Shown here piece after piece: positions 1-64,000 of a stretch of 64,000 nt of DNA. The DNA is from Thiomicrorhabdus chilensis DSM 12352 (GTDB taxonomy: Bacteria > Pseudomonadota > Gammaproteobacteria > Thiomicrospirales > Thiomicrospiraceae): positions 1,827,460 to 1,891,459 of the forward strand of contig NZ_KI519609.1 of the NCBI RefSeq assembly GCF_000483485.1, in the 5' to 3' direction. The first letter of the stretch is position 1, and each line of letters starts with the position of its first letter. The notes below the pieces were generated by a model. It was not told where the DNA came from and searched no databases. It saw nothing but the letters and a program-made list of their open reading frames with translations. Both the position numbers and the translations under genes were made by a program.

Positions 1-188
1 AGTGGACAAAGTTTCAATACCCCCTTTTCAAGCTTACCGGCATTCAACCAGCTGACTTGCCACAATTGATTGGTACTGTCCTCGAAAGCTTTCGGCAAAA
101 ACTCTACGGACTCAAATGCTGGCAATTCGGCCAATTGTGAAGCATTCAAATAATGTGAAATAGTCGTTCCATTCATAGGAACCATCAT
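1..188 (-). CDS. 5' end of an unidentified gene, running off the window
   Basis: An open frame on the minus strand starts at an ATG at 188 and stays open to the left edge, giving about 62 residues. A second in-frame ATG lies directly after the first. It is divergent from the methyltransferase at 433. The visible N-terminus is soluble, with no signal peptide or membrane segment. A stretch of the type STNQLWQVS followed by GVLKLCP loosely resembles the glycine-loop start of aminoglycoside-phosphotransferase-like kinases, where a T/S-N-x-x-W/Y-x-V strand is followed by a V-L-R/K-L strand. That resemblance is weak and is inference only. The rest of the protein lies outside the window, so no function is assigned. 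Confidence 0.5.
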   Translation of the reverse strand, partial: MMVPMNGTTISHYLNASQLAELPAFESVEFLPKAFEDSTNQLWQVSWLNAGKLEKGVLKLCP

Positions 189-432
189 AACATCGAAAAC
201 TGGATGTCAATCGGCTGCGGACACCAAAATTAAACATAATCGTTACTCTTGGCGCCTCTCCTTCAATCGTAAACACCTTACTTTGAAATGTTCACCTAAA
301 ATCCCCTATGTCTTAATAGGGCATTTTAGATATAATGGTCTGCTGAACTATTTAAATTCATCTTAAAATTAACAAGACTACGGCAAGCCCTGAATTACAG
401 ATTGTCATAAAAATAGCTTAAAGGAACCCATT

Positions 433-1080
433 ATGAATTTTGATCAAGCTCGATTTTTCATGGTAGAACAACAAATTCGTCCGTGGGATGTACTTGACCA
501 AAAGGTTCTAGACCCGTTTCTTAATATTCCAAGACACCAGTTTGTGGAAGAGTCCAAACAAAGCCTGGCCTACAGCGACGTCGAACTGCCGATCGGGCAC
601 GACGAATTCATGATGGCACCCAAAATTGAAGCCAGACTCCTACAAGCTTTGGACATCGACGAAACCGATACGGTTTTAGAAATCGGAACTGGCAGTGGAT
701 TCCTGACCGCCGTCATGGCCACACTGGGTAAATCGATCACCACAGTTGAAATCCATGCCGATCTGCAAGAAGTCGCCAAAAAACGTCTGGCTAGTTACAA
801 CAACATCGAATTCAAACTTGGGGATGCCAGCCACGGATGGGAAGACGGTAAACAGTACGATGTCATTATCCTAACCGGTTCAGTTCCTGAGATTCCGCAG
901 GCCTATAAAGAGCAATTAAACCTGGGTGGTCGCCTAGCAGTAATCGCTGGCCAGTCCCCGGCAATGACTGCGCAGATTTTAACCCGCATCAGTGAAGCCG
1001 AATGGGAAACAGAAACATTGTTTGAAACCGACCTCAAACCCCTGATGAATGCGCAATCATCTGAACCCTTTTCGCTATAA
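433..1080 (+). CDS. protein-L-isoaspartate O-methyltransferase-like SAM methyltransferase
   Basis: A 215-residue soluble protein of the PCMT family. These enzymes use S-adenosylmethionine; the classic members methylate isoaspartyl residues in damaged proteins. The N-terminal third carries the family's helical region (RFFMVEQQIRPWDV). The SAM-binding motif I is VLEIGTGSGFLTAVMA near residues 81-96, followed by the acidic end of strand 2 (TTVEIH). The ATG at 433 follows an AAAGGAA Shine-Dalgarno. The length is close to typical Pcm, but many gammaproteobacteria have a second Pcm-like paralogue near tolC, and this one looks more like that paralogue than like the surE-linked pcm, so repair activity is not certain. 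It is monocistronic, ending in a hairpin terminator. Confidence 0.85.
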   Translation: MNFDQARFFMVEQQIRPWDVLDQKVLDPFLNIPRHQFVEESKQSLAYSDVELPIGHDEFMMAPKIEARLLQALDIDETDTVLEIGTGSGFLTAVMATLGKSITTVEIHADLQEVAKKRLASYNNIEFKLGDASHGWEDGKQYDVIILTGSVPEIPQAYKEQLNLGGRLAVIAGQSPAMTAQILTRISEAEWETETLFETDLKPLMNAQSSEPFSL

Positions 1081-1104
1081 ATTACGAACCTAAGCGTAAA
1101 AATC

Positions 1105-1130
1105 AAAGCCAGACTCACCTGGCTTTTTTT
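1105..1130 (+). terminator. Rho-independent terminator after the methyltransferase gene
   Basis: A 7-bp stem AAGCCAG / CTGGCTT with a 6-base loop is followed by a run of T. It lies 25 bases after the stop codon at 1080. The stem sequence recurs in other terminators of this window. Confidence 0.85.
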
Positions 1131-1409
1131 ATTTTTGAGCCTTTCACCTGACCACACCGTAAACACAAACGCAGTCAACACACCAAACCCAATAAAACAG
1201 ACCGTTTAGCCTCAATAAAATATTTATATTACCCATTCACCAAATAAGACTTTATACTTAAATATGGACATCATATTTTTGTCATAAATATTTTCATCAA
1301 AATCTGATAAAACATTTTAAATTCCAAATTTTTGGAAACTTCCTACAATACCCATAACCATAAGCCATGCTTATACTCCATAAACTACACTAATCATAAG
1401 GAAATTCAT
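1131..1409 (+). promoter_or_regulatory. AT-rich control region upstream of the sulfide/oxidase operon, with a 16-bp palindrome
   Basis: This 279-base stretch carries no convincing gene. It becomes very AT-rich from about 1200. A TATACT (1253-1258) is a possible -10 but has no good -35. The clearest element is TTCCAAA-TT-TTTGGAA at 1322-1337, a perfect inverted repeat 72 bases before the start codon at 1410, which is the size and symmetry of a dimeric repressor or activator site. No regulator gene sits next to it. The promoter assignment is inference. Confidence 0.4.
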
Positions 1410-2867
1410 ATGGACTTGATTAGCCTTTATCCCACCTGGTACGAACCCGCTGTTGGTTCCGGCTGGGTCGTTGCGCTGATTGCAACCTTCCATGTGTTGG
1501 CCTCCCACACCTCTGTGGGGGCTGCACTCTTGTTTGCCTACCTCTCCCATAAAGCCTACCGTGAAGATCGTGATGACCTGCTGGATTTCGTTAAGAAATA
1601 CGGTCTGTTCCTACTTGTCTTCACTTATGTGGCCGGGTCAATCACCGGGCCGGGCATCTGGTATTCCACAACCGTGGCAAGTCCAAATGGAATCGGGGCG
1701 CTGATCCACTCGTTTGTGTGGAAGTGGGCGACCGAATGGGTTTTCTTTGTGATTGAAGTGGTCGGGGTATACATGATTGTTTACCTAGTCGGACGCGTGG
1801 ACAAGAAAACCCACATGAAAATCTCAGTGATTTTCGGTATAGCCTCTTTGGCAACCATGGTCATCATTGTGGGAATCTTGTCCTTCATGATGGTGCCAGG
1901 TAAAGAAATTTGGTTTGAAGAAGGGGGTTACCTAAATGGTTTCTACGGAACCAACACCTTTATCCAAACCGGTATGCGCATGGCCTTCATGTTTACCATG
2001 ACCGCCGTTGTGGGTGGCATTGTTGTCGCTGGTATCAAAGATGTAGCCTTTAAGAAAGAAATGGCGCGCAAACTGGGTTGGCTAGGGATCATCTCCACCT
2101 TGATCGGTGCCGCCATGTTGCAATGGTATCTGACATCGGTTCCAGATCAAGCTCTACTGGTAATGGAAAACCGTCTACCGGATTACTTTGTACCAAGTAT
2201 CGTTGCCGTATTAGCGGGTACCTTGGCTTACTTCATCATCACTATGCTGCAGCCTAAAACACTGGTTGCCGGTTTTGCAGGCTTTATGACCATCACCATT
2301 TTGGTTGCTGGCCTTTGGCCAGAAGAAACCGCTCGTGAATCGATGCGTAAACCTTGGGTAGCGGGACAATACGTCTACTCTAACCAGGTCATCGGTCGTG
2401 ACGTTCCGGGCATGGACATCAAGTCTCAACTTCCAACCATCGAAAAAGTCGGAATCCTGAAAGCTCACCCTTTCACTCCAGACGAATTGAAGGAAGTGAA
2501 TGACAGCAACTTGATTCAAACCGGTGAATATATCGCCATGGTGTACTGTTCAAACTGTCACTCACCAAGTGAGACCGGTATTCGACCATTGCACCGTTAC
2601 TTCCCGGATGGCGTCACTCAGGCGCGAATGGAGAAGTATGTAAAAGGCGCTTTGACAACCGGAAACATTGCTTATATGCCTAAAATGCCAATGCTTGATT
2701 CCGAAGTGAAAGCACTCTCTGCATTTTTGGTCATGAATAACGAAGGTGGACAACCTGCTGTGGTTGCTGCCATTAAACAAGAAGTGGATGCTCGTAACCG
2801 TGCTTTGGCTGAAAAACAAGCTCAAGACAAGGTTGCGTCTCTGACTCTTCCACAGGAGGTGAAATAA
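1410..2867 (+). CDS. cytochrome bd superfamily subunit I-like protein with a C-terminal heme c site
   Basis: 485 residues with the ATG at 1410 preceded by AAGGAA; a longer frame to 1332 exists but lacks a ribosome site and adds a non-membrane tail. About eight membrane segments fill the first 320 residues. FHVLASHTSVGAA (His28, His33) aligns by eye with the helix of CydA that carries the b595/d ligand His19. TGPGIWYS and WATEWVFFVIE (Glu109, Glu116) match the CydA TGITME and AIEGLMAFFLE regions. The helix expected to hold the b558 ligand His186 reads FIQTGMRMAF, without histidine, and the long quinol loop is absent. The C-terminus is soluble, with CSNCH at 380-384 for covalent heme c. This suggests an oxidase fed by cytochrome c rather than quinol. 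Family membership is well supported; the electron donor is inference. Confidence 0.75.
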   Translation: MDLISLYPTWYEPAVGSGWVVALIATFHVLASHTSVGAALLFAYLSHKAYREDRDDLLDFVKKYGLFLLVFTYVAGSITGPGIWYSTTVASPNGIGALIHSFVWKWATEWVFFVIEVVGVYMIVYLVGRVDKKTHMKISVIFGIASLATMVIIVGILSFMMVPGKEIWFEEGGYLNGFYGTNTFIQTGMRMAFMFTMTAVVGGIVVAGIKDVAFKKEMARKLGWLGIISTLIGAAMLQWYLTSVPDQALLVMENRLPDYFVPSIVAVLAGTLAYFIITMLQPKTLVAGFAGFMTITILVAGLWPEETARESMRKPWVAGQYVYSNQVIGRDVPGMDIKSQLPTIEKVGILKAHPFTPDELKEVNDSNLIQTGEYIAMVYCSNCHSPSETGIRPLHRYFPDGVTQARMEKYVKGALTTGNIAYMPKMPMLDSEVKALSAFLVMNNEGGQPAVVAAIKQEVDARNRALAEKQAQDKVASLTLPQEVK

Positions 2868-4114
2868 TGGACGCTTCTCAAGTCTCTCAAGTTACCGAGA
2901 TGATGTACGCCTTGCGCAACCCAGCAGGCGTACCCACCTACCCGATTATCTTCATCGGCCTAGGCGTACTGACCTTTGCCCTGCATATCCTGTTCGTACA
3001 GCTTATGCTGGGAACCTCGGCCATCACCCTTTACGGTGCGTTCAATAGCAACCCGTATTGGCGTCGTCTGGGTGCCGCCATGCTCGAAATTTCTAAGGTT
3101 TCGGTATCGGTCGCCATCGTAATCGGGGTAGCCCCGTTACTGTTTGTTCAGGTTATTTATGACCCACACTGGTACACCTCTAACGTGTTGTCGGCTAAAT
3201 GGGTTATCGCGTTTATCTTTATCCTGATCTTAGCCTACTGGGCCATGTACTTTTACTATTTCCAAAATGGTAAGAATGCTGACAAAACGGTAACGCCAAA
3301 ATCACGCTGGTCAATGATTGTGAGTCTGGCTTTAATGCTGGTTGTCGGTTTCATCATGCACAGCCTGACGACTCAGATCCTTCACCCTGAACTTTGGAAA
3401 GAGTGGTACATGCAAGATGGCGTTCTGGACTATTCCGGTTCTCAATTGCATGCCTATAATCCATGGAGATTTGCCTTCTTCATCAGCATGGCCATTCCCG
3501 TTGCTGGTGGGATGCTGGTCACCTACCGTCGCTTCAAGTCGGTGCGTGAAGATGCCGATCACGACTACCTGAACTGGGCCGCTGATTTAGGTAAAAAATG
3601 GATCAAAGTCGGTTCTGTTATCTCTGCAGCGCTTTATGTAGGTTGGATGATGAACCTTCCAGAAACGGCTGGTGATTTTGCAACCTCTTTCTGGGGGTAC
3701 GCCGGCGGTATCGCGGTTATCTTCTATGCTTTGTGGGCGATGATTCGCTTGAAAGGTGAAGCACGTTTTTGCAGCTACATGGCTTTACCAATGGCTTTGG
3801 TGATTGGATTGATTGTGGCGATCTCTCGTGAAATGCTTCGTTATGGGATTTTGAATGACTTCTTCCACTACGACTTCATGGACTACAAAGTGGTAATGGA
3901 CTGGTATTCAACCGGCCTGTTCTTCCTGACCTTTGCAATTGTGGGTGGATCGGTTCTGGCTTACTTCCTAACCATCGCATGGAAAACCGGACAAACCGTT
4001 GGCGTCTACACCCCTAGCGCGGCAGTCGATAAGATGGGAACCGTCGCTATCTGGATCATGGTACTTTGGATGATACAGTTCTTTGTCATCGGTTTCTGGA
4101 TCTGGGCAAAATAA
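2867..4114 (+). CDS. second cytochrome bd subunit I-like (CydA'-type) membrane subunit
   Basis: 415 residues, nearly all membrane: about nine hydrophobic segments. It overlaps the stop of the previous gene by one base (TAATG) and has a strong AGGAGG site, so the two are translationally coupled partners. The segment ALHILFVQLMLGTSAITL resembles the His19 helix of CydA (YHFLFVPLTLG) rather than anything in CydB. A following IGVAPLLFVQVIY then WVIAFIFILILAYWAMYF tracks the next two CydA helices. The pair therefore looks like two diverged copies of subunit I, comparable with the CydA-CydA' pairs described in the bd superfamily, not a standard CydAB. Whether this subunit binds heme is unclear; it has no CxxCH. 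Confidence 0.65.
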   Translation: MDASQVSQVTEMMYALRNPAGVPTYPIIFIGLGVLTFALHILFVQLMLGTSAITLYGAFNSNPYWRRLGAAMLEISKVSVSVAIVIGVAPLLFVQVIYDPHWYTSNVLSAKWVIAFIFILILAYWAMYFYYFQNGKNADKTVTPKSRWSMIVSLALMLVVGFIMHSLTTQILHPELWKEWYMQDGVLDYSGSQLHAYNPWRFAFFISMAIPVAGGMLVTYRRFKSVREDADHDYLNWAADLGKKWIKVGSVISAALYVGWMMNLPETAGDFATSFWGYAGGIAVIFYALWAMIRLKGEARFCSYMALPMALVIGLIVAISREMLRYGILNDFFHYDFMDYKVVMDWYSTGLFFLTFAIVGGSVLAYFLTIAWKTGQTVGVYTPSAAVDKMGTVAIWIMVLWMIQFFVIGFWIWAK

Positions 4115-4124
4115 GGAGTCAAAC

Positions 4125-4511
4125 ATGAAATTACAAACTATATTCGCATCCGCCTTAGCTTTTGCCTTCATTCAACCTGCTGCGGCCGAAGGTCAAAACC
4201 CAATTGCCAGTGGCTCAGCCATGGCTTGGCAATGCGCCCCCTGTCACGGCACTAACGGACAGGAATTTTTGGAAGCTATGCCGCCATTGGCTGGCATGCC
4301 CGCTAAACAGTTCACGGAGGCGATGATTGCCTACCGTGAAGGGACTCGTCCAGCCATCATCATGGATCGAGTCGCTCGCGGCTTTAACGATGCCGAGATT
4401 GAAGCCATGGCAGTCTGGTTTGAAAAGCAGCCGGTCAAACAATGGGAAAACACCAGCCTGACAGAATCACAGAACGCTCAAAAGGCTAACTCGACAGGAG
4501 GTCAGAAATGA
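4125..4511 (+). CDS. periplasmic monoheme cytochrome c
   Basis: 128 residues from the ATG at 4125, which follows AAGGAGT; an upstream in-frame ATG would start inside the preceding gene. Residues 1-21 form a signal peptide ending in QPAAA. CAPCH binds one heme c. ALAGMPAKQFTEAMIAYREG and the later IMDRVARGFNDAEIEAMAVWF follow the cytochrome c4/c553 plan, where a Met near MDR supplies the distal ligand. It sits between the oxidase subunits and the flavoprotein, and its stop overlaps the next start (ATGA), so it is probably the electron shuttle of this operon, or the cytochrome subunit of the flavocytochrome. Confidence 0.85.
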   Translation: MKLQTIFASALAFAFIQPAAAEGQNPIASGSAMAWQCAPCHGTNGQEFLEAMPPLAGMPAKQFTEAMIAYREGTRPAIIMDRVARGFNDAEIEAMAVWFEKQPVKQWENTSLTESQNAQKANSTGGQK

Positions 4512-5839
4512 GCCAACTAGAAAACAAGACATTTGATCAAAAAATCACACGTCGAGATCTCATCAAGGTATTTGGCGCGACTGCCGTGGCCGGAACGGGT
4601 ATTTTTGGCGCGAGCAGCAAAGCCTTCGCCAAAAACGCGCAACACGTTGTTGTGTTGGGTGGCGGTGTTGGGGGTTCCACTTTCGCAAAATACCTGCGTT
4701 TTGCCGACCCCGATGTCAAAATCACCATCATCGAGCAGTATCCGGAATACATCACCTGCTTGCGAAGCAACGATGTCATTGTGGGCATGCACACATTGGA
4801 TGAACTGACCTTCAACCTCGACACCATCAAATCGAAATACAATGTTAATGTTGTGATCGACAAAGTGATTGGTGCTGATTATGACAAGAAAACCGTACGT
4901 ACCGAAAAAGGTGAAACCTTCTCTTACGACAAACTGGTGGTCTCTCCGGGTATTGACTTCAAGTTTGAAGATTACGAAGGCTATGATGCGGAAATGGCCG
5001 AAGGCAAATTTCCACATGCCTACAAAGCCGGACCTCAGACGCTAGAATTGAGAAGACAGCTGTTGGCGGTACCGAAAGGCGGTACAGCGATTATCGCTCC
5101 GCCACAAAACCCGTTCCGTTGCCCTCCTGGGCCTTATGAACGTGCTTCATTCTTTGCTGAGCACTTCAAAAAGCATAATCCAACCGCTAAATTGATTGTG
5201 TTGGATCCGAAAGACCGCTTCACCAAAGACGGCCCTTTCAAAAAAGCTTGGGAACGTCTCTACGGTTATAAAACGGATAACGCCTTGATTGAATGGGTTT
5301 CCGGTTCGGATGGTGGACGTGTTGTTCGTCTGGATGCCGAAAACATGATGGTTGAAACCGATGGTGGAGACTACAAGGCTGACTTGATCAACATCATACC
5401 TAATCAGCGTGCCGGCGTTTTGGCACAAAAAATTGGGCTGACCAATGATTCTGGTTGGTGTCCGATTGAGCGCAACACCATGGAATCCTCTCTGCACAAA
5501 GACGTGTACGTTCTGGGTGACAGCAGCATTGCCGACGCTATGCCAAAATCAGGTTACTCTGCCAATTCCCAGGCCAAAGTTTGCGCCCGAGCGGTGGCGG
5601 ACACCCTAAAAGGTGAGCAACCTGGTACGGCGATCTACTCTAACGTCTGCTACAGCCTGGCTGGAGAGAACTACGGAGTGTCGATTGCGGCTATCTATGA
5701 AGTACGCGACGGACTGATTCAGCCTAAAGGTGAATCCGCTGGAGTGTCGCCGATTACCGATAAAGTTACGCAACCCATTCTTGAAGCCGTTTATCAGAAA
5801 AACTGGCAAAGAGAATTTGTTAAAGACGTATTCTCTTAA
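4508..5839 (+). CDS. fccB: flavocytochrome c sulfide dehydrogenase, FAD subunit
   Basis: 443 residues. It oxidises sulfide in the periplasm and passes electrons to a cytochrome c partner. A twin-arginine signal (TRRDLIKVFG, Arg15-Arg16) ends at SSKAFA. The FAD-binding VVVLGGGVGGSTFAKYLR follows directly. The two cysteines that form the redox disulfide next to the flavin in this family are present in their usual settings, NPFRCPPGPYERASFF and SGWCPIE, and the FAD-closing VYVLGDSSIADAMPKSGYSANSQ is intact. This pattern separates it from sulfide:quinone reductases, which lack the RCPPGPYERA block. The ATG overlaps the preceding stop by four bases. Both the neighbouring cytochromes could be its heme subunit. 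The call is strong from motifs alone. Confidence 0.92.
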   Translation: MSQLENKTFDQKITRRDLIKVFGATAVAGTGIFGASSKAFAKNAQHVVVLGGGVGGSTFAKYLRFADPDVKITIIEQYPEYITCLRSNDVIVGMHTLDELTFNLDTIKSKYNVNVVIDKVIGADYDKKTVRTEKGETFSYDKLVVSPGIDFKFEDYEGYDAEMAEGKFPHAYKAGPQTLELRRQLLAVPKGGTAIIAPPQNPFRCPPGPYERASFFAEHFKKHNPTAKLIVLDPKDRFTKDGPFKKAWERLYGYKTDNALIEWVSGSDGGRVVRLDAENMMVETDGGDYKADLINIIPNQRAGVLAQKIGLTNDSGWCPIERNTMESSLHKDVYVLGDSSIADAMPKSGYSANSQAKVCARAVADTLKGEQPGTAIYSNVCYSLAGENYGVSIAAIYEVRDGLIQPKGESAGVSPITDKVTQPILEAVYQKNWQREFVKDVFS

Positions 5840-5862
5840 TGGCTAATGGTGAGGAAAACAAA

Positions 5863-6573
5863 ATGCTTAGAAAAACAATATTAACCATCGCCATGGCAAG
5901 CGTTTCGACACTTGCGCTTGCCGGTCACGATAGCAAACCAACGGCGAACCCTTGGACAAATTTTGGACTTGAAAACAAGATTCAAAGCATGCCCAAAGGG
6001 GACCCGATCCGTGGAGAAGAAGTGCACACTCAAATGATGTGTAACGCTTGTCACGGTGAAAAAGGGGAATCTCCTTCCCGCAATTATGCTTCTTTGAACG
6101 GTCAACCTTCAGAATACACCATCAAAATGATGCTGGATTACCAGGATGGTCGCCGCTGGGAAGATTACAAGCAAGCCAATGTCATGGTTAAAATTTCGCG
6201 TGCTTTGGACGAACAGCAAATCGCCGATGTTGCCGCATTCTATGCACAACAACCGCTGAACAGCTGGAGTTACGCTAAAGAAGTCGATCAAGAGATGTTT
6301 GCAAAAATGGATCGCGTCGTTCGCAAAGGTGACGTCTCACGCATGATTGTTCCCTGCGCTTCCTGTCATGGAGCCAAAGGTGAAGGTAATGGCATTGTTC
6401 CGGCTTTAGCCGGTCAAGTACCTGAATACTTTATTCGTACCATGAAAGCTTACCAAGGGAAACACCGTAATAACGATGTCAACGAAGGTATGTCGCAATT
6501 CACCCACAAGCTGACCGATGCGGAAATTGAAGCCCTGGCCGAATATTATGCCGCGCTGGGTCAAGCACAATAA
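5863..6573 (+). CDS. diheme cytochrome c, candidate heme subunit for sulfide dehydrogenase
   Basis: 236 residues from the ATG at 5863, which is preceded by GTGAGGA; the earlier frame start at 5839 overlaps the fccB stop and would place eight polar residues before the signal peptide. The signal peptide (MLRKTILTIAMASVSTLALA) is followed by two cytochrome c4-type domains, with CNACH in the first and CASCH in the second. Tandem class I hemes of this size are what the cytochrome subunit FccA of flavocytochrome c or cytochrome c4 looks like. Its place directly after fccB supports the former, but cytochrome c4-type carriers are also the donors of terminal oxidases, so it could bridge FccB and the bd-like oxidase of the same operon. 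Confidence 0.82.
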   Translation: MLRKTILTIAMASVSTLALAGHDSKPTANPWTNFGLENKIQSMPKGDPIRGEEVHTQMMCNACHGEKGESPSRNYASLNGQPSEYTIKMMLDYQDGRRWEDYKQANVMVKISRALDEQQIADVAAFYAQQPLNSWSYAKEVDQEMFAKMDRVVRKGDVSRMIVPCASCHGAKGEGNGIVPALAGQVPEYFIRTMKAYQGKHRNNDVNEGMSQFTHKLTDAEIEALAEYYAALGQAQ

Positions 6574-6583
6574 GGAGCTAAAC

Positions 6584-6682
6584 ATGAATGGAATCAAAGC
6601 AATCTTATGGGGTCTTGTTCTGACATTTGGCTCAATCGCACTGATGTGGTGGCTTAGCACCTTGACAGTGGTCTCATTGTAA
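6584..6682 (+). CDS. 32-residue single-pass membrane peptide at the end of the sulfide/oxidase operon
   Basis: A short frame beginning at an ATG preceded by AAGGAGC, ten bases after the diheme cytochrome stop, and ending at TAA. The product starts MNGIKAILWGLVLTFGS and continues with IALMWWLSTLTVVSL: one hydrophobic helix with a short polar start. Ribosome site, spacing and composition all look real. Cytochrome bd oxidases usually carry a CydX-type single-helix subunit of 30-40 residues, so a small subunit of the bd-like oxidase is an attractive reading, but there is no sequence match I can claim. It is followed by a hairpin terminator, so it closes the operon. Confidence 0.7.
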   Translation: MNGIKAILWGLVLTFGSIALMWWLSTLTVVSL

Positions 6683-6704
6683 CCAAAAAACCTCTCCTAA
6701 AGCC

Positions 6705-6729
6705 CCTCCCAAAACCTTGTTTTGGGAGG
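6705..6729 (+). terminator. hairpin terminator closing the sulfide/oxidase operon
   Basis: An 11-bp perfect stem CCTCCCAAAAC / GTTTTGGGAGG with a 3-base loop lies 23 bases after the last stop. The T-run after it is poor (TCCTTC), so it may act as an RNA 3' stabiliser as much as a terminator. Confidence 0.65.
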
Positions 6730-6843
6730 TCCTTCACCTGAATTCTTTGCAAAACCAATTTCCACTTCTCACTCAATCGTTTTTGTAAAGCAGTCCGGTC
6801 AACCAACATTTATTGTTGAACAACGGTAACGGAATCACAAAAA

Positions 6844-7248
6844 ATGACCTTTAAATACAAAATGGAAGCGCGCGACCACGAATGCGATGTTCAGGGTGTG
6901 GTCAACAATGCCCATTATCAGCACTACTTCGAACATGCTCGCCACGTATTTCTCAAACAGAACGAACTCGACTTTGCCGCCCTTGCGCGCCAACACATCA
7001 ATCTGATGGTCAAAAAAATAGAAATTGAATATCTACACTCGCTGTCAGCCCACGATCAGTTTTACATTACGGTCCACGTAAACAAACTGTCGAAAATTCA
7101 ATATCGCTTTAGTCAGTCACTCCATCTGCAGAACAACCATACACTGATGGCACGCGCCAATACCGATGTGGTGACGGTAGGAGAAAGACATAAACTTCTT
7201 AGGCACTCGCCGCTGGAATCGCTAATTCATGCAACCCAGACGCCCTAG
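6844..7248 (+). CDS. acyl-CoA thioesterase, hot-dog fold (YbgC/FadM-like)
   Basis: 134 residues. The start MTFKYKMEARDHECDVQGVVNNAHYQHYFEHAR is the 4-hydroxybenzoyl-CoA thioesterase signature: the Asp in the DVQGVVNN turn is the catalytic acid and the following Y-x-x-Y-F-E-x-A-R helix is the hot-dog helix. Members hydrolyse short or medium acyl-CoA thioesters in the cytoplasm; YbgC works with the Tol-Pal system and FadM with beta-oxidation, but neither context is present here. The length is normal for the family. It is followed 26 bases later by the NifX-like gene on the same strand, so the two may be co-transcribed. The specific substrate cannot be told from sequence. Confidence 0.8.
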   Translation: MTFKYKMEARDHECDVQGVVNNAHYQHYFEHARHVFLKQNELDFAALARQHINLMVKKIEIEYLHSLSAHDQFYITVHVNKLSKIQYRFSQSLHLQNNHTLMARANTDVVTVGERHKLLRHSPLESLIHATQTP

Positions 7249-7274
7249 CAAGACAAAAACCCAATGGAATTATT

Positions 7275-7598
7275 ATGAAAATTGCACTCACCAGCCCAAA
7301 CGCTCGCACCCTGTCCGGACATGCCGGAAAATGCCCAGGATTTTTAGTATTTGAAATCACAGATCGCCAAATCATCCAGCAGAGCCATATCAAACTAAAC
7401 AAGGAACAGGTGCTTCGCAACCTGAAAGGGGCTTTATCCAACCAGGCCGACCACCCCTTATCTGACATCAACGTTTTTGTGACCCAAAGCCTAGGAGAGG
7501 GCTTGCAAAGACGCCTGACCGAGCAAAACATTGAAGTATTCCAGACCCAGGAAAACGACCCGATCAACGCACTTAAGACACTCAATCTGGTCGACTGA
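7275..7598 (+). CDS. NifX/NifB-C-terminal-like domain protein
   Basis: 107 residues matching the dinitrogenase iron-molybdenum cofactor domain: MKIALTSPN at the first strand, then a SGHAGKCPGFLVFEI turn with the Gly-His-x-Gly-x-Cys ligand region, and a late FVTQSLGEGLQRRLTEQNIEVF segment corresponding to the family's G-x-G-x-x-x-x-L motif. In nitrogen fixers such proteins carry cofactor precursors. No nif gene is in this window, and stand-alone copies occur in many organisms with unknown roles, probably metal-cluster handling. RBS is weak (GGAATTATT). One CAGGCCTG repeat lies just after the stop. Confidence 0.75.
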   Translation: MKIALTSPNARTLSGHAGKCPGFLVFEITDRQIIQQSHIKLNKEQVLRNLKGALSNQADHPLSDINVFVTQSLGEGLQRRLTEQNIEVFQTQENDPINALKTLNLVD

Positions 7599-7616
7599 TA
7601 GCCTGTTTAAAATCAA

Positions 7617-7624
7617 CAGGCCTG
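7617..7624. repeat. CAGGCCTG palindromic octamer family (first of 22 copies)
   Basis: An 8-bp perfect palindrome found by eye at 7617, 8410, 9416, 9599, 15773, 17019, 17974, 19266, 21663, 28277, 32031, 37934, 38520, 38534, 43379, 51894, 53579, 58056, 59406, 59931, 61281 and 61488 (start positions). Base composition predicts about one per 64 kb. Nine copies are between genes although intergenic DNA is only about a tenth of the window. Flanks are partly conserved: AATGA plus one base before the octamer (17974, 28277, 58056, 59406) and TCC after it (7617, 17974, 21663, 58056). Copies 38520 and 38534 form an inverted pair in a terminator. The list was made by reading and may miss copies. Confidence 0.85.
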
Positions 7625-7674
7625 TCCAAACCTGATATACCGAACAGTCAAAGGTAGGCACAGCGACTTTCTAT

Positions 7675-7965
7675 TTACTTTGAAAATTCACCCTCTTCCA
7701 GCTTCTGTTTTGATTTCGTTTTTGCAAAGCCCGCCCCTTTTTTGGTTTTGGCTTTTAATTGCAGCGCCTCAACAATTTCAACATAATCCAGACCAGCCTG
7801 ATGCATACTGACAAAACAGACTACGATTACGGCAATCGTATTCGGAACCTCACCTTTTTTCTTGTAGGACTGCAGGTTCTTTTCACTTACTTTAATCAAC
7901 TTGCTGAACTTCGGTAACGAGATACCCGCATCCAGCAAGTGTTTTTTGAACTCAATAAACGTCAT
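7675..7965 (-). CDS. small HTH (XRE-like) DNA-binding protein
   Basis: About 96 residues from the ATG at 7965, which follows AAGGA with 7-base spacing; an upstream ATG at 7992 overlaps a TATAAT (7991-7996, minus strand) that looks like this gene's own -10, so the shorter start is preferred. MTFIEFKKHLLDAGISLPKFSKLIKVSEKNLQSYKKKGEVPN reads as a helix-turn-helix of the phage-repressor type (helix 2 LPKFSKLIK, turn, helix 3 EKNLQSYKKKG). The C-terminal tail is very basic (KAKTKKGAGFAKTKSKQK). It is divergent from the histone-like gene at 8120, with palindromic sites in between, so it is a candidate regulator of that promoter and of itself. Confidence 0.65.
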   Translation of the reverse strand: MTFIEFKKHLLDAGISLPKFSKLIKVSEKNLQSYKKKGEVPNTIAVIVVCFVSMHQAGLDYVEIVEALQLKAKTKKGAGFAKTKSKQKLEEGEFSK

Positions 7966-8045
7966 AGCCTTTTCCTTATCCGATTTAAGCATTATATCCC
8001 CTGAACCAAAGTCAAACTTGCATTCCTAACACCAATTCATTACCA

Positions 8046-8088
8046 TTAGTAATAATTTATTACTAAATAAGATAATATTCAGTAATAA
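8046..8088. promoter_or_regulatory. 21-bp palindromic operator-like site plus a third half-site
   Basis: TTAGTAATAA-T-TTATTACTAA at 8046-8066 is a perfect 10-1-10 palindrome. The half-site AGTAATAA occurs again at 8081-8088, so three half-sites lie in 43 bases, between the divergent HTH gene and the H1-like gene. A GATAAT (8071-8076) between them is a plausible -10 for the plus-strand gene, which would put the palindrome over its -35 region: a layout typical of repression. The binding protein is inferred, not shown. Confidence 0.55.
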
Positions 8089-8119
8089 ATTACCCACTCA
8101 TTTCAAAGGAACAAAAAAA

Positions 8120-8320
8120 ATGGCAAAAGCAATTAAGAAAAAATCAGTCAAAAAATCAGCTACCAAAGCCACCATGAAGTTGGTTGCCAAAAAAGACCTG
8201 AAAAAGAAAGACGCTAAGTCTGTCATCAACAAAGCCAGCAAGAAAGTGATTAAAAAAGGCTTTTCAAATAAGAAGAAAATGAAAGCCGCCGTCAAAAAAG
8301 CGGTCAAGAAAGCGGCCTAA
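8120..8320 (+). CDS. lysine-rich histone H1-like protein
   Basis: 66 residues made almost entirely of Lys, Ala, Val and Ser in repeats of the KKAVKKA and KKSVKKSATKA kind, with no aromatic residue except one Phe and no acidic patch. This is the composition of bacterial H1-like nucleoid proteins (as in chlamydial Hc and AlgP C-terminal tails), which bind DNA without sequence specificity. It has its own strong AAAGGA site, a palindromic control region upstream and a terminator downstream, so it is an independent transcription unit. Codon use follows the A-rich composition of lysine. The low-complexity sequence makes homology hard to judge; a ribosome-associated role is also possible. Confidence 0.7.
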   Translation: MAKAIKKKSVKKSATKATMKLVAKKDLKKKDAKSVINKASKKVIKKGFSNKKKMKAAVKKAVKKAA

Positions 8321-8350
8321 CCCCAGATTAGCCCGGTAATCCCCCCATTT

Positions 8351-8376
8351 AAAGCCAGCAAGATGCTGGCTTTTTT
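8351..8376 (+). terminator. terminator of the H1-like gene
   Basis: A 10-bp perfect stem AAAGCCAGCA / TGCTGGCTTT with loop AGA and a following T-run, 30 bases after the stop codon. Confidence 0.9.
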
Positions 8377-8425
8377 ATGCTAGATCCCCAGGTGTTGACA
8401 CAGGCAGACCAGGCCTGTTCAGATT

Positions 8426-9175
8426 TTATGCCGTTTTTTTCAAATCGGCCTCCAGGGCCTTACGCTCATCAATCCATGCCTTTTGCTCAAAATCTACGTT
8501 CATACAGTTATAACAATGCTCTTTAAAAAGACCCATTTTTACCAGCAACCAGTGGAGTTTGCAGCCTAAACAAAGCCCAAATACCGCTTCTAACCACATG
8601 AATACAAAACATACCCCCACCAGCATTGGAATAAAATCAGGCATCCAATTCCGATCAGTTGGCAAGAGTTCCATGAAAAACACGTTATTTATGAAACGTG
8701 CGACACTGTCTGGATTAAAAAACATCAGGCAGGAGACAATTAATGTTGCGCCAATCAACCAAGCAAAACGTTTAGGCTTTAAAGGCTCCCATTTAGGGCG
8801 AATATTGCGTGTTAAAAAGGTGGCAAGATGAACGCTGGGCGAAAGATAAGCGGTTTTAACAAACATTCCCGCCAGCATTTCAAACAGGCCATATAACAGC
8901 ACTAAACTGGGAAGGGTGTACTCAAAGGCGGTGCGATGGGCCTGTACGTTAAAAATGGTGCGCCACTCTTCGGTCATATCAAACGTCTCTTCCACAAATG
9001 TGTTGGGTAATACCGTCCAAGTTGGCGCCAATACGGTTGTGAACAGCACAATCACCATATAAATGGGCAATATCAACATGAGACCCGCACGCATTTGTAC
9101 TGCATATTTATTAATAAAAACAATCTCTTCGGATTGATTCCTAAACCACAAATGCTTTAAATGATAACGCAACAT
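8426..9175 (-). CDS. DUF4395-like integral membrane protein
   Basis: 249 residues with about four or five membrane segments (near residues 30-50, 85-105, 140-158, 185-212). The last membrane segment ends LEAVFGLCLGCKLHWLL, the hallmark of DUF4395 proteins, where a G-x-C-x-G-C pair sits at the membrane edge; a second Cys pair, CYNC, follows about 20 residues on, so a metal or redox site with four cysteines is conceivable. The family has no known function. A weak palindrome, AACCCTA / TAGGGTT, lies 82-103 bases upstream of the start. It is transcribed alone, towards the H1-like gene, whose terminator and a CAGGCCTG copy lie between them. Confidence 0.7.
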   Translation of the reverse strand: MLRYHLKHLWFRNQSEEIVFINKYAVQMRAGLMLILPIYMVIVLFTTVLAPTWTVLPNTFVEETFDMTEEWRTIFNVQAHRTAFEYTLPSLVLLYGLFEMLAGMFVKTAYLSPSVHLATFLTRNIRPKWEPLKPKRFAWLIGATLIVSCLMFFNPDSVARFINNVFFMELLPTDRNWMPDFIPMLVGVCFVFMWLEAVFGLCLGCKLHWLLVKMGLFKEHCYNCMNVDFEQKAWIDERKALEADLKKTA

Positions 9176-9356
9176 TACATCTATCCTCCGTCAAAATTTT
9201 TATTTAATAAAACACTTTTAGCTTAAGAAGTGTAGTGAACATTATCAATTAGTGTAAACCCTAAAAAAACCTAGGGTTATGACAAACCAGAATAAAATAA
9301 GTGTAATTTTAGATAAAAAATAGAGAATACGGCGAATGTCACTCACCTTTTAAACG

Positions 9357-9380
9357 CAAAAGCCAGCAAAAGCTGGCTTT
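9357..9380 (-). terminator. terminator of the OFA transporter gene
   Basis: A 9-bp perfect stem AAAGCCAGC / GCTGGCTTT with an AAAA loop (TTTT on the minus strand), followed on the minus strand by TTGCGTTT. It lies 60 bases after the transporter stop at 9440, with a CAGGCCTG copy in between. Confidence 0.8.
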
Positions 9381-9439
9381 GATGCGATCTCTTAAACGAT
9401 TGTTTTGTAAGTGAACAGGCCTGCTCTTTTAGACTACTA

Positions 9440-10684
9440 TTACTGAGCAAGATTCTGTTTTTTTCGAATCGTATTAATATTAATGAGCATGGCAATGGAG
9501 ATCACCAAGGCCACAACAAAGAACCCGGAAAACACATACAGAGTTTCCGCATAAGAGCCGGTTGCATCTTTAACCATCGAAATAATCAGCGGCCCTACCA
9601 GGCCTGCTGCGGCCCAAGCGGTTAATATATAACCATGAATCGCGCCCAATTCTTTGGTTCCGAAAATATCTCCAATGTAGGCTGGAATCGACGCAAAGCC
9701 GCCTCCATAACAAGACATGATGAAATATAAAACAAATTGAAAAAGGATAATCTCGGCAATGGATGGCAAAGCGTAAAACGCAACGGCCTGGGTGGCAAAG
9801 AAAATAATATAGACAACGGGTCTGGTTAAATAATCAGATAACGACGCCCAGAAGATTCGGCCCGCACCGTTGAAAATCCCCATCAAACCGACGGCCGCCG
9901 CGGCCACCAACGCGGATACACCCAACACCTCTTGCAATAATGGTGATGCCACACCAATAATCGCAATACCGCAGGTGACGTTAATAAACAACATCAACCA
10001 CAATCCATAGAACCGCGGAGTTTTGACGGCTTCATGAACCCCCAACATAGCCAGATCTTGTTTAATTGTCTTATGGCCGGACTCAACCTTTTTCTTGAAG
10101 CCTTCGGGCATATACCCCTCTTCCGGTTTTTCTAAATAAAGTGCCGAGGCGAACATAATGACGAAGTAAGTCACCCCCAAGACAATGAAGGTTGAAGCAA
10201 CGCCAATTTCTGAAATTAAGACTTTGATGGTTGGCCCCCATACGGCAGAGGCAAAACCAAAACCCATGATCGCCAGTCCCGTCGCCAAACCCCTTTTATC
10301 AGGGAACCACTTAACCAAGGTGGATACTGGAGCGATATAACCAATCCCCAGGCCACAGCCACCCAATACGCCATAAAAGAAGTATAGAAGCATTTTGGAT
10401 TCCATTAAGATGGCCAGACCCGAACCTATCGTACCTAAACCGAATAACACCGCGGCAATAATCGCGGATACTTTCGGGCCATTCTTCTCAACGAACTTAC
10501 CCATTAAAGCGGCGGACAAACCCAAAAAGAAAATCGCGATACTGAAGGCGATCGTCACATCGGTCAAGGTCCAATTCATCTCTTCTTTAATCGGATTAAC
10601 GTACACGCTCCACGCATAAACAGAACCGATACAAATATGAACCCCAACCGCAGCTAAGGCCATCAACCACCTATTTTTTCCCAT
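9440..10684 (-). CDS. major facilitator superfamily transporter, oxalate/formate antiporter-like (OFA)
   Basis: 414 residues from the ATG at 10684, which has GGAGGGG six bases upstream; an earlier in-frame TTG is the start of that same ribosome site. Twelve membrane segments are visible. The opening KNRWLMALAAVGVHICIGSVYAWSVYVNP is the OFA-family signature, and the loop between helices 2 and 3 (GKFVEKNGPK) is the usual MFS G-x-x-x-D/E-R-x-G-x-K-region variant. Relatives exchange oxalate, formate or other small carboxylates; the substrate here is unknown. It stands alone, with its own terminator. In an autotroph, export of overflow organic acids is one reading. Confidence 0.8.
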   Translation of the reverse strand: MGKNRWLMALAAVGVHICIGSVYAWSVYVNPIKEEMNWTLTDVTIAFSIAIFFLGLSAALMGKFVEKNGPKVSAIIAAVLFGLGTIGSGLAILMESKMLLYFFYGVLGGCGLGIGYIAPVSTLVKWFPDKRGLATGLAIMGFGFASAVWGPTIKVLISEIGVASTFIVLGVTYFVIMFASALYLEKPEEGYMPEGFKKKVESGHKTIKQDLAMLGVHEAVKTPRFYGLWLMLFINVTCGIAIIGVASPLLQEVLGVSALVAAAAVGLMGIFNGAGRIFWASLSDYLTRPVVYIIFFATQAVAFYALPSIAEIILFQFVLYFIMSCYGGGFASIPAYIGDIFGTKELGAIHGYILTAWAAAGLVGPLIISMVKDATGSYAETLYVFSGFFVVALVISIAMLININTIRKKQNLAQ

Positions 10685-10860
10685 ATAAAACCCCTCCAAT
10701 AATTTATCGCAAACTCTTTAATATTAACTCAAGCCAATATCGTGGAAAACCGGCGGCGTGTCTATATATAAGACCCACTATCAGAACCAAAGATTCTTAC
10801 ACCCTTATAAAAAATCACAATCCACCCCAATCAACTCTAAAAATGCTCTGTCCAAAACCA

Positions 10861-10890
10861 AAAAAGCCGAGTCATTTCTGACTCGGCTTT
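10861..10890. terminator. bidirectional terminator downstream of ilvC
   Basis: A 12-bp perfect stem AAAGCCGAGTCA / TGACTCGGCTTT (10863-10874 and 10879-10890) with loop TTTC. The minus strand continues into TTTTTGGTTTTGG, so it ends the ilvC transcript. The whole 325-base gap 10685-11009 contains no convincing gene: besides this hairpin it holds a 113-bp palindrome and the transporter's promoter region. Confidence 0.8.
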
Positions 10891-10900
10891 CTAACAACGT

Positions 10901-12026
<1,126 letters not shown>

Positions 12027-12152
12027 TTATCTATTCCTATCTTTATTTTTTGAATTCTTAATGATTGACGACTGAGAAGACCTATCCGATCTTTTGGTTT
12101 CAGCCGTCAAATTAACCACTTAAATTAATTGTGGGAATTATCTACAAACCCG

Positions 12153-12644
12153 TTACAGGTGTAAACACTTTTCTCCACGCATCACGCCAACAGTACCGGA
12201 ACGCACGGTTTCCAAAATAAGGCCCGGATCCAACGCGTCGATAAACGCATCCAGCTTCTTACTTTCTCCCACCATCTGCACAGTATAGGTGCTTGCGGTA
12301 ACATCAATGATGTCACCGCGGAAGATATCCGCCAAACGCTTATACTCTTCACGCGCCTCACCGATGGCATTGAGTTTGATTAACATGAGTTCACGCTCAA
12401 TATGCGCGCCTTCGGTTAAATCCAATACCTTAACCACATCAATCAGACGATTCAGGTGTTTGACGATCTGCTCGATCTGTTGCTCGGTACCACTGGTGAC
12501 CAAGGTCAGGCGAGACAAGGATTCATCTTCAGTCGGCGCGACCGTTAAGGCATGAATGTTATAGCCTCTGGCAGAGAACAATCCCGACACACGCGACAAG
12601 GCACCCGATTCATTTTCTATTAACATTGAAATTACATGTTTCAT
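12153..12644 (-). CDS. ilvN: acetolactate synthase small regulatory subunit
   Basis: 163 residues. The N-terminal ACT domain opens MKHVISMLIENESGALSRVSGLFSARGYNI, with the N-E-S-G-A-L-S-R-V loop that binds valine in the IlvH type, and a C-terminal domain (about 80-163) follows. It stabilises the large subunit and gives feedback inhibition. Length and motifs match the valine-sensitive IlvH class rather than the shorter IlvN or IlvM. It lies 10 bases after ilvB, so the two are co-translated. Confidence 0.95.
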   Translation of the reverse strand: MKHVISMLIENESGALSRVSGLFSARGYNIHALTVAPTEDESLSRLTLVTSGTEQQIEQIVKHLNRLIDVVKVLDLTEGAHIERELMLIKLNAIGEAREEYKRLADIFRGDIIDVTASTYTVQMVGESKKLDAFIDALDPGLILETVRSGTVGVMRGEKCLHL

Positions 12645-12654
12645 CGAGACACCC

Positions 12655-14358
12655 CTACACCAAAATCATTTCGTTCAAGCCTGCACCGGCCGGAATCATC
12701 GGATAGACGTTTTCCTGCTGATCGGTAATGATATCGATAAACACGAAACGATCTTTATTTTTGTCCGAAAACGCTTCTTCCAACTGAGCCTTCATGGTTT
12801 TAGGGTCTTCGATACGCATGCCAACGTGACCATAGGATTCCGCCAACTTCACAAAGTCTGGCAAAGACTCCATGTAAGACATGGAATAACGACGCTCATA
12901 GAAGAACTCCTGCCACTGACGAACCATGCCCAAGAAACCATTGTTCAGACAGACCACCTTAACCGGCAACCCATACTGCAGACAGGTCGAAAGTTCCTGA
13001 ATGTTCATCTGGATTGAACCTTCACCGGTCACGCAGATAACGGTGGCATCCGGGAAGGCCATTTGCGCCCCCATGGCTGCCGGCAAACCGAAGCCCATGG
13101 TGCCTAAGCCGCCTGAATTGATCCAGCGACGTGGCTTGTCAAACGGATAGTACTGCGCGGCAAACATCTGGTGTTGCCCGACATCGGAAGCCACATAAGC
13201 GTCACCATTAGTGACTTCCCATACTGCTTCCATCGCCGCCTGAGGCTTGATTTTTGAACCTGCGGTATCGTAACGCAGACATTTGGTGGCACGCCACTGT
13301 TCAATCTGTTGCCACCACTCCGCCAAGGCTTCTTCGTCAACCTTCTGCTTGGTCTTGTCCAAAATAGCATTCATTTCGGTCAACACTTGCTTAACCGGTC
13401 CGACGATCGGAATGTCGACGATCACGTTTTTAGAAATCGACGCAGGGTCGATGTCGACATGAACAATTTTTGCATCCGGGCAGAACTTTTCCAAATTACC
13501 GGTCACACGATCGTCAAAACGCGCACCGATGGCAATAATCACATCACTATGATGCATCGATAAGTTCGCTTCATAGGTTCCGTGCATGCCCAGCATGCCT
13601 ACCGACTGTTTGTCGGAAGCCGGAAATGCCCCCAAGCCCATCAAGGTCTGGGTAATCGGAAATCCTAACTTATGCGTCAACTTGATTAATTCCTCAGAAG
13701 CGTCACCCAAGATTACACCGCCACCGGTGTATAAAATAGGTCGCTTAGCGGAAAGCATCATTTCCACAGCTTTTTTAATTTGTCCACTATGGCCCTTAGT
13801 TACAGGTAAATAGGAGCGCATCTCAACTTCTTGTGGATAAACATAGGTGCTTTTGGCGTTTTGGATATCTTTTGGAATGTCGATCACAACTGGGCCTGGT
13901 CGGCCCGTTGTTGCCAAATAAAACGCTTTTTTGAGCGTACTGGCAAGCTCATCAACACTCTTGACCAAGAAGTTGTGTTTTACGATTGGTCTTGTAATCC
14001 CTACGGTATCAATCTCCTGGAATGCATCCAAGCCGATCAGTGCGGTTGGCACCTGACCGGTAATGCATACCATCGGAATCGAATCCATATAGGCGGTTGC
14101 GATTCCGGTCACGGCATTGGTTGCACCGGGACCCGACGTTACAAGCACCACTCCTGGTTTACCTGTAGAGCGCGCATAGCCGTCTGCAGCATGCACTGCA
14201 GCCTGTTCGTGACGCACCAAAATATGGCTTAATTTTTTAGCGTCCGTATCCAGGGCATCGTAGATAGGCAAAACTGCTCCACCCGGATACCCCCATATAT
14301 GCTCTACTCCCTCGTCCTCGAGATAATTTACGAGGATCTGGGCACCAGTCATTTCCAC
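12655..14358 (-). CDS. ilvB: acetolactate synthase large subunit
   Basis: 567 residues. A ThDP- and FAD-dependent enzyme making acetolactate from two pyruvates, or acetohydroxybutyrate with 2-oxobutyrate. The chosen start is a GTG at 14358, nine bases after GGAGG; this gives MEMTGAQIL, matching the family's usual M-E-x-x-G-A start, whereas an ATG six bases further on is slightly too far from the site and the upstream frame to 14418 has none. Motifs: catalytic Glu in [24 protein letters not shown]; and the ThDP motif beginning CVTGEGS and ending in [13 protein letters not shown]. Three domains are complete. A TATAAT on the minus strand at 14493-14498 may be the -10 of the ilvBNC operon. No leader peptide frame was found upstream. 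Confidence 0.95.
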
Positions 14359-14492
14359 AACAATGGTCCTCCAAATAAAACTTAACAAACCCAACCCGAC
14401 AAAACCCTTTAAAAACAAAGGGAAAACGAATTGAATCGCAAGCTATAAACGTTTCAAATACCCGCCCAAGTTTGATGACGGGAAAAGGCGTA

Positions 14493-14498
14493 ATTATA
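14493..14498 (-). promoter_or_regulatory. possible -10 element for ilvBNC
   Basis: A perfect TATAAT on the minus strand, 135 bases before the ilvB start. The -35 region (TTCTAA-like) is poor. The rest of 14359-14628 holds small hairpins such as CCCTTT / AAAGGG at 14405-14422 but no ATG-initiated leader peptide. Confidence 0.35.
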
Positions 14499-14628
14499 TA
14501 AAATTTTGAGTTGCTTTAGAACTCTAAGGGGCGCTTTTTTAGACATTTTTGCCAAAATAAACCCCACGGAGCGACCCTAAAGAGAAACTTTACGAAAAAA
14601 GTAAAATTCCTACAGGCGAGATGGAAGG

Positions 14629-15177
14629 TTAAATTTCCGATTTGAATAGATGCTCACGATAATGTTTGAGTTCACCGATGGATTCCAAGATGTCGGCCAA
14701 CGCCAAGTGCGCGCCGCTTTTTTGATGCCCTTGATAAACTTTCGGTGCCCAGCGTCTCGCGAGCTCTTTCAAGGTGCTGACATCCAGATTACGGTAATGG
14801 AAAAAAGCCTCCAGAGCCGGCATCTGCTCGACCATGAAGCGTCGATCCTGACAGATGCTGTTGCCACACATCGGCGATTTTCCGGCAGGTACGTACTGTT
14901 TCAAAAAATCGAGGGTTTGCTGTTCGGCTTGTTGCATCGTGATGCCACTTTCCTGGACGCGTTTGGTCAAACCGGAATTCCCATGATGCGTGGTACACCA
15001 CTCATCCATCGAATCCAGATCAGTCTGTTCGGTTTGCACCGCAATGACCGGCCCCTCTGCCAAGATGTTCAATTCGCTGTCGGTCACGACTGTGGCGATT
15101 TCGATAATTCGATGAGTCTTGGGGTCCAAACCGGTCATTTCCAGATCAATCCAAATTAAATTTTTATCCGACTTCAT
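14629..15177 (-). CDS. orn: oligoribonuclease
   Basis: 182 residues from the ATG at 15177; an upstream GTG would add six residues, but the ATG gives the typical family length and follows GAGAAAG. It degrades 2-5-nucleotide RNAs and pGpG from the 3' end, finishing mRNA decay and cyclic-di-GMP turnover. DEDDh exonuclease motifs are all visible: [11 protein letters not shown] (Asp, Glu), [11 protein letters not shown] (Asp), and [14 protein letters not shown] (His, Asp). It is divergent from the M48 protease gene. The cyclic-di-GMP link is relevant because a GGDEF-EAL protein is encoded at 55 kb. Confidence 0.95.
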
Positions 15178-15253
15178 AAATCTTTCTCTTTTCACTTACA
15201 ATATCGGCTATCTTAACCCATAAAAGACTCAACCAAAAACAAGAAAGGGAACC

Positions 15254-16534
15254 ATGAACTGGATTACGCAACTGTTTCTGACCGCCTTGATTTTAAACCT
15301 GCTGATTGAAGCCTGGCTAAACATCAAAAACCAATTTCACATTGGCAAACACCGTGACAAAGTCCCCGAGGAATTTGAGCAAGCGGTCACGCTAGAGGCT
15401 CATCAAAAGGCGGCCGATTACAGTCGAGCCAAACTTCAACTTGGTCGTTTTGGCCTGTTTTACGATGCGGCCATCCTGGTTTTCATGACGATTGGCGGCG
15501 GCTTTCAGGATCTCTACAATCTCTGGTTGAACACCCAACTCGACCCTATCTGGCGCGATACCGGTTTTCTGCTGTCGACCTTGTGGTTCCTGTCGTTATT
15601 GCACCTGCCATTTTCGATCATCAGCACGTTCAAAATCGAATCCGACTTTGGTTTCAACAAAACCACCGCCGGCAAGTTCATCAGCGACCTGGTCAAGCAA
15701 TGGTTACTGATGCTGGCTTTAGGCTTGCCGCTCATCTGGGTGATTCTATCAATCATGAACGCCTATTTTGAACAGGCCTGGTGGTTTTACACCTGGGTGG
15801 TGTGGATGGCTTTCCAATTGGTGATCATGTGGGCCTACCCAAAGTGGATTGCGCCAATTTTCAACAAATTCACCCCCCTAGAAGATGAGGCTATGCAAAC
15901 CCGCATCAATAACCTGCTGGAGCGCACCGGATTTGAATCAAACGGCATCTTCGTGATGGACGGCTCGTCGCGTTCAGGTCACGGCAACGCCTACTTTACC
16001 GGTTTCGGTAAAAACAAACGCATCGTCTTTTTTGACACTCTTTTAGAAAAGCTCTCACCAGAAGAAGTCGAGGCTGTGTTGGCTCACGAGCTTGGCCACT
16101 TCAAACACGGACACATCAAACAACGCCTGCTTGAAAGCACCCTGCTGAGTTTAGCCGGCTTGGCATTACTGGGCTGGCTGGCGCAACAGCCGGAATTTTA
16201 TGCGGGGCTTGGAATGGCCACGCAAACACCAGCCGCGGCACTGTTACTGTTTATGACTGCCGTGCCCACCCTGTTTTTCTTTTTAGGACCACTTAGCGCC
16301 ATCAAAAGCCGCAAACATGAATTTGAAGCCGATGCTTTCGCCGCTAAACACGTCGGAGCGCACCATTTGGTTTCGGCACTGCTTAAGATGTACCGTGACA
16401 ACGCCAGCACCCTGACTCCAGATCCAAATTATTCGGCCTATCATGACAGTCACCCGCCGGCTAAGATCCGCATCGACCACTTGAATTCATTACCCGTCAA
16501 CGCCCAAGAAGTTTCATTGGAGGTTAAAAAATGA
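15254..16534 (+). CDS. M48 family membrane zinc metalloprotease (Ste24-like)
   Basis: 426 residues. The N-terminal half has about five membrane segments; the zinc site HELGH lies at 278-282 and the third ligand is in the KHEFEADAFAAKHVG helix (E-x-x-x-D). This matches the eukaryotic CAAX-protease Ste24 type in length and layout rather than the shorter HtpX. Bacterial members are found between orn and rsgA in many gammaproteobacteria and are thought to take part in membrane protein quality control; no substrate is known. The start at 15254 follows AAGAAAGGGAACC. Its stop overlaps the next start (ATGA). Confidence 0.85.
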   Translation: MNWITQLFLTALILNLLIEAWLNIKNQFHIGKHRDKVPEEFEQAVTLEAHQKAADYSRAKLQLGRFGLFYDAAILVFMTIGGGFQDLYNLWLNTQLDPIWRDTGFLLSTLWFLSLLHLPFSIISTFKIESDFGFNKTTAGKFISDLVKQWLLMLALGLPLIWVILSIMNAYFEQAWWFYTWVVWMAFQLVIMWAYPKWIAPIFNKFTPLEDEAMQTRINNLLERTGFESNGIFVMDGSSRSGHGNAYFTGFGKNKRIVFFDTLLEKLSPEEVEAVLAHELGHFKHGHIKQRLLESTLLSLAGLALLGWLAQQPEFYAGLGMATQTPAAALLLFMTAVPTLFFFLGPLSAIKSRKHEFEADAFAAKHVGAHHLVSALLKMYRDNASTLTPDPNYSAYHDSHPPAKIRIDHLNSLPVNAQEVSLEVKK

Positions 16535-16884
16535 CAACGGCTAACAACGTAATCCACGAACTGGTGAACCAACATTGTGAAGAGATTCCTAAAGGCAGCA
16601 AAGCACTGATCATTCCCAGCATCGAAAGTAACCTAAGCCAATTACATGAATGGGAAGCCCCGCTTGATTATTCCAAAATCAGCAAGACTTACAGCTTTAA
16701 AAACTACCACCAGACCATTGCCTTTGTAAATGCCGTGACCTGGATTTCAAATCGAGAAGACCATCACCCCGAAGTCTGTTTTGGCTACAACCAATGCACC
16801 GTGACCCTGACGACACATAATGCCAAAGGGCTGACCATGAACGATATGATCATGGCCGCTAAAATCGACGCCTTGCTGGACTAA
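16531..16884 (+). CDS. phhB: 4a-hydroxytetrahydrobiopterin dehydratase-like protein
   Basis: 117 residues of the pterin-4a-carbinolamine dehydratase fold. The motif EDHHPEVCFGYNQCTVTLTTH carries the catalytic His-His-Pro, and LTMNDMIMAAKIDALL is the usual C-terminal helix. Known members recycle the pterin cofactor of aromatic amino acid hydroxylases or help assemble molybdopterin; no hydroxylase is nearby, so the real role is unclear. The ATG overlaps the M48 gene's stop by four bases and rsgA starts 10 bases downstream, which makes a three-gene operon. Confidence 0.88.
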   Translation: MTTANNVIHELVNQHCEEIPKGSKALIIPSIESNLSQLHEWEAPLDYSKISKTYSFKNYHQTIAFVNAVTWISNREDHHPEVCFGYNQCTVTLTTHNAKGLTMNDMIMAAKIDALLD

Positions 16885-16894
16885 CTGAATCCAT

Positions 16895-17941
16895 ATGGCC
16901 AAGCGCAAACTCACCACCCAACAAAAACGCCGCGTCAGTGGCAAACGCCAGAAATCATCTCTGGAACAGAATCGTGCCAGAGAGCTGGATGATAAAAGCC
17001 TGCTGGGTGAAGAACAGACAGGCCTGGTCATTACCAGTTTCGGTAAACGCGTGCTTGTTGAAGGTGAAGACGGTGAAAAGCATAACTGTGCCATACGCCA
17101 ACACCTAGGCAAACTGGTGGCCGGCGACCGCGTCATCTGGCAAAGCGATATGGAAGCCAACAGTGGTGTAGTGGTGAGTGTGTTACCACGTTCGCACGAA
17201 CTAAGCCGTCCGGGGTTTCGTGGTCAAACCCGCATGGTGGCCGCCAATATCGATTTTATCGGCGTGGTCACTCCAGTGGTACCGGGAATCCATCCCGATA
17301 TGATTGACCGCTATCTAGTGGCGGCCCAACAGCTTGACATTCCCGTTGTGATTATCATCAACAAAGTCGATTTATTGCAATCCGATGACGAATGGGAAGC
17401 CGTTGCCGAGCTGCTTGAACCTTATGATGAGATGGGAATTGAACTGGTGGCCGCGTCCTGCGTCTCACAGGAAGGCTTAAACGACCTAAGAGCGATCATG
17501 TCGAACAAAAACTCAGTTTTCGTCGGCCCTTCCGGTGCCGGAAAGTCGTCTCTGATCAACGCATTGATTCCCGATTTGGACATCCGCACCGGAGAGCTTT
17601 CAGACGCTTCCGGTTTAGGCAAGCACACCACAACCAACAGTATCTTGTACCATCTTCCAGAATCGACTCCCGGGCTGGACGACGGCGGGAATCTGATCGA
17701 CTCACCGGGCGTACGTCAATTCAGTCCCATGCCTTGCAGCCTGGCGGAATTGGAATCGATGTACCCTGATTTTGCACCGTTTCTTGGACAGTGTAAGTTC
17801 AATAACTGCACACACACGATCGAACCTCAATGCGCCATTAAAGCGGCGGTTGAAAACGGTGACATTGCCTATTCACGTTACCAAAGCTTCCAACGCCTTA
17901 GAGAGGAGTTTAAAGCGCAAATCCAGGCGGATTCCAACTAA
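16895..17941 (+). CDS. rsgA: ribosome small-subunit biogenesis GTPase
   Basis: 348 residues. RsgA (YjeQ) checks the maturing 30S subunit and releases RbfA. The tail of basic residues at the start is followed by an OB-fold domain (about 40-110), then a circularly permuted GTPase with G4 IINKVD before G1 GPSGAGKSSLINAL and G3 DSPGVRQF, as only this family has. The zinc finger C-x-x-x-x-C-x-H-x-x-x-x-x-x-C reads CKFNNCTHTIEPQC. It is next to orn on the other side of the M48 gene, a common neighbourhood. RBS is not strong; the start codon is 10 bases after phhB. Confidence 0.97.
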   Translation: MAKRKLTTQQKRRVSGKRQKSSLEQNRARELDDKSLLGEEQTGLVITSFGKRVLVEGEDGEKHNCAIRQHLGKLVAGDRVIWQSDMEANSGVVVSVLPRSHELSRPGFRGQTRMVAANIDFIGVVTPVVPGIHPDMIDRYLVAAQQLDIPVVIIINKVDLLQSDDEWEAVAELLEPYDEMGIELVAASCVSQEGLNDLRAIMSNKNSVFVGPSGAGKSSLINALIPDLDIRTGELSDASGLGKHTTTNSILYHLPESTPGLDDGGNLIDSPGVRQFSPMPCSLAELESMYPDFAPFLGQCKFNNCTHTIEPQCAIKAAVENGDIAYSRYQSFQRLREEFKAQIQADSN

Positions 17942-18037
17942 ATCGACTTGATTTAGGCCAAACACAAAATGAACAGGCCTGTCCCGAGCCGACAACATAA
18001 GCTGGAAAGGACTGATTCTCTGTTTTATTTCGACCCT

Positions 18038-18214
18038 TTAAGTTTGTTGACTGGTGAACCACACCGACACACCATAAAGCAACAAGGTCGCCCCCATGAT
18101 GGCCGCCACCCAAAACAGAAACACCCAAGCGATGTGCGTGGGTTTGTTAACCAGGCGTAATACGAACCAACTGATGATCGTCATCACAACGACTAAAATC
18201 CATAATCGAAACAA
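18038..18214 (-). CDS. small two-helix membrane protein with TTG start
   Basis: A 58-residue frame on the minus strand that has no ATG at its start. The TTG at 18214 follows GGGAG with five bases spacing. The product has two hydrophobic segments, FRLWILVVVMTIISWFVLRL and WVFLFWVAAIMGATLLLYG, separated by VNKPTHIA, and ends FTSQQT. A clean frame with this hydrophobic pattern over 58 codons is unlikely by chance, and proteins of this two-helix layout occur beside metabolic genes in related organisms, but I cannot name a family. It runs convergent to rsgA, with one CAGGCCTG copy between. Confidence 0.5.
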   Translation of the reverse strand: MFRLWILVVVMTIISWFVLRLVNKPTHIAWVFLFWVAAIMGATLLLYGVSVWFTSQQT

Positions 18215-18391
18215 ATCATTCTCCCAATGCGTTATTTATCGTAGCTATAAAAACCTAGCTTTTGTGCCGCAAAACTTTCCGGCTTGACACTCTCCTAAAC
18301 ATTAAACGTCACTTTATCAAAGGTTGAGTCAAAAGCTTATGGTTTTATTCACAATTCCGCCCTTTTTTAAGGATTACTCAAGGTTTCTATC

Positions 18392-18420
18392 TTGACTAAA
18401 CAGGGCTTTTCGTTTGTAAT
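18392..18420 (+). promoter_or_regulatory. sigma-70-like promoter of the cytochrome at 18474
   Basis: TTGACT (18392-18397), a 17-base spacer and TGTAAT (18415-18420), predicting a transcript start near 18427 and a leader of about 47 bases ending in AGGAG. This is the best-formed promoter in the window. The rest of 18215-18391 shows no other feature. Confidence 0.65.
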
Positions 18421-18473
18421 TGCACCCAGGGTTAAACCCGAGTTTTTTATCAAGTGCTTTAGGAGAGTACATT

Positions 18474-18779
18474 ATGAAAAAAGTAATCATTGCACTAGCG
18501 ACTGCTGGTCTAGTTTCTTTCGGTGCTGCGGCACAAGCTGGTGATGCAGCTGCAGGTCAAGGTGCTTATGCAACTTGTGTTGGTTGTCACGGTGCTGCCG
18601 GTGAAGGCGGAGTAGGTCCTAAACTAGCTGGTCAGCCAGCTGCGGACATCGCTGCTAAACTGCACAAGTACAAAGCGGGTGAGCAAGTAGGTCCTATGAC
18701 TTCTATGATGGCTCCAATGGCTGCTGGTCTTTCTGACGCAGACATCGAAAACATCGCTGCTTACACTGCTTCTCTATAA
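18474..18779 (+). CDS. monoheme class I cytochrome c
   Basis: 101 residues from the ATG at 18474, nine bases after AGGAG; the frame extends further upstream but only through the promoter. The signal peptide ends AAAQA. CVGCHGAAGEGG binds heme c; GPKLAGQPAADIAAKLHKYKAG and PMTSMMAPMAAGLSDADIENIAAY give the distal Met and C-terminal helix of the small c553/c5 type. Codons are strongly biased to GCT, GGT and GTT, unlike most neighbours but like the sox genes, which suggests high expression. It is an independent unit with its own promoter and terminator. Probably a soluble electron carrier of sulfur oxidation. Confidence 0.9.
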   Translation: MKKVIIALATAGLVSFGAAAQAGDAAAGQGAYATCVGCHGAAGEGGVGPKLAGQPAADIAAKLHKYKAGEQVGPMTSMMAPMAAGLSDADIENIAAYTASL

Positions 18780-18804
18780 TTTAACATAGAGTTTCAGCGA
18801 CATG

Positions 18805-18839
18805 CCGCCCACAGGTTCTACCTTGGGCGGTTTTTTTTT
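18805..18839 (+). terminator. terminator of the first cytochrome gene
   Basis: A GC-rich stem CCGCCC(A)CAGG / CCTTGGGCGG with one bulge and loop TTCTA is followed by nine T. Confidence 0.93.
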
Positions 18840-18937
18840 GTAAATTTCCCAAGCTTAGGCAAGCTCGCACTTGACCCTAACGCCATCTTCGATTTTAATG
18901 ATGGGCGATTAACTAAATAACTCACGGGTACAGAATA

Positions 18938-19237
18938 ATGAAAAAATTACTTGTTGCAGCAATGACTACTGGTGTATTGATGAGCGCCTCAGCACATGCC
19001 ATTGAAGAGCCTGCTAAGGCCAAAACCTGCGTTGGTTGCCACGGTGCCGATGGTAACAGCATGGTTCCGAACTTTCCTAAACTGGCCGGACAACACGCCA
19101 GCTACCTTGAAAAACAACTGAAAGATTTCCGTGATGGCTTCCGTAAGGATGCAACCATGGTGCCTTTTGCCAAAGGCCTAAGCGACCAGGAAATCAAAGA
19201 CCTGGCCGCCTATTACGCAGCGCAAACGGCCAAGTAA
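18938..19237 (+). CDS. monoheme class I cytochrome c (c553-like)
   Basis: 99 residues. The signal peptide ends SAHA. One heme site CVGCHGADGNS, then PNFPKLAGQHASYLEKQLKDF and MVPFAKGLSDQEIKDLAAYYAAQ, the half-size c4 / c553 layout with a Met distal ligand near ATMVPF. It is a paralogue of the upstream cytochrome, about 45% alike by eye, but its codon use is less biased, so it is likely expressed at a lower level. The ribosome site is weak (GGGTACAG). A periplasmic electron carrier is the likely role. Confidence 0.9.
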   Translation: MKKLLVAAMTTGVLMSASAHAIEEPAKAKTCVGCHGADGNSMVPNFPKLAGQHASYLEKQLKDFRDGFRKDATMVPFAKGLSDQEIKDLAAYYAAQTAK

Positions 19238-19320
19238 TCTTGCTTTCAGGCTTCAGCAAAACGGGCAGGCCTGCTTAGGAAGCTCTGATTGAATCATAGG
19301 TTCCTTAGTTTGATGCAATA

Positions 19321-19350
19321 AAAAAGGCACTCAATTGAGTGCCTTTTTTA
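19321..19350. terminator. bidirectional terminator, perfect palindrome
   Basis: AAAAAGGCACTCAA / TTGAGTGCCTTTTT at 19321-19348 is a perfect 28-base palindrome with T-runs in both directions. It ends the second cytochrome gene. Before the IS insertion it probably also ended the minus-strand gene now stopping at 20682. Confidence 0.92.
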
Positions 19351-19398
19351 TATCTGTTGTCCCGTCCTGAAATAGGTTGACACATTGGAGACCTATCC

Positions 19399-19806
19399 AT
19401 GGACATTCCGCATAGAAAAAGAACCCAACGTGATTACACTCTAGGCTTTAAATTATCCGTTGTAGAACAAGTAGAAAAAGGCACGTTTACCTACAAGCAA
19501 GCTCAAAAACATTACGGCATCCAAGGCCGTAGTACTGTATTAACCTGGTTGAGAAAACATGGTAATCTGGACTGGACAAAACTCCATAAGGAACCGACCG
19601 TGTCAAAACCCCAATCCAAGACTGCCCCCGAAACCCCAGCACAAGCCATCAAACGTCTAGAGCGCCAGCTATCAGACGAACAGCTCAAAAATAGCATTCT
19701 AAATGAAATGGTCGATCTTCTGGATAGTCAGTACGGAACGCAGCTCAGAAAAAAGCACTTAGCCAAACAATTGAAAAAAGACGGCAACAAAAAAGAGTCA
19801 GTCTAA
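19399..19806 (+). CDS. IS3-family transposase OrfA (helix-turn-helix)
   Basis: 135 residues. The first part, RDYTLGFKLSVVEQVEKG followed by TYKQAQKHYGIQGRSTVLTWLRKHG, is the Tnp_1 / HTH domain that binds the element's ends. The second part (TPAQAIKRLERQLSDEQLKNSIL) is the leucine-zipper-like coil used for multimerisation. Two A6G runs, at 19774-19780 and 19789-19795, lie near its end, where programmed slippage to orfB is expected; both are phased AAA-AAA-G in the orfA frame rather than the classic A-AAA-AAG. Confidence 0.93.
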   Translation: MDIPHRKRTQRDYTLGFKLSVVEQVEKGTFTYKQAQKHYGIQGRSTVLTWLRKHGNLDWTKLHKEPTVSKPQSKTAPETPAQAIKRLERQLSDEQLKNSILNEMVDLLDSQYGTQLRKKHLAKQLKKDGNKKESV

Positions 19807-19820
19807 CGCACCTGTGCCAA

Positions 19821-20624
19821 TTGTTTGGCTTATCAAGACAAGCCTATTACCAAGCTAAGACTCGAGATGAAAAGCGCTATGAGCAATGGCAACGCATAGA
19901 AAGTATTGTGCTGGATATTAGAAGAAAACTACCACGACTCGGCACGAGAAAGCTTTATCATCATATTAAAGACACACTGGAATCACTCGATATTAAAATA
20001 GGCCGAGATGGCCTATTTAGCTGCTTACGCAGCTTGGGTCTGTTAGTGAAACCCACAAAGAGTTACATCAAAACAACCTATAGTAAACACTGGATGAAAA
20101 AGCATCCCAACCTTTACGTTGAGCCAAACTTAACGCAACCTGAACAAGTGTTTGTCAGCGACATCACCTATGTAGAAAGTGAACAAGGCATTCACTACCT
20201 GTCATTAGTAACGGATGCCTACTCACGCAAGATCGTTGGACATAAGCTCAGCCACGATATGAAAGCTGACAATATGGTTCAAGCCTTTGAACAATCCGTA
20301 AAAGGTAAAGACTATAAAAACCAGCTCATCCACCACTCAGACAGAGGCTCACAATACTGCTCAGAGCGTTATCAATCGAGCTTAAGAAAACATGGTGTCA
20401 GGCCATCGATGACCGATGGCTATGACTGCTATCAAAATGCACTTGCCGAGCGAGTGAACGGAATTTTAAAGCAAGAGTTTTTACTGTATAAATGTAAAAC
20501 CTTTAACGAACTTAAAATCCTGATTGACGAATCAGTAAGGCTTTATAATGAATACAGACCGCACCTGAGTCTTGGAATGAAAACGCCAGAAGAAGTGCAC
20601 AAAAAAGGCCAGTTACTTACGTAA
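19821..20624 (+). CDS. IS3-family transposase OrfB (DDE integrase domain)
   Basis: 267 residues from the first ATG; the frame is open further upstream through orfA's end and is probably read as an OrfAB fusion by a -1 shift. An HTH_21 segment is followed by the rve integrase core. Catalytic residues: Asp in VFVSDITYVE, Asp in IHHSDRGSQYCS, and Glu in NALAERVNGILKQEF (D-D-35-E spacing). The C-terminal RLYNEYRPHLSLGMKTPEE motif is typical. No stop or frameshift interrupts it. Confidence 0.94.
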   Translation: MFGLSRQAYYQAKTRDEKRYEQWQRIESIVLDIRRKLPRLGTRKLYHHIKDTLESLDIKIGRDGLFSCLRSLGLLVKPTKSYIKTTYSKHWMKKHPNLYVEPNLTQPEQVFVSDITYVESEQGIHYLSLVTDAYSRKIVGHKLSHDMKADNMVQAFEQSVKGKDYKNQLIHHSDRGSQYCSERYQSSLRKHGVRPSMTDGYDCYQNALAERVNGILKQEFLLYKCKTFNELKILIDESVRLYNEYRPHLSLGMKTPEEVHKKGQLLT

Positions 20625-20681
20625 CTGACCTTATTTAAAACCGTCAACGTATTTTAGGACGGGACATGTTACTAAAACCGT

Positions 20682-23600
20682 TTACAGTAACACCTTCTCA
20701 ATACCGCCCGCTTCGAGCTTGGCTAGGAATTCTTTATTCCATTTGTCGCCGTAACGGTTTTTCATTAGCTCCACCACGATGTAATCGGTATCCATCCCGG
20801 TATTGTCGGCATAACGCCCCAGCCCTTGCTGGCAAGCAGGACAGGAGGTCAACACCTTGACGCTGCCATCTGAAATCTTGTCTTTTCCAGTCAGATCAAT
20901 CAAACCCTGTTTGAGTTCGGCTTCTTTCCTAAAACGCAACTGACGGGCAATATCTGGACGTGCCGTGGCCATGGTTCCCGCCTCGCTGCAACAGCGGTCA
21001 CTAAACTGAACTTCCGACTGCAACAGATCCTTGGCCACTTGCGTGCCATCCATCTGCTTCATAGGATCATGACACGGCGCATGATAAAGGTATTGCTTGC
21101 CAGTCGCCCCTTCCAGCCCCATGCCCTTTTCAGTCAAGAACTCATGAATATCCAGCAGACGACAACCTGGGAAAATACGCTCGAACTCATATTTGGTCAA
21201 CTGATCGTAACAGGTACCGCAAGAGACGATCACCGTTTTAATATCCATGTAGTTCAATGTATTGGCGACACGATGGAACAAGGCACGGTTCTCCGTCGTG
21301 ATTTGCGAGCTGGTTTGCGCCAGACCCGCTGCCGCTTGAGGATAACCACAGCAAAGATAACCTGGTGGCAATATGGTTTGCACCCCTGCATCGTACAACG
21401 ATGAAATGGTCGCCAGGCCAATGTCGCTGAACAGACGCTCAGAACCACACCCAGGGAAATAAAAGACCGCTTCGGAATCTTCGGTAGTTTTCGCCGGATC
21501 GCGCACAATCGGAATCTGGGTCGCATCTTCCAGACCCAGTACATTGCGGTAACTGCTTTGGTTTGGACCGGTATCCAAAGGTTTGCGTACAAAGTTGATT
21601 ACCTGCAATTGTACCGAAGCCGGTTGACTGGAACTGGCTGGCAAGACTTTTTTGCGGCCAACCAGGCCTGTCCATTTTGCCAATTTGTGCCCCAAGGTAA
21701 TGGCTATTGAGCCCCAACCAATCATGGTTTTGCGTAACACTTTGATGGTCATGGGATTTTTGGTGTTCAGGAACAGTAGCGCGGCTTTCACCATCAGGCT
21801 GTTCTTTTTCTGTCCCATATTGGTCAGAATCGTCCGCATGCGGATCGACACGTCGCCGAAATCGATGTCCACCGGACATGGCGCTTCGCACTTGTGACAA
21901 GTGGTACAGTGGTCAGCCACATCGTTCATGGCATCGAAATGATGCAAGGAGATACCACGCCGTGTCTGCTCTTCATACAGGAAAGCCTCGATGACCTGAC
22001 CCGTCGCCAAAATCTTATTGCGTGGCGAGTACAGCAAGTTTGCCCGTGGGATATGCGTCTGACAGACCGGTTTACACTTACCGCAACGTAAACAATCCTT
22101 GATGTCATTATTCAGCTCATCCAGCTCGGTCGCTTCCAGAATCAACGCCTCTTGCTGAACCAATTGCAATGACGGCGTATAGGCCTTCTGCAAACCGGAA
22201 CCGGGCATCAACTTACCTCGGTTGAAATGGCCTTGAGGATCGATTTTTTGCTTATACTGAACAAAATCGGCGATTTTGTCGGCTTCCAGGTATTGGAATT
22301 TGGTCAAACCGATTCCGTGTTCACCGGAAATGACCCCACCCAGTCGGTGCGCGATATCCATAATACGATCCACTACCTTATCGGCAAGGTGGATCATTTC
22401 ATAGTTATTGGAATGCACCGGAATATTGGTATGGATATTACCGTCGCCGGCATGCATATGCAGTGCCACAAACAAACGTGCGTTGCGCAGTTCAAAATGC
22501 AACTCCTTAAGTTTCTTGTGCAAAGGCTCAAAATCATGACCCATGAACGTTTCTTTAAGGAACTCCAACACTTCCTGACGATAAGAAACCGTCAAATCGC
22601 GGCGCAGCAGCAGGTTGATCACTTGGTCACCTTCACGGACTTTGTCGGCCACACCAGCAGGGTACAGATTCAAATGCTGCTCGGCTGGCGTGTCCAAATG
22701 TGCCAAAATGGATGACCAACGCTGCTTGACCTGACTGAGGTGGCTTTTAGTCGCCTCAACCTTGCCCTTAAAGTAACTGGTCGGTCCTTTACTGTCCTCA
22801 AAATCGTCTTCCTGACTGAACTCCTTGATCGGTGATGAGAAGTAATCACTCAGTGAATCCAGAATATCCAATTTATTTTGAATCGACAATTCGATATTGA
22901 TGCGTTCAATCTCATTGTTGTAATCATTCAAACGCTCAAGCGGAATCACCACATCTTCATTGATTTTAAAGGCGTTGGTATGTGCAGAGATGGCAGCGGT
23001 GCGCGAACGATCCGACCAGAAACGTTTACGCGCCTCTTCGGAAACGGCAATAAACCCCTCTGCATCGCGTTTATTGGCAAGTTCGACAATCTCACTACAG
23101 GTATTGGCGACTTCAAAACCGTTTTCACCACAAATATCGGCGAGCAGAATCATTTTCGGCAAACCTTTACGGTTGGCCTTAGTGTTGTATTTCACCGCCT
23201 TGATGTAACGCTCATCCAAGTGTTCGAGACCGGCCAAAAGGATGCCTTGCTGCTTTTTGCTTTCAATGAAATCGGTAATTTCAACAATCGCCGGCACGGC
23301 TAGACTCAGATCGGTACCGAAAAACTCCAGACAGACGGTACGTGTATGGCTCGGCATGCGATGCACAACAAAACGCGCCGACGTGATAATACCGTCACAG
23401 CCCTCTTTTTGAACCCCTGGCAAACCGCTTAAAAACTTGTCCGTTACATCCTTACCCAATCCCGCTTTACGGAAAGCGGAGCCAGGCATATCCAGGCGAA
23501 CCGGCGAATCAATTTTGGTTACGCCATCCATCTCATAGCGTTGCATCTCAAAGCTGACCAGTTTCTGGTCTTGAAGTTTGCCTAAATTGTGATTGATGCG

Positions 23601-24542
23601 GCTTATTTCCAACCAGGTGGCATCCGGCATGACCATTTTCCAGGAAGCCAGATTATCCAAAGTCGTCCCCCACAACACCGCCTTTTTACCGCCGGCATTC
23701 ATGGCGATGTTACCGCCAATGCAAGAAGCATCCTGTGAAGTGGGATCCACCGCAAACACATAACCAAAACGTTCGGCCTGTTCGGAAACTCGTCGAGTCA
23801 CAACCCCCGCGCCGGTTTGAATGGTCGGCACCTTGCCGATTCCGGGCAGTTCAGCCTGCTCAACCAGACTCATATACTCGAGCTTTTCAGTATTGATGAC
23901 CACCGAATCCTGATGCAATGGAATCGCGCCACCGGTATAGCCGGTGCCCCCACCGCGTGGAATCATCGTCAACCCGAGTTCAATGCAGGCATTGACGATA
24001 TAGGCAATTTCTTCCTCTTTGTCGGGCGACACCACCACCAAGGGCAACTCCACACGCCAGTCGGTGGCATCAGTGGCATGCGACACTCGAGCCAGTCCGC
24101 CAAAATCGATATTGTCATTACGCGTGAATTTCGAGAGTTTTTTCTTAACTTGCGATCTAAGCTCAATCTGTCTTGGAAACCACTCGGAAAACGAGATCAC
24201 CGCATCGCGAACCGACAGCAACAGATCCTCGGCCAGCTCATTGCCGTTAAGACGCTGCTCTACCTGTTTCAAACGGTGATTCAAAGCTTTAACCAAAGCA
24301 TCACGACGTTTTGGGTTTTCAATCAAATCGTCTTGAATATAAGGGTTGCGTGTCACGACCCACATATCCCCCAAGACTTCAAACAGCATGCGTGCAGAAC
24401 GGCCGGTATTTCTCGAATCACGCAAGGATTCAATGGTTCGCCAACCTGATTCCCCCAGAAATCTCAGCACGATCTCTTTATCTGAAAAAGAGGTGTAGTT
24501 ATAGGGAATTTCTCGAATGCGTTTAGCCGGATTTGGACTCAT
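20682..24542 (-). CDS. giant FAD-linked / 4Fe-4S / CCG-domain oxidoreductase (DUF3683 type)
   Basis: 1286 residues, one chain. The N-terminus ([21 protein letters not shown]) is DUF3683. An FAD_binding_4 domain follows, with [16 protein letters not shown] near residue 190, then a long FAD-oxidase C-terminal domain to about 790 containing [16 protein letters not shown] and GEHGIGL. Two 4Fe-4S motifs come next, [11 protein letters not shown] near 815 and [11 protein letters not shown] near 878, then two cysteine-rich CCG domains (FPGCGSE near 1029, CCGYPQ near 1060, SCGTCYDQ near 1105, PCHDPMK near 1157, SCPACQQG near 1260). This fuses what GlcD, GlcF and similar subunits do separately: a 2-hydroxyacid such as D-lactate or glycolate is the likely substrate, with electrons leaving through Fe-S clusters. 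The substrate is inference. It is downstream-most on the minus strand, now cut off from its terminator by the IS. Confidence 0.88.
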
Positions 24543-24620
24543 AATGCTGTCTAAACTCTTAGTATTGTCAGAATGATGCTTAATTAAATTGGAAACTCAG
24601 TGTCTCAAATCAAGAGCCGA

Positions 24621-26045
24621 CTAAGTCCTGCTTTTTTGGGTACGCTTTTTCTTTTTCTTGAACGCAACCGGCTCTCCTTCTTTACGCCGAATACGTTCAG
24701 ACAATTTATTCTTACGACCCTCAAAGGGGTTAGCCGTGACTTTGTATTCGATGGTCACTGGCGTGCCGACCCATTTGAAGGCTTTACGAAAGACATTGGT
24801 CAAATATTTCGTATAAGCTTGAGGCAAGCGATCGACTTGAGTCCCATGGATAATGACTCTCGGTGGATTAAGTCCGCCCAAGTGAGCATAACGTAACTTG
24901 ACTCGTCTGCCGGAAATCAGCGGCGGCTGATGCTCCAATACCGCCTGCTCAAGAACACGATTCAGGTCGGAGGTAGAAACCCGCTTCATCGCCGCCAGAT
25001 AGACACTCTTAACGGTCTTGAATAGATCTCCCACGCCAGTACCATGTAAAGCCGAAATCAAATGCTGTTTGGCATAGTCAGCAAACTGCAAGCGGAAACT
25101 GAGTTCATGCTTCACTTTCTGGCGCTGATCGGCATCCAAATTGTCCCACTTATTGACCGCCAAAACCAAACCTCGCCCGGATTCAATCGCCAAACCAAGC
25201 AGCGTCAAATCCTGATCAGTCAGCCCTTCAGAGCCGTCAATCACCAGAATAACCACATGCGAATCTTCCATCGCCTCAATGGCTTTGACAATACTGAACT
25301 TCTCGACTTTTTCCGAGATATTCTTACGTCGGCGCACCCCGGCGGTATCAATCAGTGTATATTCCTGTCCGTCACGCTCAAAAGGCACATAAATACTGTC
25401 TCGCGTGGTGCCCGGCATATCAAATGCAACCACCCTCTGCTCACCGATCATACGGTTGATGAGCGTTGATTTACCCACATTGGGACGTCCGATCACGGCC
25501 ACACGAATGCCTGGATGGTCGTCCAACTCCTGTTCGTTTTCTCCCTCTTTTTGAGGAATCTGATCGAGTACATGGTTGATGCAATTGGCTACATTATCGC
25601 CGTGCGCCGAAGAAATCGGCAAAGGATCACCCAGTCCCAACTGATAGAAATCTGATTTTGCCAGATCATGGTCATAACCTTCGGTCTTATTGACCAAAAT
25701 CTGAACCGTTTTATCAAACTGGCGAATGTATTTAGCGATGACCTCGTCACCATGGGTCAATCCTTGGCGGCCATCCACCAAAAACAAAACTGCATCCGCT
25801 TCTTCCAGAGCAGCTTGAACCTGACCGGCCATCAAAGGATCCACGCCCTCTGTCTCGCCGCTCAAGCCACCGGTATCAACAACAATATAGTCAGACTGCC
25901 CCACTCGCCCTGTTCCGTACTGGCGATCACGTGTCAACCCGGGATAGTCTGCCACTATGGCGTCCCTTGAGCGAGTCAACCGGTTGAATAATGTTGACTT
26001 ACCAACATTTGGACGCCCTACCAGGGCGATGACAGGTTTACTCAT
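24621..26045 (-). CDS. der: ribosome biogenesis GTPase Der (EngA)
   Basis: 474 residues. An essential GTPase for 50S subunit assembly with two GTPase domains in tandem: G1 GRPNVGKSTLFNRL near 10-23 with G3 DTGG, and G1 GRPNVGKSTLINRM near 185-198 with G3 DTAGVRR and G4 NKWD; a KH-like domain fills the last 110 residues, ending in a lysine-rich tail. It starts 3 bases after the bamB stop, the order bamB-der being conserved in gammaproteobacteria. Confidence 0.98.
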   Translation of the reverse strand: MSKPVIALVGRPNVGKSTLFNRLTRSRDAIVADYPGLTRDRQYGTGRVGQSDYIVVDTGGLSGETEGVDPLMAGQVQAALEEADAVLFLVDGRQGLTHGDEVIAKYIRQFDKTVQILVNKTEGYDHDLAKSDFYQLGLGDPLPISSAHGDNVANCINHVLDQIPQKEGENEQELDDHPGIRVAVIGRPNVGKSTLINRMIGEQRVVAFDMPGTTRDSIYVPFERDGQEYTLIDTAGVRRRKNISEKVEKFSIVKAIEAMEDSHVVILVIDGSEGLTDQDLTLLGLAIESGRGLVLAVNKWDNLDADQRQKVKHELSFRLQFADYAKQHLISALHGTGVGDLFKTVKSVYLAAMKRVSTSDLNRVLEQAVLEHQPPLISGRRVKLRYAHLGGLNPPRVIIHGTQVDRLPQAYTKYLTNVFRKAFKWVGTPVTIEYKVTANPFEGRKNKLSERIRRKEGEPVAFKKKKKRTQKSRT

Positions 26046-26048
26046 TAT

Positions 26049-27284
26049 TTATTGGCCTTGCTCAGCGGCGGTCGGTTCCGCTGCGGTTTGAAAAGTGGAT
26101 AAATCAGAAGGTTCGACCTGATAGCTATTGATGGTGCCGGCATTATCCAACAAGTAGAGTCTATCTCCCTCGACTAATGCTTGAACAACCTGATCTTCGT
26201 CACCGTACGCATTACTGTGTTTGACCCGTGCTGAAATGGTGCCATGGGTCTTATTCAACCAATGTAAATACCCAAGCCCATCAATCGCCAAAAGCATATC
26301 TTTGTAAACTTTTAAGTCTCTTAAGCTGCGGTATTTCAGACCAACCTGGCTCCATAGCTTGGTACCGTTGGAAAGGTCGTATGCATGCACAATATCATCT
26401 TCATCGACCACATAAATCGCCTGATCATCAACAACAAAGTCACGATAACCGGACACATCCTTGGCATAGTAGAGGTTGCCATTCTCAAGGTTCATTGCCA
26501 CCAACTTGCCGTGATAGCCCAATGCAAACAGGCGATCTTGCTTAATCACCAAGGAAGCCTGAACATCGACCATACGTTCCAAGTCAGTGCGCCCTCTAGG
26601 TATGGCAATACGGCTTTCCCACAGAGATTTCCCAGAATCCGCTGACACCGCCTCTACCTTACCGGTCTCCCATCCAATGTAGAGACGAGCCTGATGATAA
26701 AGCACGGGGGCTACGCCCCTGAGAGAAAGATTAGGGATTTGATTCTCCGTAACCCAGATAATGCGCCCGTTTGTCGCACTCAAGGCATAGAGGCGGCCGT
26801 CCACAGTGCGAGTGAAGAGTTTCTGTTCAGCAACCACAGCTCGACCCACCACCTCACTAGATAGCTGCGTCTGCCAGACTACGTCTCCCGACTCACTGGA
26901 AAGTGCAATCACTTTCCCCTTGGCCGTACCGATAATCAGGTGATTCTGATCAAGAACAGGGCCGGAAACAATCTTTTCAGAAAGCTGAATTTGCCACAGT
27001 ACCTGATCTGTCCAGCGTGACTGGTTCTCCTTGGCAAAGGCCGAGACCAAGCCCTGAACATCGGCCGCAAAAACCATTTCTTTGTTTTGTGCGATATTCA
27101 AGCCTTTCTCTTCAAAGGCACGCATCTCATTGAGTTGTACCTGCCAATTTCTCTCAATCTGCAACGGAGAATCCAGCGGTGTCAAACTGGCTGGCACTCT
27201 GACCACTTTTGAAGAGGAACACGCGGTCAAACCGAGTGCCAAGAAAATCAATGAAGCGCCGCGTAAAAAATTCACTGCATGCAT
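26049..27284 (-). CDS. bamB: outer membrane assembly lipoprotein BamB
   Basis: 411 residues. A lipoprotein signal ends in the lipobox LTAC, with the acylated Cys near residue 22 followed by SSS. The rest is a PQQ-type beta-propeller with repeated strand pairs such as GDVVWQTQL, GRIIWVTE, GKSLWESRI and GTKLWSQVGL. BamB helps feed outer-membrane proteins to BamA. It lies between yfgM and der, the standard order. The C-terminal tail is short and acidic. Confidence 0.95.
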   Translation of the reverse strand: MHAVNFLRGASLIFLALGLTACSSSKVVRVPASLTPLDSPLQIERNWQVQLNEMRAFEEKGLNIAQNKEMVFAADVQGLVSAFAKENQSRWTDQVLWQIQLSEKIVSGPVLDQNHLIIGTAKGKVIALSSESGDVVWQTQLSSEVVGRAVVAEQKLFTRTVDGRLYALSATNGRIIWVTENQIPNLSLRGVAPVLYHQARLYIGWETGKVEAVSADSGKSLWESRIAIPRGRTDLERMVDVQASLVIKQDRLFALGYHGKLVAMNLENGNLYYAKDVSGYRDFVVDDQAIYVVDEDDIVHAYDLSNGTKLWSQVGLKYRSLRDLKVYKDMLLAIDGLGYLHWLNKTHGTISARVKHSNAYGDEDQVVQALVEGDRLYLLDNAGTINSYQVEPSDLSTFQTAAEPTAAEQGQ

Positions 27285-27324
27285 CCTATATAAAAACTAA
27301 AACCATCAATCCGTAAAAATTGAT

Positions 27325-27966
27325 TTAGTGAGGTAAATCATCCAATTGAATCTGAGCAATCCCTTGTAAGGTCTTGGATGCATCAGGATTATTGACCACC
27401 TTTCGAAACCCGTCTGCCGCGTCAGACAGATTGGCCTGACCCAGTGCAATTAATCCAGAGACATAATCCATACCGGCCTTTTCTGCGGGTAAAAGAGATT
27501 CCTTGTTCACCTGATTAAGTACACCTTGTGCGCTTGAAAACTCTTGTTTGTCGGCCAACAATCTTGCCAAACGTAGAGTCGCTACTTGCTTGATTGAATC
27601 GTCCTGTGCATGGCTACGAACCCATTCAAGATGCTGTTTAGCCGTATCAAACTCACCTTTTTCATAACTGTACTTCGCCAGCATCATCGCAGCGGCTGCG
27701 GCGTAAGGACTCTCGGGCTGTTCTTGAATCAGCTTCAACCCTTCTCGGGAAACCTCACCATACGTACCCTGCTGTAAATTCATCTGCATCACTTCAAACA
27801 GTGCGGAAGCATTCATGGACTTGACTTGATTTTGATGATTCCAATAACGCCAACCGGAGAAAGCCACCGCAATAACCAAAAGCCCCGTTAATAACTGAGT
27901 GCCGTTCTTTTTCCACCAAGATTTGATTGCTTCAACCTGTTCTTCTTCCGTTTCATAACGACTCAT
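27325..27966 (-). CDS. yfgM: YfgM-like TPR membrane-anchored chaperone
   Basis: 213 residues. A short cytoplasmic start (MSRYETEEEQVEAIKSWWKKNG) precedes one membrane segment at about 23-42 (LLTGLLVIAVAFSGWRYW) and a periplasmic TPR region. YfgM associates with the SecYEG-linked chaperone PpiD. Length and place, between hisS and bamB, match the family. RBS AGGGAATTC lies upstream. Confidence 0.9.
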   Translation of the reverse strand: MSRYETEEEQVEAIKSWWKKNGTQLLTGLLVIAVAFSGWRYWNHQNQVKSMNASALFEVMQMNLQQGTYGEVSREGLKLIQEQPESPYAAAAAMMLAKYSYEKGEFDTAKQHLEWVRSHAQDDSIKQVATLRLARLLADKQEFSSAQGVLNQVNKESLLPAEKAGMDYVSGLIALGQANLSDAADGFRKVVNNPDASKTLQGIAQIQLDDLPH

Positions 27967-28033
27967 AATTATGAATTCCCTATTCGATTGTTAAATTCTG
28001 TTCAATGATTATAATTCGTTTCAAATTAATGAA

Positions 28034-29305
28034 TTAATCGAAACGAGCCTGCAAATAAGCGGCCAGCCCATCCCATGACACCAAGGTTTGTTCGGCATCC
28101 TCTCTGAGCGGTTTTACGGCAACTTGTTGGTTCTCGACTTCCTGATCACCTAAAACGATTGCATAGCGCGCATCGGATTTGTCGGCTTTCTTAAACTGGC
28201 TTTTGAAACTTCCGCCACCGCAATTCATCTGCACCTTCAAATCCGGCAAAGCTTCTCGTAGCATTTCAGAAATGACCAGGCCTGGTCTATGTACCTTATC
28301 ACCCACCAACACCACGTAAATATCCGCTAAGGCTTGTGAAGGAACCAAGGCTTTATCTTGCAACAAAGCCGTTAAACGCTCGATTCCCATCGCAAATCCA
28401 ACCGCCGGTGTCGGCTTGCCGCCAATTTGCTCGACCAAACTATCATAACGTCCACCCGCACAGACGGTTCCTTGTGCACCAAGCTCTGTGGTAATCCATT
28501 CAAAGACCGTACGATTATAATAATCCAAGCCTCGTACCAGGTTGGGATTAACAACATATTCTATGCCTAAATCATCCAAATACGCCTTTAAATTTGCAAA
28601 GTGCTCGGCGGATTCGGTGTCCAGATGCTCAATCAATTTTGGAGCCTTGTCGACCACACTCTTCATATCTGGATTTTTAGTATCCAGAATCCTCAAAGGG
28701 TTCGATTCCAGGCGTCTTAGACTATCCTCATCCAACTGATCTTTATGCTCGGTAAGATACGCAACCAGCTTGTCTCTATAGGCGCTTCGAGCTTCTTGAC
28801 TTCCCAGGGAATTAATCTGCAGTTCCAGCTTGTCCAGACCCAGTTTATCCCATAGACGCGCACTCAAGGCAATCAGCTCTGCATCAATGTCCACATCATT
28901 TACGCCAAACACTTCAACGCCAAACTGATGAAACTGACGGTACCGACCTTTTTGAGGACGCTCATAACGGAACATTGGGCCACTGTAGTACAGCTTCTGA
29001 ATCTGATTATGGATCAAACCGTTTTGGATCATGGCGCGTACACATCCGGCCGTTCCTTCGGGACGCAAAGTGAGGCTGTCTCCATTACGATCTTCGAAGG
29101 TATACATTTCCTTCTCAACGATGTCGGTCACCTCACCGATGGAACGCGCAAAAAGCTCTGTTTTTTCAACAATCGGTAAGCGGATAGATTGAAAACCATA
29201 CTGTTGTAAAGTCTGTTGAGCTTGGGTGAGCAAGTAATCAAACGCTTCTACTTCTGAACCATAAAGGTCATTCATACCACGAATGGCTGAAATCTGTTTT
29301 CCCAT
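28034..29305 (-). CDS. hisS: histidyl-tRNA synthetase
   Basis: 423 residues, class II synthetase charging tRNA-His. Motif 1 is near the start, motif 2 reads [24 protein letters not shown] (20-residue core at about 110-130), and the histidine A loop [14 protein letters not shown] is complete. The C-terminal anticodon-binding domain follows (about 330-423). It carries a CAGGCCTG copy at 28277-28284 within the coding sequence. Gene order rodZ-hisS-yfgM-bamB-der is conserved, although ispG, usual between rodZ and hisS, is absent. Confidence 0.97.
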
Positions 29306-29383
29306 AAGTTTTTAAACTCTTTGTAATTTTTAATAGCAGGTGAAATGGCTGATCACAATGTTCAAACAGGCGAAAAATCGACC

Positions 29384-29773
29384 CTAAAACGACATCCAGA
29401 CCGCAATACCGGCCGCTGCCAGTATGACCAAAATTAATATAAATCGCCCAACACTCATAAAGAGTGCAGGCTTGGGCTCCACAAACTGAAAACGTTTCAT
29501 CGATTTCAGTTGACTGCCCACTGGCTGTGCGCTGGGGAAATAGGTCTCATAAAGACTCTCATCAAGTTCCAACAAGCCCATGTAATTACGTAGATAGCCT
29601 CTTTCAAAAGGGCTCAGCTCAGCCAGATTCAATTCCGCATCTTCAAGGTTTTCCAATTGTTCGACTGACAAGTTGAGGCTTTTCGCCGCTTCTTCCACAC
29701 TGAGATGCCTGGCTTTTCGAGTTTTGCTCAGCAACTCATTCAATGGCACTTCGACATTCTCTTGTTCAGTCAT
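29384..29773 (-). CDS. short RodZ-like protein: HTH domain plus one membrane segment
   Basis: 129 residues from the ATG at 29773. The N-terminal RodZ helix-turn-helix reads LSKTRKARHLSVEEAAKSLN then LSVEQLENLE and RGYLRNYMGLLELD. A linker follows, then one membrane helix at the very C-terminus (FILILVILAAAGIAVWMSF). Full-length RodZ is over 300 residues and has a periplasmic domain; that domain is missing here, with a clean stop and no remnant frame in the 78 bases after it. RodZ links MreB to the wall machinery; a version limited to the cytoplasmic MreB-binding HTH and an anchor may still do part of that job. Its position between rlmN and hisS is the conserved rodZ place. Confidence 0.8.
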   Translation of the reverse strand: MTEQENVEVPLNELLSKTRKARHLSVEEAAKSLNLSVEQLENLEDAELNLAELSPFERGYLRNYMGLLELDESLYETYFPSAQPVGSQLKSMKRFQFVEPKPALFMSVGRFILILVILAAAGIAVWMSF

Positions 29774-29801
29774 TCTCAATCCTTGTTAATTGCAGTCAGG
29801 G

Positions 29802-30899
29802 CTAATCTTTGAAGTCTACCCGGTGAACGGTTCGTTTAGTACGGTCCTTAACCTTTCCGGCCAACTGACCGCAAGCCGCATCAATGTCCTCTCCACGGGT
29901 TTTTCGAACAGTGCAGTTTAGACCGGCATCGGTCAATTTCTGTTGAAAGCGATGAATGGCATTATTGGAGGAACGCACATACTCGGTATTTGGAAACGGA
30001 TTAAAGGGAATCAAGTTGATTTTGCAAGGCAGATCCCCAAGCAGCTCAATCAACTGATCAGCATGTTCCGGCAGGTCATTGACCTTATCCAACATCACAT
30101 ACTCAACCGTTACATGTTTTTTACTGTGTCCGCCTTCGACAAAACGTTGCAAAGCCGGCATCAACTCCTCAAGGGGATACTTTTGGTTGAGCGGCACTAA
30201 AATATCCCGCAAAGGATTATTGGGCGCATGCAATGAAATCGCCAGGCTGACATCCACCTCTTCCTTGATTTTATCAATCGCAGGAACCACACCGGCCGTA
30301 CTGATTGTGACTCGACGTTTTGAAAGGCCATATGCATAATCATCCATCAAAATACGGGCAACCGGGAAAACATGCGTGACATTGAGCAATGGTTCTCCCA
30401 TACCCATAAACACCACATTGGAAATCTTGCGTTCCTCTTTGGGTTTGCAACCCAAAGCTTTATTGGCGACCCACATCTGAGCGATGATTTCCCAGTTTTC
30501 AAGATTGCGATTAAAGCCTTGTTGACCAGTAGAGCAAAAACGACACTCCAAGGCACACCCAACTTGGGATGAGATACACAAAGTACCTCGACTCTTTTCC
30601 GGGATAAAAACAGTTTCAATGCAATTATGGTTATCGACTTCCAATAACCATTTGATGGTGCCGTCATCCGAATGTTGTTCCGAGACAATTTTTGGTGTCC
30701 TTACCTGAGCAACCGCTTTCAAATTCTCACGAAGCGCTTTGCTCAAATTCGTCATTTCATCAAACTCACTGACACCGTGCTGATGAATCCATTTCATCAC
30801 TTGGGAAGCGCGAAAAGGCTTTTCACCAATCTGCGTAAAAAACGCCTCCATAGCAGCCCTGTCCATTCCGAGCAGGTCGACCTTTTCCGTTATTTCCAT
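29802..30899 (-). CDS. rlmN: dual-specificity 23S rRNA / tRNA adenine-C2 methyltransferase RlmN
   Basis: 365 residues from the ATG at 30899 (a GTG two codons earlier is also possible). A radical-SAM enzyme that methylates A2503 of 23S rRNA and A37 of some tRNAs. The cluster motif is CALECRFCSTGQQGF (C-x3-C-x2-C). The second catalytic cysteine lies near the end, in GEDIDAACGQLAG, as in RlmN. GxMGEPLLN gives the SAM-binding turn (VVFMGMGEPLLN). It sits downstream of ndk, as usual. Confidence 0.96.
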   Translation of the reverse strand: MEITEKVDLLGMDRAAMEAFFTQIGEKPFRASQVMKWIHQHGVSEFDEMTNLSKALRENLKAVAQVRTPKIVSEQHSDDGTIKWLLEVDNHNCIETVFIPEKSRGTLCISSQVGCALECRFCSTGQQGFNRNLENWEIIAQMWVANKALGCKPKEERKISNVVFMGMGEPLLNVTHVFPVARILMDDYAYGLSKRRVTISTAGVVPAIDKIKEEVDVSLAISLHAPNNPLRDILVPLNQKYPLEELMPALQRFVEGGHSKKHVTVEYVMLDKVNDLPEHADQLIELLGDLPCKINLIPFNPFPNTEYVRSSNNAIHRFQQKLTDAGLNCTVRKTRGEDIDAACGQLAGKVKDRTKRTVHRVDFKD

Positions 30900-30912
30900 T
30901 GTCACTCTTAAC

Positions 30913-31344
30913 TTACTCTTTTATTTTGCGCGGACACAGTTCTGTCTGGCTGAAAAAAAAGCCTATTTCTCTAGCGGCGCTCTCTGACGAATCCGAACCA
31001 TGCACCGAATTTTCGCGCACGCAATTGGCAAAATCGGCGCGAATGCTTCCTTCAGCCGCTTTCTTAGGATCCGTTACCCCCATGATCTCACGATTCTTCA
31101 AAATCGCATTCTCACCTTCCAGCACTTGCACCACCAAAGGTCCGGAAATCATAAAGCCAATCAAAGGCTCGTAAAATTCGCGGCCTTTATGTTCCTGATA
31201 AAATGCTTCCGCCTGTTCTCGAGTCAACTGCAGCATTTTACAGGCGACAATACGTAACCCGTTATCTTCAAAGCGTTTCTGAATCACACCAATTAGATTT
31301 CGAGATACGGCATCCGGCTTAATAATTGAAAAAGTCCGTTCCAT
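30913..31344 (-). CDS. ndk: nucleoside diphosphate kinase
   Basis: 143 residues from the ATG at 31344, which follows AGGGAAAGC. It balances nucleoside triphosphates by phosphotransfer through an active-site His, here in NSVHGSDS (about residue 117). [19 protein letters not shown] and the [16 protein letters not shown] ending are typical. The gene lies between the iscRA terminator and rlmN, so ndk likely starts a new transcript. Confidence 0.97.
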
Positions 31345-31400
31345 TTGCTTTCCCTTTAAAAACAGTCGCATTATTCTATCAATTATTCAAACAGACTGCA

Positions 31401-31430
31401 TAAAAACAAAACCCCGGCATTGGCCGGGGT
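31401..31430 (-). terminator. terminator of the iscR-iscA unit
   Basis: An 8-bp GC-rich stem ACCCCGGC / GCCGGGGT at 31411-31418 and 31423-31430 with loop ATTG, followed on the minus strand by TTTGTTTTTATG. Confidence 0.85.
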
Positions 31431-31465
31431 CTCAGTTGTGTACTGTCTTTTCTTGAGAGATCGAA

Positions 31466-31792
31466 TTAGACAGTAAAGGATTCACCACAACCACAACTAT
31501 CCTTGACTTTCGGATTCTTAAAATCAAACCCTTCATTTAAAAGACTTTCTTTTACATAATCAACTTCCATGCCGTCAATATTCTCTAAACTTTTGGGATC
31601 GACAACCACTTTGACGCCAAAACTTTCAAAAACAACATCGTCAGGACCTATCTCATCAGCATAATCCACCACGTAGGAAAAACCGGCACATCCGCTGACT
31701 TTGGTCGCCACTCTTAAACCTAGACCAGAACCTCGTTTAGAGATCATTGTTTTAACACGTTGCGCTGCTGCTTCCGTTAAAGTAACGGCCAT
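31466..31792 (-). CDS. iscA: A-type Fe-S carrier protein IscA
   Basis: 108 residues from the ATG at 31792, six bases after GGAG. The three cluster-binding cysteines are present: one in KVSGCAGFSY and two in DSCGCGESF at the C-terminus. It carries Fe-S clusters from a scaffold to target enzymes. It directly follows iscR (17-base gap). In the usual order iscS and iscU lie between iscR and iscA; here they are absent. ErpA is a close relative and cannot be excluded by sequence alone. Confidence 0.9.
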   Translation of the reverse strand: MAVTLTEAAAQRVKTMISKRGSGLGLRVATKVSGCAGFSYVVDYADEIGPDDVVFESFGVKVVVDPKSLENIDGMEVDYVKESLLNEGFDFKNPKVKDSCGCGESFTV

Positions 31793-31809
31793 ATTCACTC
31801 CTTTACCTT

Positions 31810-32241
31810 TTAACCGAATTTCACTTCTTTTAGAACATCACGTTCCCTGTCCATCAGGGATTGCAAATTAATGTCCTTTAAAAAAGAATCAATTAAAACA
31901 CTTAAATCATTCCAAAGCTCATGCGAAAGGCATTGCTCCCCACCATGGCAATTGGCTTTACCGGCACATTTTCGGGCATCAATAATCTCGTCCACAGCAT
32001 GAATGATTTGACTGATTGAAATCTCTTCGGCAGGCCTGCTCAATCGGTACCCGCCACCCGGGCCTCTCGCGCTGGACACCAAATCGGCCTTCTTGAGTTT
32101 GGCAAACAATTGCTCAAGATAAGACAGCGAAATCCCCTGGCGCTCTGAAATCAGAGCGAGTGTAATTGGACCATTACTTTGGTTCAAAGCAATGTCAATC
32201 ATGGCAGTTACCGCGTAACGTCCTTTCGAAGTCAGTTTCAT
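31810..32241 (-). CDS. iscR: Fe-S cluster sensing regulator IscR (Rrf2 family)
   Basis: 143 residues. The winged helix opens MKLTSKGRYAVTAMIDIALNQ; the recognition helix region is LSYLEQLFAKLKKADLVSSARGPGGGYRLSR. The three cluster cysteines are in CAGKANCHGGEQC, followed by LSHELW, matching IscR rather than NsrR or RsrR. Holo-IscR represses its own operon; a candidate type 1 site lies 40-64 bases upstream. It is co-transcribed with iscA. One CAGGCCTG copy falls in its coding sequence. Confidence 0.95.
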   Translation of the reverse strand: MKLTSKGRYAVTAMIDIALNQSNGPITLALISERQGISLSYLEQLFAKLKKADLVSSARGPGGGYRLSRPAEEISISQIIHAVDEIIDARKCAGKANCHGGEQCLSHELWNDLSVLIDSFLKDINLQSLMDRERDVLKEVKFG

Positions 32242-32280
32242 TATTTTATTCCCATTCTAAACGGATGGATAAAGTATATA

Positions 32281-32305
32281 ATAACCAACCAAATAACTCA
32301 ACTAT
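32281..32305 (-). promoter_or_regulatory. candidate IscR type 1 binding site upstream of iscR
   Basis: On the minus strand these 25 bases start ATAGTTGAGTTAT and end TTGGTTGGTTAT. Compared with the published type 1 consensus ATASYYGACTRwwwYAGTCRRSTAT, about 19-20 of 25 positions agree, including both ATA/TAT ends and the central AT-rich part. It lies at the expected promoter distance from the iscR start. Confidence 0.6.
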
Positions 32306-32328
32306 TGAAATAAACTCATCTTATCCCG

Positions 32329-33153
32329 CTATCCACTTTTATTATTTCCATCATTTTCAGGGTTCAAACCTGACTTCAAGTGTGCCGCCTGTTCAGGGTC
32401 ATCCGGCTCAAGGACGGCATCATCCAATTTCGGCATATGCATATCTATAGACTCCCCACCCAGCTTTTGAAGCTCTAAAGCCATTTTTTCCAGCTTTTCA
32501 TCCTGCACCTGAATATGATCCAACAAACTGTAGATCGCTTTCTCAACCGGATCTGCCGCGTCCTGCTTCATGCCGTAAGCATCAAACCCTATTTTCTGAG
32601 CCATCTTAGCCCGTCGCTGCTGGGCTTCGCTCTTGTCCTGCTCCACAATTCTGCCAGGTATGCCCACAACCGTGCGGCCATTCGGAACTGCCTTGAGAAC
32701 CACGGCATTTGAACCGATACGCGCATCACTGCCAATCTTAATCGGCCCTAGAACTTTTGCACCGGCGCCAACCACAACCCTATCTCCCAGGGTTGGATGG
32801 CGTTGACCTTTTTGCCACGTAGTTCCCCCCAAAGTCACACCATGATACAAAGTACAGTCATCACCGATGACGGCCGTTTCACCAATCACCACCCCCATGC
32901 CATGATCGATAAAAAAACGTTCACCGATTTTACAGGCGGGATGGATTTCAATACCCGTAAACCAACGTGATAAACTTGAAATAAATCGAGCCAGCCATTT
33001 CAGACCCTTACCCCAGAACCAGTGGGCAACCCGATACCACAAAATAGCATGTAAACCGGGGTAAGTCGTCAACACCTCAAAGGTATTTCTCGCGGCTGGA
33101 TCACGCTCGAACACACAATTAATATCCGATCTCAATCGTTTGAACACACTCAT
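32329..33153 (-). CDS. cysE: serine O-acetyltransferase
   Basis: 274 residues. It makes O-acetylserine, the acceptor for sulfide in cysteine synthesis. The left-handed beta-helix hexapeptides run from about residue 65 to 175 ([20 protein letters not shown], then [20 protein letters not shown]). The N-terminal helical part is short, as in the EpsC/NifP type. A C-terminal extension of about 90 residues is coiled and acidic. The pairing of cysE with iscR also occurs in Azotobacter-type isc regions, where it supplies cysteine for IscS. Its start overlaps the trmJ stop by four bases. Confidence 0.93.
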
Positions 33154-33911
33154 TCCTCTCGTTGATTGGCATAAGCCTGGCGTTGCGCGGCGGTTAAAAT
33201 TCCTCGCAAAATATCTATCTCTTTCACATCCAGCTGCGTGCGGTTAAACAACCTGCGCATGCGCCTCATAAAACGTGCGTTTTTGGCTGGATCCAAAAAC
33301 TCAATATCCTGTAATGCCTGATAAAGATGATCATAAAAACCCTCTAACTGCTCGGTCGAAGCCAATTTATGACGATAACCTTTGCTGTGAAGACGTTCAA
33401 TATCCGTTGCCATTAAACACTCATAAGCAAAAACCTGAACCGCCGCACCCAAATTCAAAGAGCTGTATTCGGGGTTGGTCGGGATGTGCGCCAGATAATG
33501 GCATTTATCGAGTTCGGAGTTACTCAATCCGGAGTCCTCGCGTCCAAACACCAGAGCCACATCCCCTTCATCCGAAGTGGTTATGGCCAATTCTGCAGTT
33601 TGACGAACATCCAGCTGCGGCCAGGCCACCTTTCTCAAGCGTGCACTGGCTCCAACCACCAGTTTTGCTCCATGCACCGCCTCGTCAAGTGTCTCCACCA
33701 CCTTGGCGGAATTGAGTACATCGGCAGCGCTCGACGCCCTTACCGAAGCAATCTGACTGGGGAATTCTTTAGGGCTGACCAGTACCAAACGTGTCAGCCC
33801 CATGTTTTTCATGGCCCTTGCCACACTGCCGATATTACCCGGGTGCGAGGTCTCAATCAGTACAATCCGGATTTTTGACAAGTTTTTGTGTGACGCATAA
33901 TCTTCAATCAT
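33150..33911 (-). CDS. trmJ: tRNA (cytidine/uridine-2'-O) methyltransferase TrmJ
   Basis: 253 residues, SPOUT (SpoU) fold. It 2'-O-methylates position 32 of several tRNAs. Motif 1 reads [23 protein letters not shown], motif 2 [13 protein letters not shown] (the Arg-Glu-x-x-Gly loop) and motif 3 [18 protein letters not shown]. Length fits TrmJ rather than the short TrmL. It is divergent from suhB, the conserved arrangement, and overlaps cysE. Confidence 0.95.
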
Positions 33912-34027
33912 TGTGTTTTTCCGTTATAATTCTCTTTCTTTTCCATGGGTATTTTAGCGTTTTGCTAACCACTTTTTGGCTCTAACCGATTTTAACGATT
34001 AAACCCGCACCAACACAGGAATTCACT

Positions 34028-34837
34028 ATGCACCCGTTACTCAATATTGCAAGCATTGCCGCTCGACAGGCCGGCAGCAAAATCCTTCACCATTTAGAGA
34101 ATATTGATCGTCTTAATATTGAACACAAAGGCAAGAATGACTATGTGAGCGAGGTGGACAAAGAAGCCGAAGAAATTATTATACAGACGATTAAAAAATA
34201 TTATCCGGATCATGCCATCTTAGCCGAAGAGAGCGGTAAAACCGTTGTAAAATCAAAAAAATCGGATTATGAATGGATCATCGACCCTCTTGACGGCACC
34301 ACCAATTTCCTACATCAGTTTCCCCAATTTAGTGTTTCTATCGCCGTAAAAGAAAAAGGGCGATTGATGCATGGCGTGATTTTTGACCCAGTTCGCGACG
34401 AAATGTTTTCCGCTACCCGAGGCAGCGGCGCCAAACTCAACAATTACCGCATCCGCACCAGCGAGCAAAAAACACTCGACAATGCCCTATTGGCCACCGG
34501 CTTCCCCTACCATGACTTCAGTTATTTGGATAGCTATCTCAACAGCCTGAAAAGCTTCATGCAATCCACCGCCGGAGTTCGTAGAGCCGGCTCAGCCGCA
34601 TTGGATCTGGCTTATGTCGCATGTGGCCGGGTTGACGGATTCTGGGAGTTTAATCTCAAACCTTGGGACATTGCAGCAGGCGCACTGATCGCCCAGGAAG
34701 CCGGCGCGTTGGTGACCGACTTCATGGGCTCCGAACACTATCTGGAAAGCGGCAACATACTGGTTGCCAACCCCAAACTTTACAAAGAAATGGCGCAAAC
34801 CATCTCCAAAACCATTCCAGAAGAACTTCGTAAATAA
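34028..34837 (+). CDS. suhB: inositol-1-monophosphatase / SuhB
   Basis: 269 residues. Metal-dependent phosphatase with the signature DPLDGTTNF (near residues 86-94) and the second metal motif WDIAAGALIAQEAGA. SuhB also joins the Nus antitermination complex on rRNA transcripts. It is divergent from trmJ; a TATAAT at 33925-33930 in the shared gap could serve it. Start at 34028 follows ACAGGAATTC. Confidence 0.94.
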   Translation: MHPLLNIASIAARQAGSKILHHLENIDRLNIEHKGKNDYVSEVDKEAEEIIIQTIKKYYPDHAILAEESGKTVVKSKKSDYEWIIDPLDGTTNFLHQFPQFSVSIAVKEKGRLMHGVIFDPVRDEMFSATRGSGAKLNNYRIRTSEQKTLDNALLATGFPYHDFSYLDSYLNSLKSFMQSTAGVRRAGSAALDLAYVACGRVDGFWEFNLKPWDIAAGALIAQEAGALVTDFMGSEHYLESGNILVANPKLYKEMAQTISKTIPEELRK

Positions 34838-34871
34838 ACCTGACTAAAAACTTAAATTCTAAGTAGCCGAA

Positions 34872-35351
34872 TCAGAGGGTGCAGGACATTAAAACCGCAT
34901 CCTCTTTAGCTTCGACAAGTTCTCCGCTGACCTCATCCCACTCCTGGCATCGGTAATAATTGACACGCACGCCATCACGATTGAAGCCGAAAGATTCATA
35001 CAAAGAAATGGCCGGTTGGTTCGACACCCTCACTTCCAATAGCAACAACGTAAAGCCACTTTCTTTCAATTTGGATTGCAAGCTATGCAACGCCATTCTC
35101 GCAACGCCCTGCTTTTGATATTTTGGAGCAACACATAAGTTTAGAATATGCGCTTCATCCAGCACCGTGAGAACACAAACATAGCCCAAAGCAGTACCTT
35201 CGGCATCGCAAAAAACATAATTCAATCCTTGATCCAGACTGTTTTCAAAGCCTTTTTTGCTCCACGGGAAATCGTAGGCTTGTTGTTCAACGTCCAGAAC
35301 CCAGTTCAAATCGCCTTCATGCATGGCGCGCAGATAACTAAAGACTGTCAT
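34872..35351 (-). CDS. rimI: ribosomal protein S18-alanine N-acetyltransferase
   Basis: 159 residues, GNAT fold. The acetyl-CoA loop reads NLCVAPKYQKQGVARMALH (V-x-P-x-x-Q-x-x-G-V/I-A motif), and EVRVSNQPAISLYESFGF is the family's motif B. The conserved place next to a holD-like gene supports RimI. The C-terminal tail is slightly longer than usual. Confidence 0.92.
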   Translation of the reverse strand: MTVFSYLRAMHEGDLNWVLDVEQQAYDFPWSKKGFENSLDQGLNYVFCDAEGTALGYVCVLTVLDEAHILNLCVAPKYQKQGVARMALHSLQSKLKESGFTLLLLEVRVSNQPAISLYESFGFNRDGVRVNYYRCQEWDEVSGELVEAKEDAVLMSCTL

Positions 35352-35361
35352 AAAATCAACG

Positions 35362-35997
35362 CTACGGAGAAACGGCCAACTTCAAAGCGGCTTGATAAAA
35401 GGATTTTTTGGCATAAGGATCGGACAGCATGTTTTCCAGAGAATCCACTTCCAGAAGCTGAACACCTTCGGAAAGCATCTCCGACAAAGGGTGATCCGCA
35501 ACCTGCATACTCAAAACCGATTCGGCCCCCAAACCAATGATCTCCTCTACAATCGCAAATAAAGCCTCATCCGAAATCAGGGTATCGGTATCAAAAAAAT
35601 GAACCTGCTCTTCGGACCAATTAAGCGCCTGACAGATATTCCGCCAGAGCTGCCATTCCATTCGGGAATCATCCTCCCAAATCGCATTTAAACCACTGCC
35701 AAGCAACACAACCTGCAAGGTGCCGTGCTCGACAAGACTCGAAGCACCAGTGTGAAGAACCTTGGATTCGGTTAAGGTCCCACCTTCGGATGAAGCCGAG
35801 GATTCAACGAACTCAGACACGGTCTCTTGGTTAGGAAGCTGCACCGGTTGAACTTCAACGGATTTATCAAGGTTTGATGCATCGCCCCCTTGAAGAGCAT
35901 CGTAAGATGCGGCCTTTTTAAAATAAGCAGACCTGCTTGCCCACTGAGTTACACCCAACTGTGTAAGCAGGTCGGCTGAAAGTCTTGGCGCTGTCAT
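35362..35997 (-). CDS. DNA polymerase III psi subunit (HolD)-like protein
   Basis: 211 residues from the ATG at 35997. It starts LSADLLTQLGVTQWASR, like the N-terminus of psi (LQQLGITQWSLR), the part that contacts the tau/gamma clamp loader. The last 120 residues can be read as the psi core, ending DPYAKKSFYQAALKL, comparable to psi's NPTARAALWQQI. In between is a Ser/Glu-rich stretch of about 65 residues that psi from E. coli lacks. It directly precedes rimI (10-base gap), the classic holD-rimI pair. The match is short, so the assignment rests on context as much as sequence. Confidence 0.6.
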   Translation of the reverse strand: MTAPRLSADLLTQLGVTQWASRSAYFKKAASYDALQGGDASNLDKSVEVQPVQLPNQETVSEFVESSASSEGGTLTESKVLHTGASSLVEHGTLQVVLLGSGLNAIWEDDSRMEWQLWRNICQALNWSEEQVHFFDTDTLISDEALFAIVEEIIGLGAESVLSMQVADHPLSEMLSEGVQLLEVDSLENMLSDPYAKKSFYQAALKLAVSP

Positions 35998-36020
35998 TGC
36001 ATGCTTATCCGACACCCCAA

Positions 36021-37562
36021 TCAAACCGGCGATTGGGGATGGGCCTTGGTACTTGACTGGAGCTTATTGAGCGCATTGATATAGGCTCTGGCCGAAGCCG
36101 TGACAATATCCGTATCCGCGCCCTGCCCATTGACGATACGACCTGCCAATTCCAAACGTACCGTGGTTTCACCCATTGAATCGGTGCCATTGGTCACGTT
36201 GCTTACAGAATACAACTCCAACGTCACGCCGGAATGAACCAACTTTTCAATGGCCTTAAAGGTAGCGTCCACCACCCCACCACCATCGGCAACCGCAGTG
36301 ACTTCGTTCCCATTCATCCACAGGGTCACTTCGGCATGGGGCTTTTCACCCGTTTCGGTCGAAACCTTCAGCGAAACAAGACGATACGTTTCGTTTTCAA
36401 CACGCTGAGCGGAATTATCCGTCACCAGGGCTTGCAAATCTTCATCGTAAATTTCGTGTTTTCGATCCGCCAGCTCCTTAAAACCGACAAAGGCATCGTT
36501 CAGCTCCTGCTCGGTCTCAAAGGTAATACCGAGTTCTTCCAAACGCGAGCGGAAAGCATTTCGCCCGGAGTGTTTGCCCAACACCATCTTATTGGTGGTC
36601 CAGCCCACATCCTCGGCACGCATAATTTCATAAGTTTCCCGATGTTTGAGAACCCCATCTTGGTGGATGCCCGACTCGTGCGAGAAGGCATTTGCCCCAA
36701 CGATCGCTTTATTGGGCTGAACCGCGAAACCGGTAATATTGGACACCAGTCTAGAGGAGGCCAAAATCTCACGGGTATTGATGCGCGTGTCCACATCAAA
36801 AATATCCTGTCGGGTTTTCACCGCCATGACCACCTCTTCCAAAGCCGTGTTACCGGCGCGTTCTCCCAAGCCATTGATGGTGCATTCGATTTGGCGCGCG
36901 CCATTGCGCACGGCGGCCAAAGAGTTTGCCGCCGCCAAACCAAGGTCGTTATGACAATGGGCAGAAAAAATCGCCTTATCTGAATTTGGAATACGCTCAA
37001 TCAAACTCTTGAACAACTGACCAAACTGATGCGGCACATTGTAACCGACGGTATCCGGGATATTAATAGTGGTGGCACCGGCGTCGATCGCCGCTTCAAT
37101 GACACGGCATAAGAAATCAACATCAGAACGCCCCGCATCCTCCGGTGAAAACTCGACATCATCGGTGAAGTTGCGCGCTTTTTTAATGGCCCAGACGGCT
37201 CTCTCCACCACCTGGTCCGGCGTCATTCGCAGCTTTTTTTCCATATGAATCGGAGAAGTGGCGATAAAGGTATGAATTCGCCCTGAATTGGCGGGTTTGA
37301 TCGCCTCACCGGCACGAACGATGTCACTTTCCACCGCACGCGCAAGACCACAAATGGTACTGTCCTTGATCACGGACGCAACTGCCTTGACCGATTCAAA
37401 ATCTCCTTCGCTGGCAGCAGGAAAACCCGCCTCAATAACATCCACCTGCAGCTTCTCTAGCTGCTTGGCGATGCGAACCTTTTCTTCCTTGGTCATTGAA
37501 GCGCCGGGGCTTTGCTCACCATCACGCAAGGTGGTATCAAAAATAACTAAATGATCTTTCAT
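36021..37562 (-). CDS. leuA: 2-isopropylmalate synthase
   Basis: 513 residues, first enzyme of leucine synthesis. The TIM-barrel has [16 protein letters not shown] near the start and the metal motif [19 protein letters not shown] near 205-223; the C-terminal regulatory LeuA dimer domain (about 390-510) that binds leucine is complete. It overlaps pssA by four bases, and ilvBNC-pssA-leuA is a known order, here split with ilvBNC at 11-14 kb. Confidence 0.97.
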
Positions 37563-38362
37563 GACTTTTCTCTATCTTGCTTGTTAAAAGCCGTTTCATC
37601 GACCTCTTTAACGGTAGAAACCGTCTCTTCTTTTTTATGCTGTTTACGCAGGCTTCGCGTTTTACGCAGACCAATCAAAGTCAGAACCGGACCGGAGAGC
37701 GCATAAAACAAAAATATCAGAAATAAAATCATGGCTGGCTTAAGGGTGATCACCACCAACACCAAAACCACCAACAATAGGGTTACGAAAGGCACCTTAT
37801 CTTTCAGATTCAGCTCTTTAAATGAGCTGAAACGCACATTGCTCACCATCAGAATACCGGTTGCCAGGGTAAGCAACATGGCCACCATTGATTCCAAGCC
37901 GGTCTGAATTTGATTGCTTTCCACCATCCAGACCAGGCCTGCCAATAAGGCCGCCGCCGCCGGGCTGGGCAATCCTTGAAAATAACGTTTATCGGCAATG
38001 CCCACCTGCGTGTTAAAACGCGCCAAGCGCAAAGCGGCCGCTACGGTATAAATAAAGGCCACCAGCCAGCCCAGCTTTTCAAAGTCTTGCAACGCCCATT
38101 GATAAACCAGCAAAGCGGGCGCCAGACCAAAAGACACCATATCGGCCAAGCTATCGTATTCTGCGCCAAATGCACTACAGGAATTGGTCATGCGCGCCAC
38201 ACGACCATCCAACCCATCAAAAATCATAGCCACAAAAATCGCAATGGCTCCGGCTTCGAAATGGCCTTGCATTCCCGCTATTACCGCATAAAATCCGGCA
38301 AACAGCGCGGCCGTTGTCATTAAGTTTGGCAGCAGGTAAATGCCGCGTTCAAATGGTTTCAT
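37559..38362 (-). CDS. pssA: CDP-diacylglycerol--serine O-phosphatidyltransferase
   Basis: 267 residues from the ATG at 38362. A membrane enzyme that makes phosphatidylserine. The CDP-alcohol phosphotransferase motif D-G-x-x-A-R-x8-G-x3-D-x3-D reads [12 protein letters not shown] followed by [15 protein letters not shown], with all the acids in place. About seven membrane segments. The C-terminal 40 residues are charged. This is the PssA type of Gram-positives and alpha/gammaproteobacteria, not the phospholipase-D-like E. coli enzyme. Confidence 0.93.
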
Positions 38363-38511
38363 ACAACTCACTTTTAAATATTAGGCTGAATTTCACTGAG
38401 TATTTTAGCAATATGCGCTTTGCATAAACATCTTTCTCACTTCAGCACTTCAAAAACGGCTTAAACATTCTTGTTAATACACGGTCATGCACTTGATAAA
38501 GCCTTAAAAAC

Positions 38512-38549
38512 AAAAGCAGCAGGCCTGATCCAACAGGCCTGCTGCTTTT
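38512..38549 (-). terminator. terminator made of an inverted pair of CAGGCCTG repeats
   Basis: A perfect 16-bp stem AAAAGCAGCAGGCCTG / CAGGCCTGCTGCTTTT with a 6-base loop ATCCAA. On the minus strand it is followed by TTTTGTTTTTAAGG, so it ends the transcript of the gene stopping at 38566. Each arm ends in a CAGGCCTG copy (38520-38527, 38534-38541). Confidence 0.93.
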
Positions 38550-38565
38550 CAAAACGCCGTCAAAA

Positions 38566-39876
38566 TTAAATAACTTCGCCGCGCCCGACTCCAAAATAAC
38601 GGAATCCCTGCTCCATCACTACATCAGGATCATAAATATTTCGTCCATCAAAAATCACCAAATTATCCATCTGCTTTTTCATACGTTTGAAATCCGGGTT
38701 CCAAAAGGCTTTCCACTCGGTCAGAATCACCAAAGCATCCGCCCCCTCCAAGGCTTCATACATATCCCCCACCATATTGATTGAATGTGGGTTTGTCCAA
38801 TGTTCAGAAAAATCGTTCATCGCCTGCGGGTCATAAGCCCTTACTTCGGCACCCTGCTCAACAAAGGCTCGAATGGTATTGATACTCGGTGCATTCTCTA
38901 CTGTTGAGGTATTCGGCTTAAACGACAACCCCCAAACGGCGATGGTTTTGTTTTTAAGATCCGTATTAAAAAAGCGCCAAGCTTTACGAAACAGCACTTC
39001 CTTTTGTGACTCATTGTTGCTCAAGACGGCTTTTAACAAATCCGCGTCATACCCTTTACTCTGCAAGGTGCCTACCAAGTTTTTCACATCCGCTGCAAAA
39101 CTGGGCCCACCAAAGCCGCATCCGGGATAAAGGTAATTAAAGCCTATACGATGGTCGGAGCCCAATCCCTGTCGAACCTCTTCCATATCAATATCAAAAT
39201 GCTCAGCGTTATTTGCCAATTCATTCACCAGACTGATGCGCGTCGCCAAAAGGGCGTTCACGGCATACTTGGTATATTCCGCTGCCCGGGTACTCATGAC
39301 CTTAACCTGATCGGTTACTCGATTATAAGGACGCATCAAGTCTTTAACCAACTTAATAGCCTTCAGGTCGTGACTTCCCAGCACAATGCGATCAGGTTTC
39401 ACAAAATCATTGATTGCAGAACCTTCACTGATGAACTCTGGCATGGCCACGACCGAAACATTGGCCACTAAACCGCGCTCCGCAAAGGCCAACTTGAGTT
39501 GCGCCTCAAAGCGATCGGCGGTGCCAATCGGAAATGAACTCTGATTCACAACCAGTACATCCCCTTTGGCGCATTCGCCAATGACCTTAATGATCTCTTC
39601 CGCTCGCTCCAAACGCCAAGACGGCATACTCAAGATTAAAACCTCTCCATGCGCCACCCCCGCTTTCCAGTCATCTTCAAAATGCAAGCGCCCTTCTTGC
39701 ATTTGCAAGGTGACTAAGGCTTCCAACCCGGGTTCGTTTCTAGGAAGAATGCCCTGCCTGAGATCCTCCACTTTGGCAATGCCAATCGGCAAGGCGACAA
39801 TCTCATTCCCGGTTTGAGCCAAGGCGCCAGCGGTCACTAAACCGCTCAACTCACAACCATAAACAGATACCTTCAT
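38566..39876 (-). CDS. UDP-glucose/GDP-mannose dehydrogenase family protein lacking the catalytic cysteine
   Basis: 436 residues, full-length for UDP-glucose 6-dehydrogenase, with N- and C-terminal Rossmann domains and the long linking helix. The active-site motif of the family, G-x-G-F-G-G-S/P-C-F-P-K-D, reads GCGFGGPSFAAD at 252-263: the nucleophilic Cys is Ser259 and the P-K pair is Ala-Ala. The N-terminal NAD loop is YGCELSGLVTAG where G-x-G-Y-V-G-L is usual. KYAVNALLATRISLVNE, with the structural Lys and Asn, is kept. The canonical two-step oxidation through a Cys thiohemiacetal should not be possible, so this is either a non-oxidising sugar-nucleotide binder or an altered enzyme. Downstream of pgi, overlapping it by four bases, in galU-pgi-this order. 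Confidence 0.82.
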   Translation of the reverse strand: MKVSVYGCELSGLVTAGALAQTGNEIVALPIGIAKVEDLRQGILPRNEPGLEALVTLQMQEGRLHFEDDWKAGVAHGEVLILSMPSWRLERAEEIIKVIGECAKGDVLVVNQSSFPIGTADRFEAQLKLAFAERGLVANVSVVAMPEFISEGSAINDFVKPDRIVLGSHDLKAIKLVKDLMRPYNRVTDQVKVMSTRAAEYTKYAVNALLATRISLVNELANNAEHFDIDMEEVRQGLGSDHRIGFNYLYPGCGFGGPSFAADVKNLVGTLQSKGYDADLLKAVLSNNESQKEVLFRKAWRFFNTDLKNKTIAVWGLSFKPNTSTVENAPSINTIRAFVEQGAEVRAYDPQAMNDFSEHWTNPHSINMVGDMYEALEGADALVILTEWKAFWNPDFKRMKKQMDNLVIFDGRNIYDPDVVMEQGFRYFGVGRGEVI

Positions 39877-41504
39877 TTTACAATCCTCTTAATCAAGTTC
39901 TGAGTAGACGAATCAAAGCTGTCAGCGCGTGATTCATCTTTGATGGCCGCATGCGTTTCTTTGGCAATTAACTTACCAAGCTCAACCCCCCACTGATCAA
40001 ATGGGTTGATTTCCCAAATCACCGACTCTACAAATGTTTTATGTTCGTACAAAGCCACCAGCATCCCCAAGGTTTTGGGGGAGATCGTTTTCAGCAGGAT
40101 TGTATTGGAAGGTTGGTTTCCCGGGTAATGCTTAAACGGAGAATCGAACTGCTGCTTAATCGATTCAGGAATCGCTGCGTCGCCAAGCATCAGCACCCGT
40201 GACTGAGCAAAACAATTCGCCATGGCCAACTCATGCTGGTAGTGCAGGCTTTCATCCGTACCAAAAGTCCGGCTTCTGTCAAAATCATCACGTTCAACCG
40301 GCGCGATAAAATCGCACATCACCGCTTGAGTCCCTTGGTGTAAAAGCTGATAAAACGCATGCTGGGCATTAGGCCCGACCTCTCCCCATAGAATCGGGCA
40401 GGTTTTATAGGTCACCGCCTCACCCTCTCGGTTTACAGACTTACCGTTACTCTCCATCACCAACTGTTCAAAATAGGACGGTAAATATTTCAAACGTGCG
40501 TCATAAGGCAAGATAGCCTTGGCCTGTATATCCAAAAAGTTGATATTCCAGACATCAATCAAACCCATCAATACCGGAATGTTTTGATCCAAAGGGGCGT
40601 GACCAAAATGGCTGTCCATAATATTGGCACCCTGTAACATCTCCCTAAACCCGTCCATTCCAACCTTCAGAGCAATCGGCAATCCAATCGTAGACCACAA
40701 AGAGTAACGTCCACCCACCCAGTCCCAAAAAACCAACTGGTTGTCGTGTGGAATTCCCCACTGAGTCATCATCTCCGGTTTGGTCGACACACCGACAAAA
40801 TGTTGCGACAGCAAAGTTTGCGGGTCTTCTATTTTTTCTTCCAACCAATCCTTGGCCGTTTCAGCATTGGACAAGGTATCAATCGTAGTGAAAGACTTAG
40901 ACGCCAACACAAAAAGTGTCGTTTCCTGATTGAGTTTTTTAAGCAAGTTTGATGTTTGCGTGCCGTCAATTGAAGAAATGAAGTGTAAATCGATTGGGGA
41001 TTTGATGTTCTGCAATGCATGCGTCATCATTAAAGGCCCAAGATCCGAACCGCCAACCCCGATATTAACCACGTCGGTAATGGGTTTTCCGCTAAAGCCG
41101 CGCCATTGGCCGGCACGGATTTTACTGACCATTCCCGCCATTTTTTCGAACTCAAGCTCAATGTCTTTCTGGACACTCAAAGCTTCGCCTTTGACGCCCT
41201 GCCCGCCAGCACGCAGAGCCGCATGCATGGCCGGACGCTCTTCGGTATCATTGACTTGCTCACCATCCAGAAGACGTTGAATCCAAGAAGGCAGAGCCTG
41301 CTGTTCTGCTAAATCAATCAACAGTTTCAGCGTCTCTTCTGTTACCCGGTTTTTTGAGTAGTCCAAAAACAGATCGTCAAGTTCAACAGAAAACACCTCC
41401 GCCCGGTTCTTCTGATCAAACAAGGTCTTTAAATGAACCTCACCGGCCCCCTGCTGACAATGTTGCTTCAATGCCCGCCATGCACTAGAACTTTCCACAC
41501 CCAT
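39873..41504 (-). CDS. pgi: glucose-6-phosphate isomerase
   Basis: 543 residues from the ATG at 41504, after AAAGGGCAAGA; the frame runs on to 41543 without a ribosome site. It interconverts glucose-6-phosphate and fructose-6-phosphate. The signatures VNIGVGGSDLGPLM near 140-153 and the later GRYSLWSTIGLPIAL are intact, with the C-terminal INPFDQWGVELGKLIA. In the operon it connects hexose phosphate supply to GalU. Confidence 0.96.
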   Translation of the reverse strand: MGVESSSAWRALKQHCQQGAGEVHLKTLFDQKNRAEVFSVELDDLFLDYSKNRVTEETLKLLIDLAEQQALPSWIQRLLDGEQVNDTEERPAMHAALRAGGQGVKGEALSVQKDIELEFEKMAGMVSKIRAGQWRGFSGKPITDVVNIGVGGSDLGPLMMTHALQNIKSPIDLHFISSIDGTQTSNLLKKLNQETTLFVLASKSFTTIDTLSNAETAKDWLEEKIEDPQTLLSQHFVGVSTKPEMMTQWGIPHDNQLVFWDWVGGRYSLWSTIGLPIALKVGMDGFREMLQGANIMDSHFGHAPLDQNIPVLMGLIDVWNINFLDIQAKAILPYDARLKYLPSYFEQLVMESNGKSVNREGEAVTYKTCPILWGEVGPNAQHAFYQLLHQGTQAVMCDFIAPVERDDFDRSRTFGTDESLHYQHELAMANCFAQSRVLMLGDAAIPESIKQQFDSPFKHYPGNQPSNTILLKTISPKTLGMLVALYEHKTFVESVIWEINPFDQWGVELGKLIAKETHAAIKDESRADSFDSSTQNLIKRIVK

Positions 41505-41555
41505 TTCTTGCCCTTTTTTGTATTCAGTCACACACCCAATCAAACTGCTTGCACA

Positions 41556-42437
41556 TTATTTTTCTAATTCCAATGTTTGCAAATAGGCCTTGAAGTCATC
41601 ACCCAAAATCGAATCGCGCAAAGCATACTCAACATTGGCTTGCAGGTAACCCTGCTTATCCCCGCAATCGTAACTTTTACCATCTTTGAACTCAAAGCCA
41701 AACATGACCTCTTCCTCCAGCAAGGTGTCCATGGCATCCGTCAGCTGAATCTCTCCACCGGCTCCTGGCTTGGTATCTTTCAGAATATTCATCAATCTTG
41801 GCGTAAAAATATAACGCCCGACAACCGACAGGTTTGACGGGGCCTCTTCTACACTCGGTTTCTCGACCAGTTCTGTGATTCTCAAATCAGGGCCATTGAC
41901 CGCAGCAATACCATACTTTTCAACCTGATCATTTGGCACTTCCTCTAATGCGACTACACTGGTATGCATCTTTTTATAAGCTTCGACCATTTGCGCCAAG
42001 CAACCTTTTTCTGGATGGTGCATCAGTACATCCGGCAACAACACCGCAAAAGGTTCATTGTCGGCAATAACCGGAGCGGCGCATAAAATCGCATGCCCCA
42101 AACCCAGTGCTTCAGGCTGACGCACACTCACCAAACGCACACCTTCAGGGGTAATTTCCTTTAAGGGCTGCATGCGATCTTGCTTGCCTCGCAACTTAAG
42201 CTCCGTCTCCAGCTCGTAATGCTTGTCAAAGTGGTTTTCAATCGCAGACTTGCTTGAGTGCGTCACCAAAATAATATCGGTAATGCCGGCCTCAGCGGCC
42301 TCATGCACAATATATTGAATCAGAGGTTTGTCGACAACGGTCAGCATCTCTTTAGGAATGGCTTTGGTCGCCGGCAAAAAGCGGGTTCCAAGTCCGGCCA
42401 CTGGTAAAATGGCTTTTGTTAAAGGTTTATAAGACAT
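41556..42437 (-). CDS. galU: UTP--glucose-1-phosphate uridylyltransferase
   Basis: 293 residues. It makes UDP-glucose. The nucleotide loop is LPVAGLGTRFLPATKAIPKE near 12-31, the metal Asp is in VLLPDVLM, and the ELVEKPSVEEAPSNL active-site segment is present. It leads the galU-pgi-dehydrogenase-like run on the minus strand. Confidence 0.97.
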   Translation of the reverse strand: MSYKPLTKAILPVAGLGTRFLPATKAIPKEMLTVVDKPLIQYIVHEAAEAGITDIILVTHSSKSAIENHFDKHYELETELKLRGKQDRMQPLKEITPEGVRLVSVRQPEALGLGHAILCAAPVIADNEPFAVLLPDVLMHHPEKGCLAQMVEAYKKMHTSVVALEEVPNDQVEKYGIAAVNGPDLRITELVEKPSVEEAPSNLSVVGRYIFTPRLMNILKDTKPGAGGEIQLTDAMDTLLEEEVMFGFEFKDGKSYDCGDKQGYLQANVEYALRDSILGDDFKAYLQTLELEK

Positions 42438-42476
42438 ATTATCTCTCTCTTTTTTTGGATCAAATTCGAGGGGGCA

Positions 42477-43007
42477 TTAAATAAACAAACTCTGCGTATC
42501 GGGTGTCTGTGCAAAATAACTTGGCGCTCCGGCGAACTCAACACCGTCAATAAAATCATCCTTTTGCAGTCCCATCATGTCAACCGTCATCTGACAGGCG
42601 GTCATCTTCACGCCCAATTCAAGACAAGTTTCTCTCAGAGCCTCAACAGACATCTGCCCCTGCTGCTTCATCTGCTGCTTAAACCCCAGCGTAGCTAAGT
42701 TTGACATGCCTGGCAAGCTCCAAACCAGGCCGGGCAATTTTTGATTCCAATCGACTTTGCGAAACCACTCCGGGCCAACGGGACTTTTAACAATCATTTC
42801 CGGCCGACCCAAAGGTGAGACTTTCAGACCAGAGGTATCCTTTAGAAGACATTTGAGACCGTAAAAAGTGAAAAACAACTCCACCTCCTTATCCATCACC
42901 GAGGCGGTACTTGCGAGTATAAAAGAGGCATACGCCCAGTCCAAGGTACCCTTAGACTGGATCAGACTGAACTGAGGAGACGCATGAACCGGAGACAAGT
43001 CAGACAT
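42477..43007 (-). CDS. DsrE2-like sulfur carrier protein
   Basis: 176 residues from the ATG at 43007; the frame extends upstream only into tusA. It belongs to the DsrE/F-like (DrsE2/peroxiredoxin-like) family: a CxMTVDMMG cysteine site (TACQMTVDMMGL near 134-145) is the persulfide-carrying residue in relatives. The middle part (about 60-115) contains a hydrophobic stretch seen in membrane-associated DsrE2 proteins. It overlaps tusA by eight bases. The tusA-dsrE2 pair, often with a rhodanese, is linked to sulfur oxidation in chemotrophs, so it probably passes sulfane sulfur between carriers. Confidence 0.82.
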   Translation of the reverse strand: MSDLSPVHASPQFSLIQSKGTLDWAYASFILASTASVMDKEVELFFTFYGLKCLLKDTSGLKVSPLGRPEMIVKSPVGPEWFRKVDWNQKLPGLVWSLPGMSNLATLGFKQQMKQQGQMSVEALRETCLELGVKMTACQMTVDMMGLQKDDFIDGVEFAGAPSYFAQTPDTQSLFI

Positions 43008-43227
43008 CCGCACCTCTTTGAACCTGAAATTCAATATTGGGTTGAGACTGCCTGAGCTCACAATTGAGTTTTTGTTGCTGACAAAAAGCGGGAATATCCT
43101 TCAGGGCTCCGGAATCGGACACTTCTACAATAAAGGGATCTTGTAGAGCAGGGTTCTGACTTAAGAACTTTTTAAGCTTGATGATCGGCATAGGACAAGC
43201 CAAGCCGGTTAAATCCAATCGTTGCAT
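43000..43227 (-). CDS. tusA: sulfur carrier TusA
   Basis: 75 residues. MQRLDLTGLACPMPIIKLKKF has the active-site CPMP (Cys11), which carries persulfide sulfur. One more Cys pair, at FCQQQKLNC, is further along. In sulfur oxidisers TusA feeds sulfur to rhodanese/DsrE partners and heterodisulfide reductase-like or reverse Dsr systems; in all bacteria it also supports tRNA thiolation. It heads a two-gene unit with dsrE2, divergent from the BepA-like gene. Confidence 0.93.
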   Translation of the reverse strand: MQRLDLTGLACPMPIIKLKKFLSQNPALQDPFIVEVSDSGALKDIPAFCQQQKLNCELRQSQPNIEFQVQRGADV

Positions 43228-43341
43228 ATTTCACTTTGCCAGTGGCACTATTTATAAAATGGTACATTTAATATATAGGTAAACCTTATAATACTTAAAA
43301 AACAGCCCGCTCGGTAAAATTATTTGCGAAATCGAAAAGCC

Positions 43342-44823
43342 ATGCCAACCCTACTGCTAAACCAGAAAAACGCACCACCAGGCCTGCTGACTTTGGTCAT
43401 CATCGTCGGCTTCTGCCTTTATCTAATCTCAATAAATAACGTTTATGCAAATAACCTGCCTAACTTAGGTTCTTCTGATTTAATCGAATACACCCAGGAG
43501 AAGGAACAGGCACTAGGCAGAGCCTTCAAAAATGCCCTACACTCCGAACACCACACACTTTCAGATCCAGACATATCCAGCTACATTCAACGCATTGGAC
43601 ATAAAATTGCACAACAAAGCGGCGATCACAGAAACTTTTCTTTCTATGTCATCCAGCACCCGGACATTAACGCCTTCGCCGGGCCGGATGGCGTAATCGG
43701 CATCCATACTGGGTTAATTCGAGCGGTCAACAGCGAAGATGAACTCGCTTCGGTCGTGGCGCACGAGATCGCGCACGTCACGCAAAACCATCTTTCCAGA
43801 ACCTATGAATTACGTTCCGGAAGCAGCCTCACCCACCTTGCGTCTTTCATTGCCGCGATCTTGATAGGCATGCATGACTCATCCGCTGGCATGGCCACAC
43901 TCATGGGAGGCATGGGGGCCAGTATGCAGCAGCAACTGAAATACTCACGAACCCATGAATCTGAAGCCGACTATGCTGGCATCGAATACTTATATAAAAG
44001 TGGTTATTCTCCGTTTGCCATGAGCGACTTTTTTGGTCGCCTGTCACTTGAATACCAGAACCGAGAATTCAAACCCACTGAAATACTCTCCACCCACCCG
44101 GTCACAGAGCGCCGACTGGCAGAGTCGAAAAGCCGAGCCGAAAGCTATCCTCCGCTCATCATGAAAATAGACAATGAAAGCCTGACCCTCATCAAACTCA
44201 AACTACAGGCAATCAGCCAACAGAAAGATGAGACACTTCGCCCCGCGACCTTAACCCTTGAAGAGCAATGCTACCGGCAAGCACTCGAGACCTTGAACAG
44301 CAACTCCAACAACATTCAAGAAAGCACTCAATGTTTAAGAAAAGCCATAAAAAACAATCCACAGCAACGACTCTACCCTTCACTACTGTTTGACCTATAT
44401 CTCAACGCAAATGAGACACAAACAAACAGGACATTCGAGAACTGGATTAAAGAAGCCAAATTTGCGCATGAACTGTTTCCACAAGACCCGGCAATCTTCC
44501 AAAAATACATGCGGATCTTAATCAAGGACAAACAAACCTCAACAGCAATAGAGGCACTCGAAAAGGAAACACCGAACTACACCTACCAGTTTGAACTCTA
44601 TAAATTACTCAGTTCACTTTATGCACAAAGCGGTCAGACCGCTTATGCTTACTATTTTGAAGCACTTGCCCACTTCAATATTGGAAACCTGCAAAGAACC
44701 CAGATATACCTAAATAAAGCGAACGAACAAAGCAACCCCAAAGACATCCGACTACAAGGCAAAATCAGAGACTTCAAACGAACTCATGCCAACTTATTGA
44801 AAGAAAAGAACAAAAAAGATTGA
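43342..44823 (+). CDS. bepA: BepA-like periplasmic M48 metalloprotease with TPR region
   Basis: 493 residues from the ATG at 43342. A signal anchor (LLTLVIIVGFCLYLISINNVYA) leads to an M48 zinc protease domain with HEIAH at about 141-145, a third ligand in RTHESEADYAGIEYL, and the STHPVTERRL ending of that domain. The last 200 residues are helical repeats of the TPR kind. BepA degrades or helps assemble outer-membrane proteins such as LptD. One CAGGCCTG copy lies in its first codons. Length and layout match BepA (YfgC); the exact substrate is unknown here. Confidence 0.85.
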   Translation: MPTLLLNQKNAPPGLLTLVIIVGFCLYLISINNVYANNLPNLGSSDLIEYTQEKEQALGRAFKNALHSEHHTLSDPDISSYIQRIGHKIAQQSGDHRNFSFYVIQHPDINAFAGPDGVIGIHTGLIRAVNSEDELASVVAHEIAHVTQNHLSRTYELRSGSSLTHLASFIAAILIGMHDSSAGMATLMGGMGASMQQQLKYSRTHESEADYAGIEYLYKSGYSPFAMSDFFGRLSLEYQNREFKPTEILSTHPVTERRLAESKSRAESYPPLIMKIDNESLTLIKLKLQAISQQKDETLRPATLTLEEQCYRQALETLNSNSNNIQESTQCLRKAIKNNPQQRLYPSLLFDLYLNANETQTNRTFENWIKEAKFAHELFPQDPAIFQKYMRILIKDKQTSTAIEALEKETPNYTYQFELYKLLSSLYAQSGQTAYAYYFEALAHFNIGNLQRTQIYLNKANEQSNPKDIRLQGKIRDFKRTHANLLKEKNKKD

Positions 44824-44887
44824 AATAAAACCGTCATAAGATTTTATTAAGGAGTGATCAAATAAAACTATACGGAATTGAACCCAA

Positions 44888-44941
44888 AAAACTTGCGTTT
44901 AGGATTTTAGTGAGTAAGCTTAGTCTCCAAGAGCAAGTTTT
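44888..44941 (+). promoter_or_regulatory. inverted repeat upstream of soxX
   Basis: AAAACTTGC (44888-44896) and GCAAGTTTT (44933-44941) are perfect inverted repeats of 9 bp separated by 36 bases, ending 69 bases before soxX. This is either a paired regulator site or a stem-loop in a leader. The gap 44824-45010 otherwise contains only an AT-rich stretch with a possible TATAAA at 44968-44973. Confidence 0.4.
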
Positions 44942-45010
44942 GTTCAAATAATAAAAACCCAATTAAATATAAAATGGGAACGTTATAAAAGACTCTTTAG
45001 GAGGAGAAGA

Positions 45011-45388
45011 ATGTTTAGTTCTAACATGAAGAAGTTGTTGACTGCTTTGGCGATCTCGTCTGCTGTATTGGTATCACCAGTAACATCTAATGCTGCTGAT
45101 AAAGGTGCCTCTTCAGTAGAAGAAGGAAAAAAGCTCGCTTTTAGCCGTTCAAAAGGTAACTGCCTTGCATGTCACATGGCTGGAGATGGCGCTATGCCAG
45201 GAAACATCGGTCCTGCGTTAATTGCAATGAAACTTCGTTACCCTGATAAGCAAAAGCTTTTCGACAAAATTTGGGGCACACCTGAAGCTCAGAATGTTCC
45301 AAATAGCATGATGCCTCCATTTGGACAAAATGGAATACTTACAGATGCAGAAATCAGCAAAATCGTTGATTATATTTATACACTGTAA
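45011..45388 (+). CDS. soxX: SoxX, heme c subunit of the thiosulfate-oxidising SoxAX complex
   Basis: 125 residues; the first ATG, after AGGAGGAGA, is chosen over a Met five residues on. Signal peptide ends VTSNAA. The single heme site is GNCLACHMAGDG, and the distal Met is within NSMMPPFGQNGILTDAEI near the C-terminus, as in SoxX. With SoxA it links thiosulfate to the SoxY carrier and takes up the two electrons. Codon use is strongly biased to T-ending codons, as in soxY and soxZ, suggesting high expression. First gene of soxXYZA. Confidence 0.95.
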   Translation: MFSSNMKKLLTALAISSAVLVSPVTSNAADKGASSVEEGKKLAFSRSKGNCLACHMAGDGAMPGNIGPALIAMKLRYPDKQKLFDKIWGTPEAQNVPNSMMPPFGQNGILTDAEISKIVDYIYTL

Positions 45389-45429
45389 TTTTATTGTTTA
45401 TTAAACCTTAACCGGGAGTTTAAAACCTT

Positions 45430-45897
45430 ATGAAACGTAGATCTTTCCTTAAAGGTACCCTTGCAACTGGCGCGGCAGCTGTAGCTGTAAACGCTGGTCT
45501 ATTAACGCCAAGCACTGTTTTGGCTGATTGGAACAAAAACGCATTCTCAGCTAAAAGCTCTGACGATGCTCTAAACAGTGTTTTTGGTTCAGCTTCTGCA
45601 ACGGCAGAAGGTGATGTAAAACTTAAAGCACCTGCTATCGCAGAAAACGGTGCTGTTACCCCTGTAACTGTTGATGCAACTGGCATGAGCGGTGTTGAAT
45701 CAATCGCTATCCTAGCGAGCAAAAACCCAATGCCATTAGTTTGTACTTATGACTTTGCTGATTCTGCACTTGGTTATGTTTCTACTCGTATCAAAATGGG
45801 TGAGACAATGAATGTTGTTGCCGTTGTTAAAGCTGGCGGAAAACTATTCAAAGCTGAACAAGAAGTTAAAGTAACTATCGGTGGATGTGGCGGTTAA
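45430..45897 (+). CDS. soxY: SoxY, sulfur carrier subunit
   Basis: 155 residues. A Tat signal (MKRRSFLKGTLATGAAAVAV) exports the folded SoxYZ pair. The C-terminus is GGCGG, in which the single Cys covalently carries the sulfur substrate through all Sox reactions. DFADSALGYVSTRIKMGETMNVVAVV is the family's core. It needs SoxZ as partner, encoded 59 bases downstream. RBS GGGAG is 12 bases upstream of the start. Confidence 0.97.
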   Translation: MKRRSFLKGTLATGAAAVAVNAGLLTPSTVLADWNKNAFSAKSSDDALNSVFGSASATAEGDVKLKAPAIAENGAVTPVTVDATGMSGVESIAILASKNPMPLVCTYDFADSALGYVSTRIKMGETMNVVAVVKAGGKLFKAEQEVKVTIGGCGG

Positions 45898-45956
45898 TCC
45901 CCCATCTCTAAACTTCAAGTTTATAAAGCACTGAATAATTATTAAAAGGAAATAAC

Positions 45957-46268
45957 ATGTCAATTAAAATCAGAATGCGTGGAAAATCTAAAGGTGGCGT
46001 TGCAGAAGTTAAAGCGCTTATCAAGCACCCAATGGAATCTGGTGTACGTATGAACAAAAAAACTGGTAAGCCATATCCAGCTAAGTTCATCGACTCTGTC
46101 AAAGTATCTGTAAACGGTGCTGAAGCAGTAAATGCACAGTGGTCTGGGGCTGTATCTGCAAACCCATACATGGCTGTACAAGTAAAAGCAAACGCTGGTG
46201 ACGAAGTTAAACTAGCGATTACTGATAACACTGGTGAAACTGGTGAAGAAACTCTTAAATTAAAATAA
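45957..46268 (+). CDS. soxZ: SoxZ, partner of SoxY
   Basis: 103 residues, no signal peptide: it is exported with SoxY. MSIKIRMRGKSKGGVAEVKALIKHPMESG and the following RMNKKTGKPYPAKFI are typical SoxZ. The immunoglobulin-like fold clamps SoxY's carrier arm. RBS AAGGAAATAAC. A stable hairpin at 46280-46301 follows before soxA. Confidence 0.97.
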   Translation: MSIKIRMRGKSKGGVAEVKALIKHPMESGVRMNKKTGKPYPAKFIDSVKVSVNGAEAVNAQWSGAVSANPYMAVQVKANAGDEVKLAITDNTGETGEETLKLK

Positions 46269-46279
46269 TTTAAAGAGAT

Positions 46280-46301
46280 CGTGCCTACTTTCGGGTAGGC
46301 A
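46280..46301 (+). promoter_or_regulatory. intercistronic hairpin between soxZ and soxA
   Basis: An 8-bp perfect stem GTGCCTAC / GTAGGCAC with loop TTTCGG and no T-run, 12 bases after the soxZ stop. It is better suited to protecting the 3' end of a soxXYZ message, or partially reducing read-through, than to full termination. Confidence 0.55.
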
Positions 46302-46353
46302 CACCCCATAATAATAATAGAAATAAAACAGAGCTCTCGGACGGAGGATTGGA

Positions 46354-47184
46354 ATGAAAAAAACACTACTAATCGCCTTAACATTAGGTGTATCAGTAGC
46401 TGCCACCTCAACAATGGCAAATACTGTGGACCCAGAAACTGATCGCCAGCAATTGGTTGATTATTTCAAAGCAAAAAGTCCAAACATCGAATTTCAGGAG
46501 TATGCCAACGGTGCATACATTTACTCAGCAGACAAATACGCTCAATGGGAAGCAGCTGAAGAATTCCCTCCATATTTAGACGCAATCGATGCCGGTGAAG
46601 CGGCATGGAACAAGGATCAAGCTGTTTTTGAAAAATGCTTTGGCTCTGACGTTTCCAAGATTCGTCCACAATACCCTTATTTTGACGAATCGACCCAACA
46701 AGTTGTTACACTTGAAGGCGCCATCAACAAGTGTCGCACTGATGCTGGTTTGAAACCATACAAGTGGAAGAAAGGAACCCTGGCTCAGGTCAGCGCATTC
46801 CTAGCTTACAACTCACGTGGACAGAAAATCGACGTCAAAATTGACAGCGAAGGTGCTAAGCAGGCCTTTAACGAAGGTAGAGAACTGTACATCACTCCGC
46901 GTGGTCAGTTAAACCTTTCTTGTGCCAAATGTCACACCTACAACTCCGGTCGTATGGCGCGTGCTAACACTTTATCGCCAAACCTTGGTCACACTAGCCA
47001 CTTCCCAGTTTTCCGTGCGAAATGGCAGAACCTAGGAACTTTACACCGTCGTTATGGTGGATGCCACAAAAACATGCGTGCCACTCCATTTAAAGCACAG
47101 AGTAAAGAGTATCGTAACCTAGAGTTTTTCCAGGCTTATATGTCTAACGGCATTGAGATCAACGGACCTGGTTACCGTGAATAA
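46354..47184 (+). CDS. soxA: SoxA, monoheme type, catalytic subunit of SoxAX
   Basis: 276 residues. Signal peptide ends STMA. There is only one CxxCH, CAKCH at 190-194; the N-terminal heme site of diheme SoxA is replaced by Cys95 and Cys127, the pair that forms a disulfide in monoheme SoxA. The active-site cysteine that carries the heme-ligating persulfide is Cys237 in RRYGGCHKNMRATP. It couples thiosulfate to SoxY. RBS GGAGG (ACGGAGGATTGGA) is strong. Last gene of soxXYZA; soxB and soxCD are not in the window. Confidence 0.96.
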   Translation: MKKTLLIALTLGVSVAATSTMANTVDPETDRQQLVDYFKAKSPNIEFQEYANGAYIYSADKYAQWEAAEEFPPYLDAIDAGEAAWNKDQAVFEKCFGSDVSKIRPQYPYFDESTQQVVTLEGAINKCRTDAGLKPYKWKKGTLAQVSAFLAYNSRGQKIDVKIDSEGAKQAFNEGRELYITPRGQLNLSCAKCHTYNSGRMARANTLSPNLGHTSHFPVFRAKWQNLGTLHRRYGGCHKNMRATPFKAQSKEYRNLEFFQAYMSNGIEINGPGYRE

Positions 47185-47200
47185 TATTCACGAAATCTAA

Positions 47201-47228
47201 AAAAACCCGGCAATAGCCGGGTTTTTTT
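47201..47228 (+). terminator. terminator of soxXYZA
   Basis: A GC-rich stem AACCCGGC / GCCGGGTT with loop AATA followed by a run of T, 17 bases after soxA. Confidence 0.95.
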
Positions 47229-47326
47229 ATGTCTACTGACTTGGTATTTTATCTACCTTGATTACAAATAAACATTCATAAAACAATTCTCCTGAAACTT
47301 ATCTGTTTCCCCCTCACTCTAGATAC

Positions 47327-47356
47327 AAAAAAGCCAGCTTACTACGCTGGCTTTTT
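47327..47356 (-). terminator. terminator of the terB-like gene
   Basis: AAAAAAGCCAGC / GCTGGCTTTTT with a 7-base loop; the minus strand gives the T-run. It uses the same GCCAGC stem core as the terminators at 1105, 8351 and 9357. Confidence 0.85.
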
Positions 47357-47384
47357 ATTGAAACGAAACACCTCTAATTCGCTC

Positions 47385-47783
47385 TTAAATTTCAAGCATC
47401 TGCTCACCTTCGTATATCCAGTCAAAACCTTGTCGGACCCAACGCTCGATGCGCATCATCAACTCAGGGTCGTTCAAACCCATCTTCTGGGCGATCAGAA
47501 ATACCTTATCCTGCTCTTCCTTACCAAAATGACCATCTTTATATGATATTTTGATAATCTCCTGCAGGGTGATGATGCGAGAAATCTTATTGTCCAGCAA
47601 CTTGATATGCTCATCAATATCAATACCTGCTTTATCAAGGCTGTACTCAATGCCATAAGCTTCACTAAAATCTTTCAAATACTGAACTTCTTCTTCAGAC
47701 ACATCATTGTCCGCTGCGGCGATGTGAGCGGCCAAATCAAATACAACCTGACGTTGCTGCTGAGTTAATCGATCTGCAAACAT
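47385..47783 (-). CDS. TerB-like protein
   Basis: 132 residues, all helical and acidic. ADNDVSEEEVQYLKDF matches the TerB core, where an Asp/Glu-rich loop binds a divalent metal; the DGHFGKEEQDKVFLIAQKMGL half repeats that arrangement. TerB domains occur in tellurite resistance operons and in many stand-alone stress proteins; none of the other ter genes are here, so a role in tellurite resistance should not be assumed. It starts 26 bases after ilvD on the same strand and may be its operon partner. Confidence 0.8.
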   Translation of the reverse strand: MFADRLTQQQRQVVFDLAAHIAAADNDVSEEEVQYLKDFSEAYGIEYSLDKAGIDIDEHIKLLDNKISRIITLQEIIKISYKDGHFGKEEQDKVFLIAQKMGLNDPELMMRIERWVRQGFDWIYEGEQMLEI

Positions 47784-47809
47784 ATTTCACGCTCTCCTAG
47801 TTGGCGATA

Positions 47810-49666
47810 TTATCGGTGTTCAATCTGATCTACGTCACGTACAGCACCAAATGCCGCACTGGTAGTCATTGCTGCATAAGCTCTCAGTGCGGCACTGACT
47901 TTACGAGGACGGTCTTCAACGGGCTTCCAGGCATCTCGGCCTTTTGCAACCATGGTTTGACGTCTCTCTGCCAACTCCTCATCGCTCAGCGCCACATTGA
48001 TAGTTCGATTAGGAATATCAATTTCAATGACGTCACCGTCTTCAACCAAACCGATATTACCGCCTTCTGCGGCTTCCGGTGAGGCGTGACCGATTGAAAG
48101 GCCGGAGGTTCCACCTGAGAATCGACCATCCGTCAACAAGGCACACTCTTTGCCCAATCCTTTCGACTTCAAATAACTGGTTGGGTACAGCATCTCTTGC
48201 ATACCCGGTCCACCCTTCGGCCCTTCATAACGGATTATGACCACATCACCAGATTTAACTTCATCACCCAGAATTCCGGCGACGGCCGCATCCTGACTTT
48301 CATAAATACGCGCCTTACCGGTAAACTTAAAAATCTCCTCATCAACACCGGCGGTTTTAACCACACAACCGTCCAATGCGATGTTTCCGTACAGTACCGC
48401 TAAGCCGCCATCTTTGGTATAGGCATGTTCAACACTGCGAATACAACCATTTTCAGGATCCGCATCAAGTGTTTTCCAACGCTTATCCTGACTAAATGCC
48501 TGGGTGGTGCGGACATTACCAGGTGCCGCTCTGAAAAAGGTTTCAACCGCCGGATCATCGGTTCGGCGAATATCCCAAAGCTCCAAAGCGGCAGCCATCG
48601 TCGAAGCGTGTACGGTAGAAACATCAGAGTGCAGCAAACCGCCGCGCTCCAACTCTCCCAGTATGCGCATAATGCCGCCGGCACGGTGTACATCTTCCAT
48701 ATGATAGATTTTAGAGTTCGGCGCGACTTTTGACAAACACGGTACTCTACGAGAAACATGGTCAATATCCGCCATGGTAAATTTCACTTCCGCCTCTTTG
48801 GCGATCGCCAGAAGATGCAAAATCGTGTTGGTTGATCCGCCCATCGCCACATCCAGTGACATTGCATTTTCAAACGCTTCAAAGGTGGCGATGGAGCGTG
48901 GAAGTACAGAATCATCATCCTGTTCATAGTATTGTTTTGCAATTTCAACTATACGACGACCCGCCTCTTCAAACAAATGTCTACGGTCTGCATGTGTCGC
49001 CAAAGTTGTTCCGTTACCGGGCAATGCAATACCTAATGCTTCAGCCAAACAATTCATCGAATTTGCGGTAAACATGCCCGAACAAGAGCCGCAAGTCGGA
49101 CAAGCGGAAATTTCAACATCGTTGACATCCGAATCTGAACATTTATCATCCGCCGCCATCACCATCGCATCGACCAGATCCAGCTTGATCTCGGTGCCGC
49201 CCAATACGGTTTTACCCGACTCCATTGGACCGCCCGTCACGAAAATGGTCGGAATATTCAGGCGCATGGCCGCCATCATCATACCCGGAGTGATTTTGTC
49301 GCAGTTCGAAATACACACCAAAGCGTCGGCACAGTGCGCATTGCACATATACTCAACCGAATCCGCAATTAAATCACGAGACGGCAAAGAGTACAGCATA
49401 CCGTCATGCCCCATGGCAATACCGTCATCCACCGCAATGGTATTGAACTCTTTGGCAATGCCTCCGTGCTCTTCAATCACGCCAGCGACCAACTGCCCCA
49501 TGTCCTTCAAGTGAACATGCCCCGGCACAAACTGCGTAAACGAGTTGGCAATCGCAATAATCGGCTTACCAAAATCTTCAGTCTGCATACCGGTTGCACG
49601 CCACAAAGCTCGGGCTCCGGCCATGTTGCGGCCATGCGTACTGGTTCTTGAACGATACTGAGGCAT
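47810..49666 (-). CDS. ilvD: dihydroxy-acid dehydratase
   Basis: 618 residues, the length of the long IlvD class. An Fe-S dehydratase making 2-oxoacids for valine, leucine and isoleucine. Cluster-binding cysteines are in [15 protein letters not shown] and [19 protein letters not shown]; the catalytic Ser region [20 protein letters not shown] is intact near the C-terminus. It is unlinked to ilvBNC. It depends on Fe-S assembly, consistent with iscRA at 32 kb. Confidence 0.97.
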
Positions 49667-49908
49667 CTAAAACTCCTTGAAACGTTGCAATGATTCAACA
49701 ATCATTGATTGGCTGTTATACTTAAATATGTTTTATTATTTTCTCACATCTGCCAATCAGATATGACAAAATCCAGACGCTTTTTGTCAAATCCATCGGA
49801 TTAACCCTTTTAGACTCTTGACAAACCACAAGCTTAAAAAGGTTATGATGGATTTGATGGGTGTGTGTAACCTTAAATGGATATTTCTAATTACTAAACG
49901 GCCATTGA

Positions 49909-51198
49909 ATGCAGCAATCAGAACTTGATTTTATAAACAGCCTACGTCAATCGTCTCGTTATATTGAAGAGCATCGCGGTAAAACTTGCGTGATCTATCT
50001 TCCCGGAGAACTTTTACTCAAGGAAGCCAGCCGCAAACAACTCGCCCAAGATGTAGGCCTACTGCATAATCTAGGCCTCAAATTGGTTTTGGTCATGGGG
50101 GCCACCCCCCAGATTGACGCAGCGTTGAAACTGTATGGCGAGGAGTGGCAAACACATCAACAGTTTCGTATCACCACCACGGAGATGCTTCCGGTTTTCC
50201 AACAAGCCATCGGCACGGTAAAAACTCAGCTTGAAGCCAGCTTCAGTCAGGCCAACTGCATGCAGCCGACCCCAATAACCATCACATCCGGGAACTGGGT
50301 CATTGCACAACCCAAAGGGGTCATCGAAGGCATTGACTACCAGCACACCGGAAAACTGCGGAAAATCAATCACCAGGCCATCGCAGCCAATCTGGATGCC
50401 GGGCAAATTGCCCTGCTCACGCCTTTGGCGTATTCACTCACCGGAGAGGTATTCAACCTCAACACGCTGGAACAAGCCTGTGAAGTCGCATCGGCCATTA
50501 AAGCCGACAAACTGATGGTATTCACCACGCCGGCAGAAATGCAACAACTCCCCAAACAGTTAAGCATTCCCGAACTGGATGGCGTATTACTTACGCCCAG
50601 CACAGCGGACCAACAGCGGCTGCTCACTCAAATTCGCAAAACCAGTCAAAATGTCAAACGTGTACACTTGATGGACAAACAGGATCCGAGCGCCATCCTG
50701 ATTGAGCTCTTTACCCGCGACGGTTCCGGAACCTTGATTTTCAGCGACCGTTACCACCAGGTTCGCGATGCACAAATCGAAGACGTCGGCGGCATTCTCG
50801 ACCTCATCAGCCCGCTTGAACAACAAGGGGTACTGGTGAAACGCTCAAGAGAGTTGCTTGAACTTGAAATCGGTAATTTCATCGTGCTTGAACGCGATCA
50901 GCACATTATTGGTTGCGCCGCCCTCTATCAACATGAAAATGATTTTGGAGAACTTGCCTGCCTGGCGGTTCATCCACAATACCAAGGTCAGGAGCTCGGC
51001 AGCGAACTGCTGGCAGCGGTTGAGAACAAAGCGAAAGCCTTATCCCTAAAAACCCTGTTTTTACTGACCACCCATACACAGCACTGGTTTATAGAGCACG
51101 GTTTTCAAGCCGATGAAAAAGAAAAACTGCCCGAAAAAAGACAGTCACTCTATAACTTTCAACGCAACTCCAAAGTGCTGTTTAAACCCTTATATTGA
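49909..51198 (+). CDS. argA: N-acetylglutamate synthase
   Basis: 429 residues. An N-terminal amino-acid-kinase-like domain (about 1-280) that binds arginine for feedback inhibition, and a C-terminal GNAT acetyltransferase (about 290-429) with LACLAVHPQYQGQELGSELL. This is the classic ArgA layout. The argJ at 60.7-61.9 kb can also make N-acetylglutamate by recycling, so both routes to ornithine appear to exist. The start ATG at 49909 has no strong ribosome site. Confidence 0.94.
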   Translation: MQQSELDFINSLRQSSRYIEEHRGKTCVIYLPGELLLKEASRKQLAQDVGLLHNLGLKLVLVMGATPQIDAALKLYGEEWQTHQQFRITTTEMLPVFQQAIGTVKTQLEASFSQANCMQPTPITITSGNWVIAQPKGVIEGIDYQHTGKLRKINHQAIAANLDAGQIALLTPLAYSLTGEVFNLNTLEQACEVASAIKADKLMVFTTPAEMQQLPKQLSIPELDGVLLTPSTADQQRLLTQIRKTSQNVKRVHLMDKQDPSAILIELFTRDGSGTLIFSDRYHQVRDAQIEDVGGILDLISPLEQQGVLVKRSRELLELEIGNFIVLERDQHIIGCAALYQHENDFGELACLAVHPQYQGQELGSELLAAVENKAKALSLKTLFLLTTHTQHWFIEHGFQADEKEKLPEKRQSLYNFQRNSKVLFKPLY

Positions 51199-51249
51199 TT
51201 TCCTCTTCACCCCAACCAAAGCCGGCAAAATAGCCGACTAAAGAGAACT

Positions 51250-51861
51250 ATGTCACGAGTTACCCAAATTAAAGATCGATTCCGCGGCTTCCTGCCAATT
51301 GTAGTAGATGTCGAAACCGCTGGCTTTAACGCCGACACCGACGCCCTCATCGAAATGGCGGTTGTTACCTTAAGAATGAACAGCCGTGGAACGCTGGAGC
51401 GCGATACCACCTATTCCAGAAACATTCTCCCTTTTGAAGGCGCTAATCTCGACCCTTCGGCACTGAAGTTTATCGGTGTCGATGACCCTTTCCACCCTTT
51501 TAGGAGAGCGGTCTCTGAAACAGAGGCACTTAAAGCGCTGTTTGCCCCGATCAATCAGCAAATAAACGAGAGTGGATGCAGTCGCGCAATACTGGTTGGC
51601 CATAACGCATTTTTCGATTTAGGCTTTGTCAAAAAAGCGGCCGAGCGCACGCAAATTAAATCCCCATTTCATGAATTCAGCACCTTCGATACGGTGTCCT
51701 TGGCAGGTTTGGTTCATGGTCAGACGGTATTGGCCAAAGCGGTGGAAAAAGCGGGCATGAGCTGGGATAACCAACAAGCCCATTCCGCCGTTTACGACAC
51801 CGAAAAAACAGCGGATCTGTTCTGTCAGATCGTCAATCAATGGCCACTTTATACCGGCTAA
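51250..51861 (+). CDS. rnt: ribonuclease T
   Basis: 203 residues, DEDDh exonuclease that trims tRNA and other RNA 3' ends. Motif ExoI is VVDVETAGFNADTDALIEMA, ExoII LVGHNAFFDLGFVKKAAER, and ExoIII AHSAVYDTEKTADLFCQIV. Length 203 and FNADTDALIEMA fit RNase T rather than the epsilon proofreading subunit. It is 51 bases after argA, convergent with grxD. Confidence 0.94.
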   Translation: MSRVTQIKDRFRGFLPIVVDVETAGFNADTDALIEMAVVTLRMNSRGTLERDTTYSRNILPFEGANLDPSALKFIGVDDPFHPFRRAVSETEALKALFAPINQQINESGCSRAILVGHNAFFDLGFVKKAAERTQIKSPFHEFSTFDTVSLAGLVHGQTVLAKAVEKAGMSWDNQQAHSAVYDTEKTADLFCQIVNQWPLYTG

Positions 51862-51926
51862 ACCTGCTAATTTTCTGAATGGGTGAAAACCAGCAGGCCT
51901 GGTCAAAACGTCCATTCCTAGAAACA

Positions 51927-51964
51927 AAAACAGCCGGACAAAACTAAATTTGTCCGGCTGTTTT
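51927..51964. terminator. bidirectional terminator between rnt and grxD
   Basis: A 16-bp perfect stem AAAACAGCCGGACAAA / TTTGTCCGGCTGTTTT with loop ACTAAA, A- and T-rich on both outer sides. A CAGGCCTG copy lies at 51894. Confidence 0.92.
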
Positions 51965-52031
51965 AAGGCCTGCGCAGGAAGCAAGGATTAAGCTACAAAG
52001 CTACCTGTTCGATTCGATTACGTTTCAGCAA

Positions 52032-52388
52032 TCAAGCTTCGCTTGGCTGCTTGGCATTGGCTTCCGCCATCATTTTCTTGAGCTCGCCGGATTCTGCCAG
52101 TTCCAATGTAATGTCACAGCCGCCCTGCAACTCGCCGCCGATATAAAGCTGCGGAAAGGTCGGCCAATCCTGATATTTTGGTAAATGCTCAAAAATGGTC
52201 GCATCCGCCAGAATATTTACAAAAGCAAACTTTTCTCCTGTCTCAACCAACGCTTGGGCAGCTCGACTGGAAAATCCGCAAGAAGGCATCTGCGGCGTCC
52301 CTTTCATGTAGATAACCACCGGATTATTGGTGACTTGCTCATGAATGCGTTCCAATGTCTCTTTTTCAAGTGAATCTTGTTCTGACAT
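52032..52388 (-). CDS. grxD: monothiol glutaredoxin
   Basis: 118 residues. The active site is CGFS in GTPQMPSCGFSSRAAQAL, the monothiol class that binds a glutathione-ligated [2Fe-2S] cluster. TFPQLYIGGELQGGCDI gives the cis-Pro glutathione pocket. It assists Fe-S transfer, working with A-type carriers such as IscA. RBS AGGATAGAG. Confidence 0.96.
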   Translation of the reverse strand: MSEQDSLEKETLERIHEQVTNNPVVIYMKGTPQMPSCGFSSRAAQALVETGEKFAFVNILADATIFEHLPKYQDWPTFPQLYIGGELQGGCDITLELAESGELKKMMAEANAKQPSEA

Positions 52389-52482
52389 ATCTCTATCCTC
52401 TCGAAGACTAAAATTAAAATACCAGAGTACTTTACTAGGTTATCAATAAAAAATCAAAATTATAGATATCCCTTATGCCAGA

Positions 52483-54303
52483 TCAAAGCGTTTTATCAAC
52501 GTTTTTTTGCAACCAGAATTCAAGCAAGGCGGCATGCCAAAGCTTACTGCCCTGAATAGCAGTAAAATTCTCGGGCGCCTCAGGATCATCCAATAGCTTC
52601 TGTAATGCCTGCTCATTAAACAATCCCCGCGCCTTGGCTTGAGGAGAGGTCAATATTTTTTTCATAAACTCATAAAACTCGCCCCGTACATATTTCAACG
52701 CCGGCATCGGAAAAGCTACTTTAGGCCGGTCAATGATCTCATCGGGCACCAAGCCACGCGCAATTTTCTTTAAGATGAACTTGCCGCCATCAATCAGTTT
52801 CAACTCATCCGGTGCTGACATGGCCAGTTCAACCAATTGATGGTCCAGAAAAGGCACTCGTGCTTCCAGCCCCCACGCCATAGTCATGTTATCCACCCGC
52901 TTGACCGGATCATCGACAATCAAGGTGGTCACATCCAGACGCAAAACCTGATCCAAAAAGGTATCCGCACCCGGTTCTGTCAAACGATGCCCCACATAAT
53001 CAGAGGTCACATCATGAACATGGTATTGCGGATTGATCACAGACAGCCACTCCTCATGCGAGCGGTCAAAATAAAAAGGTCTGAACGCATTCAAAACCGA
53101 TTCCATATCTTGCAAATCAATCTGCCTGCCGGCTTCGGCCATTTTTCCGTACCAGAAATACCCGCCAAACACTTCATCGGCACCTTGCCCAGACATCACC
53201 ACCTTGACGTCCTGAGCAACCTGCTCGGATAGCAGATAAAACGCAATCGCATCCTGCCCTACCATGGGTTCGGACATGGCTTCGACCGCTTCATGCAATC
53301 TAGGCAAAACATCATCATTAGAGATCAGGTATTGCTTGTGATCGGTATTGAAACGCTCGACCACCTTATCGGAAAACTCGAACTCGCTGCCTTTCTCCTC
53401 CGGAGCGTCTTCAAAACCAATCGAAAAGGTCTTGATGTTCTCAACCCCAGCTTCGTGCAAAAGACCCACTATCAGACTCGAATCCAGACCACCCGAGAGA
53501 AGCACTCCTACTGGCACATCGGCCGCAGTCAAACGTTTATGAACGGCGTCTTTCAAGCTTTCATGAATGGCATCAACCCAGGCCTGCTGAGTTTTGGGAG
53601 TCGATTCCTCGTTCAGCGCAGGACGCTGCGCTTCCAAAAACCAGTAACGTTTCTTGAATATCTGACCATCGGGATTGACGATCATCCAATGGCCCGGTTC
53701 CAATTTCCGCACCCCTTTTAGAATGGTGTGTGGAGCAGGAATCACAGCATGCAAAGTCAACTGATGGTGAAGCCCAATTGGATCGACTGAGGTATCCACA
53801 TCCCCCTCGGCCAGCAAGGCCTGAGTATTGGAGGCAAAACGCACCCCTCCTTTCACCGGCGCATAATAAAGAGGCTTGATTCCCATTCGGTCACGGGCCA
53901 ACAAAAGCTGGTGATTATCATCATCCCAAATGGCAAACGCAAACATGCCTTCAAAACGGCTGACGCAATCCATTCCCCACTGCCGGTAAGCTTTAAGAAT
54001 CACCTCCGTATCAGAATGTGAAGCAAATTCATGACCCAATTCCTGCAGTTCGACCTTCAACGCCTGATAGTTATAGATACAGCCGTTAAACACCAATGAA
54101 AGCGCTTGGTCTCGCATGGGCTGATGCCCGGCATCAGTCAAGTCGATAATAGAAAGTCGGCGATGCCCCAATCCCACATGATCCTGAACCCATGTCCCGC
54201 CATCATCCGGACCACGCTTCTCCAGCGCCGCCAACATAGGTTTTAAACGTGATTCTGTCGCAAGCTGACCGTCCCAATAAATTTCACCACAAATTCCACA
54301 CAT
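52483..54303 (-). CDS. asparagine synthase-type amidotransferase, N-acetylglutaminylglutamine amide (NAGGN) family
   Basis: 606 residues from the ATG at 54303, which places the Cys nucleophile at position 2 (MCGICGEIYWDG); five residues upstream are not part of the protein. The glutaminase domain is followed by the ATP pyrophosphatase domain with VLLSGGLDSSLIVGLLHEAG. The sequence matches, by eye, the three-gene family in which such an enzyme amidates N-acetylglutaminylglutamine, an osmolyte, rather than plain AsnB: HYLTLHAVIPAPHTILKGVR-like segments are shared. The partner GNAT/ATP-grasp synthase usually sits next to it, but is not in this neighbourhood, so the osmolyte role is inference. 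The cis neighbours are grxD and a secreted hydrolase. Confidence 0.8.
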   Translation of the reverse strand: MCGICGEIYWDGQLATESRLKPMLAALEKRGPDDGGTWVQDHVGLGHRRLSIIDLTDAGHQPMRDQALSLVFNGCIYNYQALKVELQELGHEFASHSDTEVILKAYRQWGMDCVSRFEGMFAFAIWDDDNHQLLLARDRMGIKPLYYAPVKGGVRFASNTQALLAEGDVDTSVDPIGLHHQLTLHAVIPAPHTILKGVRKLEPGHWMIVNPDGQIFKKRYWFLEAQRPALNEESTPKTQQAWVDAIHESLKDAVHKRLTAADVPVGVLLSGGLDSSLIVGLLHEAGVENIKTFSIGFEDAPEEKGSEFEFSDKVVERFNTDHKQYLISNDDVLPRLHEAVEAMSEPMVGQDAIAFYLLSEQVAQDVKVVMSGQGADEVFGGYFWYGKMAEAGRQIDLQDMESVLNAFRPFYFDRSHEEWLSVINPQYHVHDVTSDYVGHRLTEPGADTFLDQVLRLDVTTLIVDDPVKRVDNMTMAWGLEARVPFLDHQLVELAMSAPDELKLIDGGKFILKKIARGLVPDEIIDRPKVAFPMPALKYVRGEFYEFMKKILTSPQAKARGLFNEQALQKLLDDPEAPENFTAIQGSKLWHAALLEFWLQKNVDKTL

Positions 54304-54557
54304 AGTCCTGATTGCCACTTGGTTGCTTAATAATGGAGTTATTGTATCAACTAAACGATGTTAAATAACGTCCTAAGCAGAACCGGTTGATGTTAAATTA
54401 CCCATTAAAATGACAAATCGTTGAATGATTTTATAGCTGCCATTAAAATCTTAATCCTTGTTAGAACTACTTATCATTTACCAAGCAATCATCTTTTGGT
54501 ACTCTTAAGTGGTGATTTAGCGGTAAATTCTGCAATAATTTCCCGGAGTGTGGGCTA
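54304..54557. other. intergenic gap with short direct repeats
   Basis: This 254-base gap between divergent genes contains direct repeats GATGTTAAATNAC (about 54357 and 54390) and CCATTAAAAT (two copies about 37 bases apart). No gene or terminator was found. It must hold promoters for both flanking genes. Confidence 0.35.
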
Positions 54558-55430
54558 ATGCAAAAAATATTTAAAACGTTATGCCTAAGCATAAGCTTGA
54601 TGTTCACGCATTCAATCGCCTTTGCTGAAGTCGTCACCCAGCACATCCCTGAACTGAAGCTGACAGCCGAAGCCGAATATTCAAAAGGTATGCCAAACAA
54701 ACCGGCGGTACTGATGTTGCACGGTTTTCTAACGACCAACCAGTTCCATACGGTCAGATCCATGGCCCAAGCCTACAATGAAGCTGGCTATACAACCCTT
54801 GCCCCCACCCTCACGCTCAACATCAGCCAAAGAAAACAGTCGGTCAAATGCAATGCCATCCATACCCACACACTCGAAAACGATGTGCTGGAAGTAAAAC
54901 ATTGGATTCAATGGCTAAAAGATCAGGGAGTTCAGGAAATCGTCTTGCTAGGACACTCTAGCGGCAGCCCCGAACTGATGCATTTTCTGGCCCACAATGA
55001 AGAGCCAACCATCAAACTGGCCATCTTCACCAGCCTGTTTTTCCTCAGCGGCCCGGAACTCGGCACATTGCAATCCGAAATTGACCATGCCCGGAATGCA
55101 TTAAAAAACAACAATATGCAGCCACACAAATACAGCTTTTTATTTTGCAAAAACAACTACTTTGCCACACCGGAAAGTTTTCTTTCATACCAAAAACTGG
55201 ATCGCGCCTATTTACTCGACAACTTAAAAAACCTCAAAGTACCCAGCTACACGATCATGGGTGGTGAAGACAAACGTTACCAAAGCGTCGGTCATAAATG
55301 GCTTGACGAATTGGAACAGACCGGCACACATTTAATTGTTGTTGAAGGTGCCAACCACTTCTTTTCGAGTGAATATGAGTTCGATCTCCAAGACCAGCTC
55401 ATCAAAATCACAGACGCTCAGTTCGAATGA
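54558..55430 (+). CDS. secreted alpha/beta hydrolase
   Basis: 290 residues with a signal peptide ending HSIAFA. PAVLMLHGFLTT holds the oxyanion-hole HG and EIVLLGHSSGSPELMHFL holds the nucleophile G-H-S-S-G. The acid and His would be in YTIMGGEDKRYQ and VEGANHFF. One internal Cys pair (VKCN, LFCK) could form a disulfide. It likely acts in the periplasm on an ester or amide; no substrate is apparent. It runs on into the GGDEF-EAL gene 36 bases later. Confidence 0.78.
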   Translation: MQKIFKTLCLSISLMFTHSIAFAEVVTQHIPELKLTAEAEYSKGMPNKPAVLMLHGFLTTNQFHTVRSMAQAYNEAGYTTLAPTLTLNISQRKQSVKCNAIHTHTLENDVLEVKHWIQWLKDQGVQEIVLLGHSSGSPELMHFLAHNEEPTIKLAIFTSLFFLSGPELGTLQSEIDHARNALKNNNMQPHKYSFLFCKNNYFATPESFLSYQKLDRAYLLDNLKNLKVPSYTIMGGEDKRYQSVGHKWLDELEQTGTHLIVVEGANHFFSSEYEFDLQDQLIKITDAQFE

Positions 55431-55466
55431 TCTTTTTCAATCTCACCCCAGCAGGGAGGGTGTTAC

Positions 55467-57701
55467 ATGAAAACACCTGAAAAGATCGTTCAACCCGTAC
55501 AATTTTATTTTGCATTGTTTCTTGGCATTGGATTCCTGCTGTTAGCCATCATGATCTGGTCGTTCTATACAGAAGGCAACAAACTCCAGAAGACGGTTGA
55601 AGAACAAACTTACCAGGAAGCTAAAAAAGAACTGATTTCGGCCATCAACCACACACTGGAAGTCACCCGAGATCAACTTAAATCGCTCTCCGAATGGGAT
55701 GAGGTGCATCAGCAATTCCATGATCCAAGTTACTATTTTTTCTGGCATGACAACCGTCTGATTGAAAGCAGTTACTATCAACCCTACTATCTGCAACTGG
55801 AACTTTACACCACGCAACGTAAGCTACTTATGCCCGCCTCTCCAGAAAACCATCATGAAGACAGCCTGCCGGAAAGCTTTGCAGTCTCAAGTGCCGTGGT
55901 AGGCAAAACCCCCAACGGAAAGAGTTTTTTAAACTTATCTCAACCTATTTATGACCGAGCAAACCGGATTCTGATGGGCTATATCGGTCTGTCACTCGAT
56001 TTGCATAAAGCCTTATTGGCTCAGAATCAGTTCTACTACCTGAACAAGCATGCCATTCAATTCAACAACGTCCACACTGTCTCAATCGAAGAGCTGGTTG
56101 ATTTCATTGATTTCAGCCCCGTATCCAATCCGGTCAACAACTACCTCTGGGAACTCACACAAAAGTTTATTTTTGAACTGATTGCGATATTACTGACAGT
56201 ATCTTTACTTTTAATGTTGTTTTTCAACAAATTAATACGTTCGCCTCTGACGAGTTTGTCTCATTATTTGCAACGTCTGAAAAGTAATCCGCACCAATCC
56301 CACACCCCACCCGAAGAAACATACTGGGTCAGAGAATTTGAGGAGTTCAAGAGCACCATTCACGACTTCCACCGCAACCTGCACTCGGCCCAAATCGAAC
56401 TCGACCAACAAAACCTGTTGGTCTGGGAACAGGCCAGGCGAGATGCCCTGACCAACACCTTTAACCGCCGCGCGTTTGACGAGATGTGGAATGACATTTT
56501 CATCAACTTCCAAACACAGCCGAAGCCGACGGCTTTCATGCTGTTCGACTGTGACTTCTTCAAGGCCCTTAATGACACCTACGGCCACGAAGTGGGGGAC
56601 GAAATGATCAAGGCGTCGGCCAAAGTCATTCAGCAGAGTCTGCCGATGGAATGCCCGGTCTATCGCATAGGGGGGGATGAATTTGCCCTCATTATCCAAA
56701 ATCGCACCCAATCCGAAATATTGGAAATCGCGCAAACCTGCCTGGATGCGCTCAATCAATACCCGTACCAATCACTTGGCATAAAAGAAAAAATCAGTTT
56801 CAGTATCGGGATCAGCAGTATTGCAAGCAGTGCAAACGACTATCTCACCAGCCTACCAAGACAGGCGGACATCGCCATGTACAAAGCCAAACAGTCACAC
56901 CATTCCAAAATTCAGATTTACCACCGCTCGCTTGAAAAAGAGTCCAGCGCTTTAGTATCAAACCAAATCATCAGCCGTGTTGTCGATAGCATCCACACGG
57001 GTGAGCACATTCAAATGCATTTTCAACCGATTGTCGCCGTTGACCAGTCCAACTGTTACTATGAAGCCTTAATCCGCATACAAGGACAAGAAGGACTCAT
57101 CAACCCGGTTGAGATTTTCAGCGTTGTCGAACGCCGTCGACTGGAGGTGGAGCTCGACCAACAAGTTATTCGCGCTACCCTGACCTTATTGCAACAAAAC
57201 AAAATACCTAAAGATTCTGGTCTCTCCGTCAATATTTCCGGAAAAACCCTATTGCATCCCGACCTGATTGAATTATTTACCCCCTTTAGACCTTGGATCG
57301 AGCACTACAAGATCGTCATTGAAGTCACCGAGAACTTTCTGATCGACCATATTGAATACGCCCAGAAGGTCTTGAATGAATTACGTCAACAAGGCTTTTT
57401 GATTGCGCTGGATGACTTTGGCAGCGGCTACTCATCAATACGTTATCTAGCCCACATGCCGGTCGACATTATCAAATTTGACATGTCGATGATCCAAGCA
57501 CTGAACTCGGACAGCAAAACCCGTCAAATTATCCTGACCACGGCCGACATGATCCGTAAATCCGGATTCGACCTGGTTATGGAAGGAATTGAGGATGAGG
57601 CCATGCTGGAGCAGGCCAAAGCCGCGGGCGCGACCCATATTCAAGGCTACTTGCTAGGCAAACCGGTGCCTCATTTCGACCAGCCCTGCGAGTGCCAATA
57701 A
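55467..57701 (+). CDS. membrane GGDEF-EAL protein with CHASE4-like sensor
   Basis: 744 residues. Membrane helices at about 13-33 and 235-258 bracket a periplasmic domain; KSLSEWDEVHQQF resembles the CHASE4 sensor motif. The cyclic-di-GMP synthase domain has an intact GGDEF at 402-406 but lacks the RxxD inhibition site (SLPMEC is at that position). The phosphodiesterase domain has YEALIRIQG, VNISG, a V-T-E-N motif and the DDFGSGYSSI loop, so its active-site residues are also present. Both activities are therefore possible. The start after GGGAGGGTGT is good. What the sensor detects is unknown. Confidence 0.9.
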   Translation: MKTPEKIVQPVQFYFALFLGIGFLLLAIMIWSFYTEGNKLQKTVEEQTYQEAKKELISAINHTLEVTRDQLKSLSEWDEVHQQFHDPSYYFFWHDNRLIESSYYQPYYLQLELYTTQRKLLMPASPENHHEDSLPESFAVSSAVVGKTPNGKSFLNLSQPIYDRANRILMGYIGLSLDLHKALLAQNQFYYLNKHAIQFNNVHTVSIEELVDFIDFSPVSNPVNNYLWELTQKFIFELIAILLTVSLLLMLFFNKLIRSPLTSLSHYLQRLKSNPHQSHTPPEETYWVREFEEFKSTIHDFHRNLHSAQIELDQQNLLVWEQARRDALTNTFNRRAFDEMWNDIFINFQTQPKPTAFMLFDCDFFKALNDTYGHEVGDEMIKASAKVIQQSLPMECPVYRIGGDEFALIIQNRTQSEILEIAQTCLDALNQYPYQSLGIKEKISFSIGISSIASSANDYLTSLPRQADIAMYKAKQSHHSKIQIYHRSLEKESSALVSNQIISRVVDSIHTGEHIQMHFQPIVAVDQSNCYYEALIRIQGQEGLINPVEIFSVVERRRLEVELDQQVIRATLTLLQQNKIPKDSGLSVNISGKTLLHPDLIELFTPFRPWIEHYKIVIEVTENFLIDHIEYAQKVLNELRQQGFLIALDDFGSGYSSIRYLAHMPVDIIKFDMSMIQALNSDSKTRQIILTTADMIRKSGFDLVMEGIEDEAMLEQAKAAGATHIQGYLLGKPVPHFDQPCECQ

Positions 57702-57704
57702 AAG

Positions 57705-58346
57705 ATGCACACATGCAATTCCAGCAAGACTCCAAGAATCATCGGCCTCACGGGAGGGATTGGCTCGGGAAAAACCACTGTTTGCAAACTTCTGGCTCAA
57801 CATGGCTTTCCAATCATTGATGCCGATGAAATCGCCCGTCAAATAGTGGCGCCCGGCTCCCCTGGACTGCAATCGGTCATTCGTCTGTTCGGCCAACAAT
57901 ATCTGCAGAAAGATGGCCACTTGAACCGCACTAAATTACGCGACTACATCTTCAATGACCCTCAACAAAAAGACCGGCTTGAGTCGCTTCTGCACCCGCT
58001 GATTCGACAACAGATACTTAAAGAAATCCAGTTTTACCGCGAAAAAGAAAATGAGCAGGCCTGTCCAAAATGGGTCTTCGTAGCCATTCCGCTATTGATA
58101 GAAAGCATCCATGACGGTCAAAAACCCGACTATCTCGACGAAATCTGGGTAGTGGATAGTTCCGAAGAGGATCAGATGAGACGAGCCAGTAAACGTGACG
58201 GGCAAAGCACGGAACAGATTAAAAAGATCATGAATCAGCAAGCCTCTCGAAAGCAGCGTCTGCAATGGGCGGACAGGGTCATTCACAACCATGGTGATTT
58301 GAAAAATTTACAGGATCAAATCTCAACCCTGCTCGAAAACGCCTAA
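57705..58346 (+). CDS. coaE: dephospho-CoA kinase
   Basis: 213 residues. The last step of coenzyme A synthesis. P-loop GLTGGIGSGKTTVCKLLAQHG near 14-34, then the DADEIARQIVAPG substrate motif and the lid region (RASKRDGQS). It begins three bases after the GGDEF-EAL stop. One CAGGCCTG copy lies at 58056. Confidence 0.95.
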   Translation: MHTCNSSKTPRIIGLTGGIGSGKTTVCKLLAQHGFPIIDADEIARQIVAPGSPGLQSVIRLFGQQYLQKDGHLNRTKLRDYIFNDPQQKDRLESLLHPLIRQQILKEIQFYREKENEQACPKWVFVAIPLLIESIHDGQKPDYLDEIWVVDSSEEDQMRRASKRDGQSTEQIKKIMNQQASRKQRLQWADRVIHNHGDLKNLQDQISTLLENA

Positions 58347-58421
58347 AAGCACAGCGACATAAAGACTATTTCGACTTCATCCCCCATTCCAACTTCCTGT
58401 TTTCACAAAATGATTTCGAAT

Positions 58422-59384
58422 TTAATCGGGCCAAACACCCCGGGTCAACATCACACCTTGCGCACCACTGGCCGTGGCCTTTTGCATATCTTCCAGACCC
58501 ATCCCGCCTAAAGCGTAAACAGGTACCGGTATCTCCTTTAGCCATTCGTTCAACCGCGACCAACCAATCGCTTGCAAATCCGGATGAGCTTTGGTGAACT
58601 GGATCGGTGACAGCAATATCAAATCCGCCCCTATGGCGAGCGCATGACGCATGCCAGACAAATCATGGGTTGATACCGCCAGTAAATGGTTCAAGTCAAT
58701 CGGCCGTGCAGAATACTGTTCGGCTTGCGATGCGGACAGCTGAATACCATCCAGGCCTTCATATTTTTGGAGCACCTCAGGGGATGCATTCAAAAGCAGG
58801 ATGGCCTGGTATTCCGTGCTCAACGCCCTGAAAGCCTCGACCACCGCATCCCTATCGGAAGGTGCGATTTTGGCCAGTTTCAACTGCGCCAACCGCACTC
58901 CATTCTCAAGCGCCAAACGTAAACGACGCAAACCGTCTTCGAGTGAATCAAAATTTCCGATGCTCATAAATACTTTGGGCAAGGCCAGAGCCATCAAAAT
59001 GCCGGCATTCGCCTCTGGAAAGCGTTTATCCGTTAAATCGCAAATCTCACACCATTCAACCAACTGCCCCTCTTTGCCTTCCGGCTCACCGTCAAAGCAT
59101 TCACTCACATAGACATGCAGGCGCACTGCAATCTCCCCATAATCCCATGGCACGCTGATCAAAGGCTGCCATTGATGGGTCCTTACCCCTAGTTCTTCCA
59201 GGAACTCTCTTTGCAAAGCCTGTTCAACGGTTTCCCCGGATTCGATCTTGCCACCGGGAAACTCCCAGTGACCGCCCAGATGCTGGTGTTTCTGACGTAA
59301 ACTGATGCAAACCTGCTGGTCACGTTTCAATACGCCAATTGCGATATCCACCCATTTACCTTGCTGTGACTGTGTACTCACCAA
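58422..59384 (-). CDS. fusion of MutT Nudix hydrolase and thiamine-phosphate-synthase-like domain
   Basis: 320 residues. Residues 1-130 are a Nudix hydrolase with box GGKIESGETVEQALQREFLE plus ELGV, close to MutT, which removes 8-oxo-dGTP. Residues 150-320 have the TIM-barrel of ThiE/TenI (LAQLKLAKI, GIQLSASQ, LLSPIQFTKAHP, VYALGGMG). Such fusions are known in gammaproteobacteria; the ThiE-like part often lacks some thiamine residues and its role is uncertain. It is convergent with coaE. Confidence 0.85.
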   Translation of the reverse strand: MVSTQSQQGKWVDIAIGVLKRDQQVCISLRQKHQHLGGHWEFPGGKIESGETVEQALQREFLEELGVRTHQWQPLISVPWDYGEIAVRLHVYVSECFDGEPEGKEGQLVEWCEICDLTDKRFPEANAGILMALALPKVFMSIGNFDSLEDGLRRLRLALENGVRLAQLKLAKIAPSDRDAVVEAFRALSTEYQAILLLNASPEVLQKYEGLDGIQLSASQAEQYSARPIDLNHLLAVSTHDLSGMRHALAIGADLILLSPIQFTKAHPDLQAIGWSRLNEWLKEIPVPVYALGGMGLEDMQKATASGAQGVMLTRGVWPD

Positions 59385-59504
59385 TTTCTCCTTTTTGAGA
59401 ATGAGCAGGCCTGCCCAATTTGTTTTGCATTATTTTAACGTTTCTTAAAATGACCTTAAGGTAAAATAGTTCCATTACGGTTAATCACAACGGATGAAAT
59501 CTTT

Positions 59505-60569
59505 ATGAGCCAATTCTGGAGCCCAATCGTTCACTCTTTGACCCCCTATGTACCGGGCGAACAACCTAAAGTGACCAATCTTCTCAAACTCAACACTAAT
59601 GAGAGTCCCTACCCGCCATCCCCTAAAGTATTGCAGGCGATCGCGCAGGCCAATAGCGAAAACCTAAGACTCTATCCGGATCCCAATGCCGACCAACTCA
59701 AGCGGACTTTGGCGGATTACCATCACCTTGAAACCGACCAGGTCTTTGTTGGCAATGGCTCGGACGAAGTGCTGGCGCACGTGTTTCAAGGCCTGTTGAA
59801 ACATGACAAACCCCTGTTGTTCCCGGAGATCACTTACAGTTTTTATCCGGTCTATTGTGGTTTATATGAAATCGAATACCGCAAGGTGCCACTCAGCGAG
59901 TCCTTTGAGATCAAAGTCGAAGATTATCAACAGGCCTGCGGCGGCATCATTTTCCCCAACCCCAACGCGCCAACCGGCCGCCTGCTGGCTCTGGATGCGA
60001 TTGAAATTCTGCTCAAATCGCAACCCGATGTGGTGGTGGTGGTGGATGAAGCATACATCGATTTTGGTGGACAAAGCGCGGCAAGCCTCATCAACCGATA
60101 TCCCAACTTACTGGTGGTTCAAACCTTGTCTAAATCACGCGCCCTGGCGGGAATCCGTGTTGGCTTCGCGCTTGGACAAGCCCACCTGATTGAAGCTTTG
60201 GAGCGGGTCAAAAACAGCTTCAACTCCTACCCGCTAGACCGTTTGGCTATCCCCGCAGCGGTGGCGGCCTTTGAGGATGAAGCTTATTTTCAAAGTTGCT
60301 GCCAAAAGGTCATTCACACCCGTAACCAATTGACTCAAACTCTTGAAGAACTTGGCTTTACGGTACTGCCGTCTGCCGCAAACTTTGTATTTGCCAGCCA
60401 CCCGCATCGGGAAGCGCAACAACTGGCTCAGAAACTTCGGGACGAGGCGATCATTGTACGCCACTTCAAACAACCCAAAATTGACCAGTTCCTGCGCATC
60501 ACGATAGGAACCGATGAGCAAAATGCACGCTTGTGCGAGGCGTTAAAACGCATCGTCGCCATGGGGTAA
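59505..60569 (+). CDS. hisC: histidinol-phosphate aminotransferase
   Basis: 354 residues, class I/II PLP aminotransferase for histidine synthesis. The PLP Lys is in [14 protein letters not shown] near residue 215; [14 protein letters not shown] is the HisC N-terminal signature. In the arrangement with argJ convergent and a CAGGCCTG copy upstream. Phenylalanine/tyrosine aminotransfer is a known side activity. RBS is weak. Confidence 0.93.
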
Positions 60570-60611
60570 ACGTCACTCACTCCATAATAGGTCTTTGTAC
60601 CTGACCTACAA

Positions 60612-60642
60612 AAAAGCCCCCGTTTTTCAGACGGGGGCTTTT
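60612..60642. terminator. bidirectional terminator between hisC and argJ
   Basis: A 12-bp perfect stem AAAAGCCCCCGT / ACGGGGGCTTTT with a 7-base loop, A- and T-rich outside, between two convergent genes. Confidence 0.93.
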
Positions 60643-60673
60643 ATCAAACCAAGAATCACGACAAGAAATTGAT

Positions 60674-61882
60674 TTAACTGCGATATTCGGCATTGATTTT
60701 CACATAGTCATACGAAAAATCGGTCGTCCATACAGTTTCCGAAACCGCGCCACGGTGTAACTTGATGGTGATATCGATATCGGTTTCATTCATCACCGCC
60801 TGGCCAGCTTCCTCAGTATAGGAATCTGCTCTGCCGCCATGTTCAACAATGCAGACATCCCCCAGATAAATTTCAATGGCGTCAATATCCAACGATGCAA
60901 CACCCGCACGACCAACGGCTGCCAGGATGCGCCCCCAATTTGGATCCGAAGCGAATAACGCCGTTTTAACCAAAGGCGATAAAGCCACCGCATGGGCAAC
61001 CTGCAGACACTCTTGTTCGTTTTGCCCGCCGTCTACTTGCACTGTGACAAACTTGGTCGCGCCTTCACCATCGCGGACAATCATTTGCGCAAGCTCGACC
61101 ATGACCTCCTTCACCGCTGTTGCGAATAGCTGGTAAGTCGCAGAATTCACCGAATCAATCACCGGCATGTCCGCCTGCTGGGTCGCCGTCAGCGTGCAGG
61201 CATCATTTGTGGAAGTGTCACCATCCACCGTAATACGATTAAAGGAGACCTTAACCGCATCCGACAAACAAGCCTGCAGACAGGCCTGCGTAATCTTCGC
61301 ATCGGTTGCGACAAAGCCAAGCATGGTCGCCATATTTGGATGAATCATGCCCGAACCTTTAGAAATACCTGTCAGGCTGATGCTGTGGCCTTCTATCTCC
61401 AAGCGTCTACTGATCATCTTGGGCACCGTATCGGTGGTCATGATGCCTGCACAAGCCTCTTCCCAACCGGTAACCGCCAGATTTGAACAGGCCTGCGCAA
61501 TACCAAGGTGAATTTTTTCCATCGGCAAGTTCTCACCAATCACCCCTGTTGAAAAAGGCAGAACCTCTTCCTTTGAACACCCAAGCTCACTGGCCACCCA
61601 CTCACAACTCTGCAAGGCGTCTTGCAAACCCTGTTCACCAGTTCCGGCATTAGCGTTACCGCTATTAATCAAGAGCGCGCGCGGCTGAGAATCTTGCAAA
61701 TGCTGTTTTGCTACCGTTACCGGAGCCGCACAGAAAGCGTTTTGTGTGAAGGTGGCGGCGGTCAGTGCCTCCGGACATAACTCGATCACCACCAGATCGG
61801 TTTTACCGTTCTTTTTAATTTTTGCTTGGGTCGCTCCCAGATAAAAACCGGCAACGGGGTGAATCGGGTTTGCTTGTGACAT
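60674..61882 (-). CDS. argJ: bifunctional ornithine acetyltransferase / N-acetylglutamate synthase
   Basis: 402 residues from the ATG at 61882, preceded by GAGGAAGC; a longer frame reaches 61927, inside a repeat element. It moves the acetyl group from acetylornithine to glutamate. The chain cleaves itself in HPNMATMLGF (Ala-Thr bond; the Thr becomes the nucleophile). Both halves are complete. Two CAGGCCTG copies lie in it. A 160-bp MITE-like element sits 32 bases before the start codon, between the gene and its likely promoter. Confidence 0.94.
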   Translation of the reverse strand: MSQANPIHPVAGFYLGATQAKIKKNGKTDLVVIELCPEALTAATFTQNAFCAAPVTVAKQHLQDSQPRALLINSGNANAGTGEQGLQDALQSCEWVASELGCSKEEVLPFSTGVIGENLPMEKIHLGIAQACSNLAVTGWEEACAGIMTTDTVPKMISRRLEIEGHSISLTGISKGSGMIHPNMATMLGFVATDAKITQACLQACLSDAVKVSFNRITVDGDTSTNDACTLTATQQADMPVIDSVNSATYQLFATAVKEVMVELAQMIVRDGEGATKFVTVQVDGGQNEQECLQVAHAVALSPLVKTALFASDPNWGRILAAVGRAGVASLDIDAIEIYLGDVCIVEHGGRADSYTEEAGQAVMNETDIDITIKLHRGAVSETVWTTDFSYDYVKINAEYRS

Positions 61883-61914
61883 GAATCGCTTCCTCATGAA
61901 TCTAATAACATAAA

Positions 61915-62074
61915 GAGAGCTTTGCACGAGATAGATACACGAGTAAAAATGGCTAAAACTCGTCTGATTTTTGTTGAAAAACTTGCTAATAGCGAGCTAT
62001 TAGCTGCCTTTTCCGCCTCAATCAGCCAAATTTTCTCTCATTTTTCCTTCGCGTCCTACTCGTGCAAAGCTCTC
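61915..62074. mobile_element. 160-bp MITE-like element with 16-bp perfect terminal inverted repeats
   Basis: GAGAGCTTTGCACGAG (61915-61930) and its exact reverse complement (62059-62074) bound 128 bases of AT-rich DNA with no reading frame of note and an internal 16-base palindrome TAATAGC-GA-GCTATTA. A 5-bp direct repeat ATAAA flanks it on both sides (61910-61914, 62075-62079). The ends resemble those of IS5-type elements (GAGACCTTTGCACGA-like), so it is probably a non-autonomous derivative. Only one copy is in the window. Confidence 0.85.
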
Positions 62075-62090
62075 ATAAAACAATAAACGC

Positions 62091-62118
62091 ATCATAACGC
62101 GAATTGCTGTTCCTGCAA
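62091..62118 (-). promoter_or_regulatory. likely argJ promoter, upstream of the MITE
   Basis: On the minus strand: TTGCAG (62113-62118), a 16-base spacer and TATGAT (62091-62096). The predicted start point near 62084 is just outside the MITE, so the argJ leader would contain the whole element. The secA terminator lies immediately upstream. Confidence 0.55.
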
Positions 62119-62123
62119 ATCAA

Positions 62124-62149
62124 AAAAGCCCACTTTAAAGTGGGCTTTT
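62124..62149 (-). terminator. terminator of secA
   Basis: A perfect palindrome AAAAGCCCACTTT / AAAGTGGGCTTTT, with T-rich sequence on the minus strand side, 24 bases after the secA stop. Confidence 0.92.
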
Positions 62150-62172
62150 AGGTACATAAAATTAAAACAGGT

Positions 62173-64000
62173 TTAGGACAATTTACCACAACACTGCTTG
62201 TATTTTTTACCCGAGCCACAAGGGCAAGGGTCATTGCGCCCCACCTTAGGCATCTCACGTCGGTAGGTGCCCTCTTGTTCATCCTCTTCATGGCGATCGG
62301 ATTCTGCGGCCATCGCATCGGCAATGCCTTGAGCGCTGGGGTGCGTCGCTTCCAATTGGGTCGGACGTTCTGCCACCTGCTGCTCTTCATAATCCTGAAC
62401 GTCCTGGGAGCCTTCAATCTGCACCAGAGACAAGACCTTAACCGTCTCATGCATGACCTCATCCAAGAAAGTGCGGAACAAATCACCGGATTCACGTCGG
62501 TATTCCTGAAAAGGATCTTTTTGTGCGTAACCACGAAGATGGATCCCTCTTCTGAGGTAGTCCATTTCCGCCAAATGCTCACGCCACTGTTTATCAATGG
62601 TTCGAAGCAGCACCTCTTTCTCGAAATGGTGTCGGGTCGTCGGATCCACCACGGACATTTTAGTCTGGTACTGCTGACTGATTTCCTCTACCAGTTTTTC
62701 ACGTAACTTCTCTTCATAAAGGTTTTTATCCTCATCCAGCCAAGACTGAATCGGCAGTTGTGCACCCAACTCCTCATGCAACGCTTTTTCGAGCCCGGGC
62801 ACATCCCACTGCTCTTCCAGCGAACCACGTGGGATATACATGTCGGTAATGCCGTTAATCACTTCTTCACGCAAGGAGTCGATGGTTTCGGTGACATCAT
62901 CAGATTCCATCAGCTCATTACGCTGCGCATACACTACCTTGCGCTGCTCATTGGAGATGTCGTCAAACTTCAACAGGTTGGCACGTTCATCCTGATGCAT
63001 GCGCTCCACCTGCTTCTGGGCGCGCTCGATCGATTTAGTGACCATCTTGTGTTCAATCGCTTCGTCCGATTTCATGCCCAAACGCTTCATCATCGATTTG
63101 ACTTTGTCCGATGCGAAACGGCGCATCAAGTCGTCGTCGAGCGACAAATAGAAACGCGTGACCCCAACATCACCCTGACGTCCTGAACGGCCGCGCAACT
63201 GATTGTCGATACGACGCGATTCATGACGTTCTGAACCAATCACTTTCAAACCGCCAACGCTGAGGATGAAGTTATGGCGTTCCTGCCACTCGGCTTTCAC
63301 CTTCTCAATTTTTTCCGGGGTCGAGTTCTCAAGGTTCTGAATTTCTAATTCCAGATTGCCCCCGAGAACGATATCGGTTCCGCGCCCCGCCATATTAGTG
63401 GCTATGGTCACCGCACTCGGCATCCCTGCCATGGCAATAATCGTTGCCTCTTTTTCGTGCTGTTTGGCATTCAACACACTGTGCTTTATGCCTTCTTTAG
63501 TCAACAGACGCGACAGCAATTCCGACATTTCAATCGAAGCCGTCCCCACCAGGACGGGCTGTTGACGCTTCTGGGTCTCACGAATGTCTTCCACAATGGC
63601 CGCAAATTTTCCTTCCATATCCAAAAAAATCAAATCGGGCAGATCTTGACGCATAGGTGGTTTGTTAGGCGGCACCACCACCACTTCCAGCTTATAGGTC
63701 GAAAGGAATTCGCCCGCTTCGGTATCCGCTGTCCCGGTCATTCCGGACAGTTTTTCATATTGACGGAAATAGTTCTGGAAGGTGATGGAGGCAAACGTCT
63801 GGCTTTCCTGTTGGATCTTGACATCTTCTTTGGCTTCTACGGCTTGATGCAAACCATCCCCCCAGCGGCGGCCTTCCATCTTGCGCCCGGTAAACTCGTC
63901 AATGATGATGACTTGATTGTCCTGGACGATGTAGTCACGATCTTTTTCAAACAGAAGGTTGGCTCTTAAAGCGGCATTGATATGAATCATCAAACCAATA
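62173..64000 (-). CDS. secA: preprotein translocase ATPase SecA, C-terminal two-thirds
   Basis: About 609 residues are visible; the start lies beyond the right edge. Preprotein-driving ATPase of the Sec system. Visible parts: the end of the preprotein cross-linking domain ([20 protein letters not shown]), the second nucleotide-binding domain with [15 protein letters not shown] and [22 protein letters not shown], the helical scaffold and wing domains, and the C-terminal zinc tail [14 protein letters not shown] that binds SecB. Nothing is broken. Minus-strand, ending in a strong terminator. Confidence 0.97.

Follow-up and report, generated by a model that had tools for sequence, protein, structure and literature searches.

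Gene content of the locus

The analysed window, 64,000 nt of Thiomicrorhabdus chilensis DSM 12352 (GCF_000483485.1, NZ_KI519609.1:1,827,460-1,891,459, forward strand), harbors a six-gene operon (1410-6682, + strand) encoding a pair of oxidase subunits, FccA, FccB, a c4-like protein, and a membrane peptide (Table 1). As originally predicted, the genes share one strand and are separated by small gaps or overlaps. The cydA' start has one base in common with the stop of the cydA-like gene, the gene for cytochrome c P0003 follows after 10 bases, fccB overlaps the latter by 4 bases, and gaps of 23 and 10 bases precede the diheme cytochrome c and P0006 genes, respectively. ORF starts were set at the first ATG, GTG, or TTG, and some ORFs are possibly too long. 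A chance neighbourhood is ruled out by the reappearance of the same gene order in other species.

Table 1. Features of the operon and its upstream flank (positions within the window)
Feature	Position	Strand	Description
Terminator-like hairpin with T run	1105..1126	+	Between upstream methyltransferase gene and operon
CydA-like subunit I, P0001, 485 aa	1410..2867	+	CydA-fold membrane part and C-terminal heme c domain
CydA-like subunit II (CydA'), P0002, 415 aa	2867..4114	+	CydA fold
Monoheme cytochrome c, FccA-type partner of FccB, P0003, 128 aa	4125..4511	+	One CXXCH
FccB, flavoprotein of flavocytochrome c sulfide dehydrogenase, P0004, 443 aa	4508..5839	+	
Diheme cytochrome c, c4-like, P0005, 236 aa	5863..6573	+	
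Single-helix membrane peptide, P0006, 32 aa	6584..6682	+	

Promoter and terminator scans gave counts not clearly above those of shuffled sequence (9 terminator-like sites in the region; shuffle mean 6.9, sd 2.5). Scans of the window for tRNAs, Rfam families (gathering threshold), and tandem repeats returned no match.

A cytochrome bd-like oxidase without quinol-site residues

The membrane part of P0001 has a CydA fold over about residues 11-325, and the predicted single-chain structure reaches a mean pLDDT of 80.9, with low values at residues 1-20, 81-100, 161-180, and 311-330. Its PF01654 score (18.9 bits, E 0.0006) lies below the curated cut-off of 26.2 bits, this model serving detection and not defining the superfamily. 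The CSNCH motif expected in the first subunit stands at residues 380-384; heme c residues C380, C383, and H384 are kept in 46 of 46 CydA-like rows, and M423 is a candidate sixth ligand. A Cytochrome_CBB3 match in the same protein (E 0.003) falls under its cut-off. Viral contigs searched with P0001 yielded no match.

The O2-site residues H28, E109, and E116 (the TM1 His and the TM3 Glu pair) also occur in all 46 CydA-like rows. We take these to be residues 19, 99, and 107 in E. coli, numbers that are those of row L208 as well. E116 aligns with Glu107, whose role in the canonical proton path is given by the title of a reference listed in a review (PMC8657789). Passages of that review associate bd oxidases with resistance to NO and peroxide (PMC8657789), as would suit an enzyme that detoxifies O2, NO, or peroxide at high sulfide and is not an energy-conserving terminal oxidase. 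Retention of the aligned Glu in 46 of 46 rows and a partner that is a catabolic sulfide enzyme make this explanation scarcely credible.

The helix FIQTGMRMAF (residues 184-193), noted earlier for its missing b558 His, ends in F193, which occupies the canonical b558 His column; that column holds His in 29 of 29 canonical CydAs and Phe in 45 of 46 CydA-like rows. At the invariant Met column of canonical CydAs, all 46 CydA-like rows have a gap. The b558 His and Met ligands are presumably E. coli residues 186 and 393. The Q-loop Lys and Glu columns, which do not vary among the 29 canonical rows, hold I264 and A269 in P0001, in a loop where the alignment is gappy. Q-loop Lys252 and Glu257 had earlier been indicated as quinol-site residues, according to a passage in PMC13189123. 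It is very improbable that the membrane pair is a cytochrome c:quinone oxidoreductase, built on a CydA/NrfD-like scaffold and passing sulfide electrons into the quinone pool for reverse electron flow.

Canonical CydAB (E. coli bd-I, Geobacillus bd) has the CydA fold, the TM1 His, and the TM3 Glu pair in common with the operon's oxidase, but the latter lacks the b558 His, the Q-loop Lys and Glu, and the GRQPW end, carries an added heme c domain, and has a CydA-like second subunit. The P0001 group stands apart from the 29 canonical CydAs with support of 100/99, a value attached to long branches and a bootstrap that had not settled. In the tree of 131 rows, for which the tool warns of long branches, CydA-like, CydA', and canonical CydA sequences each form one side of a branch (100/98 to 100/99). 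CydA rows shorter than 400-420 aa were left out of the trees and alignments. Residues and tree together rule out a canonical CydAB; neither revealed placement in the quinol clade with quinol-site residues, the outcome set beforehand as refuting the original prediction.

The second subunit, P0002, matches CydA better than other chains. Its TM1 His (H40) is kept in 52 of 52 CydA' rows, and P0002 has neither the TM3 Glu pair nor the b558 His. The fold match to CydA is clear (VIA-align) despite the absence of any sequence-profile match of A3 among PDB sequences up to E 10; PF01654 has no match in P0002.

Judged by these sequence features, the oxidase probably belongs to the published OR-C family of the cytochrome bd superfamily, reportedly the work of Murali, Gennis, and Hemp in ISME J in 2021. 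A heme c motif in the CydA C-terminus is, we assume, the mark of OR-C. Common to both are the bd-superfamily core without a quinol site and the heme c motif in CydA; what sets the present oxidase apart is its association, across many genera, with FccAB and c4, which apparently arose once. Archaeal CydAA' (Caldivirga), for which quinol use has been reported, has two CydA-type subunits as well but differs in its quinol donor, a likeness drawn by description only. Passages in four articles describe bd-superfamily OR-C enzymes as having no quinol site and expect a non-quinol donor (PMC10839748, PMC13189123, PMC11707229, PMC8509429). In the OR-N CydAA' of Nitrospirales and Nitrospinota, cytochrome c is thought to be the electron donor, as stated in parts of two articles (PMC10839748, PMC12342949). 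OR-N enzymes, compared by description only, share the two CydA-like subunits but were described in nitrite oxidisers, where some are neighbours of alternative complex III.

The sulfide dehydrogenase and its cytochromes

P0004 contains the FccB domains FCSD_central (5.5e-41) and FCSD-flav_bind (1.1e-14), and its redox pair C205/C381 aligns with Cys161/337 of 1fcd. By eye, the RRDL of FccB resembles a Tat signal, and Pfam TAT_signal matches only at E 0.17. Known FccAB (1fcd, 3vrd, 5n1t) has the same FccB family, redox Cys pair, and monoheme FccA, but the operon's FccB sits in an oxidase-linked clade of its own. The covalent-FAD cysteine is present in 25 of 74 oxidase-linked FccB rows against 42 of 51 other rows, the latter counted as unlinked where the genome has no P0001 match or has it elsewhere, their neighbours not being read. 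Its loss from 49 of the 74 partner FccBs, among them Pro-type proteins such as that of Thiomonas, was unexpected; the window FccB has one (C84, equivalent to 1fcd Cys42). The 74 linked rows include two from Marinobacterium (L126, L130) and two genomes entered both as G and as named loci (L055/L101, L057/L156). The fccB at L134:4513-5793 is labelled linked in one analysis and unlabelled in the FccB tree. That tree omits L033, a duplicate of L062, along with one of 20 later loci for its insufficient length, and L189 yielded no row for it. Thiobacillus sp. W5 possesses a membrane-bound monoheme FCC (Visser 1997, as described in part of PMC5744179).

The prediction of one monoheme and one diheme cytochrome c stood, with their roles corrected: the monoheme protein is FccA-type and the diheme protein c4-like. 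P0005 is closest to cytochrome c4 (6q2u, identical in sequence to chains of 8smr and 8snh, both cbb3 oxidase entries), whereas P0003 finds its best PDB matches in the FCC heme subunits 1fcd_C and 5n1t_B, ruling out the diheme protein as FccA.

By tblastn, the peptide P0006 occurs in 15 of 79 named loci, which represent the top-scoring portion of 471 confirmed stretches and not a random sample. All 15 lie among the nearest loci (L084-L100), where L092 and L094 stop too early to show the peptide; a role as a general subunit is thus unsupported. Some small helix lies downstream of c4 in 18 of 45 loci, several of these being plainly unrelated ORFs.

Recurrence of the partnership

Named isolates of sulfur bacteria possess the operon. 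One species, Thiomicrorhabdus heinhorstiae, carries tandem operons in which the oxidase genes are identical and the FccBs different; this arrangement was unexpected.

Of 59 evaluable loci among the closest relatives, 57 have fccB beside the oxidase, with the linkage kept in two gene orders. The FccBs of such operons form one clade against the 51 other rows, and fccB-linked oxidases form one clade on the oxidase tree. The distribution of fccB relative to the oxidase is thus not random, in keeping with the original prediction, and the link between the c-type oxidase and its own FccB clade has an apparent single origin. A search with A1 across a phylum draw of 397 genomes gave two with a match, the source genome included. 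In an even draw across the class, fccB lies near the oxidase in 6 of 9 oxidase-bearing genomes and is absent nearby in L058, L060, and L061; greedy ORF picking lists spurious frames in the GC-rich loci L058, L060, L159, and L161. Second oxidase copies without fccB also exist (L051-L054). Because of these three class-draw genomes and second copies, sulfide would not be the sole donor, and it is probably not the ancestral one.

Distances between FccBs do not follow those between oxidases within the 15 nearest loci compared (r = 0.15; L091 left out), against r = 0.81 in 51 others, showing that the FccAB part was swapped among the nearest loci. Tight co-adaptation at the level of residues is therefore unlikely.

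A proposed route from sulfide to oxygen

Residues, trees, and fccB adjacency support the original reading of the operon as encoding a bd-superfamily terminal oxidase that receives electrons from cytochrome c and is devoted to sulfide, to which reading we assign a probability of roughly 0.72. FccB would oxidise HS- in the periplasm at the Cys205/Cys381 disulfide and FAD, and electrons would pass through monoheme FccA to the c4-like diheme protein and on to CydA's own heme c domain; the components may form a supercomplex. From there they might reach two predicted active-site hemes of CydA, where O2 would be reduced with protons drawn from the cytoplasm along a path through the Glu116 equivalent, so that turnover may be coupled to proton uptake. 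Neither the quinone pool nor complex III would take part in such a route, and the heme-copper oxidase encoded in the genome would be bypassed. A more elaborate version, tentative and somewhat short of an even chance, is a dedicated sulfide:oxygen oxidoreductase chain in which an FccAB isoform evolved once for a c-type bd-superfamily oxidase, lost the covalent flavin link in many members, and works as one periplasmic-membrane assembly without quinone or a heme-copper enzyme.

Also encoded in the genome are a heme-copper oxidase (L228), a further FccAB pair, and two proteins resembling FCSD, so c4 could feed that other oxidase. In that case the heme-copper oxidase, or some other acceptor, might draw on FccAB and c4, and the two membrane subunits might form a separate cytochrome c oxidase with only transcription and regulation in common, such as induction by sulfide or low oxygen. 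The presence of a heme-copper subunit I gene, the cbb3-like appearance by eye of L228 neighbour ORFs with CXXCH, the cbb3 association of the best c4 match, and cydA-cydA' pairs unlinked to fccB with only a monoheme cytochrome c beside them all favor this arrangement. Nevertheless, it is unlikely, since near-constant linkage in two gene orders and a dedicated FccB clade exceed what co-regulation by itself would need, and the oxidase has a heme c entry domain of its own.

Significance

The operon is not described in the literature searched, which covered few subscription journals and did not extend to the 2021 classification paper, and this is weak evidence of absence. Two articles list FCC separately from the bd oxidase present in the same genome (PMC5733100, PMC11596669). 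According to a 2021 review, every bd-type cytochrome characterised until then was a quinol oxidase, and an enzyme with another donor was still to be obtained and characterised (PMC8509429). The operon points to a likely donor of a non-quinol bd-type oxidase and offers a compact gene set. If the proposed reading is true, the bd superfamily would include a cytochrome-c-fed enzyme tied to a named substrate, and annotating these genes as a standard bd quinol oxidase and, separately, a sulfide dehydrogenase would overlook a direct route from sulfide to oxygen, one that may tolerate sulfide and might support respiration at low oxygen or high sulfide.

Operon layout and flanks

As the original prediction had it, six plus-strand genes encode a CydA-like subunit with a fused heme c domain (P0001, 485 aa), a second CydA-like subunit (CydA'; P0002, 415 aa), a monoheme cytochrome c, FccB, a diheme cytochrome c, and a 32-residue membrane peptide. 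The genes are spaced by 1- and 4-base overlaps and by 10-, 23-, and 10-base gaps. Among the best 80 of 471 stretches from a scan of a species-genome collection, the nearest named matches of the first gene belong to Thiomicrorhabdus (90-92%).

Coordinates of the operon, its neighbors, and features of related loci (L numbers)
Feature	Coordinates	Remark
Protein-L-isoaspartate methyltransferase-like gene	window 433-1080	5' flank of operon
Six-gene operon	window 1410-6682 (+)	
Thioesterase-like gene	window 6844-7248	3' flank of operon
Dinitrogenase iron-molybdenum cofactor-like small protein (PF02579)	window 7275-7598	downstream of operon and thioesterase-like gene
Tandem operons, Thiomicrorhabdus heinhorstiae HH1	L080:4592-14781	contig shared with L091
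Distant oxidase pair	L061:6258-9031	CXXCH motif on both CydA-like subunits; fccB not found in locus
Second set of cytochrome c, FccB, and diheme c	L134:4208-6507	FccB ~4 kb upstream of oxidase gene, same contig
Two FCSD-like flavoproteins	L063:5876-10276	T. chilensis genome; one-CXXCH protein ahead of each

Residues of the membrane subunits

The alignment comprises 46 CydA-like and 52 CydA' rows, 29 rows of canonical CydA, and four further rows of divergent CydA proteins. The canonical TM1 His and two TM3 Glu residues (H28, E109, and E116 in P0001) are invariant in all 46 CydA-like rows, as are the heme c ligands C380, C383, and H384 and the candidate sixth ligand M423. The b558 His column is F193 in P0001 and Phe in 45/46 rows, and at the canonical Met position all 46 rows are gapped. 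Alignment to canonical CydA is unreliable in the C-terminal region. In a gappy Q-loop alignment, I264 and A269 occupy the Lys and Glu columns (Lys252 and Glu257 were previously indicated as quinol-site residues; PMC13189123). A switch of electron entry from quinol to cytochrome c would be expected to leave just such a pattern, in which the b558 and quinol features are missing and a heme c domain has been added. CydA' keeps the TM1 His in 52/52 rows; its Glu columns are Ala and Leu in P0002, with no Glu in the first column in any of the 52 rows. Its b558 His column is Phe in 51/52 rows and His in one, and it has two near-invariant histidines of its own, H165 and H195 (51/52). Divergent CydA-like proteins of 589-624 aa at L225, L226, and L227 keep the b558 His and have Tyr in the first TM3 Glu column, and genes for two-CXXCH proteins adjoin them.

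The operon oxidase matches OR-C, a family of the bd superfamily, in the features examined and in the heme c motif in CydA that marks this family; its type is therefore already known by sequence. The 2021 division of the superfamily is described as comprising qOR, OR-C, and OR-N, with a conserved quinol site in only one family (PMC10839748, PMC8509429, PMC13189123).

Distribution and linkage to fccB

Relatives of P0001 occur in 25/58 near genomes and 9/369 class genomes and, by profile, in 2/397 phylum genomes, the T. chilensis genome being counted in each. The scan yielded 471 tblastn-confirmed stretches, the best 80 of which give 79 loci; genera and groups among these include Thiomicrorhabdus, Hydrogenovibrio, Thiomicrospira, Halothiobacillus, Guyparkeria, Thioalkalivibrio, Thiothrix, Thiomonas, Hydrogenophaga, Rhodoferax, Tepidimonas, Thiobacillus, Chromatiaceae, and others, and CydA' adjoins the CydA-like gene in 76, the remaining three lying at a contig edge.

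Within this set (best 80 of 471 stretches), a same-strand FccB lies within 4 kb of the oxidase in 69/79 loci and is present in 57 of the 59 with at least 4.5 kb downstream; it was not found in the other two (L159, L161). Seven loci (L121, L122, L137, L138, L145, L148, L151), of which six carry a Halothiobacillus or Halothiobacillaceae name and one is Guyparkeria, have FccA and FccB 5' of the oxidase, and the remaining linked loci have them 3' of it; the two gene orders are a rearrangement in which the link is kept. In an even class draw, fccB is in the operon of six of nine oxidase-bearing genomes (T. chilensis, G026, G093, G177, G295, G321) and absent from that of three (G165, G167, G275). 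FccB is much more widespread than the oxidase, with an FCSD match in 132/369 class genomes.

Four genomes of one genus carry a second, ~50% identical cydA-cydA' pair (L051, L052, L053, L054), with fccB not found in the locus. In L052 and L053 the pair is followed by a one-CXXCH protein; a gene identified by eye as a CobW-like GTPase lies near the pairs of L052 and L054.

Origin of the partnership

In an FccB tree made by a quick method and holding several long branches, a single branch (SH-aLRT 100) sets the 74 oxidase-operon rows apart from 51 other FccB or FccB-like rows, including lower-scoring ones added against sampling bias. The L134 FccB at ~4 kb from its oxidase falls inside the linked clade. 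In the midpoint-rooted CydA-like tree, 70/70 linked rows and 6/7 contig-end-cut rows form one clade (97), outside which lie the rows without fccB (L058, L159, L161, the second copies of L052-L054, L060, L061). On the simplest reading of these trees, the oxidase-FccB partnership would have arisen once and been long retained. CydA-like, CydA', and canonical CydA are mutually separate (100/98 to 100/99), and their deeper branching order is unsafe because of long branches.

Exchange and variation of FccB

CydA-like and FccB distances correlate at 0.73 across 66 loci, a value that is reached in 0/500 permutations, though shared ancestry alone could yield it. Outside the nearest group (51 loci) the correlation is 0.81, but for the 15 nearest loci (L084-L100 less two) it is just 0.15. 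In those 15, CydA-like and CydA' distances nonetheless keep a correlation of 0.88, which shows that two linked FccB types were exchanged there. In the tandem operons of HH1, the cydA-cydA' DNA is identical (2705/2705 bases), with identity ending 14 bases upstream and 3 downstream, and the FccBs are 46% identical; this may be a real partner swap or a repeat collapsed in assembly.

The covalent-FAD cysteine is replaced in 49/74 linked FccB rows (Pro 45, Gly 3, Ala 1), including L103, L106, L114, L123, L137, and L151, mostly by Pro in a motif like RPYGSSEV. It is present in 42/51 other rows and retained in the window FccB and its near relatives. The redox cysteine pair is kept in 74/74 linked rows, and 52/74 have an RR motif near the N-terminus.

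Proposed electron path and physiological role

Electrons would most likely pass from HS- to the FccB flavin, the FccA heme, the c4 hemes, the CydA heme c, the active-site hemes, and O2, with charge separation probably still from cytoplasmic protons. Alternative routes exist in the T. chilensis genome, which encodes a single heme-copper oxidase subunit I (judged by eye to be cbb3-like from the neighboring genes), one further FccAB pair, and two FCSD-like proteins; PF01654 has no match elsewhere in it. In a metatranscriptome of a nearly anoxic sulfidic spring, fccAB are reported as the most transcribed sulfur-oxidizing genes of a Thiomicrorhabdus (PMC10494364); these may or may not be the oxidase-linked copies. 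In Hydrogenovibrio, both FCC and a bd oxidase are described for strain S5 but neither of them for strain XCL-2 (PMC5733100).

Operons of this kind may already appear in the 2021 classification paper or its supplement; added here are a dedicated partnership of apparently single origin, an FccB clade with a lost flavin cysteine, and a possible partner swap. In E. coli, bd oxidases are reported not to be inhibited by H2S, whereas bo3 is (PMC8657789), a difference that would lend a sulfide-to-O2 route a purpose at high sulfide.
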